Shown: one piece after another, positions 1 through 45,857 of the stretch
Layout: every line of letters starts with the position of its first letter
Numbering within the stretch: position 1 is the first letter of the stretch
From: Candidatus Heimdallarchaeota archaeon LC_2
GTDB taxonomy: Archaea; Asgardarchaeota; Heimdallarchaeia; Heimdallarchaeales; Kariarchaeaceae
Length of the DNA stretch: 45,857 nt
Direction: 5' to 3'
Assembly (NCBI GenBank): GCA_001940725.1
Contig: MDVR01000026.1
Coordinates: forward strand, 34,472 to 80,328
Position numbers and translations under genes: made by a program
Notes under the pieces: model-generated
Seen by the model: the letters and a program-made list of their open reading frames with translations, nothing else
Told to the model about the DNA's origin: nothing
The model's database searches: none

Positions 1-51
1 TAATAATATTAAGTCTCTAAGTTATAAAAGATCCACCAACTGATTTCTAAA

Positions 52-1143
52 TTATTCTAAGGAAATTTCAAGTTGTTTTCCAGTTAGATGGTGGTAGGCT
101 CTCAACAATCCAATGGGACCTGCCATCATCATATTCCCTCCTGGGTTTACATATTTAATATCAAGAGTCTTGAGTTTTGCTCTATTTGGTCCAATAACAG
201 ACATAGGAAATAAATTTTGAATTTCTGGATACTTCATTTTCATTTCATTTCGGATAAACACTCCATGTCCTCCAGATTTCAAGGTTTCTTCATGGGATAA
301 ATTTCCCATTGCAAGTCTTTGAATATTTTCGATAAAATTCTCTAACTTAATCCCACCTGTATGGATTTCATAGATAGCTTCAACTAATTTATTCTTAAGA
401 ATCACTGCTAACGTGTGACCATTACCAACATTAACAACTAATTCGTAATCTTTAACGTATCTTACTGCACCAAGAATAACAGCTGGACTTGAATCCATAA
501 CAAATACATCATTATTTTTTAAATGTGTAAATATCCTGAGTGCAGAAGAAGCAATCGATTTTAATCTGGGTAATGAATCAGGAATTAAACTTGACTCAAA
601 AAGTAAATCTTCTAATCTACCTTGTATTCCAAGATCTCGGTATACAGTCTTCATTCGAAAATCACGTGTGCTTTGTTTAGGATCTTCTGGTTCACCATGA
701 TCTTGACAACAAAGTAAAACCTTAGTTATTTCCTTTTTACCAATTCCAGATCCTTCTAAAATCTTAAAAATTCTATTCCAATCAACATCGCTGATTTCAA
801 TGATTGGCCCATCAAAATCATTAATTTCCCCATCTTCAACTATTTTTATACCTTTAGATCTAACCTGATCTAACATATATCTTAAACTTCTAGCAGCAGT
901 TTTTGTCATGATCACTGCATTTGGTTCCGATTCACTAATTGCATATACTGATTTATGCCAAGGTTCTCCGGCCATCAAATCACCATTAATTCGTAGGGGC
1001 CTCGTTTTAATTCTTTCAATTTTTTTAACTAGCAATTGGGCAGTAGAGGGGAGGATCATTTGGATTGAATTTTCAATTAGTTGATTTTCTTGATAAAGAA
1101 GGATATCTTCCGTTCCTTTTCCTACATCTATACAGAGAATCAA
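52..1143 (-). CDS. DUF1786 family protein (COG4012-like)
   Basis: The protein looks like the archaeal DUF1786 family, whose biochemical role is not established. The N-terminal motif IDVGKGTEDILLY resembles the phosphate-1 loop of the actin/Hsp70 ATPase fold, and VVNVGNGHTLAVIL near residue 240 resembles the phosphate-2 loop. The C-terminal stretch NPGGNMMMAGPIGLLRAY is also family-like. An in-frame TTG at 1161 gives six more residues, but I prefer the TTG at 1143: it places ILCIDVGKG at the very N-terminus as in relatives, and an AT-rich TATA-like tract lies around 1165-1180. The gene is transcribed towards the window edge and is divergent from the small zinc-ribbon gene at 1448. Nucleotide binding is inferred from motifs only. 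Confidence 0.75.
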   Translation of the reverse strand: MILCIDVGKGTEDILLYQENQLIENSIQMILPSTAQLLVKKIERIKTRPLRINGDLMAGEPWHKSVYAISESEPNAVIMTKTAARSLRYMLDQVRSKGIKIVEDGEINDFDGPIIEISDVDWNRIFKILEGSGIGKKEITKVLLCCQDHGEPEDPKQSTRDFRMKTVYRDLGIQGRLEDLLFESSLIPDSLPRLKSIASSALRIFTHLKNNDVFVMDSSPAVILGAVRYVKDYELVVNVGNGHTLAVILKNKLVEAIYEIHTGGIKLENFIENIQRLAMGNLSHEETLKSGGHGVFIRNEMKMKYPEIQNLFPMSVIGPNRAKLKTLDIKYVNPGGNMMMAGPIGLLRAYHHLTGKQLEISLE

Positions 1144-1274
1144 TAATTGGATTATATCCAATCAATATAATTTATTATTTATCAAAGGATATTAATTTGA
1201 AATTTTATCTATTAAATGATTCAGCTTAAAATTCTTGCAATTTTTAAATTTAAGGAGATGTATTTCTGAATTAG

Positions 1275-1291
1275 GGGTTAATAATTAACCC
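1275..1291. promoter_or_regulatory. 17-bp perfect palindrome between divergent genes
   Basis: GGGTTAATAATTAACCC is a perfect inverted repeat centred on an A, in the 304-base gap between the DUF1786 gene and the zinc-ribbon gene. It could be an operator for either gene. The rest of the gap is AT-rich and shows no other gene. Confidence 0.35.
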
Positions 1292-1447
1292 TTCAATTTG
1301 ATACCATCTGTAACCTATCGCCTAATTTATTAACTCGAGATATTATTTAAACTCGTACTAATCAAAAATTTGAACTTCTTTCTTTATTATTATGGGTAAC
1401 CAAAAAGGATAGATGATAGTTGAAGAGAAAATATACAGGTTAGACAG

Positions 1448-1645
1448 ATGATCAATATGAGTTACTCACGAGATAATCAAAGTAGAGGTCCAAGAGACAG
1501 ACCGCCCAGAGAGATGCACAAAGTTACATGTAGCGAGTGCAGCAAAGAGACTGAAGTACCATTCAAACCCGACGGGGAACGTCCAGTTTACTGTCAAGAT
1601 TGCTATCGAGCAAGAAGACCCCCACGTCGAGAAAATAGGTATTAA
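1448..1645 (+). CDS. small CxxC-x17-CxxC zinc-ribbon protein
   Basis: A 65-residue basic protein with a low-complexity Arg/Pro-rich head (RGPRDRPPRE), one zinc knuckle made of C28, C31, C49 and C52, and an Arg-rich tail (RARRPPRRENRY). The cysteine spacing is exactly CxxC-x17-CxxC, a recurrent small zinc-ribbon family in archaea and candidate bacterial phyla, often annotated as zinc-ribbon or CxxC-x17-CxxC domain proteins. The charge and tails suggest nucleic-acid binding, but that is inference. A second in-frame ATG at 1457 would remove three residues and cannot be excluded. Confidence 0.75.
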   Translation: MINMSYSRDNQSRGPRDRPPREMHKVTCSECSKETEVPFKPDGERPVYCQDCYRARRPPRRENRY

Positions 1646-1768
1646 TTTCTATATCAAACAATCTATTAATAGATAAATCAAAAACAAACAAAACAAATAT
1701 AAAAAAATGTTCAATTACATTTAAACAAGAATCCGTGGATATGAATTTTGTGACCGGATCAATCCATT

Positions 1769-2071
1769 CTATTTCATAACATAGGATTTTGATTCCTCAC
1801 AATATTCAATCCATCGATTTTTCATAGAAACCGGAAATTTAGCCCAGTCTTTCATTGGTTCCCCTGTTCCCACATCATGTCGACGTGCTTGGTCTGTAGA
1901 GACAAGTTCAGTCACTCGCTCTTGACTTAGTTTAACTACCAGTTCACCTTTGTAAAACATAACAAATAATTTTTTTCCATATTTTATTCCCTGGGCACCT
2001 TTTCCAATATTAACAATGACTTCATCATCATTTGCAAAATGAGATTTTACTTCATTATAAACTTCCGACAT
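1769..2071 (-). CDS. TfoX N-terminal domain-like protein
   Basis: About 100 residues resembling the TfoX/Sxy N-terminal domain: an early YGKKLFVMFYKGELVVKL strand region, a central VTEL...ARRHDVGTGEPMKDW block and a final helix. In bacteria TfoX-N domains occur in competence regulators, but stand-alone archaeal versions have no assigned job, and proteins of the MmcQ/YjbR fold look similar. I use the ATG at 2071 (MSEVYNEV) rather than the upstream TTG at 2080. The gene lies 87 bases downstream of the wHTH gene on the same strand. Confidence 0.6.
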   Translation of the reverse strand: MSEVYNEVKSHFANDDEVIVNIGKGAQGIKYGKKLFVMFYKGELVVKLSQERVTELVSTDQARRHDVGTGEPMKDWAKFPVSMKNRWIEYCEESKSYVMK

Positions 2072-2158
2072 ACATAGCAAATTTTTCTTACAATTGCTTA
2101 AAGTTTTGCAGTTTGGAATGTCAAATTATAGTAATCTATGAAACGAAGCAATAAAATC

Positions 2159-2575
2159 TTAATTATGTTTTGGATATAAATCCTCTTCATCAGTATTTTC
2201 GTGGATTTGATTTACATCCAAAGATAAGGGGTCATCAGCAAAATCTTGCAGGAGGGTCATCAGATTGATATAATCCTGTCTTCCTTCCTTTTGTAAATAA
2301 ACAAACTGACGTCGCATTTCTTTATCAAAATTATCATCCACAGTTATATATGATTTTGATTCTAATGCTTTTATGTTGGTATAATATTCATCCCAAGAAA
2401 TTTCTAGGCTATTTTTAATTTGAATTGAAGTAAGATTATCATGGACAGATAACATTTTAACCATGGCTAGTCGAATTGGATTCATTAAAAATTTGTATTT
2501 GAACATCTCTAGGGGGATATTGGTCTCCAAAACATTGTCAGCTTCTTTTTTTACTGATTTAGACGAACCAATCAA
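2159..2575 (-). CDS. winged-helix DNA-binding protein
   Basis: A 138-residue putative transcription regulator. Residues about 25-100 read as a winged helix: NPIRLAMVKMLSVHDNLTS (helix 1-2), IQIKNSLEISWDEYYTNIKALE (recognition region) and YITVDDNFDKEMRRQFVYL (wing), followed by a helix QDYINLMTLLQDF and an acidic tail. It is close in style to the archaeal HTH_34/PF13601 group that binds DNA as dimers. The start is a TTG at 2575, as I see no in-frame ATG before the domain. Target genes are unknown. Confidence 0.65.
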   Translation of the reverse strand: MIGSSKSVKKEADNVLETNIPLEMFKYKFLMNPIRLAMVKMLSVHDNLTSIQIKNSLEISWDEYYTNIKALESKSYITVDDNFDKEMRRQFVYLQKEGRQDYINLMTLLQDFADDPLSLDVNQIHENTDEEDLYPKHN

Positions 2576-2655
2576 TAGAACATAGAATAATGACTGAAAC
2601 GGTTTTGTAATTTTAGATACATAGCTCTGGTCGTTGAAAGGCCATATTTTTTGAA

Positions 2656-3590
2656 TTAAATTTTTAAAGATTTTTTTTTTGAAAAATAGAATTTGTAGGA
2701 TAAACCCAATAGGGTAAATGTACCTAGGGTTATCCCAATATTTGTTGTCGTTATAAATCCGTCATCACTAGAATCTTCATGTGGGATACCGGTATCATCT
2801 TTTGCCGGGGTACTACTGGTATCGTCTTCCAAAGCACTAAGATCTTTGGCAACCCTGAAATTATCAAAACTAATTGGTCTCGCGGTTCCTATCCCAAAAT
2901 AATTATAACTTCCTTGGATAGAAACTATCACATGTTCAACTATCGTGACTTCATTTATGAAAACAGAAATTGTCGTCTCGTTTTTGACAATCATGAAGGT
3001 GTAATCAACTCCATTTTCAGAGAAATTGTCAGCTCTTGTATAACTCGTATGTATTTCATCTAATAATTTTTTTTCTGATATACTATTTTATTAACTCCCA
3101 AGTCATCTATCATGAATCGAACGTAGATATGATTTTCAATAAGGGTCGATAATGTTTTTCCATCCCAATCGAAATCACCATCCATTAGATCCATTAGTTC
3201 GAACTGCCAATTATAATCTTCATATGGAAAAGAAGACTCATTGACGAGTGTCTTATACCGATCATTTTGAACTGTGAATTCCCATACTCCGTTTTTTAAT
3301 GTTGTTGGATGATAGGCATGATCCCAATTCCAAGTGTCGTTTATGAATCTATTTGATACGAGCTTCCCATCCTGAATCGAAAGTGAATGTTCCTTCACCT
3401 TTGCTCCTGAAGTTCCAAAATATCCTTCCCAGTTTACTCCTATAAATTTCCATTCTCCAATTCCCGCCGAAAAATCCTCCTCAAAGACGTGATCAACTGC
3501 AATCACATTATTTGGAAGAATCAGCAATATGAAGACAAATAAACTGAGGATAAATTTGTTTATACTAAGTTTGTCAATACTTCGTTTCAT
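2656..3590 (-). CDS. secreted, membrane-anchored ConA-like surface protein, frameshifted
   Basis: Two reading frames make up one gene. The first (3590 to 3060) has a signal peptide (SINKFILSLFVFILLILPN) and a beta-rich domain starting FEEDFSAGIGEWKFIG. It stops at a TAG just after an A8 run (coding strand; 3074-3067). With one more A the frame continues without a stop through about 22 codons (reading LLDEIHTSYTRADNF) into the second frame (2994 to 2656). That frame completes the domain with ISFDNFRVA, then has an Asp/Ser/Thr-rich linker, one transmembrane segment and a KKK tail. The joined product is about 310 residues: an exported sheet-rich domain of laminin-G/DUF1080-like type anchored at the C-terminus. 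The break may be a sequencing error, programmed slippage or a true mutation. A TATA-like TTTTTAAATTG lies about 30 bases upstream. Confidence 0.65.
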
Positions 3591-3824
3591 AGTATTATAA
3601 CGGTACTATGGATTCAATTTAAAAAGAATTAAAATGAGAAAATCCCAAAAAGTATAACTTTATAACTGGATAACATTCAAGAGGCCGAAATGCAAAAATT
3701 TGTTTGTCAAAATCGATTTCGCAATACTCTGTAGTATCTAATCATAAATTAATACTAATTGTTTGCACAAATTTTTATTTTGTTTATCTAGAAATAATTG
3801 GATCGCCTGCTAATTACATTTCTA

Positions 3825-4220
3825 TTAAGTATTGATTTTATTTATGTTTTTTATTGGCTTATAATATCGTTTAATCAAAAGACTACGTAGACTCCAAATA
3901 AAAGAAAAAGCTAATCCCGAAATAATAAGATCTGAATATTTCTTGATCCCGATAATTATCAGAAACACCAAGAAAATACTAATGCTGACTCCAAACCATT
4001 TCAGCTCTTTCTGCAAGTCTTCCGACTCTAAACTGCCCACACCGAATCGTTTGATACTCATCCGTACAATAGCCCATGTAATCGTGTAAGCTAAAATTAA
4101 AATCAGAATTTCATTAAAATTGGGGCTTCCAATTACACGTAAAGATAGTAGGAATAAAATTAAAATTCCCCCAAAGTATAAAATTTCCTTAAATGAATCA
4201 ATTTGATTCGACTGAACCAT
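3825..4220 (-). CDS. small four-TM membrane protein, unknown
   Basis: About 131 residues with four hydrophobic segments arranged as two similar halves. Each half is a pair of helices followed by a basic stretch: AIVRMSIKRFG in the first, LRSLLIKRYYK in the second. The halves are joined by a polar loop (GSLESEDLQKELKW). The repeat suggests an internally duplicated two-helix unit. I do not recognise the family. The ATG at 4220 is preferred over a TTG at 4241. The 234-base gap between this gene and the surface protein gene shows no gene. Confidence 0.55.
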   Translation of the reverse strand: MVQSNQIDSFKEILYFGGILILFLLSLRVIGSPNFNEILILILAYTITWAIVRMSIKRFGVGSLESEDLQKELKWFGVSISIFLVFLIIIGIKKYSDLIISGLAFSFIWSLRSLLIKRYYKPIKNINKINT

Positions 4221-4289
4221 ATTATAATAAAGAACTTTCAACTATTAATATTTTTCATGATCATTTGTATAAATACATTTTTTAAATTC

Positions 4290-4688
4290 AAAAAAATGAT
4301 TACTTCACGTTCTGCAACCCTATATCTTATGTCGCTATCACTTTCCCTTTTATGTTTTTACACAATAAAGGTTCGATTGAAATAGGTTCTGTTCAATAAT
4401 GAACGGTGCTTCCTTCTGCTTCTCATCCTGCTGGGATCATCAAAGTCAGTTTTCCCGTGATCTTTAACTACTGGCAGATCATTTTAAGTCCTTGAACTGA
4501 GTACCAGCATTCCTGTTATTTTGTTTTACCAAAAACAGGGTAGGACAACCTTTTGGTTTTCTGTACGCTTCTCACTATTCCGTTCTTCTTCTTTTCAGAA
4601 GAAGCTACAGGTAGACACTTACCTAGTCCTCTTACACCTTATTTACAAAGGTAGTAAGTTGTATGTCTGCAATCTTCCGATTGTAACT
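4290..4688 (-). ncRNA. candidate structured RNA gene, unidentified
   Basis: No convincing protein lies in 4221-4832, and the sequence is less AT-rich than nearby spacers. On the minus strand it holds a chain of hairpins: CAATC/GATTG closed by a GGAA loop (4670-4683); CTTAC-U-ACCTT paired to AAGGT-GTAAG, 10 bp with one bulge (4631-4658); CTTCTTCT/AGAAGAAG closed by a GAAA loop (4585-4604); AACC/GGTT (4547-4558); CCTGTT/AACAGG (4512-4539); and GTTCA/TGAAC with a UUAU loop (4391-4404). Two of the loops are GNRA tetraloops only on this strand. A TATA box lies about 26 bases before the first hairpin, and a T7 tract at 4296-4290 could terminate the transcript. I looked for RNase P, SRP and tmRNA hallmarks and could not place any of them. 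The 3' end is uncertain. Confidence 0.45.
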
Positions 4689-4709
4689 CCTACTGTTATA
4701 TGATTTGAC

Positions 4710-4717
4710 TATTTATA
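4710..4717 (-). promoter_or_regulatory. TATA box for the candidate RNA
   Basis: The minus strand reads TATAAATA, a canonical archaeal TATA element. Its centre is about 26 bases upstream of the first GNRA hairpin of the candidate RNA, which would put the transcription start near 4688. No protein start codon follows at a suitable distance. Confidence 0.45.
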
Positions 4718-4832
4718 GTACTGAAGCTAAATTTCAATAATTTGCTTAATGTAAATATATACAAATATTTTTCATGCAATTACATACTCTCTATCCAAAA
4801 TATTGAAAATTCACCAATTCAATTAGAGATAA

Positions 4833-5927
4833 ATGAATGATCTTGAGCACCAACTCAAAGATATGAGTGTTGAGGGTAAATTATACAGAAAAGTTCCGAA
4901 TAAACCCGATAGAATTCAGTGCTATGCTTGTGCTCACTATTGTTCAATTAAAGAAGGTAAGCGTGGTATCTGCAGGGTCAGATACAATGAAAACGGAAAA
5001 TTAATGGTTCCTAATGGATACGTGGCAGCCTTACAAGGTGATCCCATTGAGAAGAAGCCCTTCTACCATTTTTTGCCGAATACACTGGCCCTATCATTCG
5101 GTATGTTTGGTTGTGACCTGCATTGTGGCTACTGTCAGAACTGGGACATTTCTCAAGCCCTGAGAGATCCTGATGCAGTAAGAAACGTTCGTATTTTATC
5201 TCCGACCGATATTGTTAATTATGCAATAAAAACAGATTCACGATCAGTGGTTTCAACCTATAACGAGCCTTTGATTACTTCAGAATGGGCAGTAGAGGTA
5301 TTTAAAGAAGCGAGAAAAAATAATCTTTCAACAGGTTTTGTTTCAAACGGAAACTCAACTCCCGAAGTCTTGGATTTCATCCGCCCGTATACTGATGCCT
5401 ATAAGATTGATTTAAAATCATTTAATCAAAAGAATTACGGAAAGTTAGGTGCCAACTTAGAAAAAATATTGAAATCTATTGAAAACGTATACAATAAAGG
5501 CTTCTGGCTTGAAATAGTGACCTTGTTGATTCCAGGATTTAACAACTCTGCAGATGAAATTCAGCAGATGGCAGAGTTTATTGCTGGGGTTTCAGTTGAT
5601 ATACCGTGGCACATTACTGCATTCCATAAAGATTATAACATGAGAGACCCTGAAAATACCAAACCTGAACAATTAATAGAAGCTGCAGAAATTGGTGTCA
5701 AAGCTGGAATAAACTTTATTTATCCCGGAAATGTCCATGGTAGAGTTGGTGATTGGGAAAATACAAATTGTCCGAATTGCAAGACTATATTGGTAGAAAG
5801 AATAGGGTTCCGAGTTATTTCATATAATCTTTCAGATGATGGAAGATGTCCTTCTTGTGATGAAGTGATTCCTGGCAAATGGGAAACCCCAAAAGAAAGG
5901 AAGAGCTTGTTTAAATTTTTAACATAG
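4833..5927 (+). CDS. amrS: AmmeMemoRadiSam system radical SAM enzyme
   Basis: A radical SAM enzyme related to pyruvate-formate-lyase activating enzymes. C94, C98 and C101 form the CxxxCxxC motif that binds the SAM [4Fe-4S] cluster. The N-terminal C30, C33, C37 and C47 and the C-terminal pairs C313/C316 and C339/C342 look like additional metal or zinc-ribbon sites. STYNEPLIT and YKIDLKSF are typical of the barrel. The length (364) is normal for the AmrS/COG1180 group. In the AmmeMemoRadiSam grouping it partners a Memo-like protein (AmrB) and an AMMECR1-like protein (AmrA). AmrB lies next door in convergent orientation and AmrA is not in the window. The substrate is unknown. Confidence 0.88.
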   Translation: MNDLEHQLKDMSVEGKLYRKVPNKPDRIQCYACAHYCSIKEGKRGICRVRYNENGKLMVPNGYVAALQGDPIEKKPFYHFLPNTLALSFGMFGCDLHCGYCQNWDISQALRDPDAVRNVRILSPTDIVNYAIKTDSRSVVSTYNEPLITSEWAVEVFKEARKNNLSTGFVSNGNSTPEVLDFIRPYTDAYKIDLKSFNQKNYGKLGANLEKILKSIENVYNKGFWLEIVTLLIPGFNNSADEIQQMAEFIAGVSVDIPWHITAFHKDYNMRDPENTKPEQLIEAAEIGVKAGINFIYPGNVHGRVGDWENTNCPNCKTILVERIGFRVISYNLSDDGRCPSCDEVIPGKWETPKERKSLFKFLT

Positions 5928-5945
5928 ATTAATCTATAAATTTAA

Positions 5946-5971
5946 TTTTTTTTACACTACACTTTTTTTTT
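5946..5971 (+). terminator. T-tract terminator after amrS
   Basis: Runs of T8 (5946-5953) and T9 (5963-5971) directly follow the amrS stop codon. Archaeal RNA polymerase terminates at such tracts without needing a hairpin. They sit in the 44-base gap between the two convergent genes. Confidence 0.5.
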
Positions 5972-6865
5972 CTAATCAGCGATACTAATTGTTAAACTTG
6001 CATAACCAACAGTGTAATTCCCACCAGGTAGAATATCTGCACTGTTCGCATATTTAACCAGATCAATTTCAGGTGTTCCCATTAAATTAGCCAAAGACAT
6101 AATGGTAAAAACGGGTCCGTAACCACACATTGTCATATTCAGAAATCTCCTTAACGAATTAGAATTATCCGGATCTCCTTCTATGAATGTTTCAATCATT
6201 TTTTGATCATTATAATGTAATTTCTCTTGATCATATTCATGTGACATATCGCTAGATGCAATTATTTTGATATTTTTATTCTTAAAATGTTTAATGATAT
6301 TATGTATCAAATCAGCTAGTTTTCTCGCAACAGGTAATGATTGATCAGCCATACAAATTGTAATTATCTTGAATTTGTTTTGGTATAGGTATTGGAGAAT
6401 TGGAAATTGAATATCAATTGAATGCTCAGATATATGTGCAGATTCTTCAATTTGAAAATTATCCTTCATATCACCAAAATTCCATTCTTTAATAAAATTT
6501 AGAATTTCATTATCTATCTCAATATCTCCAAGTGGGAATCCCCACTCTCCTTCTGGATAAATTGAAACAGGTGGACCCGTACCTCTGTGATTTGGCCCTA
6601 TAACAATGATAGTATCTATTTCAGGACTATTTTCAAAAAGTAATTTGAAACCACAAGCTGCTATTCTGCCACTGTACATTAATCCTGCATGTGGTGATAT
6701 CAATCCAAGTAGTCTGTCCCCATCAATTAGACCCAAATCTGGTTTTTCCAATGGATCTTTTCCTGGTCCGAATTCGTCATCCAAAAATAAGAATCTAATT
6801 TGATTTTCAAGACTATCCTTTGATCCTTCATACCAGCTTCCAGCAATAGGTGAAATTCTATACAT
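5972..6865 (-). CDS. amrB: AmmeMemoRadiSam system protein B (Memo-like)
   Basis: A MEMO1-family protein of 297 residues, near the usual length. Typical blocks are SPIAGSWYEG at the start, LISPHAGLMYSGRIAACGF, IVIGPNHRG and SEHSIDIQFPILQ. H59, H93 and C247 occupy the places of the human MEMO1 metal ligands (H49, H81, C244), so metal binding is plausible. The fold is related to extradiol dioxygenase class III enzymes, but the reaction in archaea is unknown. It is convergent with amrS, with only 44 bases between them; pairing of the two genes is the main support for a joint function. Confidence 0.88.
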   Translation of the reverse strand: MYRISPIAGSWYEGSKDSLENQIRFLFLDDEFGPGKDPLEKPDLGLIDGDRLLGLISPHAGLMYSGRIAACGFKLLFENSPEIDTIIVIGPNHRGTGPPVSIYPEGEWGFPLGDIEIDNEILNFIKEWNFGDMKDNFQIEESAHISEHSIDIQFPILQYLYQNKFKIITICMADQSLPVARKLADLIHNIIKHFKNKNIKIIASSDMSHEYDQEKLHYNDQKMIETFIEGDPDNSNSLRRFLNMTMCGYGPVFTIMSLANLMGTPEIDLVKYANSADILPGGNYTVGYASLTISIAD

Positions 6866-6911
6866 GTAAACTCCCCAATTTGTTAACCTCTTGTGTTATT
6901 AATTTGATTTG

Positions 6912-7316
6912 TTAACCAACTTGAAGAAGATTGAACCTATTTCCATCTATATCTTCAAAAACTGCTTCTATTCCATGGTCCCTTTTTGTTGGAGGGGTAA
7001 GGAATTTTACTCCCTTTCCTTGCAACTTTTCATATGTTTCTTGGCAATTACTCGTAGAAAAGCTCCAGAGTGTCCCTTTTCCAATTGTTGTATTAAATTC
7101 AGCCGTTAATAATTCATGATCACCTGCATGGGGTTTTCTAATTACCATGGCAATTTCTTTTTGATTTTTGGGAGCGATAGTTAACCATCTAAATCCTGTC
7201 TTTTTACTTACAAGATCCTGTCTTTTCTCAAATTCAAGAGTTTCAGTATAAAATTTCAATGACTTGTCTTGGTCACGCACCAGTATTGTTACGAGAATTA
7301 ATTTGTTAATAGTCAT
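6912..7316 (-). CDS. glyoxalase/VOC family protein
   Basis: About 134 residues forming two beta-alpha-beta-beta-beta modules of the vicinal oxygen chelate fold: ILVTILVRDQDKSLKFY at the first module and WSFSTSNCQETYEKLQGKGV, then AVFEDIDGNRFNLLQ at the second. These are the signatures of glyoxalase-like/bleomycin-resistance proteins. The substrate cannot be read from the sequence. The ATG at 7316 (MTINKLILV) fits the family start; an upstream TTG at 7349 would add eleven atypical residues. It is separated from amrB by 46 bases on the same strand. Confidence 0.78.
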   Translation of the reverse strand: MTINKLILVTILVRDQDKSLKFYTETLEFEKRQDLVSKKTGFRWLTIAPKNQKEIAMVIRKPHAGDHELLTAEFNTTIGKGTLWSFSTSNCQETYEKLQGKGVKFLTPPTKRDHGIEAVFEDIDGNRFNLLQVG

Positions 7317-7443
7317 TATTACTTTACCGTCAATAATTTGGTAGAACAATTAATTTTAAACTTATCTTGAATTTTCCACCCTTATGATAAGTAATACCTA
7401 TCTATTGATCATATATTAAATTCTTAAATCCAGTACAACATTG

Positions 7444-7917
7444 TTAGACTTCAATGTAATTAGAGCTGTTTTTCCTTATTCTTTTATTTTGACTTATTAG
7501 ACCAATTTTTATTAGTTTATCGTATAATTCACAACCTATACAATAACCAAAGAATCCTTGGAGAAAAGATGCGAAGAGAAGCAAAATCATAGATACAAGA
7601 TATATTAATGTAAAATTAAATAACAATCCGAATGAAGCTATACCACTAATTACCACTCCAATAAGTATTGCAAATCGTTTGGGTGGAGAAAATGTTGGAA
7701 CGACATCTTTATGCACAATGTTTTTGTTTATTAGCTTAATTGAAATTACAAGTGGAGATAATCTTGGATGAATATATCTCAAAATAAAATCCACAAATAA
7801 AGGAATGATTATCCAACTTACTTCTGGTCTTATTATTGATATCAAAGATAAAGTGAAAACACTCTTAGCAATTGGACGTCTCGAGTTTTCATCTAAATAA
7901 AGAGGATAATTTAACAT
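7444..7917 (-). CDS. DUF4395 membrane protein
   Basis: 157 residues with four hydrophobic segments and the hallmarks of DUF4395: an opening D-E-N-S-R-R-P, LFVDFILRYIHPRLSPL, a central PKRFAILIG motif and FLQGFFGYCIGCELYD, whose CxxC at the end of the last helix is conserved. The family function is not known; related proteins are often near thioredoxin-like or sulfur-handling genes, and the CxxC suggests a redox or metal role. No such partner lies adjacent here. The 284-base gap upstream is AT-rich and shows no gene. Confidence 0.75.
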   Translation of the reverse strand: MLNYPLYLDENSRRPIAKSVFTLSLISIIRPEVSWIIIPLFVDFILRYIHPRLSPLVISIKLINKNIVHKDVVPTFSPPKRFAILIGVVISGIASFGLLFNFTLIYLVSMILLLFASFLQGFFGYCIGCELYDKLIKIGLISQNKRIRKNSSNYIEV

Positions 7918-8201
7918 ACTAATTTCATTTCACTTTAATCATTATTATATGAAATGATAAGGGTAAGATTATACTTTACAAAAGAGATCTAGTACATGAG
8001 TTGATCTTTAGTAAATATTATCAATAATTGAACCATTATTTTTGGTTAAAATAATTTATCCAAAGTAATACCTTTCAAAACTATCTGTATGATGAATTTG
8101 ATTAAATAAAGATTCGAAACAAATAAGGGTGGAATAAAGTCAAGCAAAAAATTATAAAAACATATTACAGGTTAAAAAGAAAAGTAATTGAAACATAGAA
8201 T

Positions 8202-9518
8202 ATGGAAGATCTCGTTATTCGAGCTCGATGGTTGTATACAGAAGGTAAAATGTTAAAAAATCAGCAAGTTGTTGTAGAAAATGGATTAATAACATATACA
8301 GGATCTCAAAACGGATCTGAAATTCCAACTGGTGCAGAGATTAAAGATTATAAAAAGGGTTTAATAATTCCACCTTTCATAAATGCTCATACCCATATAT
8401 CAGAGACACTTATTCGTGGGATTTGTGATGATGCTGACCTCCATGAATGGTTATATGAACATGTATGGAAAGTAGAGCCAAAAATGAAACCTAACGATGC
8501 AATAATTGGAGCACAATTAGGGGCAGCTGAAATGATTGCATCCGGAACAATAGGATTTGTAGATCAATATTTTTATTCTGATCAAATAGCTCAAGTAGTG
8601 CAAGATGTTGGAATGAAGGCTTTATTATGTCCTTCAATTTTTGAAGGTAATCCTGAAACAAACGATATTGAAAGTTCATACAGAAAAAATGTTGAAGTTC
8701 TGGAAAAATGGCATAAAAAGGATAATCGGATTTTCATTGGATTGGGGCCTCATGCACCATATACCGTCTCAGATGAATATTACTTGAAGATTTATGATAA
8801 GGCAAAAGAGCACAATACTAAAATACATACTCATTTGAATGAAACTCAAAGAGAAGTTAAGGAATCGCACCAACAATTTGGACTTTCACCAATTGAAAAA
8901 ATGGATAAATTAGGTGTTTTGGATCATATTATCGCAGCTCATTGTGTCCATGTTTCTGATAATGATAAATTATTGTTAAAATCAAATAATGTTAGTGTTT
9001 TACACTGCATTCAATCAAATCTTAAGGTAGCAGCGGGTGTTGCAGACATACCTGACTTTCTCAAGAGAAATATTAATGTCTGTCTTGGAACTGACGGAAA
9101 TGCATCCAACAATAATCTAGAAATGTTAGAAGAAGTTAGATTAACTGCATTAATTCATAAAGGATTACATTATAATCCAAAATTAATTAGGACCGAAACT
9201 GCGTTGAAAATGGCAACAGAAAACTCTGCAAAATTATTTCCAGAGGGGATCTTTTCAGGAAAAATTCGTGTCAGCGATAATGCAGATATATTAGTTGTTG
9301 ATTTGAATAAACTTCATACAACTCCAGTAATCAATCCACTAAGTAATTGGATCTATTCTGGTAATAATCAAAACGTAGCTCTAACTATAAGCAATGGTAA
9401 AATTCTATACGATGAAGGAAAATTCACTACTCTAAATATTGACGAAATAATGGATCAAGCTCAACAATCCACAAATCGAATGATGGATGATGCAGATTAC
9501 ACTTCTCGTACTTTATGA
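8202..9518 (+). CDS. amidohydrolase, MTA/SAH deaminase-like
   Basis: A 438-residue metal-dependent amidohydrolase of the TIM-barrel type. Metal and catalytic residues are visible: H63 and H65 (NAHTHIS), H211 (THLNE), H247 (AAHCVH) and D298 (GTDGNASNN). The RGICDDADLHEWL loop after HTH is characteristic of the 5'-methylthioadenosine/S-adenosylhomocysteine/5'-deoxyadenosine deaminase group, and GPHAPYTVS is also typical. It probably deaminates adenosine-like by-products of SAM metabolism, which fits the presence of a radical SAM enzyme nearby. Other aminohydrolases such as guanine deaminase or chlorohydrolase relatives share the frame, so the substrate is tentative. A TATA-like TTATAAAA lies near 8150. 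Confidence 0.78.
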   Translation: MEDLVIRARWLYTEGKMLKNQQVVVENGLITYTGSQNGSEIPTGAEIKDYKKGLIIPPFINAHTHISETLIRGICDDADLHEWLYEHVWKVEPKMKPNDAIIGAQLGAAEMIASGTIGFVDQYFYSDQIAQVVQDVGMKALLCPSIFEGNPETNDIESSYRKNVEVLEKWHKKDNRIFIGLGPHAPYTVSDEYYLKIYDKAKEHNTKIHTHLNETQREVKESHQQFGLSPIEKMDKLGVLDHIIAAHCVHVSDNDKLLLKSNNVSVLHCIQSNLKVAAGVADIPDFLKRNINVCLGTDGNASNNNLEMLEEVRLTALIHKGLHYNPKLIRTETALKMATENSAKLFPEGIFSGKIRVSDNADILVVDLNKLHTTPVINPLSNWIYSGNNQNVALTISNGKILYDEGKFTTLNIDEIMDQAQQSTNRMMDDADYTSRTL

Positions 9519-9652
9519 GTTCTTTAAATTAATTCGTTCACATTCAATTAATCAATAATCAAGGTTAAATTGAGTTTATTTTACCTAAGAAGTACTGGAA
9601 ATTTATAAAACCTTTACTTCAAATATAACTTAGATATATAATTGGGGATAAT

Positions 9653-10537
9653 ATGATACGAAACACTAACCTCTCGAGCTTAAAATATAAACGAGTTATA
9701 GATTCTGATGGAAATGACATTGGGACAATTAAGGATGCAGTAATTAACATGAATTCTTTAGAGTTACGTGGATTTGTGATTCATGGTTCTAGATTAGAAG
9801 AGTTGATGGAAACTCTCAAGTTAAGAGCTGATGTTGATCCCCTTTTGTCCAATGACTTTATTGAAAATTTTGACACCAATCAGATCACTTTGAATGTAAA
9901 CAAGGAAAAATTATCAAATGCGATGGCTCAAGGTGAAATCAAAGAAGATGAAATTTTATTTTCCCAACTTCGAAAAATTCCAGTATTTAGTAAACAAAAT
10001 CGAAAAGTCGGGATATTCTCAGATATTTTCTTTGATAGTCAAGGGTTATCATCTTACAGTCTTGGAGGTCAGGTATTTCAAAAAATACTTTGTGATAATA
10101 ATTGTTCTAAAACTTTAAATTATGTGGTTAACAGCTCTTTACTAACCAAAACAAATGCAGGATATGAGATTAATAGAGATATTCATGATTTAGAAAAACA
10201 CATGAAACTAAATCTTACAAATGCAGTTCGCGATATATTAATAGAATCAGAAAAAGATGGGATCATCACTGAAGATGAAAAAAATTTAATTTCAGCAGTT
10301 AAGATTGATGTCATAAATTATCAGCATGCAATAAATTTAGCTCAGGAAGATAATATAATTACAAAAGAAGAACAAATGGTACTTGATTCTATAAAAACAC
10401 AAATCCTGGAAAATGTGATCTCTGTTGCAAAAAAAGATGATAATATAACGGATGAAGAAATTCTTCTAATAAGGAAACTAGCATCATATATGTCAAACAG
10501 GAAGGAAGAATTATTTTGGAACATATTTGGCCCTTAA
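9653..10537 (+). CDS. tandem PRC-barrel protein with EF-hand-like repeats
   Basis: 294 residues. The N-terminal part holds two PRC-barrel-like units (about 5-80, VIDSDGNDIGTIKDAVINMN; about 100-175, VFSKQNRKVGIFSDIFFDSQG), which in archaea are small beta-barrels found in RNA- or division-related proteins. The C-terminal 100 residues are helical, with three evenly spaced short motifs: ESEKDGIITEDE, AQEDNIITKEE and AKKDDNITDEE. The first matches the EF-hand loop pattern at positions 1, 3, 5, 6, 8 and 12; the others are degenerate. A TerB-like helical domain is another possible reading. An upstream ATTTATAAAAC near 9600 is a plausible TATA box. The function is unknown. Confidence 0.65.
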   Translation: MIRNTNLSSLKYKRVIDSDGNDIGTIKDAVINMNSLELRGFVIHGSRLEELMETLKLRADVDPLLSNDFIENFDTNQITLNVNKEKLSNAMAQGEIKEDEILFSQLRKIPVFSKQNRKVGIFSDIFFDSQGLSSYSLGGQVFQKILCDNNCSKTLNYVVNSSLLTKTNAGYEINRDIHDLEKHMKLNLTNAVRDILIESEKDGIITEDEKNLISAVKIDVINYQHAINLAQEDNIITKEEQMVLDSIKTQILENVISVAKKDDNITDEEILLIRKLASYMSNRKEELFWNIFGP

Positions 10538-10628
10538 AGTTTAAAGTTTAATAACATCTCAATAATTAGTTTTTAATGCACTGGTCTAATATTTTAAAAA
10601 GGAATGAGTGAAGGTTATTATATAGCAA

Positions 10629-12017
10629 ATGAAAACTGTCAAATTTTATTTGGATTGCCTTTCTGCGGCTTCATATATCGTATCTAGTCATGGGGAAGCT
10701 GTGGTGATTGATCCACAAAGGGATATCGAAATTTATATATCTTTTTTGAGAGAAAATAAATTGAAGTTGAAATACGTTTTAGAAACTCACCTACATGCGG
10801 ATTTTGTTTCTGGACATTTGGAGTTAGCAAGAGAAACTAATTCTCAAATAGTTTTTGGAGAAAAAGCTGATGCAGAATTTGATCACATCGCAGTTAAAGA
10901 TAATCATATACTAAACTTTGGAAATGTAGAAATTAAGATTATTGAAACTCCGGGTCATACTCCAGAGGGTGTATGCTATATAATGAAGGATCTGAGACAT
11001 CCAAATAATGAATTATCAGTTTTTACTGGAGATACACTATTTGCTGGTGATGTTGGAAGACCGGATTTGATGGATGGGACCCTATCTAAAGAGATTCTTG
11101 CAAAAATGTTGTATGAATCTTTACACAATAAATTGATGGTTTTGCCTGATAATACGAAAGTTTATCCCGCTCATGGTGCTGGTTCATCTTGTGGCCGATC
11201 ACTAACAGATGTAGAATACACGACAATTGGGCTTGAAAAACAAACGAACTATGCTTTGCAATCTATGAGTGTTGAAGAATTTACTAAGCAAGTTACTACA
11301 GACCAACCCCTCCCACCAAAATATTTTTCATTAAGTGCGCAACTCAATCGAAAAGGTTTACAAAATATTGACAATATTTTGAATAAACTTCAATCTTTTT
11401 CGGCAGAAGAATTATCACAATTAAGTCAATTAGATGATATTACAATAATCGATGTACGAGATCCTGAGCTATATTCGAAATATTATATTCCAAATTCAAT
11501 AAATATTGGTTTGGATGGTAGATATGCAGAATGGCTTGGAAGTATAACTAGTCCAGATCACAGAATCATAATAATTGCAGATCCTGGTTCAGAGAGGGAA
11601 GCTGCAATTCGCGCAGCTCGAGTTGGTTTTGATAAAGTAATTGGCTATCTTGAAGGTGGTATCGCAGGTTGGATTAATGCAAATCGGGACACTGTCAATT
11701 TTAGAAGAATCGATCCAGAGGAGGTTCTATCTTATATAGAAAGAGATAATGCTACAATACTTCTTGATGTAAGAAGACCAACTGAATTCAGTATTTCTCA
11801 TTTACCTCATGCAATAAATATCCCTTTAAGTTTATTAGAATCAAATCTAGACAAGCTTGATAAAAATAAGAAATATGTCGTTCACTGCGCAGGGGGCTAT
11901 CGATCCGTTATTGCAAGTAGTATCTTAAAGAGAAATGGTTATGAAGACGTGATTGATATCCGTGGAGGATATGATGCGATCCTTGAAAAATCTATAAAGA
12001 TTCCTCATATTCATTAA
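10629..12017 (+). CDS. ETHE1-like persulfide dioxygenase with two rhodanese domains
   Basis: 462 residues with three domains. Residues 1-240 form a metallo-beta-lactamase fold with H54, H56, D58, H63, H110, D135 and H182. In ETHE1/persulfide dioxygenases the iron is held by a His-His-Asp set within these motifs (THLHAD, PGHTPEG, TGDTLFAGDVGR). A first rhodanese-like domain (about 265-350) has Asp318 where the active-site cysteine would be, so it is probably non-catalytic. The second (about 363-455) has C420 in HCAGGYRS and should be able to carry a persulfide. The likely role is oxidation or transfer of sulfane sulfur (glutathione-like or protein persulfides). Similar fused proteins are common in bacteria and some archaea. 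Confidence 0.85.
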   Translation: MKTVKFYLDCLSAASYIVSSHGEAVVIDPQRDIEIYISFLRENKLKLKYVLETHLHADFVSGHLELARETNSQIVFGEKADAEFDHIAVKDNHILNFGNVEIKIIETPGHTPEGVCYIMKDLRHPNNELSVFTGDTLFAGDVGRPDLMDGTLSKEILAKMLYESLHNKLMVLPDNTKVYPAHGAGSSCGRSLTDVEYTTIGLEKQTNYALQSMSVEEFTKQVTTDQPLPPKYFSLSAQLNRKGLQNIDNILNKLQSFSAEELSQLSQLDDITIIDVRDPELYSKYYIPNSINIGLDGRYAEWLGSITSPDHRIIIIADPGSEREAAIRAARVGFDKVIGYLEGGIAGWINANRDTVNFRRIDPEEVLSYIERDNATILLDVRRPTEFSISHLPHAINIPLSLLESNLDKLDKNKKYVVHCAGGYRSVIASSILKRNGYEDVIDIRGGYDAILEKSIKIPHIH

Positions 12018-12060
12018 TTATAGTCCTAAACTTTTTGATTGTTCAAATCTAATACAATTT

Positions 12061-12663
12061 GTGGTTGATCCCACGAACTTATCATATGATAATATACTTT
12101 CAATTTTAAATAAGATTGGAAAATCAGAACACTTTGATAAAATTATTCAGAGTTATCGAACTATAATCAAAAAAAATCACATTTATAGTCTTGATCTAAT
12201 TGGTTTACGAATCCAAAAGCTCCCAGCTGGGATTTTTGATGAATTTAAAAATTTAACACATTTATATTTAGCTTGGAATAATTTGAAAGAGTTACCCCCT
12301 AACATATTTAATAAGTTAGGAAATTTAGTTCATCTTGATCTTAGGGGATCTGGATTAAGTATTGTACATGAAGTTCTGTTCAATAATTTAAAGAGATTAC
12401 AAAGGCTTGAGCTGAATGATAATAATTTAGTAAATTTGCCCGATCATGTATTCGATAATTTAATATCTCTTCGCGAATTGAATCTTAGTAACAACAAAAT
12501 TAAATCATTACATCCTCCAATTTTTGACAATCTAGCAAATTTAGAACACTTATATCTATATTTTAATCCCTTACCTGAAGAAATCAGTTTTGGAAATTAT
12601 TACGATCGAGAAACAGTAATAGAAGTATTGGATTTATTAAAAACTACTTTTTCTAAAATATGA
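12061..12663 (+). CDS. leucine-rich repeat protein
   Basis: 200 residues with about five leucine-rich repeats of 24 residues (consensus LxxLxxLxLxxNxLxxLPxxxFdxL) from roughly residue 45 to 175, after a helical head. Repeats such as LTHLYLAWNNLKELPPNIF and LRELNLSNNKIKSL are regular, and there is no signal peptide, so it is likely a cytoplasmic protein-protein interaction module. LRR proteins are widespread in Asgard archaea and eukaryotes and sporadic elsewhere. It starts with GTG 43 bases after the rhodanese gene and may be cotranscribed with it. The binding partner is unknown. Confidence 0.78.
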   Translation: MVDPTNLSYDNILSILNKIGKSEHFDKIIQSYRTIIKKNHIYSLDLIGLRIQKLPAGIFDEFKNLTHLYLAWNNLKELPPNIFNKLGNLVHLDLRGSGLSIVHEVLFNNLKRLQRLELNDNNLVNLPDHVFDNLISLRELNLSNNKIKSLHPPIFDNLANLEHLYLYFNPLPEEISFGNYYDRETVIEVLDLLKTTFSKI

Positions 12664-12758
12664 CAAAGTAATCAATATATCGTCAATAAAATAATGATTT
12701 ATTAGTTCTCGACTTGCAATGTAACCTATACCTTTTTTTTAATCGCTTAGTACTTCCG

Positions 12759-12766
12759 TTTAAATA
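12759..12766 (+). promoter_or_regulatory. TATA box of the MinD/longin operon
   Basis: TTTAAATA centred about 32 bases before the ATG at 12795, preceded by CCG. This would give a leader of only a few bases, and it supports the ATG at 12795 over the upstream in-frame TTG/ATG-like starts. Confidence 0.5.
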
Positions 12767-12794
12767 CCAATTATTAATAATAAATGGTGAACTA

Positions 12795-13646
12795 ATGGCT
12801 AAATCATATACAATTCATTCGCATAAAGGTGGCGCTGGAAAAACGATGCTTGCGATAAACATGGCTGCGTATCTTGCCAAAATGGGAAAAAGAGTGGTAG
12901 TACTAGATTTGGATCTTAATGCTCCAAGTTTACAGACATACGCTCCAAATAGAGAAGAATCAACAATCAATGAAATATTTCTAAACAATGCAGATCCCGA
13001 AAAAGTTATCTTCGACGCAACTTATCTTATTGGCGATGTCCCTGGTAAGCTATTTTTGGGTTTGGCTGATATTAATGGTGACGTGATTTCACAAATGGGA
13101 CAACGGAGTAAAGATGATCTGTTAAAAGATTTGTATATTTTAATGGGGTTAATTAGAAATAAACTTCCTAATGAACCGTGGTATGCAGATTATATTTTAG
13201 TTGATACACCTCCGGGTTTATCTACCCTTTCAATAAATGGTGTTGCGGCGACTGAGGAGCTCATTCTTATGCTAAAAATTGTAAATGCAGATATTGAAGG
13301 AACCAGACATTTCTTGAAGACAATTCATAAAGCTCTAAGGCCCACAACCCACTTGATTGTAAATCAAATTCCAATACAATTTATTGAGGACGATGGAAAG
13401 CAAAAAACAGATGAGCTCTTAGAAAAGAGGATTGTAGGTCCAATTGGAAGATCAAATATTAAATTTTCTGGTGTCATATCAACCAATGAAATGTTAATCA
13501 ACAAAGAATTGAATTATGCATTTCAAGCTTTCACTAATGCCATGGATATAGTTAGAAGACCAATTCACTTAATGGATGAGGAAAATATAGAATTCTCAAA
13601 AAATTTTAAAGAAATAATAAATTCAATTATGGGTGACTTTCGTTGA
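12795..13646 (+). CDS. MinD/ParA-like ATPase
   Basis: A 283-residue SIMIBI-class P-loop ATPase. The deviant Walker A motif KGGAGKT spans residues 11-17 with both lysines (K11, K16) expected in MinD/ParA/Get3 proteins. VVVLDLDLNAPSL (about 37-49) is the Walker A-prime/switch I region, and ILVDTPPGLS is switch II. An amphipathic C-terminal tail (residues about 265-283) could bind a membrane, as in MinD. The ORF is open 27 codons upstream, but the TATA box and the GGTGA motif just before ATG 12795 fix this start. It overlaps the longin/wHTH gene by four bases, so that protein is its likely partner or effector. Confidence 0.85.
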   Translation: MAKSYTIHSHKGGAGKTMLAINMAAYLAKMGKRVVVLDLDLNAPSLQTYAPNREESTINEIFLNNADPEKVIFDATYLIGDVPGKLFLGLADINGDVISQMGQRSKDDLLKDLYILMGLIRNKLPNEPWYADYILVDTPPGLSTLSINGVAATEELILMLKIVNADIEGTRHFLKTIHKALRPTTHLIVNQIPIQFIEDDGKQKTDELLEKRIVGPIGRSNIKFSGVISTNEMLINKELNYAFQAFTNAMDIVRRPIHLMDEENIEFSKNFKEIINSIMGDFR

Positions 13647-14257
13647 GAATATTTGCAGTTTATGTAATTAATGAAAATGGCTTATGCCTCTATCATCAAT
13701 CATTTACTGCCGATGCACCCCCGTATTCACTCATAACTGGATTATTAACTGCAATGCAAAATTTTGTCCTTGAGGTAACAGGAAGCTATCCTACTGACTT
13801 ATCTGCGGGTGGTTTCACATTTCACATGGAAAAATATGGTCCGTTAACAATAGTTCTTACTACATCTAATCAAAAAACTCCTATTCCAACTCTGGGCGAT
13901 TTAGGAATCCGTTTTCTAAGTCGATTTGGTGAAAAGGTAGAAAAGTGGAAAGGGAAGGTTTCTGATTTTCAGTCATTTGATTCTGACATTAAAGATATTT
14001 TAGGGGAGAGTCAAATCCAACCCCGTCTTGATCCAAAGTCACCATTGACTGCTTTAGTTCTTTTATCAATCCATCCAGATCTCCAAGATGTCGCACAAGC
14101 GATTATTCGTATTACTGAAGCATCTTCTCATGAAATATCAAAACTTACAGGACAAAATGAATATATAATTAGGCTGCAATGTGAAGAATTGGTAAAATTG
14201 GGTCATGTTGGAAGAATACATAGTGATGTTGATGAATTTATATATTTCACAAGGTAA
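13643..14257 (+). CDS. longin-like domain protein with C-terminal winged helix
   Basis: 204 residues. The N-terminal 125 residues have the pattern of the longin/SRX fold: strands RIFAVYVINENGLCLYHQSF, a long helix SLITGLLTAMQNFVLEVTG, strands FTFHMEKYGPLTIVLTT, then helices IRFLSRFGEKVEKWKGK and FDSDIKDILG. Residues 130-204 read as a winged helix (DVAQAIIRITEASSHEISKL, IRLQCEELVKLGHVGRI). Longin domains serve in eukaryotic SNAREs, Sec22, SRP-receptor alpha and GTPase exchange factors, and related ones are enriched in Asgard archaea. The TTG start overlaps the MinD-like stop (TTGA), so translation is probably coupled. The combination suggests an adaptor between the ATPase and DNA or a membrane protein. 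The longin call is by pattern, not by search. Confidence 0.65.
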   Translation: MRIFAVYVINENGLCLYHQSFTADAPPYSLITGLLTAMQNFVLEVTGSYPTDLSAGGFTFHMEKYGPLTIVLTTSNQKTPIPTLGDLGIRFLSRFGEKVEKWKGKVSDFQSFDSDIKDILGESQIQPRLDPKSPLTALVLLSIHPDLQDVAQAIIRITEASSHEISKLTGQNEYIIRLQCEELVKLGHVGRIHSDVDEFIYFTR

Positions 14258-14297
14258 TCATCACTAGTATTGAAAATAATTAATTTAGAGTAAACTG

Positions 14298-14927
14298 GTG
14301 ATAATCATAAGTAATTTCATACTTGATTTTTTTTCAACAATTGGAATATTAGTCTTAGCTGAATTCGCAGACAAGACCAATTTGGTAGCCTTATCCTTGA
14401 TGATTAAGACTCAAAAACCATTCTCCGTTGCATTTGGTGGGATGATTGGGATTGCCATTGTGACATTATTTGGAGTAATAGTAGGTGTTCTTATTGGTGA
14501 TTCGTTGCCTTTAAGATTTGTTCCCATTGTTGCAGGGTCTGTATTTATTTGGATTGGATTAAGTGAACTACTTGAGAACAATGATGAATCAGAAAAAGAA
14601 TCAGAAAGTGAATTAAAATCAAAAGAAATGCAAGTCACAAGAAAATCTGATATAATTATAAATAGCTTCATTTTGATTGGGTTGGCGGAATTTGGAGATA
14701 AAAGCCAAATTTTTGTTATTACAAGAGCCATAGAGGGGGACCCTCTTGCTATATTATTAGGTGCAATCATTGGAATGGGGATTGTAATGTTTGCCACAGC
14801 ATATTTTGGTGAAATTCTAATAGAAAAATTACCCGAAGAACAAATTCATAAATATGCACATTATGGATTTGTTATTGCAGGTTTTCTCATTTTAGGGTCA
14901 GGGATTTACAATTTTATTTTAACGTGA
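14298..14927 (+). CDS. TMEM165/GDT1 family cation transporter
   Basis: 209 residues with about six to seven membrane helices in two repeats. Each repeat carries the family E-x-[GA]-D-K-[TS] motif: AEFADKTN at residues 21-28 and AEFGDKSQ at 130-137. An acidic, Ser/Lys-rich loop joins the halves. Relatives (UPF0016; GDT1, TMEM165, MneA) transport Mn2+ or Ca2+ against protons. The first motif has Ala instead of Gly. It starts with GTG, 40 bases after the longin gene on the same strand, but no functional link is obvious. Confidence 0.88.
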   Translation: MIIISNFILDFFSTIGILVLAEFADKTNLVALSLMIKTQKPFSVAFGGMIGIAIVTLFGVIVGVLIGDSLPLRFVPIVAGSVFIWIGLSELLENNDESEKESESELKSKEMQVTRKSDIIINSFILIGLAEFGDKSQIFVITRAIEGDPLAILLGAIIGMGIVMFATAYFGEILIEKLPEEQIHKYAHYGFVIAGFLILGSGIYNFILT

Positions 14928-15108
14928 TCCGGATAGATTCACAACAATTTACAGGAAGTGTTCACAAAATGGTTTATAATTTAGTAAATTTACTCTGTTT
15001 TCTGTGGGATCTCCATCAGTCAATAATTAGTCAGTTGTATATTAATTATTGGAAACTCGAGTTATCAAAACTAAATAAAGTTATAAAGAAAGGTCTAATA
15101 CAAGAGAC

Positions 15109-16611
15109 ATGGAGCCCTCTTCTAATAAGAATGCAGTAACATCTATTGATCATTCCAAGATTTCACATTATAAAAGAAACATATTTGCGTGGTCTTTGTA
15201 TGATCTAGCTAACACAATATATAGTATGGGGGTTGTGTCATTGATGATTTTGCCATTGATCGCAATTCTAGCGATAAGTAATGAAGTGGGGGTCGCTCCT
15301 TCTGAGATTATTGATGGTACACTGGATGTGTCAAAAGATGATTTCAAAGATGGTTTCAATCGCGCTAATCTTTTATTTGGTATTATTGTTTTTATTGGCA
15401 GTGTTCTTATGGCAATAATTTCTCCTCTACTCGGAGCATTCGCGGATCAACTTACTAAGAGAAAATATTTTCTCAGTATTGTGACAATTTTTTGTTTAAC
15501 ATTTATCTATCTCCTTGCTGCTCGATTAACCATTTTTTGGGTGCTAGGGTTCTTTCTGTTAGCAAATATAGCGTATCAAACTGGACTTGTAATTTATGAT
15601 TCCATGCTTCCTTTTATTGCTAAACCAAATGATGTCTCAAAAGCAGGTGGATTTGGAATTGCTTTCGGGTATTTTGGATCGTTCATTGCTATAGGAATTG
15701 CATTCGTGATGGCAGGAGATGGAGATATGTTCATACTGTCAGAAGATGATTTACAAATAAGTCTCGGAATTATTCCTGATTATTTTCCTATTGTTGCTTT
15801 ATTCTTTTTCCTTTTTGGATTGCCATTATTATTTGTACAAGAGGCAAGGACCAGCAGAGCGAAGCGTGGTTTCAGAGAAACATCGAGTGAAACTGTAAAA
15901 ACGCTAAAAGTAACTGCGCGAGAGATAGTTAACTATGATGATACAAAATATTTTTTGATCGGATGGTTACTTTTCGTTGACACAGCTAATACAATCATAG
16001 CATTTATGTCAATCATTATTACAGTTGGACTAGGACTTGAATCAGAAATGGTATTTACTGTGTTGGGGATAGGTATTGCGAGTGCTGTCATTTTTACATA
16101 TCCCGTCGGTTATTTAGGTGACAGAATTGGACCAAAGAAGAATTTCTACCTCGTTGGATCTCTATGGTTACTCGCTATAATAATTGGGGTTCTTACTAAT
16201 ATTACATTATTAGGTACAAAAACTCCAGAATATCTCGCATTATTCGTTGGGCTTGTCGTAGGTCCTGCACTAGGCGGAACCTGGGTTGCACAAAGACAAA
16301 TGATAATTCAATTGGCACCAGTGGATCGAACCAGTAATTATTTTGGATTTGCGAATGTTTTCGGAAGGATTTCCTCGGCATTTGGACCATTTGTTTGGTT
16401 CATTGCTATATTCATAATGACAGAATTGATTGGGTTTAGTACTTCTGGATCAATAAGACTTACGATGCTTCTGTTAGGAGTAATTCTTATCTATGGATTA
16501 ACTTTAATTTCTAAAGTTACGGATGTACATAAAAATTACTTAGAAGGTTCACGACATGTGGGAAACGGGGTTTGGAAAGATAAAGATGGAGAAATAATTT
16601 CCCTTAAATGA
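15109..16611 (+). CDS. MFS transporter, UMF1/Atg22-like
   Basis: 500 residues with about 12 hydrophobic segments. FAWSLYDLANTIYSMG near residue 30 matches the W-x-L-Y-D-x-A-N signature of the UMF1 (unknown major facilitator)/Atg22-like group, and TPEYLALFVGLVVG then PALGGTWVAQRQ lies in the later half. An acidic insert (about 66-85) separates helices 1 and 2. Atg22 exports amino acids from the yeast vacuole; the archaeal substrate is unknown. A TATA-like GTTATAAAG lies about 30 bases upstream. The 181-base gap before it shows no convincing gene. Confidence 0.85.
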   Translation: MEPSSNKNAVTSIDHSKISHYKRNIFAWSLYDLANTIYSMGVVSLMILPLIAILAISNEVGVAPSEIIDGTLDVSKDDFKDGFNRANLLFGIIVFIGSVLMAIISPLLGAFADQLTKRKYFLSIVTIFCLTFIYLLAARLTIFWVLGFFLLANIAYQTGLVIYDSMLPFIAKPNDVSKAGGFGIAFGYFGSFIAIGIAFVMAGDGDMFILSEDDLQISLGIIPDYFPIVALFFFLFGLPLLFVQEARTSRAKRGFRETSSETVKTLKVTAREIVNYDDTKYFLIGWLLFVDTANTIIAFMSIIITVGLGLESEMVFTVLGIGIASAVIFTYPVGYLGDRIGPKKNFYLVGSLWLLAIIIGVLTNITLLGTKTPEYLALFVGLVVGPALGGTWVAQRQMIIQLAPVDRTSNYFGFANVFGRISSAFGPFVWFIAIFIMTELIGFSTSGSIRLTMLLLGVILIYGLTLISKVTDVHKNYLEGSRHVGNGVWKDKDGEIISLK

Positions 16612-16627
16612 AATATAAGAAATAAAT

Positions 16628-17752
16628 TTATTCTATTGGAAATATAAAACCACTTCTTACCTTCTCAATTAAGGGTGGAAGTGCATCTTGGTAGCTGGCT
16701 ACAATCCCATAGTCCGCATGATCGAATATTATAGCTTTGGGATCTTTGTTTATTGCAATAATAATTCTTGAATCTTTCATACCCGCAATATGTTGAATTG
16801 CACCTGAAATTCCAATTGCAATGTATACTTGAGGTCGAACTGTTTTCCCAGTTTGTCCAACTTGATGTTTATAATCTACATAACCCGCATCAACTGCAGC
16901 ACGAGATGCACCCATTTCTACTGATTGGCCATTTCCCCGAATTGCTTCCACCAGCTCTGTTAACATTGGAAAGCCTTCTTTTCCAACACCAAATCCTCCT
17001 GAAACAATTATATCTGCTTTAGTTAAATCAATAGATTCTTTACTTCTTCGTGTTTCTAATACCTCTACACTAAAATCACCTTCCTCCCAATTAGGGTTAA
17101 ATTCAATGATTTCACCTTTTCTAGAAGTATCGGGTGTTATTGCACGAAATACACCTGGTCTCGCCGTTGCCATGGCAGGATAATTCCATGGACCGATTAT
17201 TGTTGCCAATTTGCTTTCTCCAAATGATGGTCTGATCATCTTAAAGACTTTTTCAAATCTTTGATTTTTACGTTTATTTGCATAGTACCCGATATCAAGT
17301 TCAGTACAATCTGCTGATAATCCAACATTTAAAGTAGCTGCAATCCGTGGTGCTAAATCTCGCCCAATTGTAGAAGCAGCAATTATGCCTATTTCAGGCT
17401 TAATTTCCATTATCGCTTCAATCATTGCTCGAGCATAAGGTAAAGTTTGATAATGCTCTAATCTCTCATCATCAATTACATAGACAGTATCTGCACCATA
17501 ATGAATTAAGGTTTCAGCATGTTTTTTTGACCCGTGACCAATTACAATAGTAGTAATTTTTCTAGAGTCTTCATCCATTTTTTTACTTACACGAGTTGCT
17601 TCCCCAATTATCTCTATTGCAGCATTAGAAAGATCAATACCATCCATTTGAGCCCAAGTTACAATTCCTCTTGCACCATCCCTAAGATCAACATATGGGA
17701 TGTCTTTGTCTCTTTCCATTCTCTTTTTGAGTTTTTCTTCTTCTTCGGTCAC
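16628..17752 (-). CDS. fixB: electron transfer flavoprotein alpha subunit
   Basis: 374 residues with the ETF-alpha layout: an N-terminal nucleotide-binding-like domain and a C-terminal FAD-binding domain. The C-terminal part holds ADIIVSGGFGVGKEGF, MGASRAAVDAGYVD and the ETF-alpha signature around RPQVYIAIGISGAIQHIAG. It should bind the alpha FAD and pass electrons from ETF-beta to the FixC dehydrogenase. A charged N-terminal extension (EEEEKLKKRMERD) precedes the core. The GTG start immediately follows the TAA of the beta subunit gene, which implies translational coupling. With fixX and fixC close by, this belongs to a FixABCX-type complex. Confidence 0.9.
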   Translation of the reverse strand: MTEEEEKLKKRMERDKDIPYVDLRDGARGIVTWAQMDGIDLSNAAIEIIGEATRVSKKMDEDSRKITTIVIGHGSKKHAETLIHYGADTVYVIDDERLEHYQTLPYARAMIEAIMEIKPEIGIIAASTIGRDLAPRIAATLNVGLSADCTELDIGYYANKRKNQRFEKVFKMIRPSFGESKLATIIGPWNYPAMATARPGVFRAITPDTSRKGEIIEFNPNWEEGDFSVEVLETRRSKESIDLTKADIIVSGGFGVGKEGFPMLTELVEAIRGNGQSVEMGASRAAVDAGYVDYKHQVGQTGKTVRPQVYIAIGISGAIQHIAGMKDSRIIIAINKDPKAIIFDHADYGIVASYQDALPPLIEKVRSGFIFPIE

Positions 17753-18628
17753 TTAACCATTCTCCAAAATTTGTTCTTTATTCGATATCAGATCAGAGGT
17801 AAGTTTCTCAATTCTTTCTTCCATACTTCCTGTATTATAATAAATTGTTTCTGAATGTTCTACCTGTACATTTTTTACCCTTGACACGACAGTTGGAGAT
17901 CCTGGTAAACCTGCGTGCTCATCTGGCAATCCAATACTTGCAATATCAAACAAAATAATATCCTTTTCCAGGGCAGACATTGAAGAGTTTAGTGAAGGAC
18001 CTCTTGGGACATTTGCTGTATGCGTTATAGAAAGCATCATTGGATAAGGGACTTTTAATCTTTGAAATCCCCCTTCAATTATTCTGCGAATTTCCAAATA
18101 TTCACCTTTTAATGGTATAACATCCTCTACATATGTGACTTGATTTATTCCCAATCTACCTGCAACTTGTGGTCCAACGTGTGCTGTATCCCCATCAATT
18201 GTTTGAAGTCCTGCAAAAATGATATCCAATTTTCTACCATTATCAATTTTTTCTTCAATATGATTAATTAATTTTGCAAGTGCTTCTGCAGTTGCCCATG
18301 TATCGGATCCAGCCAATTTTCTGTCAGATAACAAATATGCACGATCAGCTCCTTTTCTTATCGCTTCATTCAATGATTGTTGTGCATTAGGTGGACCCAT
18401 AGAGACCATTGTTATAGTTCCACCAACTTTATCTTTCAAAGAAAGAGCTTCTTCCAAAGCATTTGTACAATGCGGGTTCATTTGTGATTTCCCTGATCTA
18501 TCCATTAATCCCTCAGCAGTCGTTTTCATTGCTTTTGGAATAGGTACTTGCTTGATCATAACATAAATATTTAAATCTGTTTTAGATTGATTATGCAAGT
18601 TAATAACCTCGGAAACGGTCTTTGTCAT
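17753..18628 (-). CDS. fixA: electron transfer flavoprotein beta subunit
   Basis: 291 residues of the ETF-beta/FixA family: IYVMIKQVPIPKA, MNPHCTNALEEALSLKD, ITMVSMGPPNAQQSLNEAIR and GADRAYLLSDRKLAGSDTWATA. QTIDGDTAHVGPQVAGRLG is also typical. In FixABCX the beta subunit carries the bifurcating flavin and takes electrons from NADH. A charged 15-residue extension precedes the usual start, but the ATG at 18628 sits about 28 bases after a strong TATA element, which indicates a nearly leaderless message from this ATG. It is followed directly by fixB. Confidence 0.9.
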   Translation of the reverse strand: MTKTVSEVINLHNQSKTDLNIYVMIKQVPIPKAMKTTAEGLMDRSGKSQMNPHCTNALEEALSLKDKVGGTITMVSMGPPNAQQSLNEAIRKGADRAYLLSDRKLAGSDTWATAEALAKLINHIEEKIDNGRKLDIIFAGLQTIDGDTAHVGPQVAGRLGINQVTYVEDVIPLKGEYLEIRRIIEGGFQRLKVPYPMMLSITHTANVPRGPSLNSSMSALEKDIILFDIASIGLPDEHAGLPGSPTVVSRVKNVQVEHSETIYYNTGSMEERIEKLTSDLISNKEQILENG

Positions 18629-18652
18629 TTACAAATTCCGAATATTCAAGTA

Positions 18653-18660
18653 ATATATAT
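18653..18660 (-). promoter_or_regulatory. TATA box of fixA-fixB
   Basis: The minus strand reads AGATATATATTA with its centre about 28 bases upstream of the fixA ATG, so transcription should begin at or next to the start codon. It shows that fixAB can be transcribed separately from the upstream dehydrogenase gene. Confidence 0.5.
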
Positions 18661-18705
18661 CTTAATACTTACGTAATATGATTAGAGGTAAAAAAAAAAT
18701 AAAGA

Positions 18706-19644
18706 TTAATCCAATCCTTGAATATCTATGGGTTTACCTTGTTTGCTTGATTGAAGTGCAGCTTCAGCGATTTTAGTAACGTTCACTGCATCTTGAGCTG
18801 ATACAAGTATCGTTGAGGAATTATTAATGGCTTGCAAGAAATTTTTAATTTCCAGCATTAATGGTTCTTCAATTTGATTCCTAGGTATATAGGCACCATC
18901 AGCTGTATCTATTTTGATTTTTTGAGTAATGAAATCTGAGGAAATTATACCTTCAGTAAGAACTGCGTTAAATTTTCTAACTCTAGTTGGCGTGATCCAA
19001 TTTGCAGAAATTAATGCTGCGTGATTATCTTTGAAGCCTAACATTATTGTTGCAAAATCCTCGTGAGTATGTCTTATCCTTCCAGATCTCGCAAAAACAA
19101 CTTCAGGTAAATCATCGAATAGATACAGAGCTGTGTCAATATCATGGACTGTCGTGTCAAAAATGATTCCTACATCTTTAATATGTAATGGAGCTCTATT
19201 CGCACGATGAAATTCCAACATTAATAAATCACCATATGTTTTTTCCTTCACATATTTCTTAACATTAGATACTGCAGGATTGAATCTCTCAATGTAACCG
19301 CATGTCAAAGTAACCTTGTTTTCAATGGCTAGATCTGCTAATGCTTGACCATTCTTTGAATCATATGTTAATGGTTTTTCCACGAAAACATGTTTTCCAT
19401 TATGAATGAATTTACTCGCAATATCATAATGTGTAACTGTCGGAGTACAAATTAGGACCCCCGAAAAGTCTTCGTTAGCTAATAAATCATCAATAGAAGT
19501 ATAATGATTTACACCATAAATTTTACCAAATTCTTGACTTCTAGTAGCATCTGTATCACAAATTGCCTGTAATTCTCTTAATTGTGATAATACTCTTGTA
19601 TGGTTCTTACCCCAACCTCCAACCCCAATTACTGCAATTGTCAT
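18706..19644 (-). CDS. Gfo/Idh/MocA family oxidoreductase
   Basis: 312 residues with an N-terminal Rossmann fold (IAVIGVGGWGKNH, then ICTPTVTHYDIA) and the family lysine in VEKPL. TCGYIERFNPAV and DTTVHDIDTALYLF are typical of the branch that includes UDP-N-acetylglucosamine/glucosaminuronate 3-dehydrogenases, so a sugar or sugar-nucleotide substrate with NAD(P) is likely. The D of HDID and the K of EKP are expected active-site residues. It sits between fixX (163 bases upstream) and fixA (77 bases downstream) on the same strand, an unusual insertion in a FixABCX locus. Confidence 0.83.
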   Translation of the reverse strand: MTIAVIGVGGWGKNHTRVLSQLRELQAICDTDATRSQEFGKIYGVNHYTSIDDLLANEDFSGVLICTPTVTHYDIASKFIHNGKHVFVEKPLTYDSKNGQALADLAIENKVTLTCGYIERFNPAVSNVKKYVKEKTYGDLLMLEFHRANRAPLHIKDVGIIFDTTVHDIDTALYLFDDLPEVVFARSGRIRHTHEDFATIMLGFKDNHAALISANWITPTRVRKFNAVLTEGIISSDFITQKIKIDTADGAYIPRNQIEEPLMLEIKNFLQAINNSSTILVSAQDAVNVTKIAEAALQSSKQGKPIDIQGLD

Positions 19645-19807
19645 ATTTTATTCCTTCATTATTAACTCATATTTCTAGATTGTAAATAAGTTAATAATAA
19701 ATGATAGTAAAAGTCTTCCTTTTTTGAGGTTATGATACAAATCTAAGTCATTTACCAAGCGAGGTAATATAATTATTTTGTGCTGAAAGTTGATATATCT
19801 ATCGATT

Positions 19808-20101
19808 TCATCCCGAAATATACTTTACACCGTATGAGCCTCTTGGATTATCCCATGAAACTGCATCCTGGTCACACATAATATCGCATGTCCCACATTC
19901 AACGCAATCCTCGTATTGAAATCTCATTTCACCGTCATAAAAAATAAAACAACGTGTCGGACATCCTGCAATACATAGATGATGGGGACAAGAGAAACAT
20001 TTTGTTGTATCAACAACGATGTGTGCACGATCATGAGAATCTGTTACCCAAGTTGTGATTCCCAATTTGTTTTTTATATCAAAATTTTCCAATCGTTTCA
20101 T
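19808..20101 (-). CDS. fixX: FixX-like ferredoxin
   Basis: 97 residues, the normal size for FixX. It has a cysteine-rich first half (C35, C38, C43, C47, C51) and a second [4Fe-4S] type set (C66, C69, C72, C76 in CVECGTCDIMC). The ending WDNPRGSYGVKYISG is the standard FixX/ETF-QO ferredoxin tail. In the complex it carries electrons from FixC or the bifurcating flavin. It overlaps fixC by four bases (the ATG of fixX lies in the fixC stop region), so the two are cotranscribed. Confidence 0.92.
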   Translation of the reverse strand: MKRLENFDIKNKLGITTWVTDSHDRAHIVVDTTKCFSCPHHLCIAGCPTRCFIFYDGEMRFQYEDCVECGTCDIMCDQDAVSWDNPRGSYGVKYISG

Positions 20102-21399
20102 AAGTGGCGTGCTCCTAATCCATCCTTAATTAAAGTAAATATTCCAGCTCCTGAAGATCTAAATGATTTCAACATGTACCGTATTAAATGTTCTTTTGGT
20201 TCTCCATTTTCAGTTAAATAATTTCTAAATCCATCATTTATCGCATTTGGGTACGTTTTGAATAATCTTTTGTTCTTAGTCATTTTCTTTACATTCTTGA
20301 ATTTCTCAAAATCCTTGAGAATATACGATTTTTTCAATTTTTTATGATAAAGAGAAAGTGTGCTAGATGAGAAATTTGACTTAGTAATAGCTTCTTTGGC
20401 AGTTTCCGCTGCAAGTATTCCACTTTTAATTCCGTAATTCATTCCTTGAATCACTAAGCCATTGCTAAATACAAAACCAGCAGCATCCCCGATAACCATG
20501 TATCCATCTCCATAAAAATCAGGCATCTTTTTGATACCAAATTCTGGGACCATTTTAGCACCATATTCTATAGAAATTCCATCTTTCAATAGTCTTTTTA
20601 TGTAAGGGTGCTTCTTAAATTGTTCAATTACTTCATACGATCTATCTTCAGAAGATAAACTATCAAGGTGAACAATTACCCCAATGCTTAGCGATTCTTT
20701 ATTTGTATAGAAGAAACCTCCAGCCAAAACCTCGGAATCATTCATATTTCCCAGAATGAATTCACCAGCTACCCCAGCATTATCTTCTAATAGAAATCTT
20801 TCTTCAAGTACAGATTTATCAAGTTGTATTACTTCTTTTAGACCAATCATCATATCGGGATAATCATATCGTGTTTCTTCTTTTCGATAGGTTAAATTAT
20901 GTTTCAATAATAAACGCGGGTTTACACCTTCTGCAATTATTGTTATGGGTGCTCTTAATTCCTCGTTTCCCTGTTTTACACCAACAACTTTTCCATCTTC
21001 AAAAACTAATTCATCAACTGTGATTCCAGATAAAACTGCCACTCCTGCTTCCTGAGCTTGTTTTGCAAGCCAATCATCAAATGATGCTCGTAGTATTGAT
21101 ACTCCTGGATATGGTTTTTCTTTCCAACTGTCAAAATGAAAATCAAAAACAGTAGCATCTCTTTCAGACAGAAAACCTACTTTTTTATTGATAATAAATC
21201 TTTCAATTGGTGCATCATCCATCCAGTTAGGAAGAATTTCTGCTAAATCGTTTCCCCAAAGTACCCCACCAGATAGATTTTTAGATCCTATCGGAAGTCC
21301 GCGGTCAATAAGTACAACTTTCAAACCTTCTTGAGCCATTTTAATTGAGGCAGAAGTACCAGATACTCCAGCTCCTATAATAATTACATCAGGTTTCAT
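20098..21399 (-). CDS. fixC: FixC-like FAD dehydrogenase (ETF-quinone oxidoreductase type)
   Basis: 434 residues from the ATG at 21399. The dinucleotide motif GAGVSG lies at residues 9-14, with GSKNLSGGVLWG a few tens of residues later. VIGDAAGFVFSNGLVIQGMNYG near residue 300 is the FAD-contacting segment. Together these match FixC and the flavin part of ETF-ubiquinone oxidoreductase, which accept electrons from ETF and reduce a quinone. The frame is open to an ATG at 21477, but the family starts just before the FAD motif and AT-rich TATA-like elements lie between the two starts. It forms a coupled pair with fixX. Confidence 0.88.
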   Translation of the reverse strand: MKPDVIIIGAGVSGTSASIKMAQEGLKVVLIDRGLPIGSKNLSGGVLWGNDLAEILPNWMDDAPIERFIINKKVGFLSERDATVFDFHFDSWKEKPYPGVSILRASFDDWLAKQAQEAGVAVLSGITVDELVFEDGKVVGVKQGNEELRAPITIIAEGVNPRLLLKHNLTYRKEETRYDYPDMMIGLKEVIQLDKSVLEERFLLEDNAGVAGEFILGNMNDSEVLAGGFFYTNKESLSIGVIVHLDSLSSEDRSYEVIEQFKKHPYIKRLLKDGISIEYGAKMVPEFGIKKMPDFYGDGYMVIGDAAGFVFSNGLVIQGMNYGIKSGILAAETAKEAITKSNFSSSTLSLYHKKLKKSYILKDFEKFKNVKKMTKNKRLFKTYPNAINDGFRNYLTENGEPKEHLIRYMLKSFRSSGAGIFTLIKDGLGARHL

Positions 21400-21549
21400 G
21401 GGATTGATTCCTAAAATTATATGATATTCATTCAAATACCTAATATATTGATTATGGTCTTTATACTGTTTATTCATAATAAATACTTAAGGATAAATGA
21501 GTTCCATCAAAATAAGTCAAATTGTTTCTTACTGAGTAAGATTAATCAA

Positions 21550-22401
21550 TTAAGTTAATTCTTTGTTTCGTAGAATCAGAATAGATGTACTGAGAAGTGC
21601 AGTGATAACAGCAAATAATCCCATAAAAATGGTTATAAGAGCCGGTGTTGAACCATCTAATGGTTCTAAATGATACAACATTTTTGGAAGTGTAGCACGG
21701 ACCAACCAGTCAAAAGAGATGTAATTGTTCGAATCACCTAATGTACCAGCAATTTGTGAAATTACGAATAATCCTAATAATGAGGATAAGATTGAGTATA
21801 AACTGCGACTGAAAATTGTTGAAAATACTAAAGTCAGAGATATAATTATGGATTGAAGTAATATTACAAATACTATGGTTCCAATTATTTCATCAACGGT
21901 GTTAATATACGCCATTGGAAATTCCGCTTGGAATTTAATTAGATTTGTAAAATAAATCAGTACCAAAACTGGGATGTCTAAAAGCGCGAAAATCCCAAGC
22001 ATTCCAAAAAACTTGCCTAGAACTATCTCTGAATCATACACTGGTTTGGACCTCAATAAGGGTAGAGTGTCTTCTTCAACCTCGCCAGAAATTGAATCTG
22101 CGTTGAGTAACACTATGAATATCTGGCCTAAGAAAAATGAAGTATAAATAATAAAAATGAAATCCCTAACAGTTGTATGGGCTTCAAATAAGGCATTTCC
22201 AGTTCCCGTTTGAATTACTGGTTGTGTGAAAGTGAATGATAATAATAGCAAAGGAAATGCAGCATAGTAAATTAATGCAAGATAGAATCTTTTCTCTTTC
22301 AATGTCGATGTGAATAATTCCTTTGCAATTACAGGAATTGAACCACCAAATTTCAGTATTTTAATCTTTTGTAGATATGCAGAAATTGAATTGACACTCA
22401 T
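21550..22401 (-). CDS. ABC-2 type permease subunit
   Basis: 283 residues with about six membrane helices. After a short cytoplasmic head comes FYLALIYYAAFPLLLLSFTF, then an extracytoplasmic loop and the ABC-2 motif region SGEVEEDTLPLLRSKPVYDSEIVLGKFFG, which is typical of exporters that move lipids, polysaccharides or peptides. It overlaps the ATPase gene by four bases and is the last gene of the three-gene operon. The substrate is unknown; a partner secreted toroid protein is the operon's first product. A GAGGAGGT motif about nine bases before the ATG supports the start. Confidence 0.82.
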   Translation of the reverse strand: MSVNSISAYLQKIKILKFGGSIPVIAKELFTSTLKEKRFYLALIYYAAFPLLLLSFTFTQPVIQTGTGNALFEAHTTVRDFIFIIYTSFFLGQIFIVLLNADSISGEVEEDTLPLLRSKPVYDSEIVLGKFFGMLGIFALLDIPVLVLIYFTNLIKFQAEFPMAYINTVDEIIGTIVFVILLQSIIISLTLVFSTIFSRSLYSILSSLLGLFVISQIAGTLGDSNNYISFDWLVRATLPKMLYHLEPLDGSTPALITIFMGLFAVITALLSTSILILRNKELT

Positions 22402-23369
22402 GGATTAATTACCTCCTCGCTACTATTCGAATTATTGATTGTAATATTTTTTGATACTAGATTAATAAATAAACTTTCTAAAGCATCTTTAACAGGTTTG
22501 TAGCTTTTTAATTCGTAACCATTTTCAGTACAAATTTGAGGGATCTCTTTCCATAACCTGCTTATCTTTCCGTTTGTTTTAACTATTAATGTATCTAATT
22601 CTATCTTAGTCTCATATCCAATTTCATCAAGTTTAGCTTTTAATTCCATAGGTTGACTGACCTGTATTTCATATGTATCATCAAACACATTACGAGTCAA
22701 TTCTCGCATATTACCCGAAATCAAAACTTTACCTTCACTCATTATTGCAATGTGATTTGTCATTCGTTGAATTTCTGGAAGAATATGAGATGAAACAATA
22801 ACTGTCCGTTCTTTGTCTTTTGCCAACTCAGTTATCAAACTCATTACATAAATTCGCCCCTCTGGATCTAAGGATGCAGTTGGCTCATCTAAAATTAAAA
22901 TTTCAGGATCTCCGATTAGTGTATTCGCAAATCCCAATCTTTGAGTCTCTCCTCCAGATAACTTACCGACGATACTTTGTTCAAATCGTGATAATCCAAC
23001 TTGTTCTAGGATGTCTCTTACCATATGTATTGAATCATTTCTTGGATAACCCTTTAATCGAGTCATATAATTAAGAAATTGGAAAACGGTCTTTTCCCTA
23101 TGTAAAGATGGATTTTGAGGTAGGTAACCAACTTTTTTAAATAATTCCACTCTTTTTTTCCATGGATCCAAACCCATTATGTTAATACTACCGCTTGAAG
23201 GTTTTAAATTGCCTGTTAATAATTTTAATGTTGTAGTCTTACCTGCTCCATTGGGTCCAAGTAAACCAAATAATGATCCTTTTGGGATATCAAGATTCAT
23301 TCTAATAACAATGGCTTTTGATTGAATAAATTTTGACAGATTACGTATTTGTATCACGTTTTCAATCAT
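22398..23369 (-). CDS. ABC transporter ATP-binding subunit
   Basis: 323 residues. The Walker A GPNGAGKTT lies at residues 38-46, signature LSGGE at 137-141, Walker B ILILDEPT with D161/E162, and H-loop SSHILPEI at about 193. The first 230 residues form the nucleotide-binding domain and the last 90 an alpha/beta extension common in ABC-2 exporters of the CcmA/DrrA style. A strong AAGGAGG lies just before the ATG. It overlaps both neighbours by four bases, which implies that ATPase, permease and toroid protein are made together. Confidence 0.92.
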   Translation of the reverse strand: MIENVIQIRNLSKFIQSKAIVIRMNLDIPKGSLFGLLGPNGAGKTTTLKLLTGNLKPSSGSINIMGLDPWKKRVELFKKVGYLPQNPSLHREKTVFQFLNYMTRLKGYPRNDSIHMVRDILEQVGLSRFEQSIVGKLSGGETQRLGFANTLIGDPEILILDEPTASLDPEGRIYVMSLITELAKDKERTVIVSSHILPEIQRMTNHIAIMSEGKVLISGNMRELTRNVFDDTYEIQVSQPMELKAKLDEIGYETKIELDTLIVKTNGKISRLWKEIPQICTENGYELKSYKPVKDALESLFINLVSKNITINNSNSSEEVINP

Positions 23370-24427
23370 TGAACCTTCCTCCTTAATAACAGTGAGATCA
23401 ATAGAATACTACCGATTAGACTTACAAAATCCACCGATACAAACCCTTGAGTTTGTAATACGTCAGGACGTAATAGTTCATCTAACGATTCTAAGATTGT
23501 TAATATGTTAATTGCGAACCATGTATCTTCAATAGTCACTACATCACTATTAATGTCAGAAAATCCACTCTCCGATTTTTGTTGATCTAATATTTTCAAT
23601 ATTATCTCCCTTTTCTGATCCAATTCTTGCAATCTTCCTAATTTATCCAATGCATCAAGTGCTTGAAAAGTAGATTCCAAGTTTGGAGGTCCATTCAAAC
23701 TAGAAGAAAACAATCCATCTGTAGTAGCATAAGCGCGAATAAATTTTGAAGACAGATCGACATCTTTTGGTTGCTGTGCAATTAAGTCCAAAAGCTTAAT
23801 CGAATGAACCGCTAAATTGAAGGTGCTGTAAGAGCCATTTGCTAGTTGAAACGATTTTAAAACTGATCCTAAAAATACATTCGGAATTGGGGGAATAACC
23901 CCGATTAAAATTGAAGAAAAAATATATTCTTTCCACTTGATTATCAGATCTATTGTTAAATCATTATTTGTAATTACGGTTTGATTATTTACAATTGAAT
24001 GCGTATATAATAGCTGGTTCGCGGTCACATTAAGATAATTTGAGATTTCCCACTGGGATAATTGAGTGCCATTAAGGTTGAGTTCCAATAATCCTTGAAC
24101 TGCACTGATTGTATCGTCCCACGTGCTGTTTGAAGTTGGATTGAGTCCGAAACCACCGTCACTGTTTTGGGATCTTTGATAATACAATAATATATCAAGT
24201 GTACTATTAACTTCGTGATCAACCAATCTTGACAAAGTCAATGCTAATGTGGTGGATTGAGTATTCACGTCTCCTCCCACAGTATTTGCGAATCCTTCAG
24301 GAGACGTTCTTGCTGAATCTAAAAATATGCCAATACTTGAATTTCTTGTATTTGCCATAGAAATGGGTTCAGCCAACAATAAAAAAAATACTACGAATAA
24401 TATAGCTCTTTTCAAAATATTTTCCAA
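23366..24427 (-). CDS. secreted alpha/alpha-toroid repeat protein with C-terminal anchor
   Basis: 353 residues. A signal peptide (AILFVVFFLLLAEPISM) is followed by repeats like those of prenyltransferase/squalene-oxidase and terpenoid-cyclase toroids: QNSDGGFGLNPTSNSTWDDT, ATTDGLFSSSLNGPPNLEST and SESGFSDINSDVVTIEDT, each followed by a helix with LxxLxxL. The C-terminus is a membrane helix ending in RRKVQ. The protein therefore faces outside, held by one anchor. Such toroids also occur in alpha-2-macroglobulin and gliding or sporulation proteins, so binding rather than catalysis is quite possible. The start is a TTG; a second TTG four codons later gives a cleaner signal peptide. It overlaps the ABC ATPase gene by four bases. 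Confidence 0.72.
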   Translation of the reverse strand: MENILKRAILFVVFFLLLAEPISMANTRNSSIGIFLDSARTSPEGFANTVGGDVNTQSTTLALTLSRLVDHEVNSTLDILLYYQRSQNSDGGFGLNPTSNSTWDDTISAVQGLLELNLNGTQLSQWEISNYLNVTANQLLYTHSIVNNQTVITNNDLTIDLIIKWKEYIFSSILIGVIPPIPNVFLGSVLKSFQLANGSYSTFNLAVHSIKLLDLIAQQPKDVDLSSKFIRAYATTDGLFSSSLNGPPNLESTFQALDALDKLGRLQELDQKREIILKILDQQKSESGFSDINSDVVTIEDTWFAINILTILESLDELLRPDVLQTQGFVSVDFVSLIGSILLISLLLRRKVQ

Positions 24428-24509
24428 TTCTATTATGTCGATAATTAATTTATATGTATCCTATTAACACCTTGTTTAAAAATCTAAATCTTTATGGATT
24501 GTGGTAAAT

Positions 24510-24635
24510 TTACACAACATCAGCCAATCCAAAGGAATACCACATAATCATTAGTATAATAAATAATCCTGCAAATCTGACGAATCTCATAATTCTTTCC
24601 CGGTCATCATCATATTTGGGTTCTTCACTTGTCAC
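24510..24635 (-). CDS. possible 41-residue single-TM protein
   Basis: A short GTG-initiated frame in the 323-base gap 24428-24750. It reads VTSEEPKYDDDRERIMRF, then a hydrophobic stretch VRFAGLFIILMIMWYSFG and a short tail LADVV. The acidic head, basic flank and single hydrophobic segment make a credible small membrane protein facing inward by the positive-inside rule. The upstream start is not well marked and no relative is recognised. The rest of the gap shows nothing. Confidence 0.35.
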   Translation of the reverse strand: MTSEEPKYDDDRERIMRFVRFAGLFIILMIMWYSFGLADVV

Positions 24636-24750
24636 AGATTTGATTATAATTTTGGATTTATGAATACTGTTTTTTGATATTTTAATTATGATAAAGGAAG
24701 TACAAATTATTTTATCTTTGAATAATGGAATTGTAAGTTACGAATATTGG

Positions 24751-25191
24751 TTAAATTAAATAGTACCTAGTTAATGCCCCTAGGTTAAATACGAAGTAAA
24801 ATTGGCCGATACCTCCCAGTAATCCTGTAAATAATCTTAATTTATTATTGGATTCATATTTATTTAACATTAATTGAAGAGAACCATCAATTACTAAAGG
24901 TAGTAATAATAATATGCTAATCAAAAATCTCAATAAGAAACTGGTAGATCGATCATTAACTACAAAATAAATCAAATTAACATGTAATAAAGTTAAAAAT
25001 AATAATATCAATTGGACTACAACTGCTAGAATAAATCCAATATTAATACCTAAACATCTGAAACATATTAATGGTTTACCATTATAATTGAAAGACCTAC
25101 TTGGAATTTGATGACATGCGGTTAATAGAATTCTCTTATTCCTTATATTTAATCTAATATAAGATTTTGTCATGATGGGTTCTATTTCCAT
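24751..25191 (-). CDS. DUF2085 membrane protein
   Basis: 146 residues with the DUF2085 signatures: CHQIPSRSFNYNGKPL, ICFRCLGINIGF, LPLVIDGSLQ and ESNNKLRLFTGLLGGIG. About four membrane helices follow a basic start, and the CxxC of FRCLG and the CHQ motif are conserved, so metal or redox chemistry is possible. The family function is unknown. It begins two bases after the stop of the zinc-ribbon membrane gene and is probably cotranscribed with it. Confidence 0.82.
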   Translation of the reverse strand: MEIEPIMTKSYIRLNIRNKRILLTACHQIPSRSFNYNGKPLICFRCLGINIGFILAVVVQLILLFLTLLHVNLIYFVVNDRSTSFLLRFLISILLLLPLVIDGSLQLMLNKYESNNKLRLFTGLLGGIGQFYFVFNLGALTRYYLI

Positions 25192-25193
25192 TT

Positions 25194-25541
25194 TTATGCA
25201 ACTCCTAAAATGAAAGAAAGTACTAAACTAATAATCGAAATTATAAGAATAGTATTTGCTGAATCCGGGTTCTCGTCTTTAACTACTAACCATATGACAA
25301 AACCAGCGATTGGTACACAACAGGCACATAAATATGCCAATGGATGAACATTCTCCTCTCCTCTGGACCCTCTGTATTGAGATCTATAATCTGTATTAGG
25401 AGGATATCCCCCCCTGTTTTGATTTACATTAACTTGTCTTGTAGAACTTAGAGTTTGTGATTTAATAAGAGCAGAACCACAATTCATGCAAAATTGGGAA
25501 TCTGCAGGATTTTCTTCTCCACACGCAGGACAATACTGCAT
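25194..25541 (-). CDS. zinc-ribbon protein with two TM segments
   Basis: 115 residues. The N-terminal double-zinc-ribbon half (C4, C7, C18, C21 in YCPACG...FCMNCG) is followed by an Asn/Arg/Gly-rich linker (about 40-65) and two hydrophobic segments (YLCACCVPIAGFVIWLVV and TILIISIISLVLSFILGVA). This layout is common in archaeal small membrane proteins and resembles DUF4870/PLDc_N-like two-helix tails. The role is unknown; pairing with DUF2085 downstream is the only clue. Confidence 0.72.
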   Translation of the reverse strand: MQYCPACGEENPADSQFCMNCGSALIKSQTLSSTRQVNVNQNRGGYPPNTDYRSQYRGSRGEENVHPLAYLCACCVPIAGFVIWLVVKDENPDSANTILIISIISLVLSFILGVA

Positions 25542-25822
25542 GAAATTGTGTAGCTTGACAGCGCTATTTAAATTGATTTCAGAGTTATTGGATATGAGTT
25601 AGTTCTCTTTAATCGCATGAATCTTTTATGTGTATTGTGATGTATTTTTTTTGTATTAAAGTAATTAATTTTCGTAAATATCACATGAAATAACTCAAGA
25701 AGATTGAACGCCATGTTACCCTGTCGAGTGTAACAATACCAATTATTTCTATATTTCATATCGATTTTCCGAAAATATTCAGAAAATATATGTGTATCAC
25801 GAAAATTTTCAATTTCATTCAA

Positions 25823-25843
25823 GTTTTAAAAAGTCAGACTTTT
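25823..25843 (+). promoter_or_regulatory. TATA box with overlapping 15-bp palindrome, ABC operon
   Basis: GTTTTAAAAA is a TATA element 30-38 bases before the ATG at 25861. AAAAGTC-A-GACTTTT (25829-25843) is a perfect palindrome that begins in the TATA box and ends before the expected start of transcription. That is where archaeal repressors commonly bind, so it is a candidate operator for the four-gene ABC operon. The rest of the 319-base gap (25542-25860) shows no convincing gene. Confidence 0.5.
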
Positions 25844-25860
25844 AAGCATATGAAACAATA

Positions 25861-26820
25861 ATGTCTCTATTGACTGAACAATTCCTTAAAGTCGAAAATG
25901 TAACCAAAACTTTTGGTAATTTTGTCGCATTAGATGGATTTAGTTGTGAGATACCTACTGGGGTAACAGGATTACTTGGACCAAATGGAGCAGGTAAGAC
26001 TACTTTTATTCGAGCCTTGCTTGGCATTCATCGTTTTCAATCAGGCCGAATTACTTTCATGAATTACGAATTACCTCATGATTTACTTACTGTTAAAGAT
26101 ATGATCGGGTATCAACCTGAAGTGAAGACAGTGATTAATCGGGTCACCGCGATGAAATATGTTGTACATATGTGTAGACTGGCAGGACTCCCTCATGAGG
26201 CTGCTAAACAACGAGCTTTTGATACATTACATTATGTGGGACTTGAAGAGGCGCGATACCGTCCCTTAGAGACTTATTCACAAGGAATGTTGCAGAAAGT
26301 TAAACTTGCAACCGCTCTAGTGCATGATCCACTTTTGCTAGTCCTAGATGAGCCTACAGCAGGTTGTGATCCAGATTCCCGGGAGCAGATTCTAAATTTA
26401 ATTTATGATCTCGGGCAAAATTATGGCAAAAATTTGCTTATTTCAACTCATCTTCTTCCAGATATTGAACGGGCTGCAGATTATGTCGTTCTCTTATCTC
26501 TTGGAAAGCTGGTTATGCAAGGAACCCTCACAGATGTACTTGCAAGAAATAAAACTTCTTCCAAACTAGAAATCAGAGTTTCTGGGAGTCCACAAAAATT
26601 TGCCGATCTTCTTGAAAAAGCAGGCTTTAACATTATTAGTGTAGCCACTGACATTCAGTGTATTCCTACCAATGACATTGGCATGAACAATTTTCTACCA
26701 ATTTTTAAATTGGCGAAAGAAAATAAAATGGACATTAGGAAAATTACTCCTTACAAGATACATCTTGAAGAAGTGTTCTTAGATGCAGTCCAAGAAAATG
26801 GAGGCAAATACGGAGGTTAA
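25861..26820 (+). CDS. ABC transporter ATP-binding subunit 1
   Basis: 319 residues. Walker A GPNGAGKTT at residues 40-48, signature YSQGMLQKV near 139-147 (SQGM in place of SGGE), Walker B LLLVLDEPT with D163/E164, and H-loop STHLLPDIE. The C-terminal 80 residues form an alpha/beta regulatory extension. It is the first gene of a four-gene operon with permease 1 six bases downstream; the GGAGG overlapping its end serves as ribosome binding site for that gene. The system belongs to the ABC-2 export class with unknown cargo. Confidence 0.92.
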   Translation: MSLLTEQFLKVENVTKTFGNFVALDGFSCEIPTGVTGLLGPNGAGKTTFIRALLGIHRFQSGRITFMNYELPHDLLTVKDMIGYQPEVKTVINRVTAMKYVVHMCRLAGLPHEAAKQRAFDTLHYVGLEEARYRPLETYSQGMLQKVKLATALVHDPLLLVLDEPTAGCDPDSREQILNLIYDLGQNYGKNLLISTHLLPDIERAADYVVLLSLGKLVMQGTLTDVLARNKTSSKLEIRVSGSPQKFADLLEKAGFNIISVATDIQCIPTNDIGMNNFLPIFKLAKENKMDIRKITPYKIHLEEVFLDAVQENGGKYGG

Positions 26821-26825
26821 TTATT

Positions 26826-27857
26826 ATGTCAAGTGAAATTATTAAAACAAATAGCGAAGGAGAGACCGAATATCTTGAAAAATTTGGTTACCGAGAATAC
26901 CAAGGTATTCGCACTTCTCGACTTAAGAGAGTACTAAGCATCATCGAGTTTGAAGTGAAATCAACTTGGAGTAGATCAACATTTGGAAAAGTGTTATTGG
27001 TGATCTTGATGGTTTTCAATTTCTTTGCAATATTGGCAGCTAGCTTTACTGGTAATCAAAGTTCCGGTTATCCTGGTGGCGCACGAGCGTATTATGATGA
27101 CGCACTTAATAACTTTATTGCAACTTATATTGGCTTTCTTGATTCAGGCTATATCACAGCAGGTCCAGATTTTCAAGCACTGGGTGGACCTAATTTAGGG
27201 TTTTTGTTAATTGCCTTATTTGCAATTGCTGGATCAGGTCTTTTTGCGGATGACAAGAATGGTAAAGTAATTGAAATTTATCTCTCGAGGGTACAGAAAA
27301 AAGAATATATCATAGGCAAAGTTGGAGCCATACTTACATATATCAATTTATTTTTGATGGTTCCCCTAATTATTGTTGTAACGTTCATGCTACAAGCTTG
27401 GGATGAACCCCATTATAAATATTGGGAACTTTATCTTAGAGTGATTTGGTTCAGTTTTCTGTATAGCCTAGTAATAGGGCTGATTATTCTATTCCTCTCA
27501 AGTATATTGGAGAAAAGAAATTATGCTAGTCTTGCATTTTTCTTGATCTATATGGTTGGTTCAATATTTGCACAAGGGGCCATCAATTCTAATCAATCAA
27601 ATGAATTTTTGATCTTACTTTCTCCTGATTATTTCCTTAGCCTATTAGCTTATGTCGCCCTAGGTGATACTAATCTTGGTTTTGGAGGGGATTACAATTT
27701 CGAAACAGACCGAAGGACTGGAGTTCAAGAATTAAATCTTAATGATGGTGCAGGATTGGAGTATTGGCACATTTACGGAGTTACTTTAGCAATAATTGTA
27801 TTGTTTTCACTATTACTTACATGGAAAATAAATCGTCTAACTACGGAGGAACTGTAA
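26826..27857 (+). CDS. ABC-2 type permease subunit 1
   Basis: 343 residues. A 60-residue cytoplasmic head precedes the first helix (KVLLVILMVFNFFAILAA). A periplasm-side loop rich in Gly/Tyr follows, then AGSGLFADDKNGKVIEIYLSRVQKKEYIIGK, the ABC-2 coupling region, and four more helices. A 40-residue loop before the last helix is also external. The unusual length of the head and the loops distinguishes it from simple NatB-type permeases. Cognate ATPase is the upstream gene. Confidence 0.82.
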   Translation: MSSEIIKTNSEGETEYLEKFGYREYQGIRTSRLKRVLSIIEFEVKSTWSRSTFGKVLLVILMVFNFFAILAASFTGNQSSGYPGGARAYYDDALNNFIATYIGFLDSGYITAGPDFQALGGPNLGFLLIALFAIAGSGLFADDKNGKVIEIYLSRVQKKEYIIGKVGAILTYINLFLMVPLIIVVTFMLQAWDEPHYKYWELYLRVIWFSFLYSLVIGLIILFLSSILEKRNYASLAFFLIYMVGSIFAQGAINSNQSNEFLILLSPDYFLSLLAYVALGDTNLGFGGDYNFETDRRTGVQELNLNDGAGLEYWHIYGVTLAIIVLFSLLLTWKINRLTTEEL

Positions 27858-27858
27858 T

Positions 27859-28818
27859 ATGGGAAATAATTTTAATGATATCGCTCGTGTACAAAACATT
27901 GTCAAATCATTTGGCGATGTGGTTGCAGTATCAGATTCAAGCTTCACAATCGAAAATGGCTCAATCATGGGATTTTTGGGACCCAATGGTTCAGGAAAAA
28001 CAACCTCAATTAGGATGCTTCTTGGACTCCTCAAACCGGAATCCGGGAGTGTTACATTATTCGGTCAAAATCCGTTTAATAATCATAAAATCAAGAACCG
28101 TCTCGGATACATTCCTGAAGAATATGCTTTTCCCAGATGGATGAAGGCTGAGGAATATCTAATAAACTTAGCAAGGTTTAATCTCCCTCGAGAAATAGCA
28201 ATTAGAAGAGCACGTGATGTATTGGAAGAAATGCAGCTAACTGAAGTAGCACAAAAACGCATAGTCCAATTCAGCAAGGGTATGAAGCAGCGAATGAAAA
28301 TTGGTCAGGCTCTAATTCATAAACCTTCTTTAATTATTGGTGATGAGCCATTCAATGGATTAGATCCAGTATTAAGAAAGAGGATGTTTGAAATCATACG
28401 TGGATATCAAGAAACTGATGATATGACATTCTTTATTAGCTCACATATACTTTTTGAGGTTGAAAATCTTGCAAATAAAATTATCTTGTTGTACAAAGGC
28501 CGTACTATTGCTCAAGGATCTGCTAAAAGAATCCGAGAAATGATTGCCGATCAACCACATGAGATAATGATCACTTCAGAGAGTGTTAAACCATTAGCAA
28601 ATCTTTTAATAAATAGTACTGATGAGAAAACTATTTCTGGATTGAAATTTGCCAGAAACTTCAATGATGAGGAACAATTAATAATATCAACATTAAATCC
28701 AAGAGCATTTTATTCTTTGTTAACTGATCTTGTGGTTGAACATGAAATTACCTTAAACGAATTAAGGGCAACGGATGAAGGATTGGAAAATCTCTTCAAA
28801 TCATTAACGGTGGGATAA
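27859..28818 (+). CDS. ABC transporter ATP-binding subunit 2
   Basis: 319 residues. Walker A GPNGSGKTT at 41-49, signature FSKGM at 138-142, Walker B LIIGDEPFNGLD with D162/E163, and H-loop SSHILFEVE. EPFNGLDP replaces the common EPTxGLDP. The preceding GGAGG lies eleven bases before the ATG. It follows permease 1 by one base and overlaps neither gene. With permease 2 it forms the second half of the operon; whether the two ATPases act as a heterodimer or as two exporters is not visible. Confidence 0.92.
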   Translation: MGNNFNDIARVQNIVKSFGDVVAVSDSSFTIENGSIMGFLGPNGSGKTTSIRMLLGLLKPESGSVTLFGQNPFNNHKIKNRLGYIPEEYAFPRWMKAEEYLINLARFNLPREIAIRRARDVLEEMQLTEVAQKRIVQFSKGMKQRMKIGQALIHKPSLIIGDEPFNGLDPVLRKRMFEIIRGYQETDDMTFFISSHILFEVENLANKIILLYKGRTIAQGSAKRIREMIADQPHEIMITSESVKPLANLLINSTDEKTISGLKFARNFNDEEQLIISTLNPRAFYSLLTDLVVEHEITLNELRATDEGLENLFKSLTVG

Positions 28819-28819
28819 A

Positions 28820-29647
28820 ATGTCAACAAAAAACAATACTGAAATTGAAACATATGCGAATGAGCAATATTCTAAATTATTGCTAAGTACGAAATTAGGC
28901 TTGCTTACTCTGCTTAATGGAAAGAAATGGATGATTTATGTTTTTCTTGCAATCCTACCAATTTTAATCTCATGGGTATCTAAAGACTATTTGTTTGGAA
29001 ATGAAGATGCAGAAACAGCATTTGTTGATGTTTATATTGGCTTCTTCTTCATTTTTATGTTTCCATTTGGAGCTATGTTAATTAGCCTTCCAGTAAGTTC
29101 TGATGAAATTTCCGATAATATTATAGATCTTTATCTTGTGCGGCCTATTCGTAGGGATGTATACTGGACTTCAAGATGGATTAGTGTTAACATTGGAGTA
29201 AATATCATCAATGCTGGGATTGTCACATTTTATTGGATCTATTTCAATCTGATTGAGAATGGGTCCGATGATATTCCATTAGGAATTGCACATATATTCA
29301 GTGATATATTTATTTATTTCAAGATGTTGTATTTAATATTCTGGGGTGCAATGGTATATAGCGGATTATTTCTCTTAATAGGTTCAATAGGAAGTCGTGG
29401 ATTTACGATCGGTATGATGGTTGCGCTTCTAGAAACGTTTTTTGTAAGTCTTTTATTTCTTAGTGGAAGTGCTTACATTCCAAGGACTCATCTTAACAAT
29501 CTATCTTATGACATATTTAAAAGAGAACAACTTAGAGATCTTACAACTGATTTTTCTATGACATATGCCTATGGGTATCTTATTTCCTTTGCACTAATTT
29601 TCTATTTAATGGGAATATGGTATTTCAAAAGAAAAGAATTTAATTAA
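28820..29647 (+). CDS. ABC-2 type permease subunit 2
   Basis: 275 residues with about six hydrophobic segments. WMIYVFLAILPILISWVS is the first; VSSDEISDNIIDLYLVRPIRRDVYWTSRWIS holds the ABC-2 coupling region with the typical SDEIS/RPI pattern. It starts one base after the stop of ATPase 2 and ends the operon. Subunits 1 and 2 are similar in layout but not obviously recent copies of each other. Confidence 0.82.
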   Translation: MSTKNNTEIETYANEQYSKLLLSTKLGLLTLLNGKKWMIYVFLAILPILISWVSKDYLFGNEDAETAFVDVYIGFFFIFMFPFGAMLISLPVSSDEISDNIIDLYLVRPIRRDVYWTSRWISVNIGVNIINAGIVTFYWIYFNLIENGSDDIPLGIAHIFSDIFIYFKMLYLIFWGAMVYSGLFLLIGSIGSRGFTIGMMVALLETFFVSLLFLSGSAYIPRTHLNNLSYDIFKREQLRDLTTDFSMTYAYGYLISFALIFYLMGIWYFKRKEFN

Positions 29648-29720
29648 GTCTGAACAAATTAATCCATAATTCAAAAATATATTCAATCCTTCTTAATTTA
29701 AGAATCAATAACTTATATAC

Positions 29721-30269
29721 GTGAAATTAGATGATATTTTGTTGACTTCCAATATTAATGAAAATGAAGAAATCGTCAAGAATTTTGTCAACGCTTTAAA
29801 TGAACGCAAATTTGATAAAGCAGCTGATTTTGTACATGATGAATTTGAATTCATGGATGAATGGTTTGAATATATCGAATTTTACAAAAACATTGCTCCA
29901 GATCCACTAAAAATAAACAATAGTAAAGTTGGATGGATAAATCGTCATAGATATAACGCGAAATCGCTAAAGGGACTGAGGCGAATAATATTAAAAATTA
30001 TGTCACATGATAATGATGTTTGGATTTGGAGTAAAAGGAGAGGAATTCACTCTAGTGATTTTGATGGGTTCCCTGCCACAAATAGAGAATTAGACCTTAA
30101 TTCTTTTGTTATGTATGAAATCAAGAATAAATTAATCTACAGGGCTTTCAATATGGACGATGATTTGAGAGGATTTGTACAAATAGGAAAAGTTATTCTT
30201 GAGGAAAATGATAAAATCAAAATCGATCAATATATGTCTAAGTTAAGACAAATTGGACTAGTGAAGTAA
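29721..30269 (+). CDS. NTF2-like (SnoaL-type) protein
   Basis: 182 residues. An opening helix pair (ENEEIVKNFVNALNERKFDK) and a cone-like sheet (AADFVHDEFEF, VWIWSKRRGIHSSDFDGFPAT, LNSFVMYEIKNKLIYRAFN) fit the NTF2/SnoaL fold used by polyketide cyclases, ester cyclases and many binding proteins. MDDDLRGFVQIG echoes the D-D/LG ending of ester-cyclase-like members. The start is a GTG. It is convergent with the B-box gene, with two bases between the stops. No substrate can be assigned. Confidence 0.6.
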   Translation: MKLDDILLTSNINENEEIVKNFVNALNERKFDKAADFVHDEFEFMDEWFEYIEFYKNIAPDPLKINNSKVGWINRHRYNAKSLKGLRRIILKIMSHDNDVWIWSKRRGIHSSDFDGFPATNRELDLNSFVMYEIKNKLIYRAFNMDDDLRGFVQIGKVILEENDKIKIDQYMSKLRQIGLVK

Positions 30270-30271
30270 AA

Positions 30272-30523
30272 TTAGAGCCATTTCATAAAGTCTGAAGTTG
30301 CCCAACCAAATATTATTCCAAATAAGAAAACGAAAATGAAAAATGTTAACACAGTATTCCTATATTTCATCTTGTCATAACAACCGAAACAATACAATTC
30401 GTAATTTGTGGGTGAGCCTCTAGTTTTATGATCCAATTCACAAATAGCTATGAAACACCTATCACACACCCATTTAGTTTTAACATTTGAATGGTTGTAA
30501 CAATTAGTTAATTCTGTAATCAT
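30272..30523 (-). CDS. B-box-like zinc finger membrane protein
   Basis: 83 residues. C8, H11, C20, C23, C28, D31 and H32 follow the B-box order C-x2-H-x8-C-x2-C-x4-C-x2-D, and C45/C48 (YCFGC) provide another pair. A membrane helix (NTVLTFFIFVFLFGIIFGW) closes the protein. B-box zinc fingers mediate protein contacts in eukaryotic TRIM proteins; in prokaryotes they are often fused to membrane helices or rhomboid proteases. This one would expose the finger to the cytoplasm. The ATG is preceded by an overlapping out-of-frame ATG. Confidence 0.72.
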   Translation of the reverse strand: MITELTNCYNHSNVKTKWVCDRCFIAICELDHKTRGSPTNYELYCFGCYDKMKYRNTVLTFFIFVFLFGIIFGWATSDFMKWL

Positions 30524-30635
30524 TCATCTCTCAAGTTTATATATTGTCTTTCATAATTAAAAATATTTTGAGAAATAGATATTGTAAGAAGATTATACAA
30601 CGATTATACTTGACACTAGTTATAGTTCGTAATTA

Positions 30636-31931
30636 CTACATATGTCGGACAACAGCTTGCCCAAATTCACTGCATTTGATTGGTGTGACATTATCCATCT
30701 GCCGCGCTAAATCATAGGTTACTTCTTTATTATTTATTGCACCTTGAATTCCCTTATGAATTAGAGCCGCAGCTTCACCCCAACCCATATAATCAAGCAT
30801 TATTGCTGCTGAAAGTAAAACTGAACCAGGATTAACTTTATCCATGCCTGTATATTTTGGAGCAGTGCCATGAGTTGCTTCTGCAACGATTACTCCAGTT
30901 TTATAATTAATATTTGCACCTGGTGCCATTCCAAGTCCTCCTACTAGTGCGGCAGCAGCATCGGAAATATAATCACCGTTAAGGTTCATAGTAGCCAAAA
31001 CTGAAAATTCAGATGATCGCAATAATATATGTTGGAAGATGATATCAGCAATTCGATCATTTACGAGTATTTTTCCTTCTGGTATTTTACCTTCATATTT
31101 ATCCCATAATTCATCTTCAGTAACAATATATTGACGAAATTCCTGAACTGCAACTTCATATCCCCAATTTTTGAAGGCACCTTCCGTATATTTCATGATA
31201 TTACCTTTGTGTACAAGAGTAACTGTTGGCAGATTTTTCTCGATAGCATATTTTATTGCTGCACGGACTAATCTCTTTGAACCGGTTTCTGAAATCGGTT
31301 TAATTCCAATCCCTGAATCTTCTCGGACTGTCTTACCAAGTTCTCGTAATAATTTTAGCAACTTCTTTTGTCCTTCTTCACCTTTTTTGAATTCAATACC
31401 CGAATAAACATCTTCACTATTTTCTCTGAATATTACTAGATCTACTTCTTCAGGATGTTTAACTCGACTTGGTACACCATCAAAATATTTGACTGGTCTT
31501 ACACAGGCATAAAGATCCAGCATTTGACGTATCCCAACATTAAGTGATCTAAAACCTTCACCTATAGGAGTAGTTAGGGGTCCTTTCAAAGAAATCAGAT
31601 ACTCACCAATTGCATCAATTGTGTCTTTAGGCAAATAAGCATGTCTTTGCTCGTCTATAGGTAATTTGACTAATTCTTCATCGGTTAATTCTGGATGATA
31701 AAATTCTCTAGCTTCATCCCCTGCGTAGATTTTAAACCAGGAGATTTTTTTAGTGCCACCGTATGCTTTTTGGACTGCAGCATCCACAGTTGGAATTGTT
31801 GCTTTTAGGATATCTGGACCAATCCCATCCCCTGCTATATAAGGCACAATGGGATTATTTGGAACATTTAATTTCCCGTTATCAATAGTCACTTTACTTC
31901 CCTCAGTGGGGGGACTAATTTTTTCAAACAT
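30636..31931 (-). CDS. icd: NADP-dependent isocitrate dehydrogenase
   Basis: 431 residues, the length of bacterial-type homodimeric IDH. Isocitrate-binding residues are present as S129, N131, R135 and R145 (E. coli S113, N115, R119, R129). K359, Y360, V366, Y406 and R410 correspond to the E. coli NADP determinants K344, Y345, V351, Y391 and R395, so it should use NADP. It makes 2-oxoglutarate, CO2 and NADPH in the TCA cycle or in glutamate synthesis. The start [15 protein letters not shown] is family-like. A perfect AT palindrome lies 13-31 bases upstream of the ATG. Confidence 0.95.
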
Positions 31932-31943
31932 TAACGATTTGCC

Positions 31944-31962
31944 AAATTTTAATAATTAAAAT
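31944..31962 (-). promoter_or_regulatory. 19-bp perfect AT palindrome upstream of icd
   Basis: AATTTTAATAATTAAAATT is a perfect inverted repeat spanning the expected TATA position for icd. It may be no more than a symmetric TATA-like tract, or an operator. It shares the core TTAATAATTAA with the palindrome at 1275-1291. Confidence 0.35.
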
Positions 31963-32015
31963 TCAATGATAACGACCCAAATTTTTGAGAATAATATTTT
32001 TGTATATACTAAATT

Positions 32016-33209
32016 CTATTCATCAAAGATTACTTTTTCCTTTTCTATTGCATTTGTCATGATACGCAACAAGATTGTAACAAAAGATATGTTCAACAGC
32101 ATATATAACGAAGAATTTAGCCAATTTTCGCTGAATGCTACATTCAGTGCAGTTTTGTAAGCCCAAAAAAATGGATTGATAATCTGTGCAGCTGTTTCTT
32201 GTAAGGGATCCGATATAAGGCTGAAATAAAATAGAAATGCGAGAATCATATTTGCAGTAGATCCCAATCTATCTCCAGATTCCTTTCCAAGCATTAATTG
32301 GGCCGTTAACATTATTTCCATTGATGTAAAAATAAGCAAAATAAATAATGATGAAATGATAATTAAATTTTTAAATGTAATTATGTTTTCAGAAAAAACA
32401 ATTGTAGATAATCCATCATTATTGGAATCCGATTCATTTATTATTTGAATTGAAATAAGAACGCCAATGACATAGCTCGTGACCGTAGCTAATCCATAAA
32501 TCACACCAGTGAGTAATTTAGATATCACTAATTCTTTTCTATTTATGGTGGACGTTAGTAATAATTCCATCATTCCTGCACTTTTCTCTGCACTGAAACC
32601 AGTAATTCTAATGGCAGAGCTTGCGAGAATTAATATTAGAAAAGACATGTAAGCCAAAGGGAAGGCTAATGCACCTCTATCTTTAACCTCACCTTGTTTT
32701 GCAATATCCTCTTTTCCATATACTTGAACAAATTGAATTGTTGGTACAATTACTGGTTTTAGCAATTCTTCTGAAACCACAGTCTCTACTATCGTTGGAA
32801 TAATTCCAAACATTACTGCATCACTACGTATATTTGTGTCTGAAGCTTTAGTGTAGTAGGTTGCTACATGGGTCTCATTTGCTACTTGACTGAAATTTGC
32901 AGGTAGCCATATTCCATTTTCACTATTTATGAAATCTTCATAACTATTTACGAATTTGAGAGTTAAATCGTTATTCGGAACAAAAAAAGCTTCAAATTCC
33001 TCAGTTATATTTTGTCCTAGGTTTAATCCTGTTATCCCTTCATCTTCATTGAATAATGTAACAGCAAAGGGGTCATCAATACTTGATAATAATGGGATCA
33101 GTCCAAAACCAATCATAAGAAACATAGGTACTAACAGGGTTGCTAGAACTGCTTTTTGTTGAAATAATGATTTCACATCTTTGAGTAATAAAATTTTTAG
33201 TTGGACCAT
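32016..33209 (-). CDS. ABC-2 type permease (NatB-like)
   Basis: 397 residues. A first helix (AVLATLLVPMFLMIGFGLIPL) is followed by a large extracytoplasmic domain of about 130 residues, then five helices, starting LAYMSFLILILASSAIRITGF and containing SAEKSAGMMELLLTSTINRKELVISKLLTG, the coupling motif. This is the NatB/YhaP plan. A GAGGAG motif lies before the ATG at 33209. The ATPase gene is directly upstream, 11 bases apart. Cargo unknown; Na+ or drug export is one family precedent. Confidence 0.82.
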   Translation of the reverse strand: MVQLKILLLKDVKSLFQQKAVLATLLVPMFLMIGFGLIPLLSSIDDPFAVTLFNEDEGITGLNLGQNITEEFEAFFVPNNDLTLKFVNSYEDFINSENGIWLPANFSQVANETHVATYYTKASDTNIRSDAVMFGIIPTIVETVVSEELLKPVIVPTIQFVQVYGKEDIAKQGEVKDRGALAFPLAYMSFLILILASSAIRITGFSAEKSAGMMELLLTSTINRKELVISKLLTGVIYGLATVTSYVIGVLISIQIINESDSNNDGLSTIVFSENIITFKNLIIISSLFILLIFTSMEIMLTAQLMLGKESGDRLGSTANMILAFLFYFSLISDPLQETAAQIINPFFWAYKTALNVAFSENWLNSSLYMLLNISFVTILLRIMTNAIEKEKVIFDE

Positions 33210-33220
33210 ATTTCATCTCC

Positions 33221-33961
33221 TCATCGTTCCTCAAAAGCTGCAACTAGAGCATCTTCCAAATCTCCATCTTTTGTATAATAATTCAGTATTTCTTCTCTAG
33301 TGCCAGTTTTTAATATTTTCCCATTTTTCATGATTACGATGTCTTCTGCCAATTCTTCTAGATCAGTTATGATATGAGAGGACATCAGAACTGTTTTCCC
33401 TTTCTTTACCTGTTCTTGAATTATTTTTCTAATAATTGCAGCCCGAGCAAGGTCAAGACCAGTTGTTGGTTCATCGAGAATTAGTATTTCTTCCCCCATT
33501 AAAATCGCTCGAATAAATCCCAAAGCTCTCTGCTCTCCACCGGAGAGAACCGACCATTTTTTCTCTATAATATCTTTTAAATCCAATCGATTTAGAAGTA
33601 TGTCTAAATCTTGGATATAATCCACTTTCTTTTTTCCAGCAAGATTAAGGATAAACTCAATATTATCTCGTCCGCTCAGATTTTTATATCCTGCATTGAT
33701 TTGAGGTAAGAAGCCGATTTTACGTCTGATTTCTTCAGGGTTCTCATTAACATCTACACCCAATACTTGAGCATTTCCAGATGTTGGTTTTAATAATCCA
33801 AGAATCACTCTTATTGTGGTGGTTTTTCCAGCACCATTGGGTCCTAGCAAAGCAGTTGTTCTACCCATTCTGAGATTAAGTGAGATATCTTTAAGAATAT
33901 GATACTTATCAATAATTTTATTGACATTTTCTAATAAACAGAGGCTTGTAGAACTAGTCAT
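33221..33961 (-). CDS. ABC transporter ATP-binding subunit (NatA-like)
   Basis: 246 residues, a single nucleotide-binding domain. Walker A GPNGAGKTT at 40-48, signature LSGGE at 139-143, Walker B ILILDEPTTGLD with D163/E164 and H-loop SSHIITDLEE. It is short compared with the other ABC ATPases here because it has no C-terminal extension. It pairs with the NatB-like permease downstream as a two-gene operon. The promoter region upstream (33962-34172, divergent with the crotonase gene) is AT-rich. Confidence 0.92.
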   Translation of the reverse strand: MTSSTSLCLLENVNKIIDKYHILKDISLNLRMGRTTALLGPNGAGKTTTIRVILGLLKPTSGNAQVLGVDVNENPEEIRRKIGFLPQINAGYKNLSGRDNIEFILNLAGKKKVDYIQDLDILLNRLDLKDIIEKKWSVLSGGEQRALGFIRAILMGEEILILDEPTTGLDLARAAIIRKIIQEQVKKGKTVLMSSHIITDLEELAEDIVIMKNGKILKTGTREEILNYYTKDGDLEDALVAAFEER

Positions 33962-34172
33962 TCCCAGAAAACAGTATAAATTTAGTCACTTTTCAATAGT
34001 GTGATATTGATTAAATTATTACGAACTGATATGAGTTTAATAAATTAATTCTCAATATTAGTTTTCCAAACTTATTAAATCAAAATATTACAATTTTTCA
34101 GTTGAAAATCCGTTTTATTTAAGTTAGTAAACAAATAACTTTTCTGAAATTATATTATTTGGAGGTTGTAAT

Positions 34173-34934
34173 ATGAGCGAAGTTATTGCCACAAAAGACT
34201 ATGACAATAAAGTATTAATTCTTCAAATGACTGGAAAAACCAATAGTTTCACTAAATCATTTCTCACAACACTTGAGCTGTGGCTTGATCATGCTGTCTT
34301 AGATAAGCAGTTTCATTCTGTAATAATTACTGGATCTGGAAATATTTTTTCTGTTGGAGGGGATTTAAACCAAATGAAAGAAGAAGTTGATAAAGGAGAC
34401 CCAGAGGGTTATGTGCGAAAAATTGTACCAATTATAAATAGGATTATAAAGAAGATCATCGAACATCCAATCCCTATAATTGCCGCTATTAATGGGAGCG
34501 CCGCTGGAGGGGGTTTATCTTTAGCATTATCATGTGATAGAGTAATTGCTGTTCCAGAAGCAAAGTTTGCTTTCGCCTTTGGTGCTTTAAACCTGACCCC
34601 TGATTCAGGTTCAACTATATTCTTTAATAGACGATTTGGTTATTCAAGATCATTATTTAATATTTTAACTGCTAAAGTAATATCTGCAAAGGAAGCGTAC
34701 AACTTAAACGCGATTGATGAACTTTCTGATCCCTCAAATCTAATAAATGACGCAATAAAATATTCAATCAGTTTGAAATTAATTAATCGAGATGTAATCG
34801 GTCAAACTAAAAGATTGTTAAATTCAGGTATTATTTCAATTATAGATCAACAATTGAGAGAAGAGTATGATTCAATAAGAAAAGCTAGTGGATCAACAGA
34901 TTTTTCTGATCAACTTAATAAATTAATTTATTAG
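34173..34934 (+). CDS. crotonase family enzyme, isomerase type
   Basis: 253 residues of the enoyl-CoA hydratase/isomerase fold, with the oxyanion-hole segments GNIFSVGGDLNQM and GSAAGGGLSLALSCD. The two catalytic glutamates of enoyl-CoA hydratase are absent: aligned positions are S116 and F136. Instead an Asp (D144) is present in LTPDSGST, as in PaaG-type isomerases and related enzymes, so double-bond isomerisation of an acyl-CoA is a better guess than hydration. A perfect GGAGGT six bases before the ATG fixes the start. The last 21 codons are duplicated downstream as part of a 373-bp repeat. Confidence 0.82.
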   Translation: MSEVIATKDYDNKVLILQMTGKTNSFTKSFLTTLELWLDHAVLDKQFHSVIITGSGNIFSVGGDLNQMKEEVDKGDPEGYVRKIVPIINRIIKKIIEHPIPIIAAINGSAAGGGLSLALSCDRVIAVPEAKFAFAFGALNLTPDSGSTIFFNRRFGYSRSLFNILTAKVISAKEAYNLNAIDELSDPSNLINDAIKYSISLKLINRDVIGQTKRLLNSGIISIIDQQLREEYDSIRKASGSTDFSDQLNKLIY

Positions 34935-35012
34935 AAAGGATCTTTAATAATTATAGATCTTACACTGTTAATAATAGATCTTTAACACTAATCATCATAT
35001 TAAATTGGTAGA

Positions 35013-35022
35013 TTATATAAAT
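35013..35022 (+). promoter_or_regulatory. TATA box, first copy
   Basis: TTATATAAAT centred about 34 bases before the ATG at 35052, which would give a short leader of about ten bases. It belongs to the first unit of the duplication and drives the truncated frame. Confidence 0.5.
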
Positions 35023-35051
35023 CTAAATGTTCCACGAGAAAATAAGTTAAC

Positions 35052-35261
35052 ATGTCAGAAGAGATTGAGGATTCTGGATCATACTATACAGATGATGCTC
35101 AACCTAAGAAAGGTGGAAGTATCAAGAAGGGTATAGGAGTAGGTGTTATTGTAACACTTGTATTCGAACTTTTTGTAAGTTTCGCACTTGAAGCTGATAC
35201 AAACCTAGTACATAGATATATTGCATATATGTTGGGAATTGGATTCAATAAGAAAAGCTAG
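35052..35261 (+). pseudogene. truncated duplicate of the 781-residue membrane protein
   Basis: 69 codons. The first 63 are identical in DNA and protein to the start of the gene at 35425 (MSEEIEDSGSYY...YMLGIG), including the first two hydrophobic segments. Reading then runs into the copied crotonase tail in another frame and stops after FNKKS. The product would be a two-helix fragment with the acidic head. It has its own copy of the promoter, so it may be expressed. It is best seen as a by-product of the tandem duplication. Confidence 0.75.
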
Positions 35262-35385
35262 TGGATCAACAGATTTTTCTGATCAACTTAATAAATTAAT
35301 TTATTAGAAAGGATCTTTAATAATTATAGATCTTACACTGTTAATAATAGATCTTTAACACTAATCATCATATTAAATTGGTAGA

Positions 35386-35395
35386 TTATATAAAT
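35386..35395 (+). promoter_or_regulatory. TATA box, second copy
   Basis: The same TTATATAAAT element, 373 bases further on, is the promoter of the full-length gene at 35425. Both copies should recruit the basal factors equally. Confidence 0.5.
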
Positions 35396-35424
35396 CTAAA
35401 TGTTCCACGAGAAAATAAGTTAAC

Positions 35425-37770
35425 ATGTCAGAAGAGATTGAGGATTCTGGATCATACTATACAGATGATGCTCAACCTAAGAAAGGTGGAAGTATCAAGA
35501 AGGGTATAGGAGTAGGTGTTATTGTAACACTTGTATTCGAACTTTTTGTAAGTTTCGCACTTGAAGCTGATACAAACCTAGTACATAGATATATTGCATA
35601 TATGTTGGGAATTGGTGCTCTATTCGTTGCAGCATTGTATGCTAAGTCAACATGGAAGATGTTTTTCTTCGGAACACCTGTTATTGTCGGCACAAGTTTT
35701 GTCTTACCTTTAGCAAGCCCAGATAATTTTTCTGGGTTAATGTCTCCATTTCTTAATTTACTACCAGCTATTAATGCAATGGTGGATTCGTTAAAAGCCA
35801 CAGGAGAAGATCTTTCAAAATATGACACATATATTGACTATCTCAATAATCCTTTATACGGAATTTTATTCGATTTTGTTTTGGCAATTTTAATAGGAAC
35901 TATTGCAGCCTTAGGTTTAGTTGGTTTTGTTAAAATCTTCAGCAACAAACCAGGTATTTTTACCGTAATATCCTTTATTTTCTCATTATTTTTCTTTATC
36001 CTAGGTGTAATTGTACTTCCCTATCTTTTAGTTGTCTCAACTGGTGTGGCTCAATTTGGTCTTGCTTTAGGTGCAGGAGGAGTCAATCTACAGGCAGGTT
36101 TCGAAATAATTACTGAAGATGGTGACATAACCGAGGCCGAGGCTTTCTTTGATGAGGCAGAAAGATGGTTCGATGAAGCAGATTCACTACTAAAAGGACT
36201 AGAAGACATGCAAGTCTTCGCTTTATTAGGATCGACCGATCAATTTCCGAACTATGAAATTCTTATGGATAATTTCATAATTATGATAGATTCCGCAGTC
36301 GATATGGCAAAGACTGTTGGGCCAATGTTCCTTGGAATAAGCGCGCTTCAAGATGGAATGGAAAAATCAATGAGTGTATTGACAAGTGCTTTAGGAAATA
36401 CCAATTTACAAATCTCGGAGTTATCACCTGGAGATGAAGCTACATTCGAAGAAGGGATTGATGATATTCAATTAGGTTTTGTAAACATAAAAGACGCAAT
36501 TCCTGATATTCAAAGTGCTTTGACTCGATTTGAAGAAGTATCCAGAGCTGAAACTTTGGGAGCTGCTGATTCAGAAGGTGTAGATGTTGAAGAACAATTC
36601 AATCTAATTGAAGGCACACTGAAACTACTAAATTCTTCATTAGGTGTTTTGAGCGTTTTGATTTCTCCATCAGATTTTAATTCTACAGCTGGGATTACAG
36701 TAGAAGAACCTTTGGTCCATTTACTTAGAGGTGCAATTTCTCTTTCAGATGCTTCGTCTGCAGTTGGAGACACTTCAAGTTTTGAAGGCACTTCTGGAAT
36801 ATTTGATGATATCATTTCCCATTTGGAAATAGTAGTTTATGCACTTGCAGATCCTGTGTTTGATGATTTTGTAAATACGAACGTGAATGACGTTACTGTA
36901 TTGTTAGAAATCAAAACACAACTCTCTGGAATGTTCGATTTTATACAAGATGCAGGTAGTATAAGTATCGCCATGGGTGAATTCGGGAACATTGCAGGAG
37001 GTACAGTACTTTCGATGAACCAGACGATATCAACGGTTTTCGCAACTGGAGATTTTCTTACAGTAGATGAAGATACATACGATAGTGCTAAACTTAATTT
37101 CACAAAAAGTGATGGAATTTTAAACGGATCAGAGCAAATGAAAAACGAAGGAGCAAATGTTGACACTTTGGTTGGTCTGATGGAAGCCAGGTCACTTGCT
37201 GATGAATATGGACTGATGAGTGCTGGAGCTTCTGATTTTGTTAATGTGTTTGAAGAATTTGACATGGGTCTTAACGGACAGAACTTCTTCCATCTATCTC
37301 ATGCGTTCTTCAACATTATCCTTACGGCTGAACAGCTTAAAGTTGTAGATGGATTAGTGAGCAATATCAAAACGGATTTTGAATTTATATTTGCACTAGA
37401 TTATGCAACTAATGCCAGTGCTATTGATCCTGCAGTTAATAACATTGAGGGTAATTCAACTGATATCGTCGATTCTTTGGATACTATTGACGAAAAGCTT
37501 ACATATACTGCTGGTAATTTTAGCGCGATAGGTAATACTATGTCGCAAATGGCCGAAACTGCAACTGCAATAGATGGACCTACTGGAATAATATTTAATG
37601 TTGGTCAAATTAGAACTGCAATAGAGATCATCGAATTTGAAGCAAGTGAAACAATTACAGTAGGAAATTTCCCAAGTAAACTAATAACCATCGACGGTCA
37701 GCTTACTATTATTCAAGCTCAATTAGTACTGATCAATGTGAATTTAGGTAATGTACAAATTGCGGGATAA
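35425..37770 (+). CDS. large membrane protein with acidic helical exterior domain
   Basis: 781 residues. An acidic head (SEEIEDSGSYYTDDAQ) and KKGGSIKKG lead to about five membrane helices within residues 30-215 (such as GVGVIVTLVFELFVSFALEA and TVISFIFSLFFFILGVIVL). The remaining 560 residues are soluble, rich in Asp/Glu/Ser and almost free of Lys, Cys and His. They look helical and carry repeated motifs of the type D-I-x-S-x-L-x-x-F-E, so coiled bundles are probable; the C-terminus is ITIDGQLTIIQAQLVLINV. Topology suggests the domain lies outside. I do not recognise the family. A hairpin with a T tract follows the gene. Confidence 0.72.
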   Translation: MSEEIEDSGSYYTDDAQPKKGGSIKKGIGVGVIVTLVFELFVSFALEADTNLVHRYIAYMLGIGALFVAALYAKSTWKMFFFGTPVIVGTSFVLPLASPDNFSGLMSPFLNLLPAINAMVDSLKATGEDLSKYDTYIDYLNNPLYGILFDFVLAILIGTIAALGLVGFVKIFSNKPGIFTVISFIFSLFFFILGVIVLPYLLVVSTGVAQFGLALGAGGVNLQAGFEIITEDGDITEAEAFFDEAERWFDEADSLLKGLEDMQVFALLGSTDQFPNYEILMDNFIIMIDSAVDMAKTVGPMFLGISALQDGMEKSMSVLTSALGNTNLQISELSPGDEATFEEGIDDIQLGFVNIKDAIPDIQSALTRFEEVSRAETLGAADSEGVDVEEQFNLIEGTLKLLNSSLGVLSVLISPSDFNSTAGITVEEPLVHLLRGAISLSDASSAVGDTSSFEGTSGIFDDIISHLEIVVYALADPVFDDFVNTNVNDVTVLLEIKTQLSGMFDFIQDAGSISIAMGEFGNIAGGTVLSMNQTISTVFATGDFLTVDEDTYDSAKLNFTKSDGILNGSEQMKNEGANVDTLVGLMEARSLADEYGLMSAGASDFVNVFEEFDMGLNGQNFFHLSHAFFNIILTAEQLKVVDGLVSNIKTDFEFIFALDYATNASAIDPAVNNIEGNSTDIVDSLDTIDEKLTYTAGNFSAIGNTMSQMAETATAIDGPTGIIFNVGQIRTAIEIIEFEASETITVGNFPSKLITIDGQLTIIQAQLVLINVNLGNVQIAG

Positions 37771-37778
37771 AAAGGTTT

Positions 37779-37795
37779 GAGGAAATCTTCCTTTT
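37779..37795 (+). terminator. hairpin with T tract after the large membrane gene
   Basis: AGGAA-ATC-TTCCT (37780-37792) continues into TTT. It lies nine bases after the stop of the gene at 35425, in the gap between convergent genes. Archaea mostly use T tracts alone, so the hairpin may be incidental. Confidence 0.35.
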
Positions 37796-37846
37796 ACTAA
37801 TTAATTATTTAATACAATAAAAATATCTAAATTTAATTTTTTTAAT

Positions 37847-38692
37847 CTATAATTCGAATTCTTCATATTTTACATTTTGAGTAATTGTGTCTTCTTCATC
37901 TTCTTCTTCATCCCCAAATAGCATACCAGAGGATAATAAAATAAATAAAAACAAAACAAGAATTAAACCAGAAATAAAATATTGTTCTACAATGTTTGAT
38001 CCCCCACCAAAAGAACCAAGAATTTCCCAAATAATTATATCAAATATTAAAGCTACTAAAACAATTAACCCGACCGTTCTTAACAAATTTATTAAATTAA
38101 TTTTTAATAATTCGAGATTCAATACACTATCTACGGTATCTATCTGGAAATCAGTACCACTAGTTCGATATTTTAGTAAATCGAAATCTGTACGTGCTTT
38201 AACAGTTTCAGGTTGAACTGAAAAGTTTGGGAGAAATACTGGTGTAGTAGGTTGAAGAGTTAGCATTATTTGAGTACTAAATAGTAAAATCCAACATAAT
38301 TCTAATATCCATGCAGTGACAGTTAACCTTCCTTCAATTAAAAGACCTGGACTTATGAATACATTTCCTATAATATGATCAAACACATTCGATATAAATA
38401 AAATGGTTAAAACAGCTGTGGATGCAGATTTATTATCTTTTGATCCAAATAGTGATGAATAAAGAATAAAGACAATCATGACTCCAATAGTAAAAATTTG
38501 CTGAATACCATACACTATATGTAAAATCAATGAAATTACAAGTAAATAGCCTGTTAAATCAAAATTCAAAGATTTGTATGGTTTTCTTCCCCTTAATTGT
38601 GCAAATCGATATCCTAAATCATAATATAATGTTTCTTCTCTGAAAATTCCTTTTGATGTGAACGTCTCATCAAGTTTATCAATTTCACTCAA
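37847..38692 (-). CDS. multi-TM membrane protein of the MoxR/DUF58 cluster
   Basis: About 281 residues with roughly seven hydrophobic segments, starting after a basic patch (RFAQLRGRKPYK) with LLVISLILHIVYGIQQIF. A soluble segment of about 45 residues (FSVQPETVKARTDFDLL...) precedes the last two helices, and an acidic tail (GDEEEDEEDT) ends the protein. The TTG at 38692 overlaps the TGA of the DUF58 gene (TTGA), which is the likely start; a TTG at 38710 gives six more residues. It is the last gene of the cluster and I do not recognise the family. Confidence 0.65.
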   Translation of the reverse strand: MSEIDKLDETFTSKGIFREETLYYDLGYRFAQLRGRKPYKSLNFDLTGYLLVISLILHIVYGIQQIFTIGVMIVFILYSSLFGSKDNKSASTAVLTILFISNVFDHIIGNVFISPGLLIEGRLTVTAWILELCWILLFSTQIMLTLQPTTPVFLPNFSVQPETVKARTDFDLLKYRTSGTDFQIDTVDSVLNLELLKINLINLLRTVGLIVLVALIFDIIIWEILGSFGGGSNIVEQYFISGLILVLFLFILLSSGMLFGDEEEDEEDTITQNVKYEEFEL

Positions 38693-40050
38693 TTTGACCT
38701 TACCTTCCAATTTTTACCGAAATATGAAAATAAACATCGTTCTAAAGCATCTATTACATGATCATATGGTCCATCCATATACCCATATAATGATTTAAGC
38801 CTAATGAGTTCAAATTTCATAGAGTTTCCTTTAAACACATTTTCGTGTTCTATTCCTTTACCGATTACTTTTGCTAAGACTACTCCATAATTATCAGATG
38901 CTAAATCTGCAGCCGCATCATTTAATTCATTTTGATATGAAAAGGGATATCCAAATACATCAAAAAAGATTACATTATTATTCCGCATCTTAATTCTTCG
39001 AATACAATCAATTGTAGTATTTGAATCATATTCCAAATCTCCAATTATGAAAAATAAATGTCGAGTAATTCCTTTTTTCTCAACCCAGGTTGATAGTACA
39101 TCATAATTAGCATAGATATCTTGGGGCAATAACGAAAATATTTGGCTCCAGATTTGCATCTTTCGCCTTTTAGACCTTGATGGTCTAAATTCCGCAATTA
39201 TTTCGTTGTCAAAAATTGTAAGACCTGCAGGGTGACCTGAATCAATTATCCCTTCATAAAGATCCATAGCAACGCCCAACATAAAATCGAATTTAGATCC
39301 ACGCGTTGTAGTTCCAGCAGCAATTACAATTATTACTTCAAGCTTTTTTTCTTGCTCGTATTCCTTTGAAATCAATTTATTTGCTCGAGCAGATGCAGCC
39401 CAATCAATTATTTTAACTGGATCTCCTCTAATGTACTCACGTAAACCATGAAATTCAGTGCCTATACCTCTAGTCTTTGTTGCAAATAGTCCAATTAAAT
39501 TACTAAAAACTTCTCTACTCTTATTTTTTGATACTCTCGATCCTATTCGCTTTGGATAAATTCTAAATGGAATTTCTTGAATTTCTGCTATTGATGATTC
39601 GAAAAGGAAAAATGGATCTCCCAATTTCAATTTGATGGGACCTATAATATATGATCCTCTAGCCGTTGGTAATAGTGGTATGGCAAAAATTTTTCTTTCA
39701 TTTGGATCTAATCCAAATATATATTCAGAAGGTCTATCAACCAAATACACAGCTAATGGTATATCAAATTGAAGTTTAACTAGTGGTAGAGTTGATTCTG
39801 TTAGGTTATGGATTTCAATTTTTAATATTTCTACTTCGCCTCTATATAGAATACCATGTCGAAATTTTGCCTTCAATGAGATCCTTGGATTTTCTAGATT
39901 TCTCACTGAAACGGGATAACCAATTATATAGCCCACTGAAAACGTGGCTAATAATATTAAAGGTGGACTTCTAAAAATTACAGAAGTAGTGATCAAAACA
40001 AGAATAATAGAAAAAAAGATATTACCTCTATTGTTGAATCTGACCTTCAT
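38689..40050 (-). CDS. DUF58 domain protein
   Basis: 453 residues. Two helices at the N-terminus (IFFSIILVLITTSVIF, LILLATFSVGYIIGYPVS) anchor an outside beta-rich region of about 130 residues. The DUF58 core follows: HGLREYIRGDPVKIIDWAAS, SKEYEQEKKLEVIIVIAAG and a von Willebrand A-like segment (GVAMDLYEGIIDSGHPAGLTIF). DUF58 proteins form a pair with MoxR AAA+ ATPases, which act as chaperones or remodelers on VWA-like targets. MoxR lies 11 bases upstream, in agreement with the usual order. Confidence 0.88.
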   Translation of the reverse strand: MKVRFNNRGNIFFSIILVLITTSVIFRSPPLILLATFSVGYIIGYPVSVRNLENPRISLKAKFRHGILYRGEVEILKIEIHNLTESTLPLVKLQFDIPLAVYLVDRPSEYIFGLDPNERKIFAIPLLPTARGSYIIGPIKLKLGDPFFLFESSIAEIQEIPFRIYPKRIGSRVSKNKSREVFSNLIGLFATKTRGIGTEFHGLREYIRGDPVKIIDWAASARANKLISKEYEQEKKLEVIIVIAAGTTTRGSKFDFMLGVAMDLYEGIIDSGHPAGLTIFDNEIIAEFRPSRSKRRKMQIWSQIFSLLPQDIYANYDVLSTWVEKKGITRHLFFIIGDLEYDSNTTIDCIRRIKMRNNNVIFFDVFGYPFSYQNELNDAAADLASDNYGVVLAKVIGKGIEHENVFKGNSMKFELIRLKSLYGYMDGPYDHVIDALERCLFSYFGKNWKVRSN

Positions 40051-40061
40051 CTTGACACTCT

Positions 40062-41003
40062 TTATATTGAAACTTCAACATCTGTTAGAAGTTTGTTGAT
40101 TACTTCTGAAATTGTTATTCGATCTAACTCTGCCTCATGTGACAATCCCACTCTATGATTTAGTACACTAAATGCAATGTTCTTGATATCATCAGGTTGA
40201 ACATAATCACGTCCATTCATAGCTGCTGATGCTTTTCCTAACTGCATTAATGCAATGCTTGCTCTTGGAGATGCTGGAATATCAATATTTACATTATCTC
40301 TGGTTCCATGAACTATATTGATAATATATTCTAATATTTGATCAGATATTTCTATCTTCGAAGAAATTGATTGTTGCATATCCAATATTATTGAAGCGCT
40401 AAGCAATTTATCTACAGATGGATGAAGATCTTCATCTTTTAATCTAAGCATTGTTTTTTCAACATCAGCTGATGGTAATTCCATAATAATTTTCATCAGA
40501 AACCGATCAATTTGTGCTTCTGGGAGATTATAGGTACCTTGATGTTCAAGAGGATTCTGGGTCGCAATTGCAATAAATGGTGAGGGTAGAGATCTAGCGA
40601 TCCCTTCTACTGAAACTTGACGTTCTTGCATTGCTTCCAATAGAGCTGCCTGAGTTTTTGGGGGTGATCGATTTATTTCATCACATAATAAAAAGTTGTT
40701 AAAAACAGGTCCTTCTATATATTCAAATTCAAGTGACTTCTGATTAAATACATTCACTCCAGTGATGTCAGATGGCATCAAATCGGGTGTGAATTGAATA
40801 CGCCCAAATTCCATTCCCAGTATCTCCGCAATTGTTGAAGCGGCTAAGGTTTTAGCAATACCGGGATTTCCTTCTAACAGAACATGCCCATCTGCATATA
40901 GACACATAACTATATTTTCTATGTAATTGTCGAATCCCACTAATCTTTTTCGAGTTTCTTTTACAATAGATTTGTTTATTGTCTGAATTTCTTCTATCTC
41001 CAT
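40062..41003 (-). CDS. MoxR family AAA+ ATPase
   Basis: 313 residues, the normal length. Walker A GNPGIAKT at 45-52, Walker B LLCDEINRSPPKTQAAL with D108/E109, and the sensor 1/finger region PFIAIATQNPLEHQGTYNLPEAQ with R-finger DRFL. The second domain contains SPRASIALMQLGKASA, a MoxR family block. MoxR ATPases remodel VWA-domain partners, here probably the DUF58 protein. The ATG at 41003 follows a 70-base gap from the DUF4350 gene. Regulation is not visible. Confidence 0.93.
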   Translation of the reverse strand: MEIEEIQTINKSIVKETRKRLVGFDNYIENIVMCLYADGHVLLEGNPGIAKTLAASTIAEILGMEFGRIQFTPDLMPSDITGVNVFNQKSLEFEYIEGPVFNNFLLCDEINRSPPKTQAALLEAMQERQVSVEGIARSLPSPFIAIATQNPLEHQGTYNLPEAQIDRFLMKIIMELPSADVEKTMLRLKDEDLHPSVDKLLSASIILDMQQSISSKIEISDQILEYIINIVHGTRDNVNIDIPASPRASIALMQLGKASAAMNGRDYVQPDDIKNIAFSVLNHRVGLSHEAELDRITISEVINKLLTDVEVSI

Positions 41004-41073
41004 ACTTGTTCCTCTGTTCTGTAAAACTAATGTCTAATTGTAAGCCTCTTTGGAAACAAAAAAAGATGTCCCT

Positions 41074-42396
41074 CTATAGAAGTCTGTTTTTATTTTCTTC
41101 GACAAAATATTGCAGTTTAACATGCAAATCCAATAGTTGTTCAAAAGTATTTGCTGATCTCAAATCTTGTCCATATTCCTCTTCGATTTTTTTAAGGAAA
41201 TCCGTAGCCTTACCTGTTCCTTTTAATTTGTCAACCAAATGAGTATTAGCAACATGAAGATAATTTTCACCCATAACTTGGTACAATATATATTGTTCTG
41301 ATAATAATCTTTCAGCAAGTGTTGGATGACTAATCAAATCGCCATTATTTTCGTCCACACTCGACAGAGTCTTTTTACGAGAGAAAACTCTTGATTTTAA
41401 CCTGGATCTGAAATTTACCCCAGTAAATACTAGTGAAAGAGCTATGATCATTAATGAAATTGCAGTTGAATTTATCAAACCAACCCATGTTCCCGCAATA
41501 AGATTCAATATCCCTGCTGCTGATGTAACTGAAATTGCTTGATGACTTTCATCAAATGTGATGTTTGTGCTATTAGATAAACCTGCAATGAAAGCTACCA
41601 ACATAGTGGACCAAAATGCATTTGATAATGTTATTATTTCCGGAGTTGAGGTTACAGGATTAACAAATGCTACTTCTTTTTCCCAATATTGGTTTAAAGG
41701 AATCGATGAATCTCCAATTACTGTTAAGGACCCATTTCCAATTCTTTTGAATACCCCCACAGGGATACCAAACTCAAATCGAAAATCTTCTTGATCAATT
41801 ATATCATTATCATTTACATCTAAAAATGCTGTTGGGTTTGTAACCAACAATGGCCATGTTGTACCTTCCGCGAAACCATTAATGTCCATCACAGCTACGA
41901 CATCAGAACCTAGCATTGGACTAATATTTGAATCAGGAAAGAAAGATTTGACAATGACATCAAAAATAAATATTTGAGAAGGTCGACTTATGTAGAATGA
42001 AGAGAGGGTTTCTTTAATCTTGCCTTTTAGAAAATCAATCCCAAACCTTTCAGCGATTTCCCTTGAAGGGCCAAAATCTTCAAATATTATTAAAGATCCA
42101 CCACTTTCAACAAATTGTACATAAGCCTGATTTTCAGCATCACTATATTTCCTTTCAGAGCCAATTATTACCATAACTGATATATTATTATTTGAGTCTA
42201 AGATTAATGGACTAACTAAGATCCTAGAAATACTATAATTAAAATTAGTTTCCAACCCTTTTCTAAATTCAGATGCTCCGTTCCATTCTTCATTGTAAAT
42301 TGAATGAGCTGGAGTGTAAGGTATTGAGGCAAATGTAAGGAGTGATCCCAATATTATGAATAACAATAACCAAGCTTGTGTTTTCTTTTGATTCAA
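41074..42396 (-). CDS. DUF4350 domain membrane protein
   Basis: 440 residues. A short head and first helix (AWLLLFIILGSLLTFASIPYT) are followed by a large outside part (about 30-290) with a Rossmann-like, glutamine-amidotransferase-like segment (ENQAYVQFVESGGSLIIFED) typical of DUF4350. Two further helices (about 270-335) and a charged cytoplasmic C-terminus of about 100 residues close the protein. The family co-occurs with MoxR/DUF58/DUF4129 and may bind a carbohydrate or a peptide outside. The start is a TTG, 12 bases after the DUF4129-like gene. Confidence 0.75.
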   Translation of the reverse strand: MNQKKTQAWLLLFIILGSLLTFASIPYTPAHSIYNEEWNGASEFRKGLETNFNYSISRILVSPLILDSNNNISVMVIIGSERKYSDAENQAYVQFVESGGSLIIFEDFGPSREIAERFGIDFLKGKIKETLSSFYISRPSQIFIFDVIVKSFFPDSNISPMLGSDVVAVMDINGFAEGTTWPLLVTNPTAFLDVNDNDIIDQEDFRFEFGIPVGVFKRIGNGSLTVIGDSSIPLNQYWEKEVAFVNPVTSTPEIITLSNAFWSTMLVAFIAGLSNSTNITFDESHQAISVTSAAGILNLIAGTWVGLINSTAISLMIIALSLVFTGVNFRSRLKSRVFSRKKTLSSVDENNGDLISHPTLAERLLSEQYILYQVMGENYLHVANTHLVDKLKGTGKATDFLKKIEEEYGQDLRSANTFEQLLDLHVKLQYFVEENKNRLL

Positions 42397-42408
42397 TTAT
42401 ATTCCTCT

Positions 42409-43638
42409 TTATACAATATTTTCATCGAGTTCTCTCTCAATTTCCATAAGCCTCTCAGAAATTTTACTTTTATCAATGACTAGAATATCTAAATTTTCTA
42501 TGAATTTATTTCCATCCTCCTTCACCAACTCACGATGCCCAAATCTAGATAAATAGAATATGTCAACAATTCGGGTAAGGACTTTATTGTCAATTTCTCC
42601 TGTCTCAAAATGCATTTTCGAATGTTCGAGAGGTGTAATATCTTTCCTTCTAACAAGTGATGAGAATTCACTGAAAGCTTTATCTAATTCATGATATCCA
42701 ATAATTATGGTATGGGAAGGCGAAGCTCTTTCAATTCTTATTTTTGACCTCTTGATTAATTCCTCAACATGATCTTTGAAAATTAGTAATCTTTTTACCC
42801 TTTCTTTCTTCTTTTTCAAAGCTGTAATGCTTTTATGTGGTAAAACAAATATAGAATCAATGTTTGATTGATTCGAATCGAATTCATCAAGTTTGGTGAT
42901 AAAATTTGGGACGATTTTATTAATAATAATAATAGGCATCGCTAAAACACCCAGAAATATAAGAAAATTAGTTCCTAGGTTAAGATTTAGATTTGAAATA
43001 TTTATAAAATTAAAATTAAGTGCAGACAAATCAATAAAATCGATTCTGGGTAAATTTCTTGCTTTATCGCTTCTTTTTGAGAGGGTTGTGTTACTACTTG
43101 TATCAGAACTACCTGTACTTGGATTGAAGGGTAGTGAATCTCCACCCCCACCAATACCTGGGTCTCCACCTATGAGACCTCCACCAGGTGACCCAGGGTC
43201 AATATTTGGATCTAATCCTGGTGGCTTTATATTTCCGGGGAGCTTAAATCCTTCATCATCAATAATTGGGTTTTCAGGATTATTCGGATCTATCTCTGGG
43301 AATTCACCATATGCACTATCTTTACCAAAACTATCTGGCAAATTTTCAACAAGATTTGCTGGAATATCAAAACCAGGTAATTGATCAAAATCTGCAGAAA
43401 TATTGAATCCACCTCTTGATTCAGATGAATTTTGATTAATGAACTCGGCAAATGATTGGGGTGGTTCGAATTCTCCGACAGGTGGTTCTGAATTCTCGAA
43501 ACGATCTGTGACACTTGAACCAATTTGCATATAAATAATAGATCCAACAAAAGCGATTAATGAAATTACTAAAATGAAATTTCTTTTTGTATAATACCTC
43601 CTTATTGCCTTACTTTTATTATTTATTTTTTCACTCAT
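42409..43638 (-). CDS. DUF4129-like membrane protein with Pro/Gly-rich linker
   Basis: About 409 residues. One N-terminal helix (NFILVISLIAFVGSIIYM) precedes a 180-residue outside region rich in Pro, Gly, Asp and Ser (such as GGLIGGDPGIGGGGDSLPF), then a second helix (NFLIFLGVLAMPIIIINKIV). The cytoplasmic end carries a helical block, YHELDKAFSEFSSLVRRKD, then LEHSKMHFETGE and a late IFYLSRFG, the DUF4129 pattern. The ATG at 43638 overlaps the previous gene's stop by eight bases, which is better than the TTG at 43656. In the MoxR/DUF58 clusters this domain usually belongs to transglutaminase-like proteins, but no such domain is visible here. Confidence 0.68.
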   Translation of the reverse strand: MSEKINNKSKAIRRYYTKRNFILVISLIAFVGSIIYMQIGSSVTDRFENSEPPVGEFEPPQSFAEFINQNSSESRGGFNISADFDQLPGFDIPANLVENLPDSFGKDSAYGEFPEIDPNNPENPIIDDEGFKLPGNIKPPGLDPNIDPGSPGGGLIGGDPGIGGGGDSLPFNPSTGSSDTSSNTTLSKRSDKARNLPRIDFIDLSALNFNFINISNLNLNLGTNFLIFLGVLAMPIIIINKIVPNFITKLDEFDSNQSNIDSIFVLPHKSITALKKKKERVKRLLIFKDHVEELIKRSKIRIERASPSHTIIIGYHELDKAFSEFSSLVRRKDITPLEHSKMHFETGEIDNKVLTRIVDIFYLSRFGHRELVKEDGNKFIENLDILVIDKSKISERLMEIERELDENIV

Positions 43639-44269
43639 TTGTAACCATGCTCCCAATCTTGTATCCTATCATTGCAATTACGATTAATGGTATTGATATT
43701 ATCGTCAAGAGCAGACTTAAAATTAGCGCTACCATCATAGGTATAAATAAAAAATCAAAATCAAAAATACCCTCATTCAATGTTAATACAACAATTCCGA
43801 TAAGAAAAGATATTGTCATTGTAATAGTTACAGCAATAATTGCACTATAATAAGGTCCTCGTTTCCCCTCCTCTTGGAAAAGGAATGAGGCAATGATCCC
43901 TCCTAAGAACCATCCGATAATTAAAGTGCCTAATACTGACTGATATTGAACTAATATTGCTACAATGAATTGTATAAATAAGTTAGCAATTCCATCATAC
44001 GCAACACTTGAATCTATCCCATCTTGAGTATCATATTTAGAAAAATTAAGAATTGATTCGAAATTCATTGCAGGAATTGATAATCCAACTATTATTCCAA
44101 CGGACAGTATCACAGCACCTGAATTTATTGAAACAGATGTACTAGGTGAGGTTTTGTAACTTTTAATTTTCAATCTTGGATTAATTTCAGGCTTGTATTG
44201 AAAATTAGTTCTATTTCGTATTTTTTCTGATATTATATTTATTCTATTTCCTTTATTAAAATCACCCAT
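43631..44269 (-). CDS. multi-TM membrane protein, unknown
   Basis: 212 residues. A polar, basic head of about 45 residues is followed by five hydrophobic segments, such as SVSINSGAVILSVGIIVGLS, LFIQFIVAILVQYQSVL and AIIAVTITMTISFLIGIVVL. The end is short (YKIGSMVTNE). No family is recognised. It starts five bases after the zinc-ribbon membrane gene and overlaps the DUF4129-like gene by eight, so it is part of the same transcript. Confidence 0.6.
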   Translation of the reverse strand: MGDFNKGNRINIISEKIRNRTNFQYKPEINPRLKIKSYKTSPSTSVSINSGAVILSVGIIVGLSIPAMNFESILNFSKYDTQDGIDSSVAYDGIANLFIQFIVAILVQYQSVLGTLIIGWFLGGIIASFLFQEEGKRGPYYSAIIAVTITMTISFLIGIVVLTLNEGIFDFDFLFIPMMVALILSLLLTIISIPLIVIAMIGYKIGSMVTNE

Positions 44270-44274
44270 ATATT

Positions 44275-45857
44275 TTAACCCCCTATTTTGTCTATTGCAA
44301 TTGACGGATCGAAACCTACAATTGGCCTAAATTGAATCAATGATTTATAATAATTATAAATCGATGAAGTCACCATTAAGATTGCAAAAATGAAGATGAA
44401 TATCCTGACAAACAATCCATCAAGACCATCAGTAAATATCTTTGTGAACGAGAAAAATGTTAATACAAAAAAAGCTGTTAGTATAAGAATAGATCCAGCT
44501 GATGTAGCAATACGGTTTGCGACCAGCATCATTGGTCTTTTACGATCATCAAAAGATGCAATGATAATTGAAAATATAGCAATAATTGTAATTAACAACA
44601 TAATTGCTCTACCTATATCATCATTTACACTCAGTAATACACTTTCATCATAGATTTTATTTCTTACCCTTGAAAAAATGTTTGCAATGATAGTTATTTG
44701 TAAAATCATAACTGGGATCAAAAATGCAACTAAAATCATTAGAAAAGCTTGATTTCTTGCATAACTCGGAGATCCTTGAGATTGCAATGCAAGATGGGGA
44801 ATAGGCTTTCTATTTTCTCCACACACATTGCATCTATCCCATAGTGGATTCAGAGTTTGAGAACATTTTTGACATGATAATAAAATTGTATAATTACATT
44901 TGGAATTTACACATTTTCTCGATAAAGAACTCCATGTTGTTCCACATGATGGGCAATACGGATGTTGGAGTTTAGATACAAAATTAATTCGTATTGGTAG
45001 TGCTTTTCCTTCAGTACATGCCTGACAAAAGTTGTCTTTATCCAAAATCAAGTTACAAGTTTGACAAGTCTTTCCAAAGACTTCGAATCGACTTGAAATT
45101 AATAAGATGATGACTACTGGAAGTAAAAGTAAGATAATATGAACTAAATTTATGAAATCACTGTTTTCTTGATTTGAGGATATCCTGATAATAAATGTCG
45201 TCATTATCGAGACAAAAATTATGAAGGGAATTATTTTCATAGTCCAATTCTGCAATTGATCTTTAGTCGGTTTTCGGTAAACACTCCCCAAGATTAACTT
45301 AGGAATTTCTCCTGAGGCATATACTGCTACAGAAAAGAAAACCAAATTCATTAATAATAATGGTATTATTAATCCAGAAGTTAAGTAATCCAAAGGAACA
45401 ACGTCAAATCCAATTGCATTATTTGCGTTTAATGATTGAGTGAACCATAAAATGGCAAAATCTAAATTAACTCCTACAAAAGAATAACTTAGCAATAAAG
45501 TAATTTGTGCTGGCGAAGAAAGATAATTGTAACGGTTACCAGTCGTATGATCTTCAGCTCTAACACGATAAAAACTGGCAGTTACATAAATAGCCATGAA
45601 AATTATAGTAATTATGTAAAAAATTGTTCCTACCAGATCAACCTCATACGTTATTTTGAAGGTTTGATTTAAGTCGTCGGGAATGATTTCTGTTCTGAAA
45701 ACCATATATTTTAGAAACAAGCCCACTATTATTTGAATAAATGAAAGCACAAAACCTGCCATTAGAAAAGTAATTCTATGTTTTTTAATAACCTCAAACA
45801 ATACAGACGCTGATTCTAAATTTTCATCAACTGCCTTTTGCCACTTTTGCTCAAGTA
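44275..45857 (-). CDS. zinc-ribbon multi-TM membrane protein, 5' end beyond the window
   Basis: The frame is open to the window edge. Before the TTG at 45801 it reads LEQKWQKAVDENLESASV without a stop, so the start lies outside and this is a partial gene of at least 527 residues. About six helices (IFYIITIIFMAIYVTASFYR and similar) are followed by a cytoplasmic region with zinc-ribbon pairs: CQTC/CQAC (about 250-270), then CPSCG, CVNSKC, CQKC and CNVCG. Four more helices end the protein. The ribbons suggest protein or nucleic-acid contacts. It leads the MoxR/DUF58 transcript in this window. Confidence 0.68.
   Translation of the reverse strand, partial: LEQKWQKAVDENLESASVLFEVIKKHRITFLMAGFVLSFIQIIVGLFLKYMVFRTEIIPDDLNQTFKITYEVDLVGTIFYIITIIFMAIYVTASFYRVRAEDHTTGNRYNYLSSPAQITLLLSYSFVGVNLDFAILWFTQSLNANNAIGFDVVPLDYLTSGLIIPLLLMNLVFFSVAVYASGEIPKLILGSVYRKPTKDQLQNWTMKIIPFIIFVSIMTTFIIRISSNQENSDFINLVHIILLLLPVVIILLISSRFEVFGKTCQTCNLILDKDNFCQACTEGKALPIRINFVSKLQHPYCPSCGTTWSSLSRKCVNSKCNYTILLSCQKCSQTLNPLWDRCNVCGENRKPIPHLALQSQGSPSYARNQAFLMILVAFLIPVMILQITIIANIFSRVRNKIYDESVLLSVNDDIGRAIMLLITIIAIFSIIIASFDDRKRPMMLVANRIATSAGSILILTAFFVLTFFSFTKIFTDGLDGLFVRIFIFIFAILMVTSSIYNYYKSLIQFRPIVGFDPSIAIDKIGG

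What the first reader, a model, noticed from the sequence alone, without database searches (positions are those of the whole stretch)
4290..4717. Candidate structured RNA gene with its own TATA box, family unidentified
The minus strand of a gene-free stretch carries at least six local hairpins. Two of them are closed by GNRA loops (GGAA on CAATC/GATTG; GAAA on an 8-bp stem), and a 10-bp stem with one bulge lies between them. A consensus TATA box sits about 26 bases before the first hairpin, and a T7 tract lies at the far end. GNRA loops appear only on the minus strand, so strand choice is supported. I could not match it to RNase P, SRP or tmRNA hallmarks, so it could be a diverged known RNA or a new one.
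Basis: partly seen in the sequence, partly recalled or inferred. Interest (0 to 1): 0.75.

Follow-up and report, generated by a model that had tools for sequence, protein, structure and literature searches.

The report
Possible unidentified RNA gene, Asgard archaeon
A 400-base gene-free stretch in an Asgard archaeon looks like a stand-alone structured RNA gene that matches no RNA family searched, but without related sequences or RNA data it remains a moderately supported candidate.

Summary
The described features are there: on the minus strand, a TATA box (4717-4710), a row of local hairpins (two with GNRA loops, one 10-bp stem with a bulge) and a T7 tract (4296-4290). The block (about 4690-4300) is the window's only long stretch that is both gene-free and raised in GC (0.386 against 0.14 and 0.22 in its flanks). 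It has no ORF over 60 codons, no coding signal over the block as a whole and no Pfam match. GNRA hairpins are in modest excess (2 against 0.15 expected). Overall folding is only in the window's best few per cent and does not favour a strand; strand choice rests on GNRA loops, TATA box and purine bias. Rfam finds nothing; RNase P, SRP and tmRNA tests fail. The host is a Kariarchaeaceae (Heimdallarchaeia) archaeon. No related Asgard DNA was obtained, so conservation and covariation, the decisive tests, stay open. Best reading: an independently transcribed structured non-coding RNA of about 400 nt, family unknown (about 0.5). Rivals: leader of gene 3825-4220, functionless GC-raised spacer, mobile-element remnant, diverged housekeeping RNA. 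Interest is moderate: a good target for one comparative search.

The parts
4710..4717 (-). TATA box TATAAATA, candidate promoter of the RNA (start inferred near 4693-4687)
   Evidence: sequence; the same 8-mer occurs 11 times in the window
4290..4693 (-). candidate RNA gene, about 400 nt
   Evidence: gene-free, GC 0.386 over 4300-4690, 60.6% purines on minus over 4300-4690; ends inferred
4670..4683 (-). hairpin CAATC-GGAA-GATTG, GNRA loop
   Evidence: pairing probability 0.53
4631..4658 (-). 10-bp hairpin with one bulged base, 7-nt loop
   Evidence: pairing probability 0.97-0.98
4585..4604 (-). 8-bp hairpin with GAAA loop
   Evidence: pairing probability 0.90; stems of 8 bp or more with a GNRA loop: P 0.004
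4547..4558 (-). 4-bp hairpin AACC-AAAA-GGTT
   Evidence: pairing probability 0.95
4512..4539 (-). hairpin CCTGTT...AACAGG with an inner stem
   Evidence: pairing probability 0.83-0.91
4469..4509 (-). 8-bp stem TGCTGGTA/TGCCAGTA with a long loop
   Evidence: pairing probability 0.75
4391..4404 (-). hairpin GTTCA-TTAT-TGAAC
   Evidence: pairing probability 0.96
4290..4296 (-). T7 tract, candidate terminator
   Evidence: sequence
4268..4275 (-). TATTTATA, candidate own TATA box of the downstream gene 3825-4220
   Evidence: sequence; function inferred
3825..4220 (-). downstream gene, small membrane-like protein (131 aa from ATG); flank, not part of the RNA
   Evidence: 2 of 1028 candidates match, the window's own 131-aa form and one 70% relative; no Pfam family
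4752..4759 (+). TAAATATA, candidate TATA box of the radical-SAM gene 4833-5927 (flank)
   Evidence: sequence read by eye; function inferred
4247..4259 (+). left copy of a 13-nt direct repeat bracketing the block
   Evidence: P 0.002 by flank shuffles, noticed after the fact
4764..4776 (+). right copy of the 13-nt direct repeat

Best explanation
An independent non-coding RNA gene of about 400 nt, read on the minus strand. Proposed mechanism: TBP/TFB bind the TATA box at 4717-4710, transcription starts near 4693-4687 and ends at the U7 tract 4296-4290. The transcript folds into a row of short, mostly local hairpins, some capped by GNRA loops of the kind that dock into receptors or bind proteins, and works in trans as a structured RNA, most likely the RNA part of a ribonucleoprotein or a regulatory RNA, rather than as a message. 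Shown: the sequence features, the absence of a coding signal over the block as a whole, the composition, and the absence of a match to a known family. Inferred: transcription, both ends, the fold and the function.
For: Only long gene-free stretch with raised GC: of 4547 390-nt stretches 30 lack a stop-free run over 75 aa; 20 of these 30 lie here at GC 0.328-0.387, the other 10 at 0.287-0.305. Core GC 0.386 against 0.138 and 0.218 in the flanks. No coding signal over the block, no Pfam match for ten pieces, no homologue of the longest ORF inside it. GNRA hairpins 2 against 0.15 expected, none on plus; purines 60.6% on minus. Fold z -2.80 on minus, 0 of 100 shuffles as good. Both neighbouring genes have promoter-like boxes of their own. 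Raised-GC gaps in an AT-rich genome were enriched in structured RNAs in Pelagibacter (PMC2704228, abstract and passages).
Against: No transcript and no related sequence seen. Fold z on plus is as good, 4 of 140 background stretches fold as well, and several other places in the window fold better. The TATA box lacks an obvious BRE (by eye), and both TATA and T7 are common here. GNRA excess depends on the stem cut-off. Without comparison a single-sequence fold does not show conserved structure (PMC11234323, passages).
Confidence: 0.5

Rival explanations
1. Structured 5' leader of gene 3825-4220 on the same strand. Transcription from the TATA box at 4717-4710 would run through the folded block and the U7 tract into the gene, so the block would act in cis, for example as an attenuator or riboswitch.
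For: Same strand; the U-tract lies between the folded block and the gene start at 4220, as in a leader with an attenuator.
Against: The gene has a TATA-like box of its own at 4275-4268; a leader of about 470 nt would be long; the gene is nearly an orphan (1 relative beside itself among 1028 candidates); no riboswitch family matches.
Confidence: 0.17
2. No function: a spacer or the remains of a decayed gene whose GC and purine bias are left over, with hairpins and box-like motifs by chance.
For: Fold only in the best few per cent; TATA and T runs are common; no relatives seen in the collections searched. One 120-nt sub-window of nine (4242-4361, minus) gave a slightly positive coding score, +0.073, and the coding model misses a real 64-aa gene elsewhere.
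Against: No Pfam match of ten pieces, no homologue of the longest ORF, coding score negative in six frames over the block; sharp GC step at both ends; GNRA excess.
Confidence: 0.22
3. Remnant of a small non-autonomous mobile element (MITE-like), with the 13-nt direct repeats as target duplication.
For: AATATTTTTCATG at 4247-4259 and 4764-4776 brackets the block, P 0.002 by shuffling the flanks.
Against: Noticed after the fact; the inverted match inside is at chance (P 0.32) and overlaps the two outward TATA regions; the ends do not line up with the repeats (by eye); no second copy in the window (best match 15 nt).
Confidence: 0.06
4. A strongly diverged known housekeeping RNA, above all RNase P RNA, or SRP RNA.
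For: Length of about 400 nt; ACAGA at 4392-4388 followed by ACCTATTTC, which can pair with GGACTAGGT at 4629-4621 with one mismatch, just after a hairpin, loosely like RNase P helix P4 (recalled).
Against: Such a pairing arises in 24.8% of 500 shuffles. The recalled CR-I and CR-V letters are missed by 2 and by 3-5 positions. RF00373 gives nothing here at E<=10, yet the same model rings in 11 of 14 control genomes, 7 of them bacteria. RF01857 (SRP) rings in 9 of 14 controls and gives nothing here. The controls ran through another search route than the Rfam scan of the window.
Confidence: 0.05

Closest known systems
Archaeal RNase P RNA (Rfam RF00373)
   Same: Similar length, stand-alone RNA gene; one chance-level P4-like pairing beside ACAGA
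   Different: No match at E<=10, CR-I/CR-V letters (recalled) not met
Archaeal SRP RNA (Rfam RF01857)
   Same: A GGAA tetraloop on a stem
   Different: No match at E<=10; helix 8 letters (recalled) missed by 3
Candidate structured RNAs found in raised-GC gaps of AT-rich genomes (PMC2704228, abstract and passages read)
   Same: Same signature: a long, GC-raised, gene-free gap in an AT-rich genome
   Different: There the candidates were followed up with metagenomic relatives; here none could be obtained

Membership tests
RNase P RNA | match to the family's covariance model | tested here: not met
   No RNase P model among hits at E<=10; model reach shown by 11 of 14 control genomes
RNase P RNA | conserved CR-I and CR-V letters forming P4 (recalled) | tested here: not met
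   Best CR-I 2 mismatches, CR-V 3 and 5 mismatches for two spellings; P4-like pairing in 24.8% of shuffles
SRP RNA | match to the family's covariance model | tested here: not met
   None at E<=10; RF01857 rings in 9 of 14 control genomes
tmRNA / tRNA | ARAGORN call | tested here: not met
   0 genes in the window
C/D box sRNA | C, D', C' and D boxes at usual spacing (recalled) | tested here: inconclusive
   Only the C box was scanned by script: TTGATGA at 4443-4437 minus, one mismatch; CTGA at 4449-4446 just before it; no complete set found by eye
Decayed transposase or other protein gene | recognisable protein family or coding signal | tested here: not met
   Ten pieces without Pfam match at E<=10; no homologue of the 60-aa ORF 4521-4703; best block score -0.185
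Conserved structured RNA | conservation and covariation in relatives | not testable with these tools
   No genome held; the 80 loci kept (of 431) are all from records titled as bacteria
Stand-alone RNA gene | defined transcript on the minus strand | not testable with these tools
   No RNA data available

The most novel reading that the evidence does not exclude
A new class of large (about 400 nt) structured RNA of the Kariarchaeaceae line of Heimdallarchaeia, transcribed from its own promoter and acting as an RNP scaffold or ribozyme in archaea close to the origin of eukaryotes.
Probability: 0.22. Interest if true: 0.65.

Novelty: new member of a known kind. Interest (0 to 1): 0.35.

Why it matters
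A lineage-specific large structured RNA in Heimdallarchaeia would be an entry point to RNA-protein biology near the origin of eukaryotes; the papers listed (20 of 50 shown, 20 of 135) include none whose title is about such an RNA. If the block is only a leader or a spacer, it is ordinary.

Tried and rejected
RNase P: a P4-like pairing beside ACAGA looked tempting, but its chance rate is 24.8% and the model match is absent. SRP: the GGAA hairpin resembles helix 8 only loosely (3 mismatches to a recalled motif). Searching 41 genomes, relatives of one of these, gave no close relative of the window's isocitrate dehydrogenase (34 of 41 match, best full-length identity 61%). Viral contigs (7 of 8 scans): two patterns of 22 and 27 nt gave 0; two neighbour proteins gave no relative; three patterns of 17-18 nt gave 16, 23 and 1 stretches, none with more than 20 nt of identity to the block. 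plasmids: none; phages: 8 records with matches of at most 44 query bases, E 0.04 or worse. blastn and nhmmer of the block against 84 and then 124 fetched loci: beyond the pattern matches themselves nothing better than E 3.7. Mobile element: see rivals. Papers on Asgard RNase P or non-coding RNA: nothing on this RNA in the listings and passages seen.

Full report
Host. The isocitrate dehydrogenase at 30636-31931 has its best named full-length matches in 'Candidatus Kariarchaeaceae archaeon' (83%) and 'Candidatus Heimdallarchaeota archaeon' (82%), a partial Kariarchaeaceae copy at 91%, and unnamed metagenome copies up to 98% (120 of 8000 scored are listed). The window is from a Heimdallarchaeia (Asgard) archaeon. 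No whole genome is held for it.

Observation. The gap between the divergent genes 3825-4220 (-) and 4833-5927 (+) is gene-free: seven ORFs of at least 25 aa overlap it, the longest 60 aa. The gene start at 4220 follows from the 131-aa form in the protein collection. Inside the gap, about 390 bases (4300-4690) have GC 0.386, between AT-rich flanks of 0.138 and 0.218; coding GC of the window is 0.338. Of 4547 overlapping 390-nt stretches, 30 have no stop-free run over 75 aa; 20 of the 30 lie in this gap (GC 0.328-0.387) and the other 10 are at 0.287-0.305. Of 12 gaps of at least 100 nt, four contain 100 nt at GC 0.40 or more; the other three hold a zinc-finger ORF at 1451-1645 (PF23477), a 4Fe-4S ORF at 19808-20101 and a duplicated gene piece at 34960-35242. 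Raised-GC gaps of a low-GC genome are the setting in which structured RNAs were enriched in Pelagibacter (PMC2704228, abstract and passages read).

Coding test. A tetranucleotide phase model trained on 44 ORFs of the window scores the first 390 nt of eight of them between -0.007 and 0.228 in frame (they are part of the training set); the block scores at best -0.185 over six frames. Of nine 120-nt sub-windows one (4242-4361, minus, at the AT-rich end) reached +0.073; the rest stayed at -0.074 or below. The model is blunt for short genes: the gap with the real 64-aa zinc-finger gene scored at best -0.218. Ten stop-to-stop pieces had no Pfam match at E<=10, and the 60-aa plus-strand ORF 4521-4703 has no homologue. 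A decayed transposase is therefore not supported.

Structure. The minus strand folds to -99.0 kcal/mol (z -2.80, 0 of 100 shuffles as good); the plus strand to -90.3 (z -2.14, 2 of 100). A repeat on 401 nt gave z -2.44 (minus) and -2.70 (plus); 4 of 140 background stretches of the window, scored with 16 shuffles each, were at or below either value. In 150-nt tiles the best tile of the block (4576-4725, minus, z -2.90) ranks ninth of 1220. The fold is unusual but not exceptional, and energy does not pick the strand. What favours minus: two GNRA-capped stems of at least 5 bp (0.15 expected, P 0.004; with cut-offs of 4 or 6 bp P is 0.068 and 0.056) and none on plus; 60.6% purines on minus; TATA box and T7 tract in the right places. 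The hairpins 4658-4631, 4604-4585, 4558-4547, 4539-4512 and 4404-4391 have pairing probabilities of 0.83 or more; the GGAA hairpin 4683-4670 has 0.53.

Identity. Rfam has no hit in the window at gathering scores, 6 weak hits at E<=5 over the window, none in this region, and 5 or 4 weak hits in the region at E<=10, none of them an archaeal housekeeping RNA. ARAGORN finds nothing. The reach of the models was checked in control genomes: RNaseP_arch rings in 11 of 14 (over its cut-off in 4) and Archaea_SRP in 9 of 14 (over its cut-off in 4), bacteria included. These controls ran through another search route than the Rfam scan, so they are a guide to sensitivity, not an exact match. A P4-like pairing of GGACTAGGT (4629-4621) with ACCTATTTC after ACAGA (4392-4388) occurs in 24.8% of shuffles and is dismissed.

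Flanks. Promoter-like boxes at 4275-4268 (minus) and 4752-4759 (plus) give both outward genes a possible start of their own, leaving the block and its TATA box (4717-4710) unexplained by either (function inferred). A 13-nt direct repeat brackets the block (P 0.002 by flank shuffles, found after the fact); the inverted match inside it is at chance (P 0.32) and overlaps the two outward TATA regions. A mobile element is possible but unlikely.

Limits. The decisive test, conservation with covariation, could not be run. Paper searches for Asgard or Heimdallarchaeia together with RNase P RNA, SRP RNA, structured or non-coding RNA, or small RNA listed no title about this RNA; 20 of 50 papers were shown and 20 of 135, and only passages of PMC6380272, PMC2996960, PMC7191817, PMC2704228 and PMC11234323 were read. 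As PMC11234323 stresses, a single folded sequence does not show conserved structure.

Verdict. I give about 0.5 to an independent structured RNA gene, 0.17 to a cis leader, 0.22 to no function, 0.06 to a mobile-element remnant and 0.05 to a diverged known RNA.

Noticed in passing
34960-35242 and 35333-35615: Exact 283-nt direct repeat at 373-nt spacing: the start of gene 35425-37770 is duplicated upstream of it, and by eye the tail of the first copy repeats the end of the enoyl-CoA hydratase gene 34173-34934; a recent tandem duplication or an assembly artefact.
   Followed up: partly
1727-1822: A 38-bp imperfect long hairpin overlapping the 3' end of the minus-strand gene 1769-2080; strongest fold outlier of the window (z -6.1, -4.05), stronger than the finding itself.
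   Followed up: partly
26626-26775 and 14251-14400, minus strand: Two more fold outliers stronger than the finding (z -4.03 and -3.39): antisense to an ABC-transporter-like gene, and across a junction between two plus-strand genes.
   Followed up: no
4833-5927 and 5972-6865: AmmeMemoRadiSam radical-SAM gene (TIGR04337) beside a Memo gene (PF01875); the 80 loci kept are all from records titled as bacteria at 53-59% identity, so the gene may come from bacteria; no archaeal comparison was made.
   Followed up: no
1451-1645: Short 64-aa treble-clef zinc-finger gene (PF23477) in a gap that looks empty at a 100-aa ORF cut-off.
   Followed up: yes
19808-20101, 20098-21477, 16628-18628: Cluster with a 4Fe-4S protein and an ETF-quinone-oxidoreductase-like FAD protein near electron-transfer-flavoprotein-like genes (alpha-like subunit; the second by its place and sequence, not searched).
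   Followed up: partly
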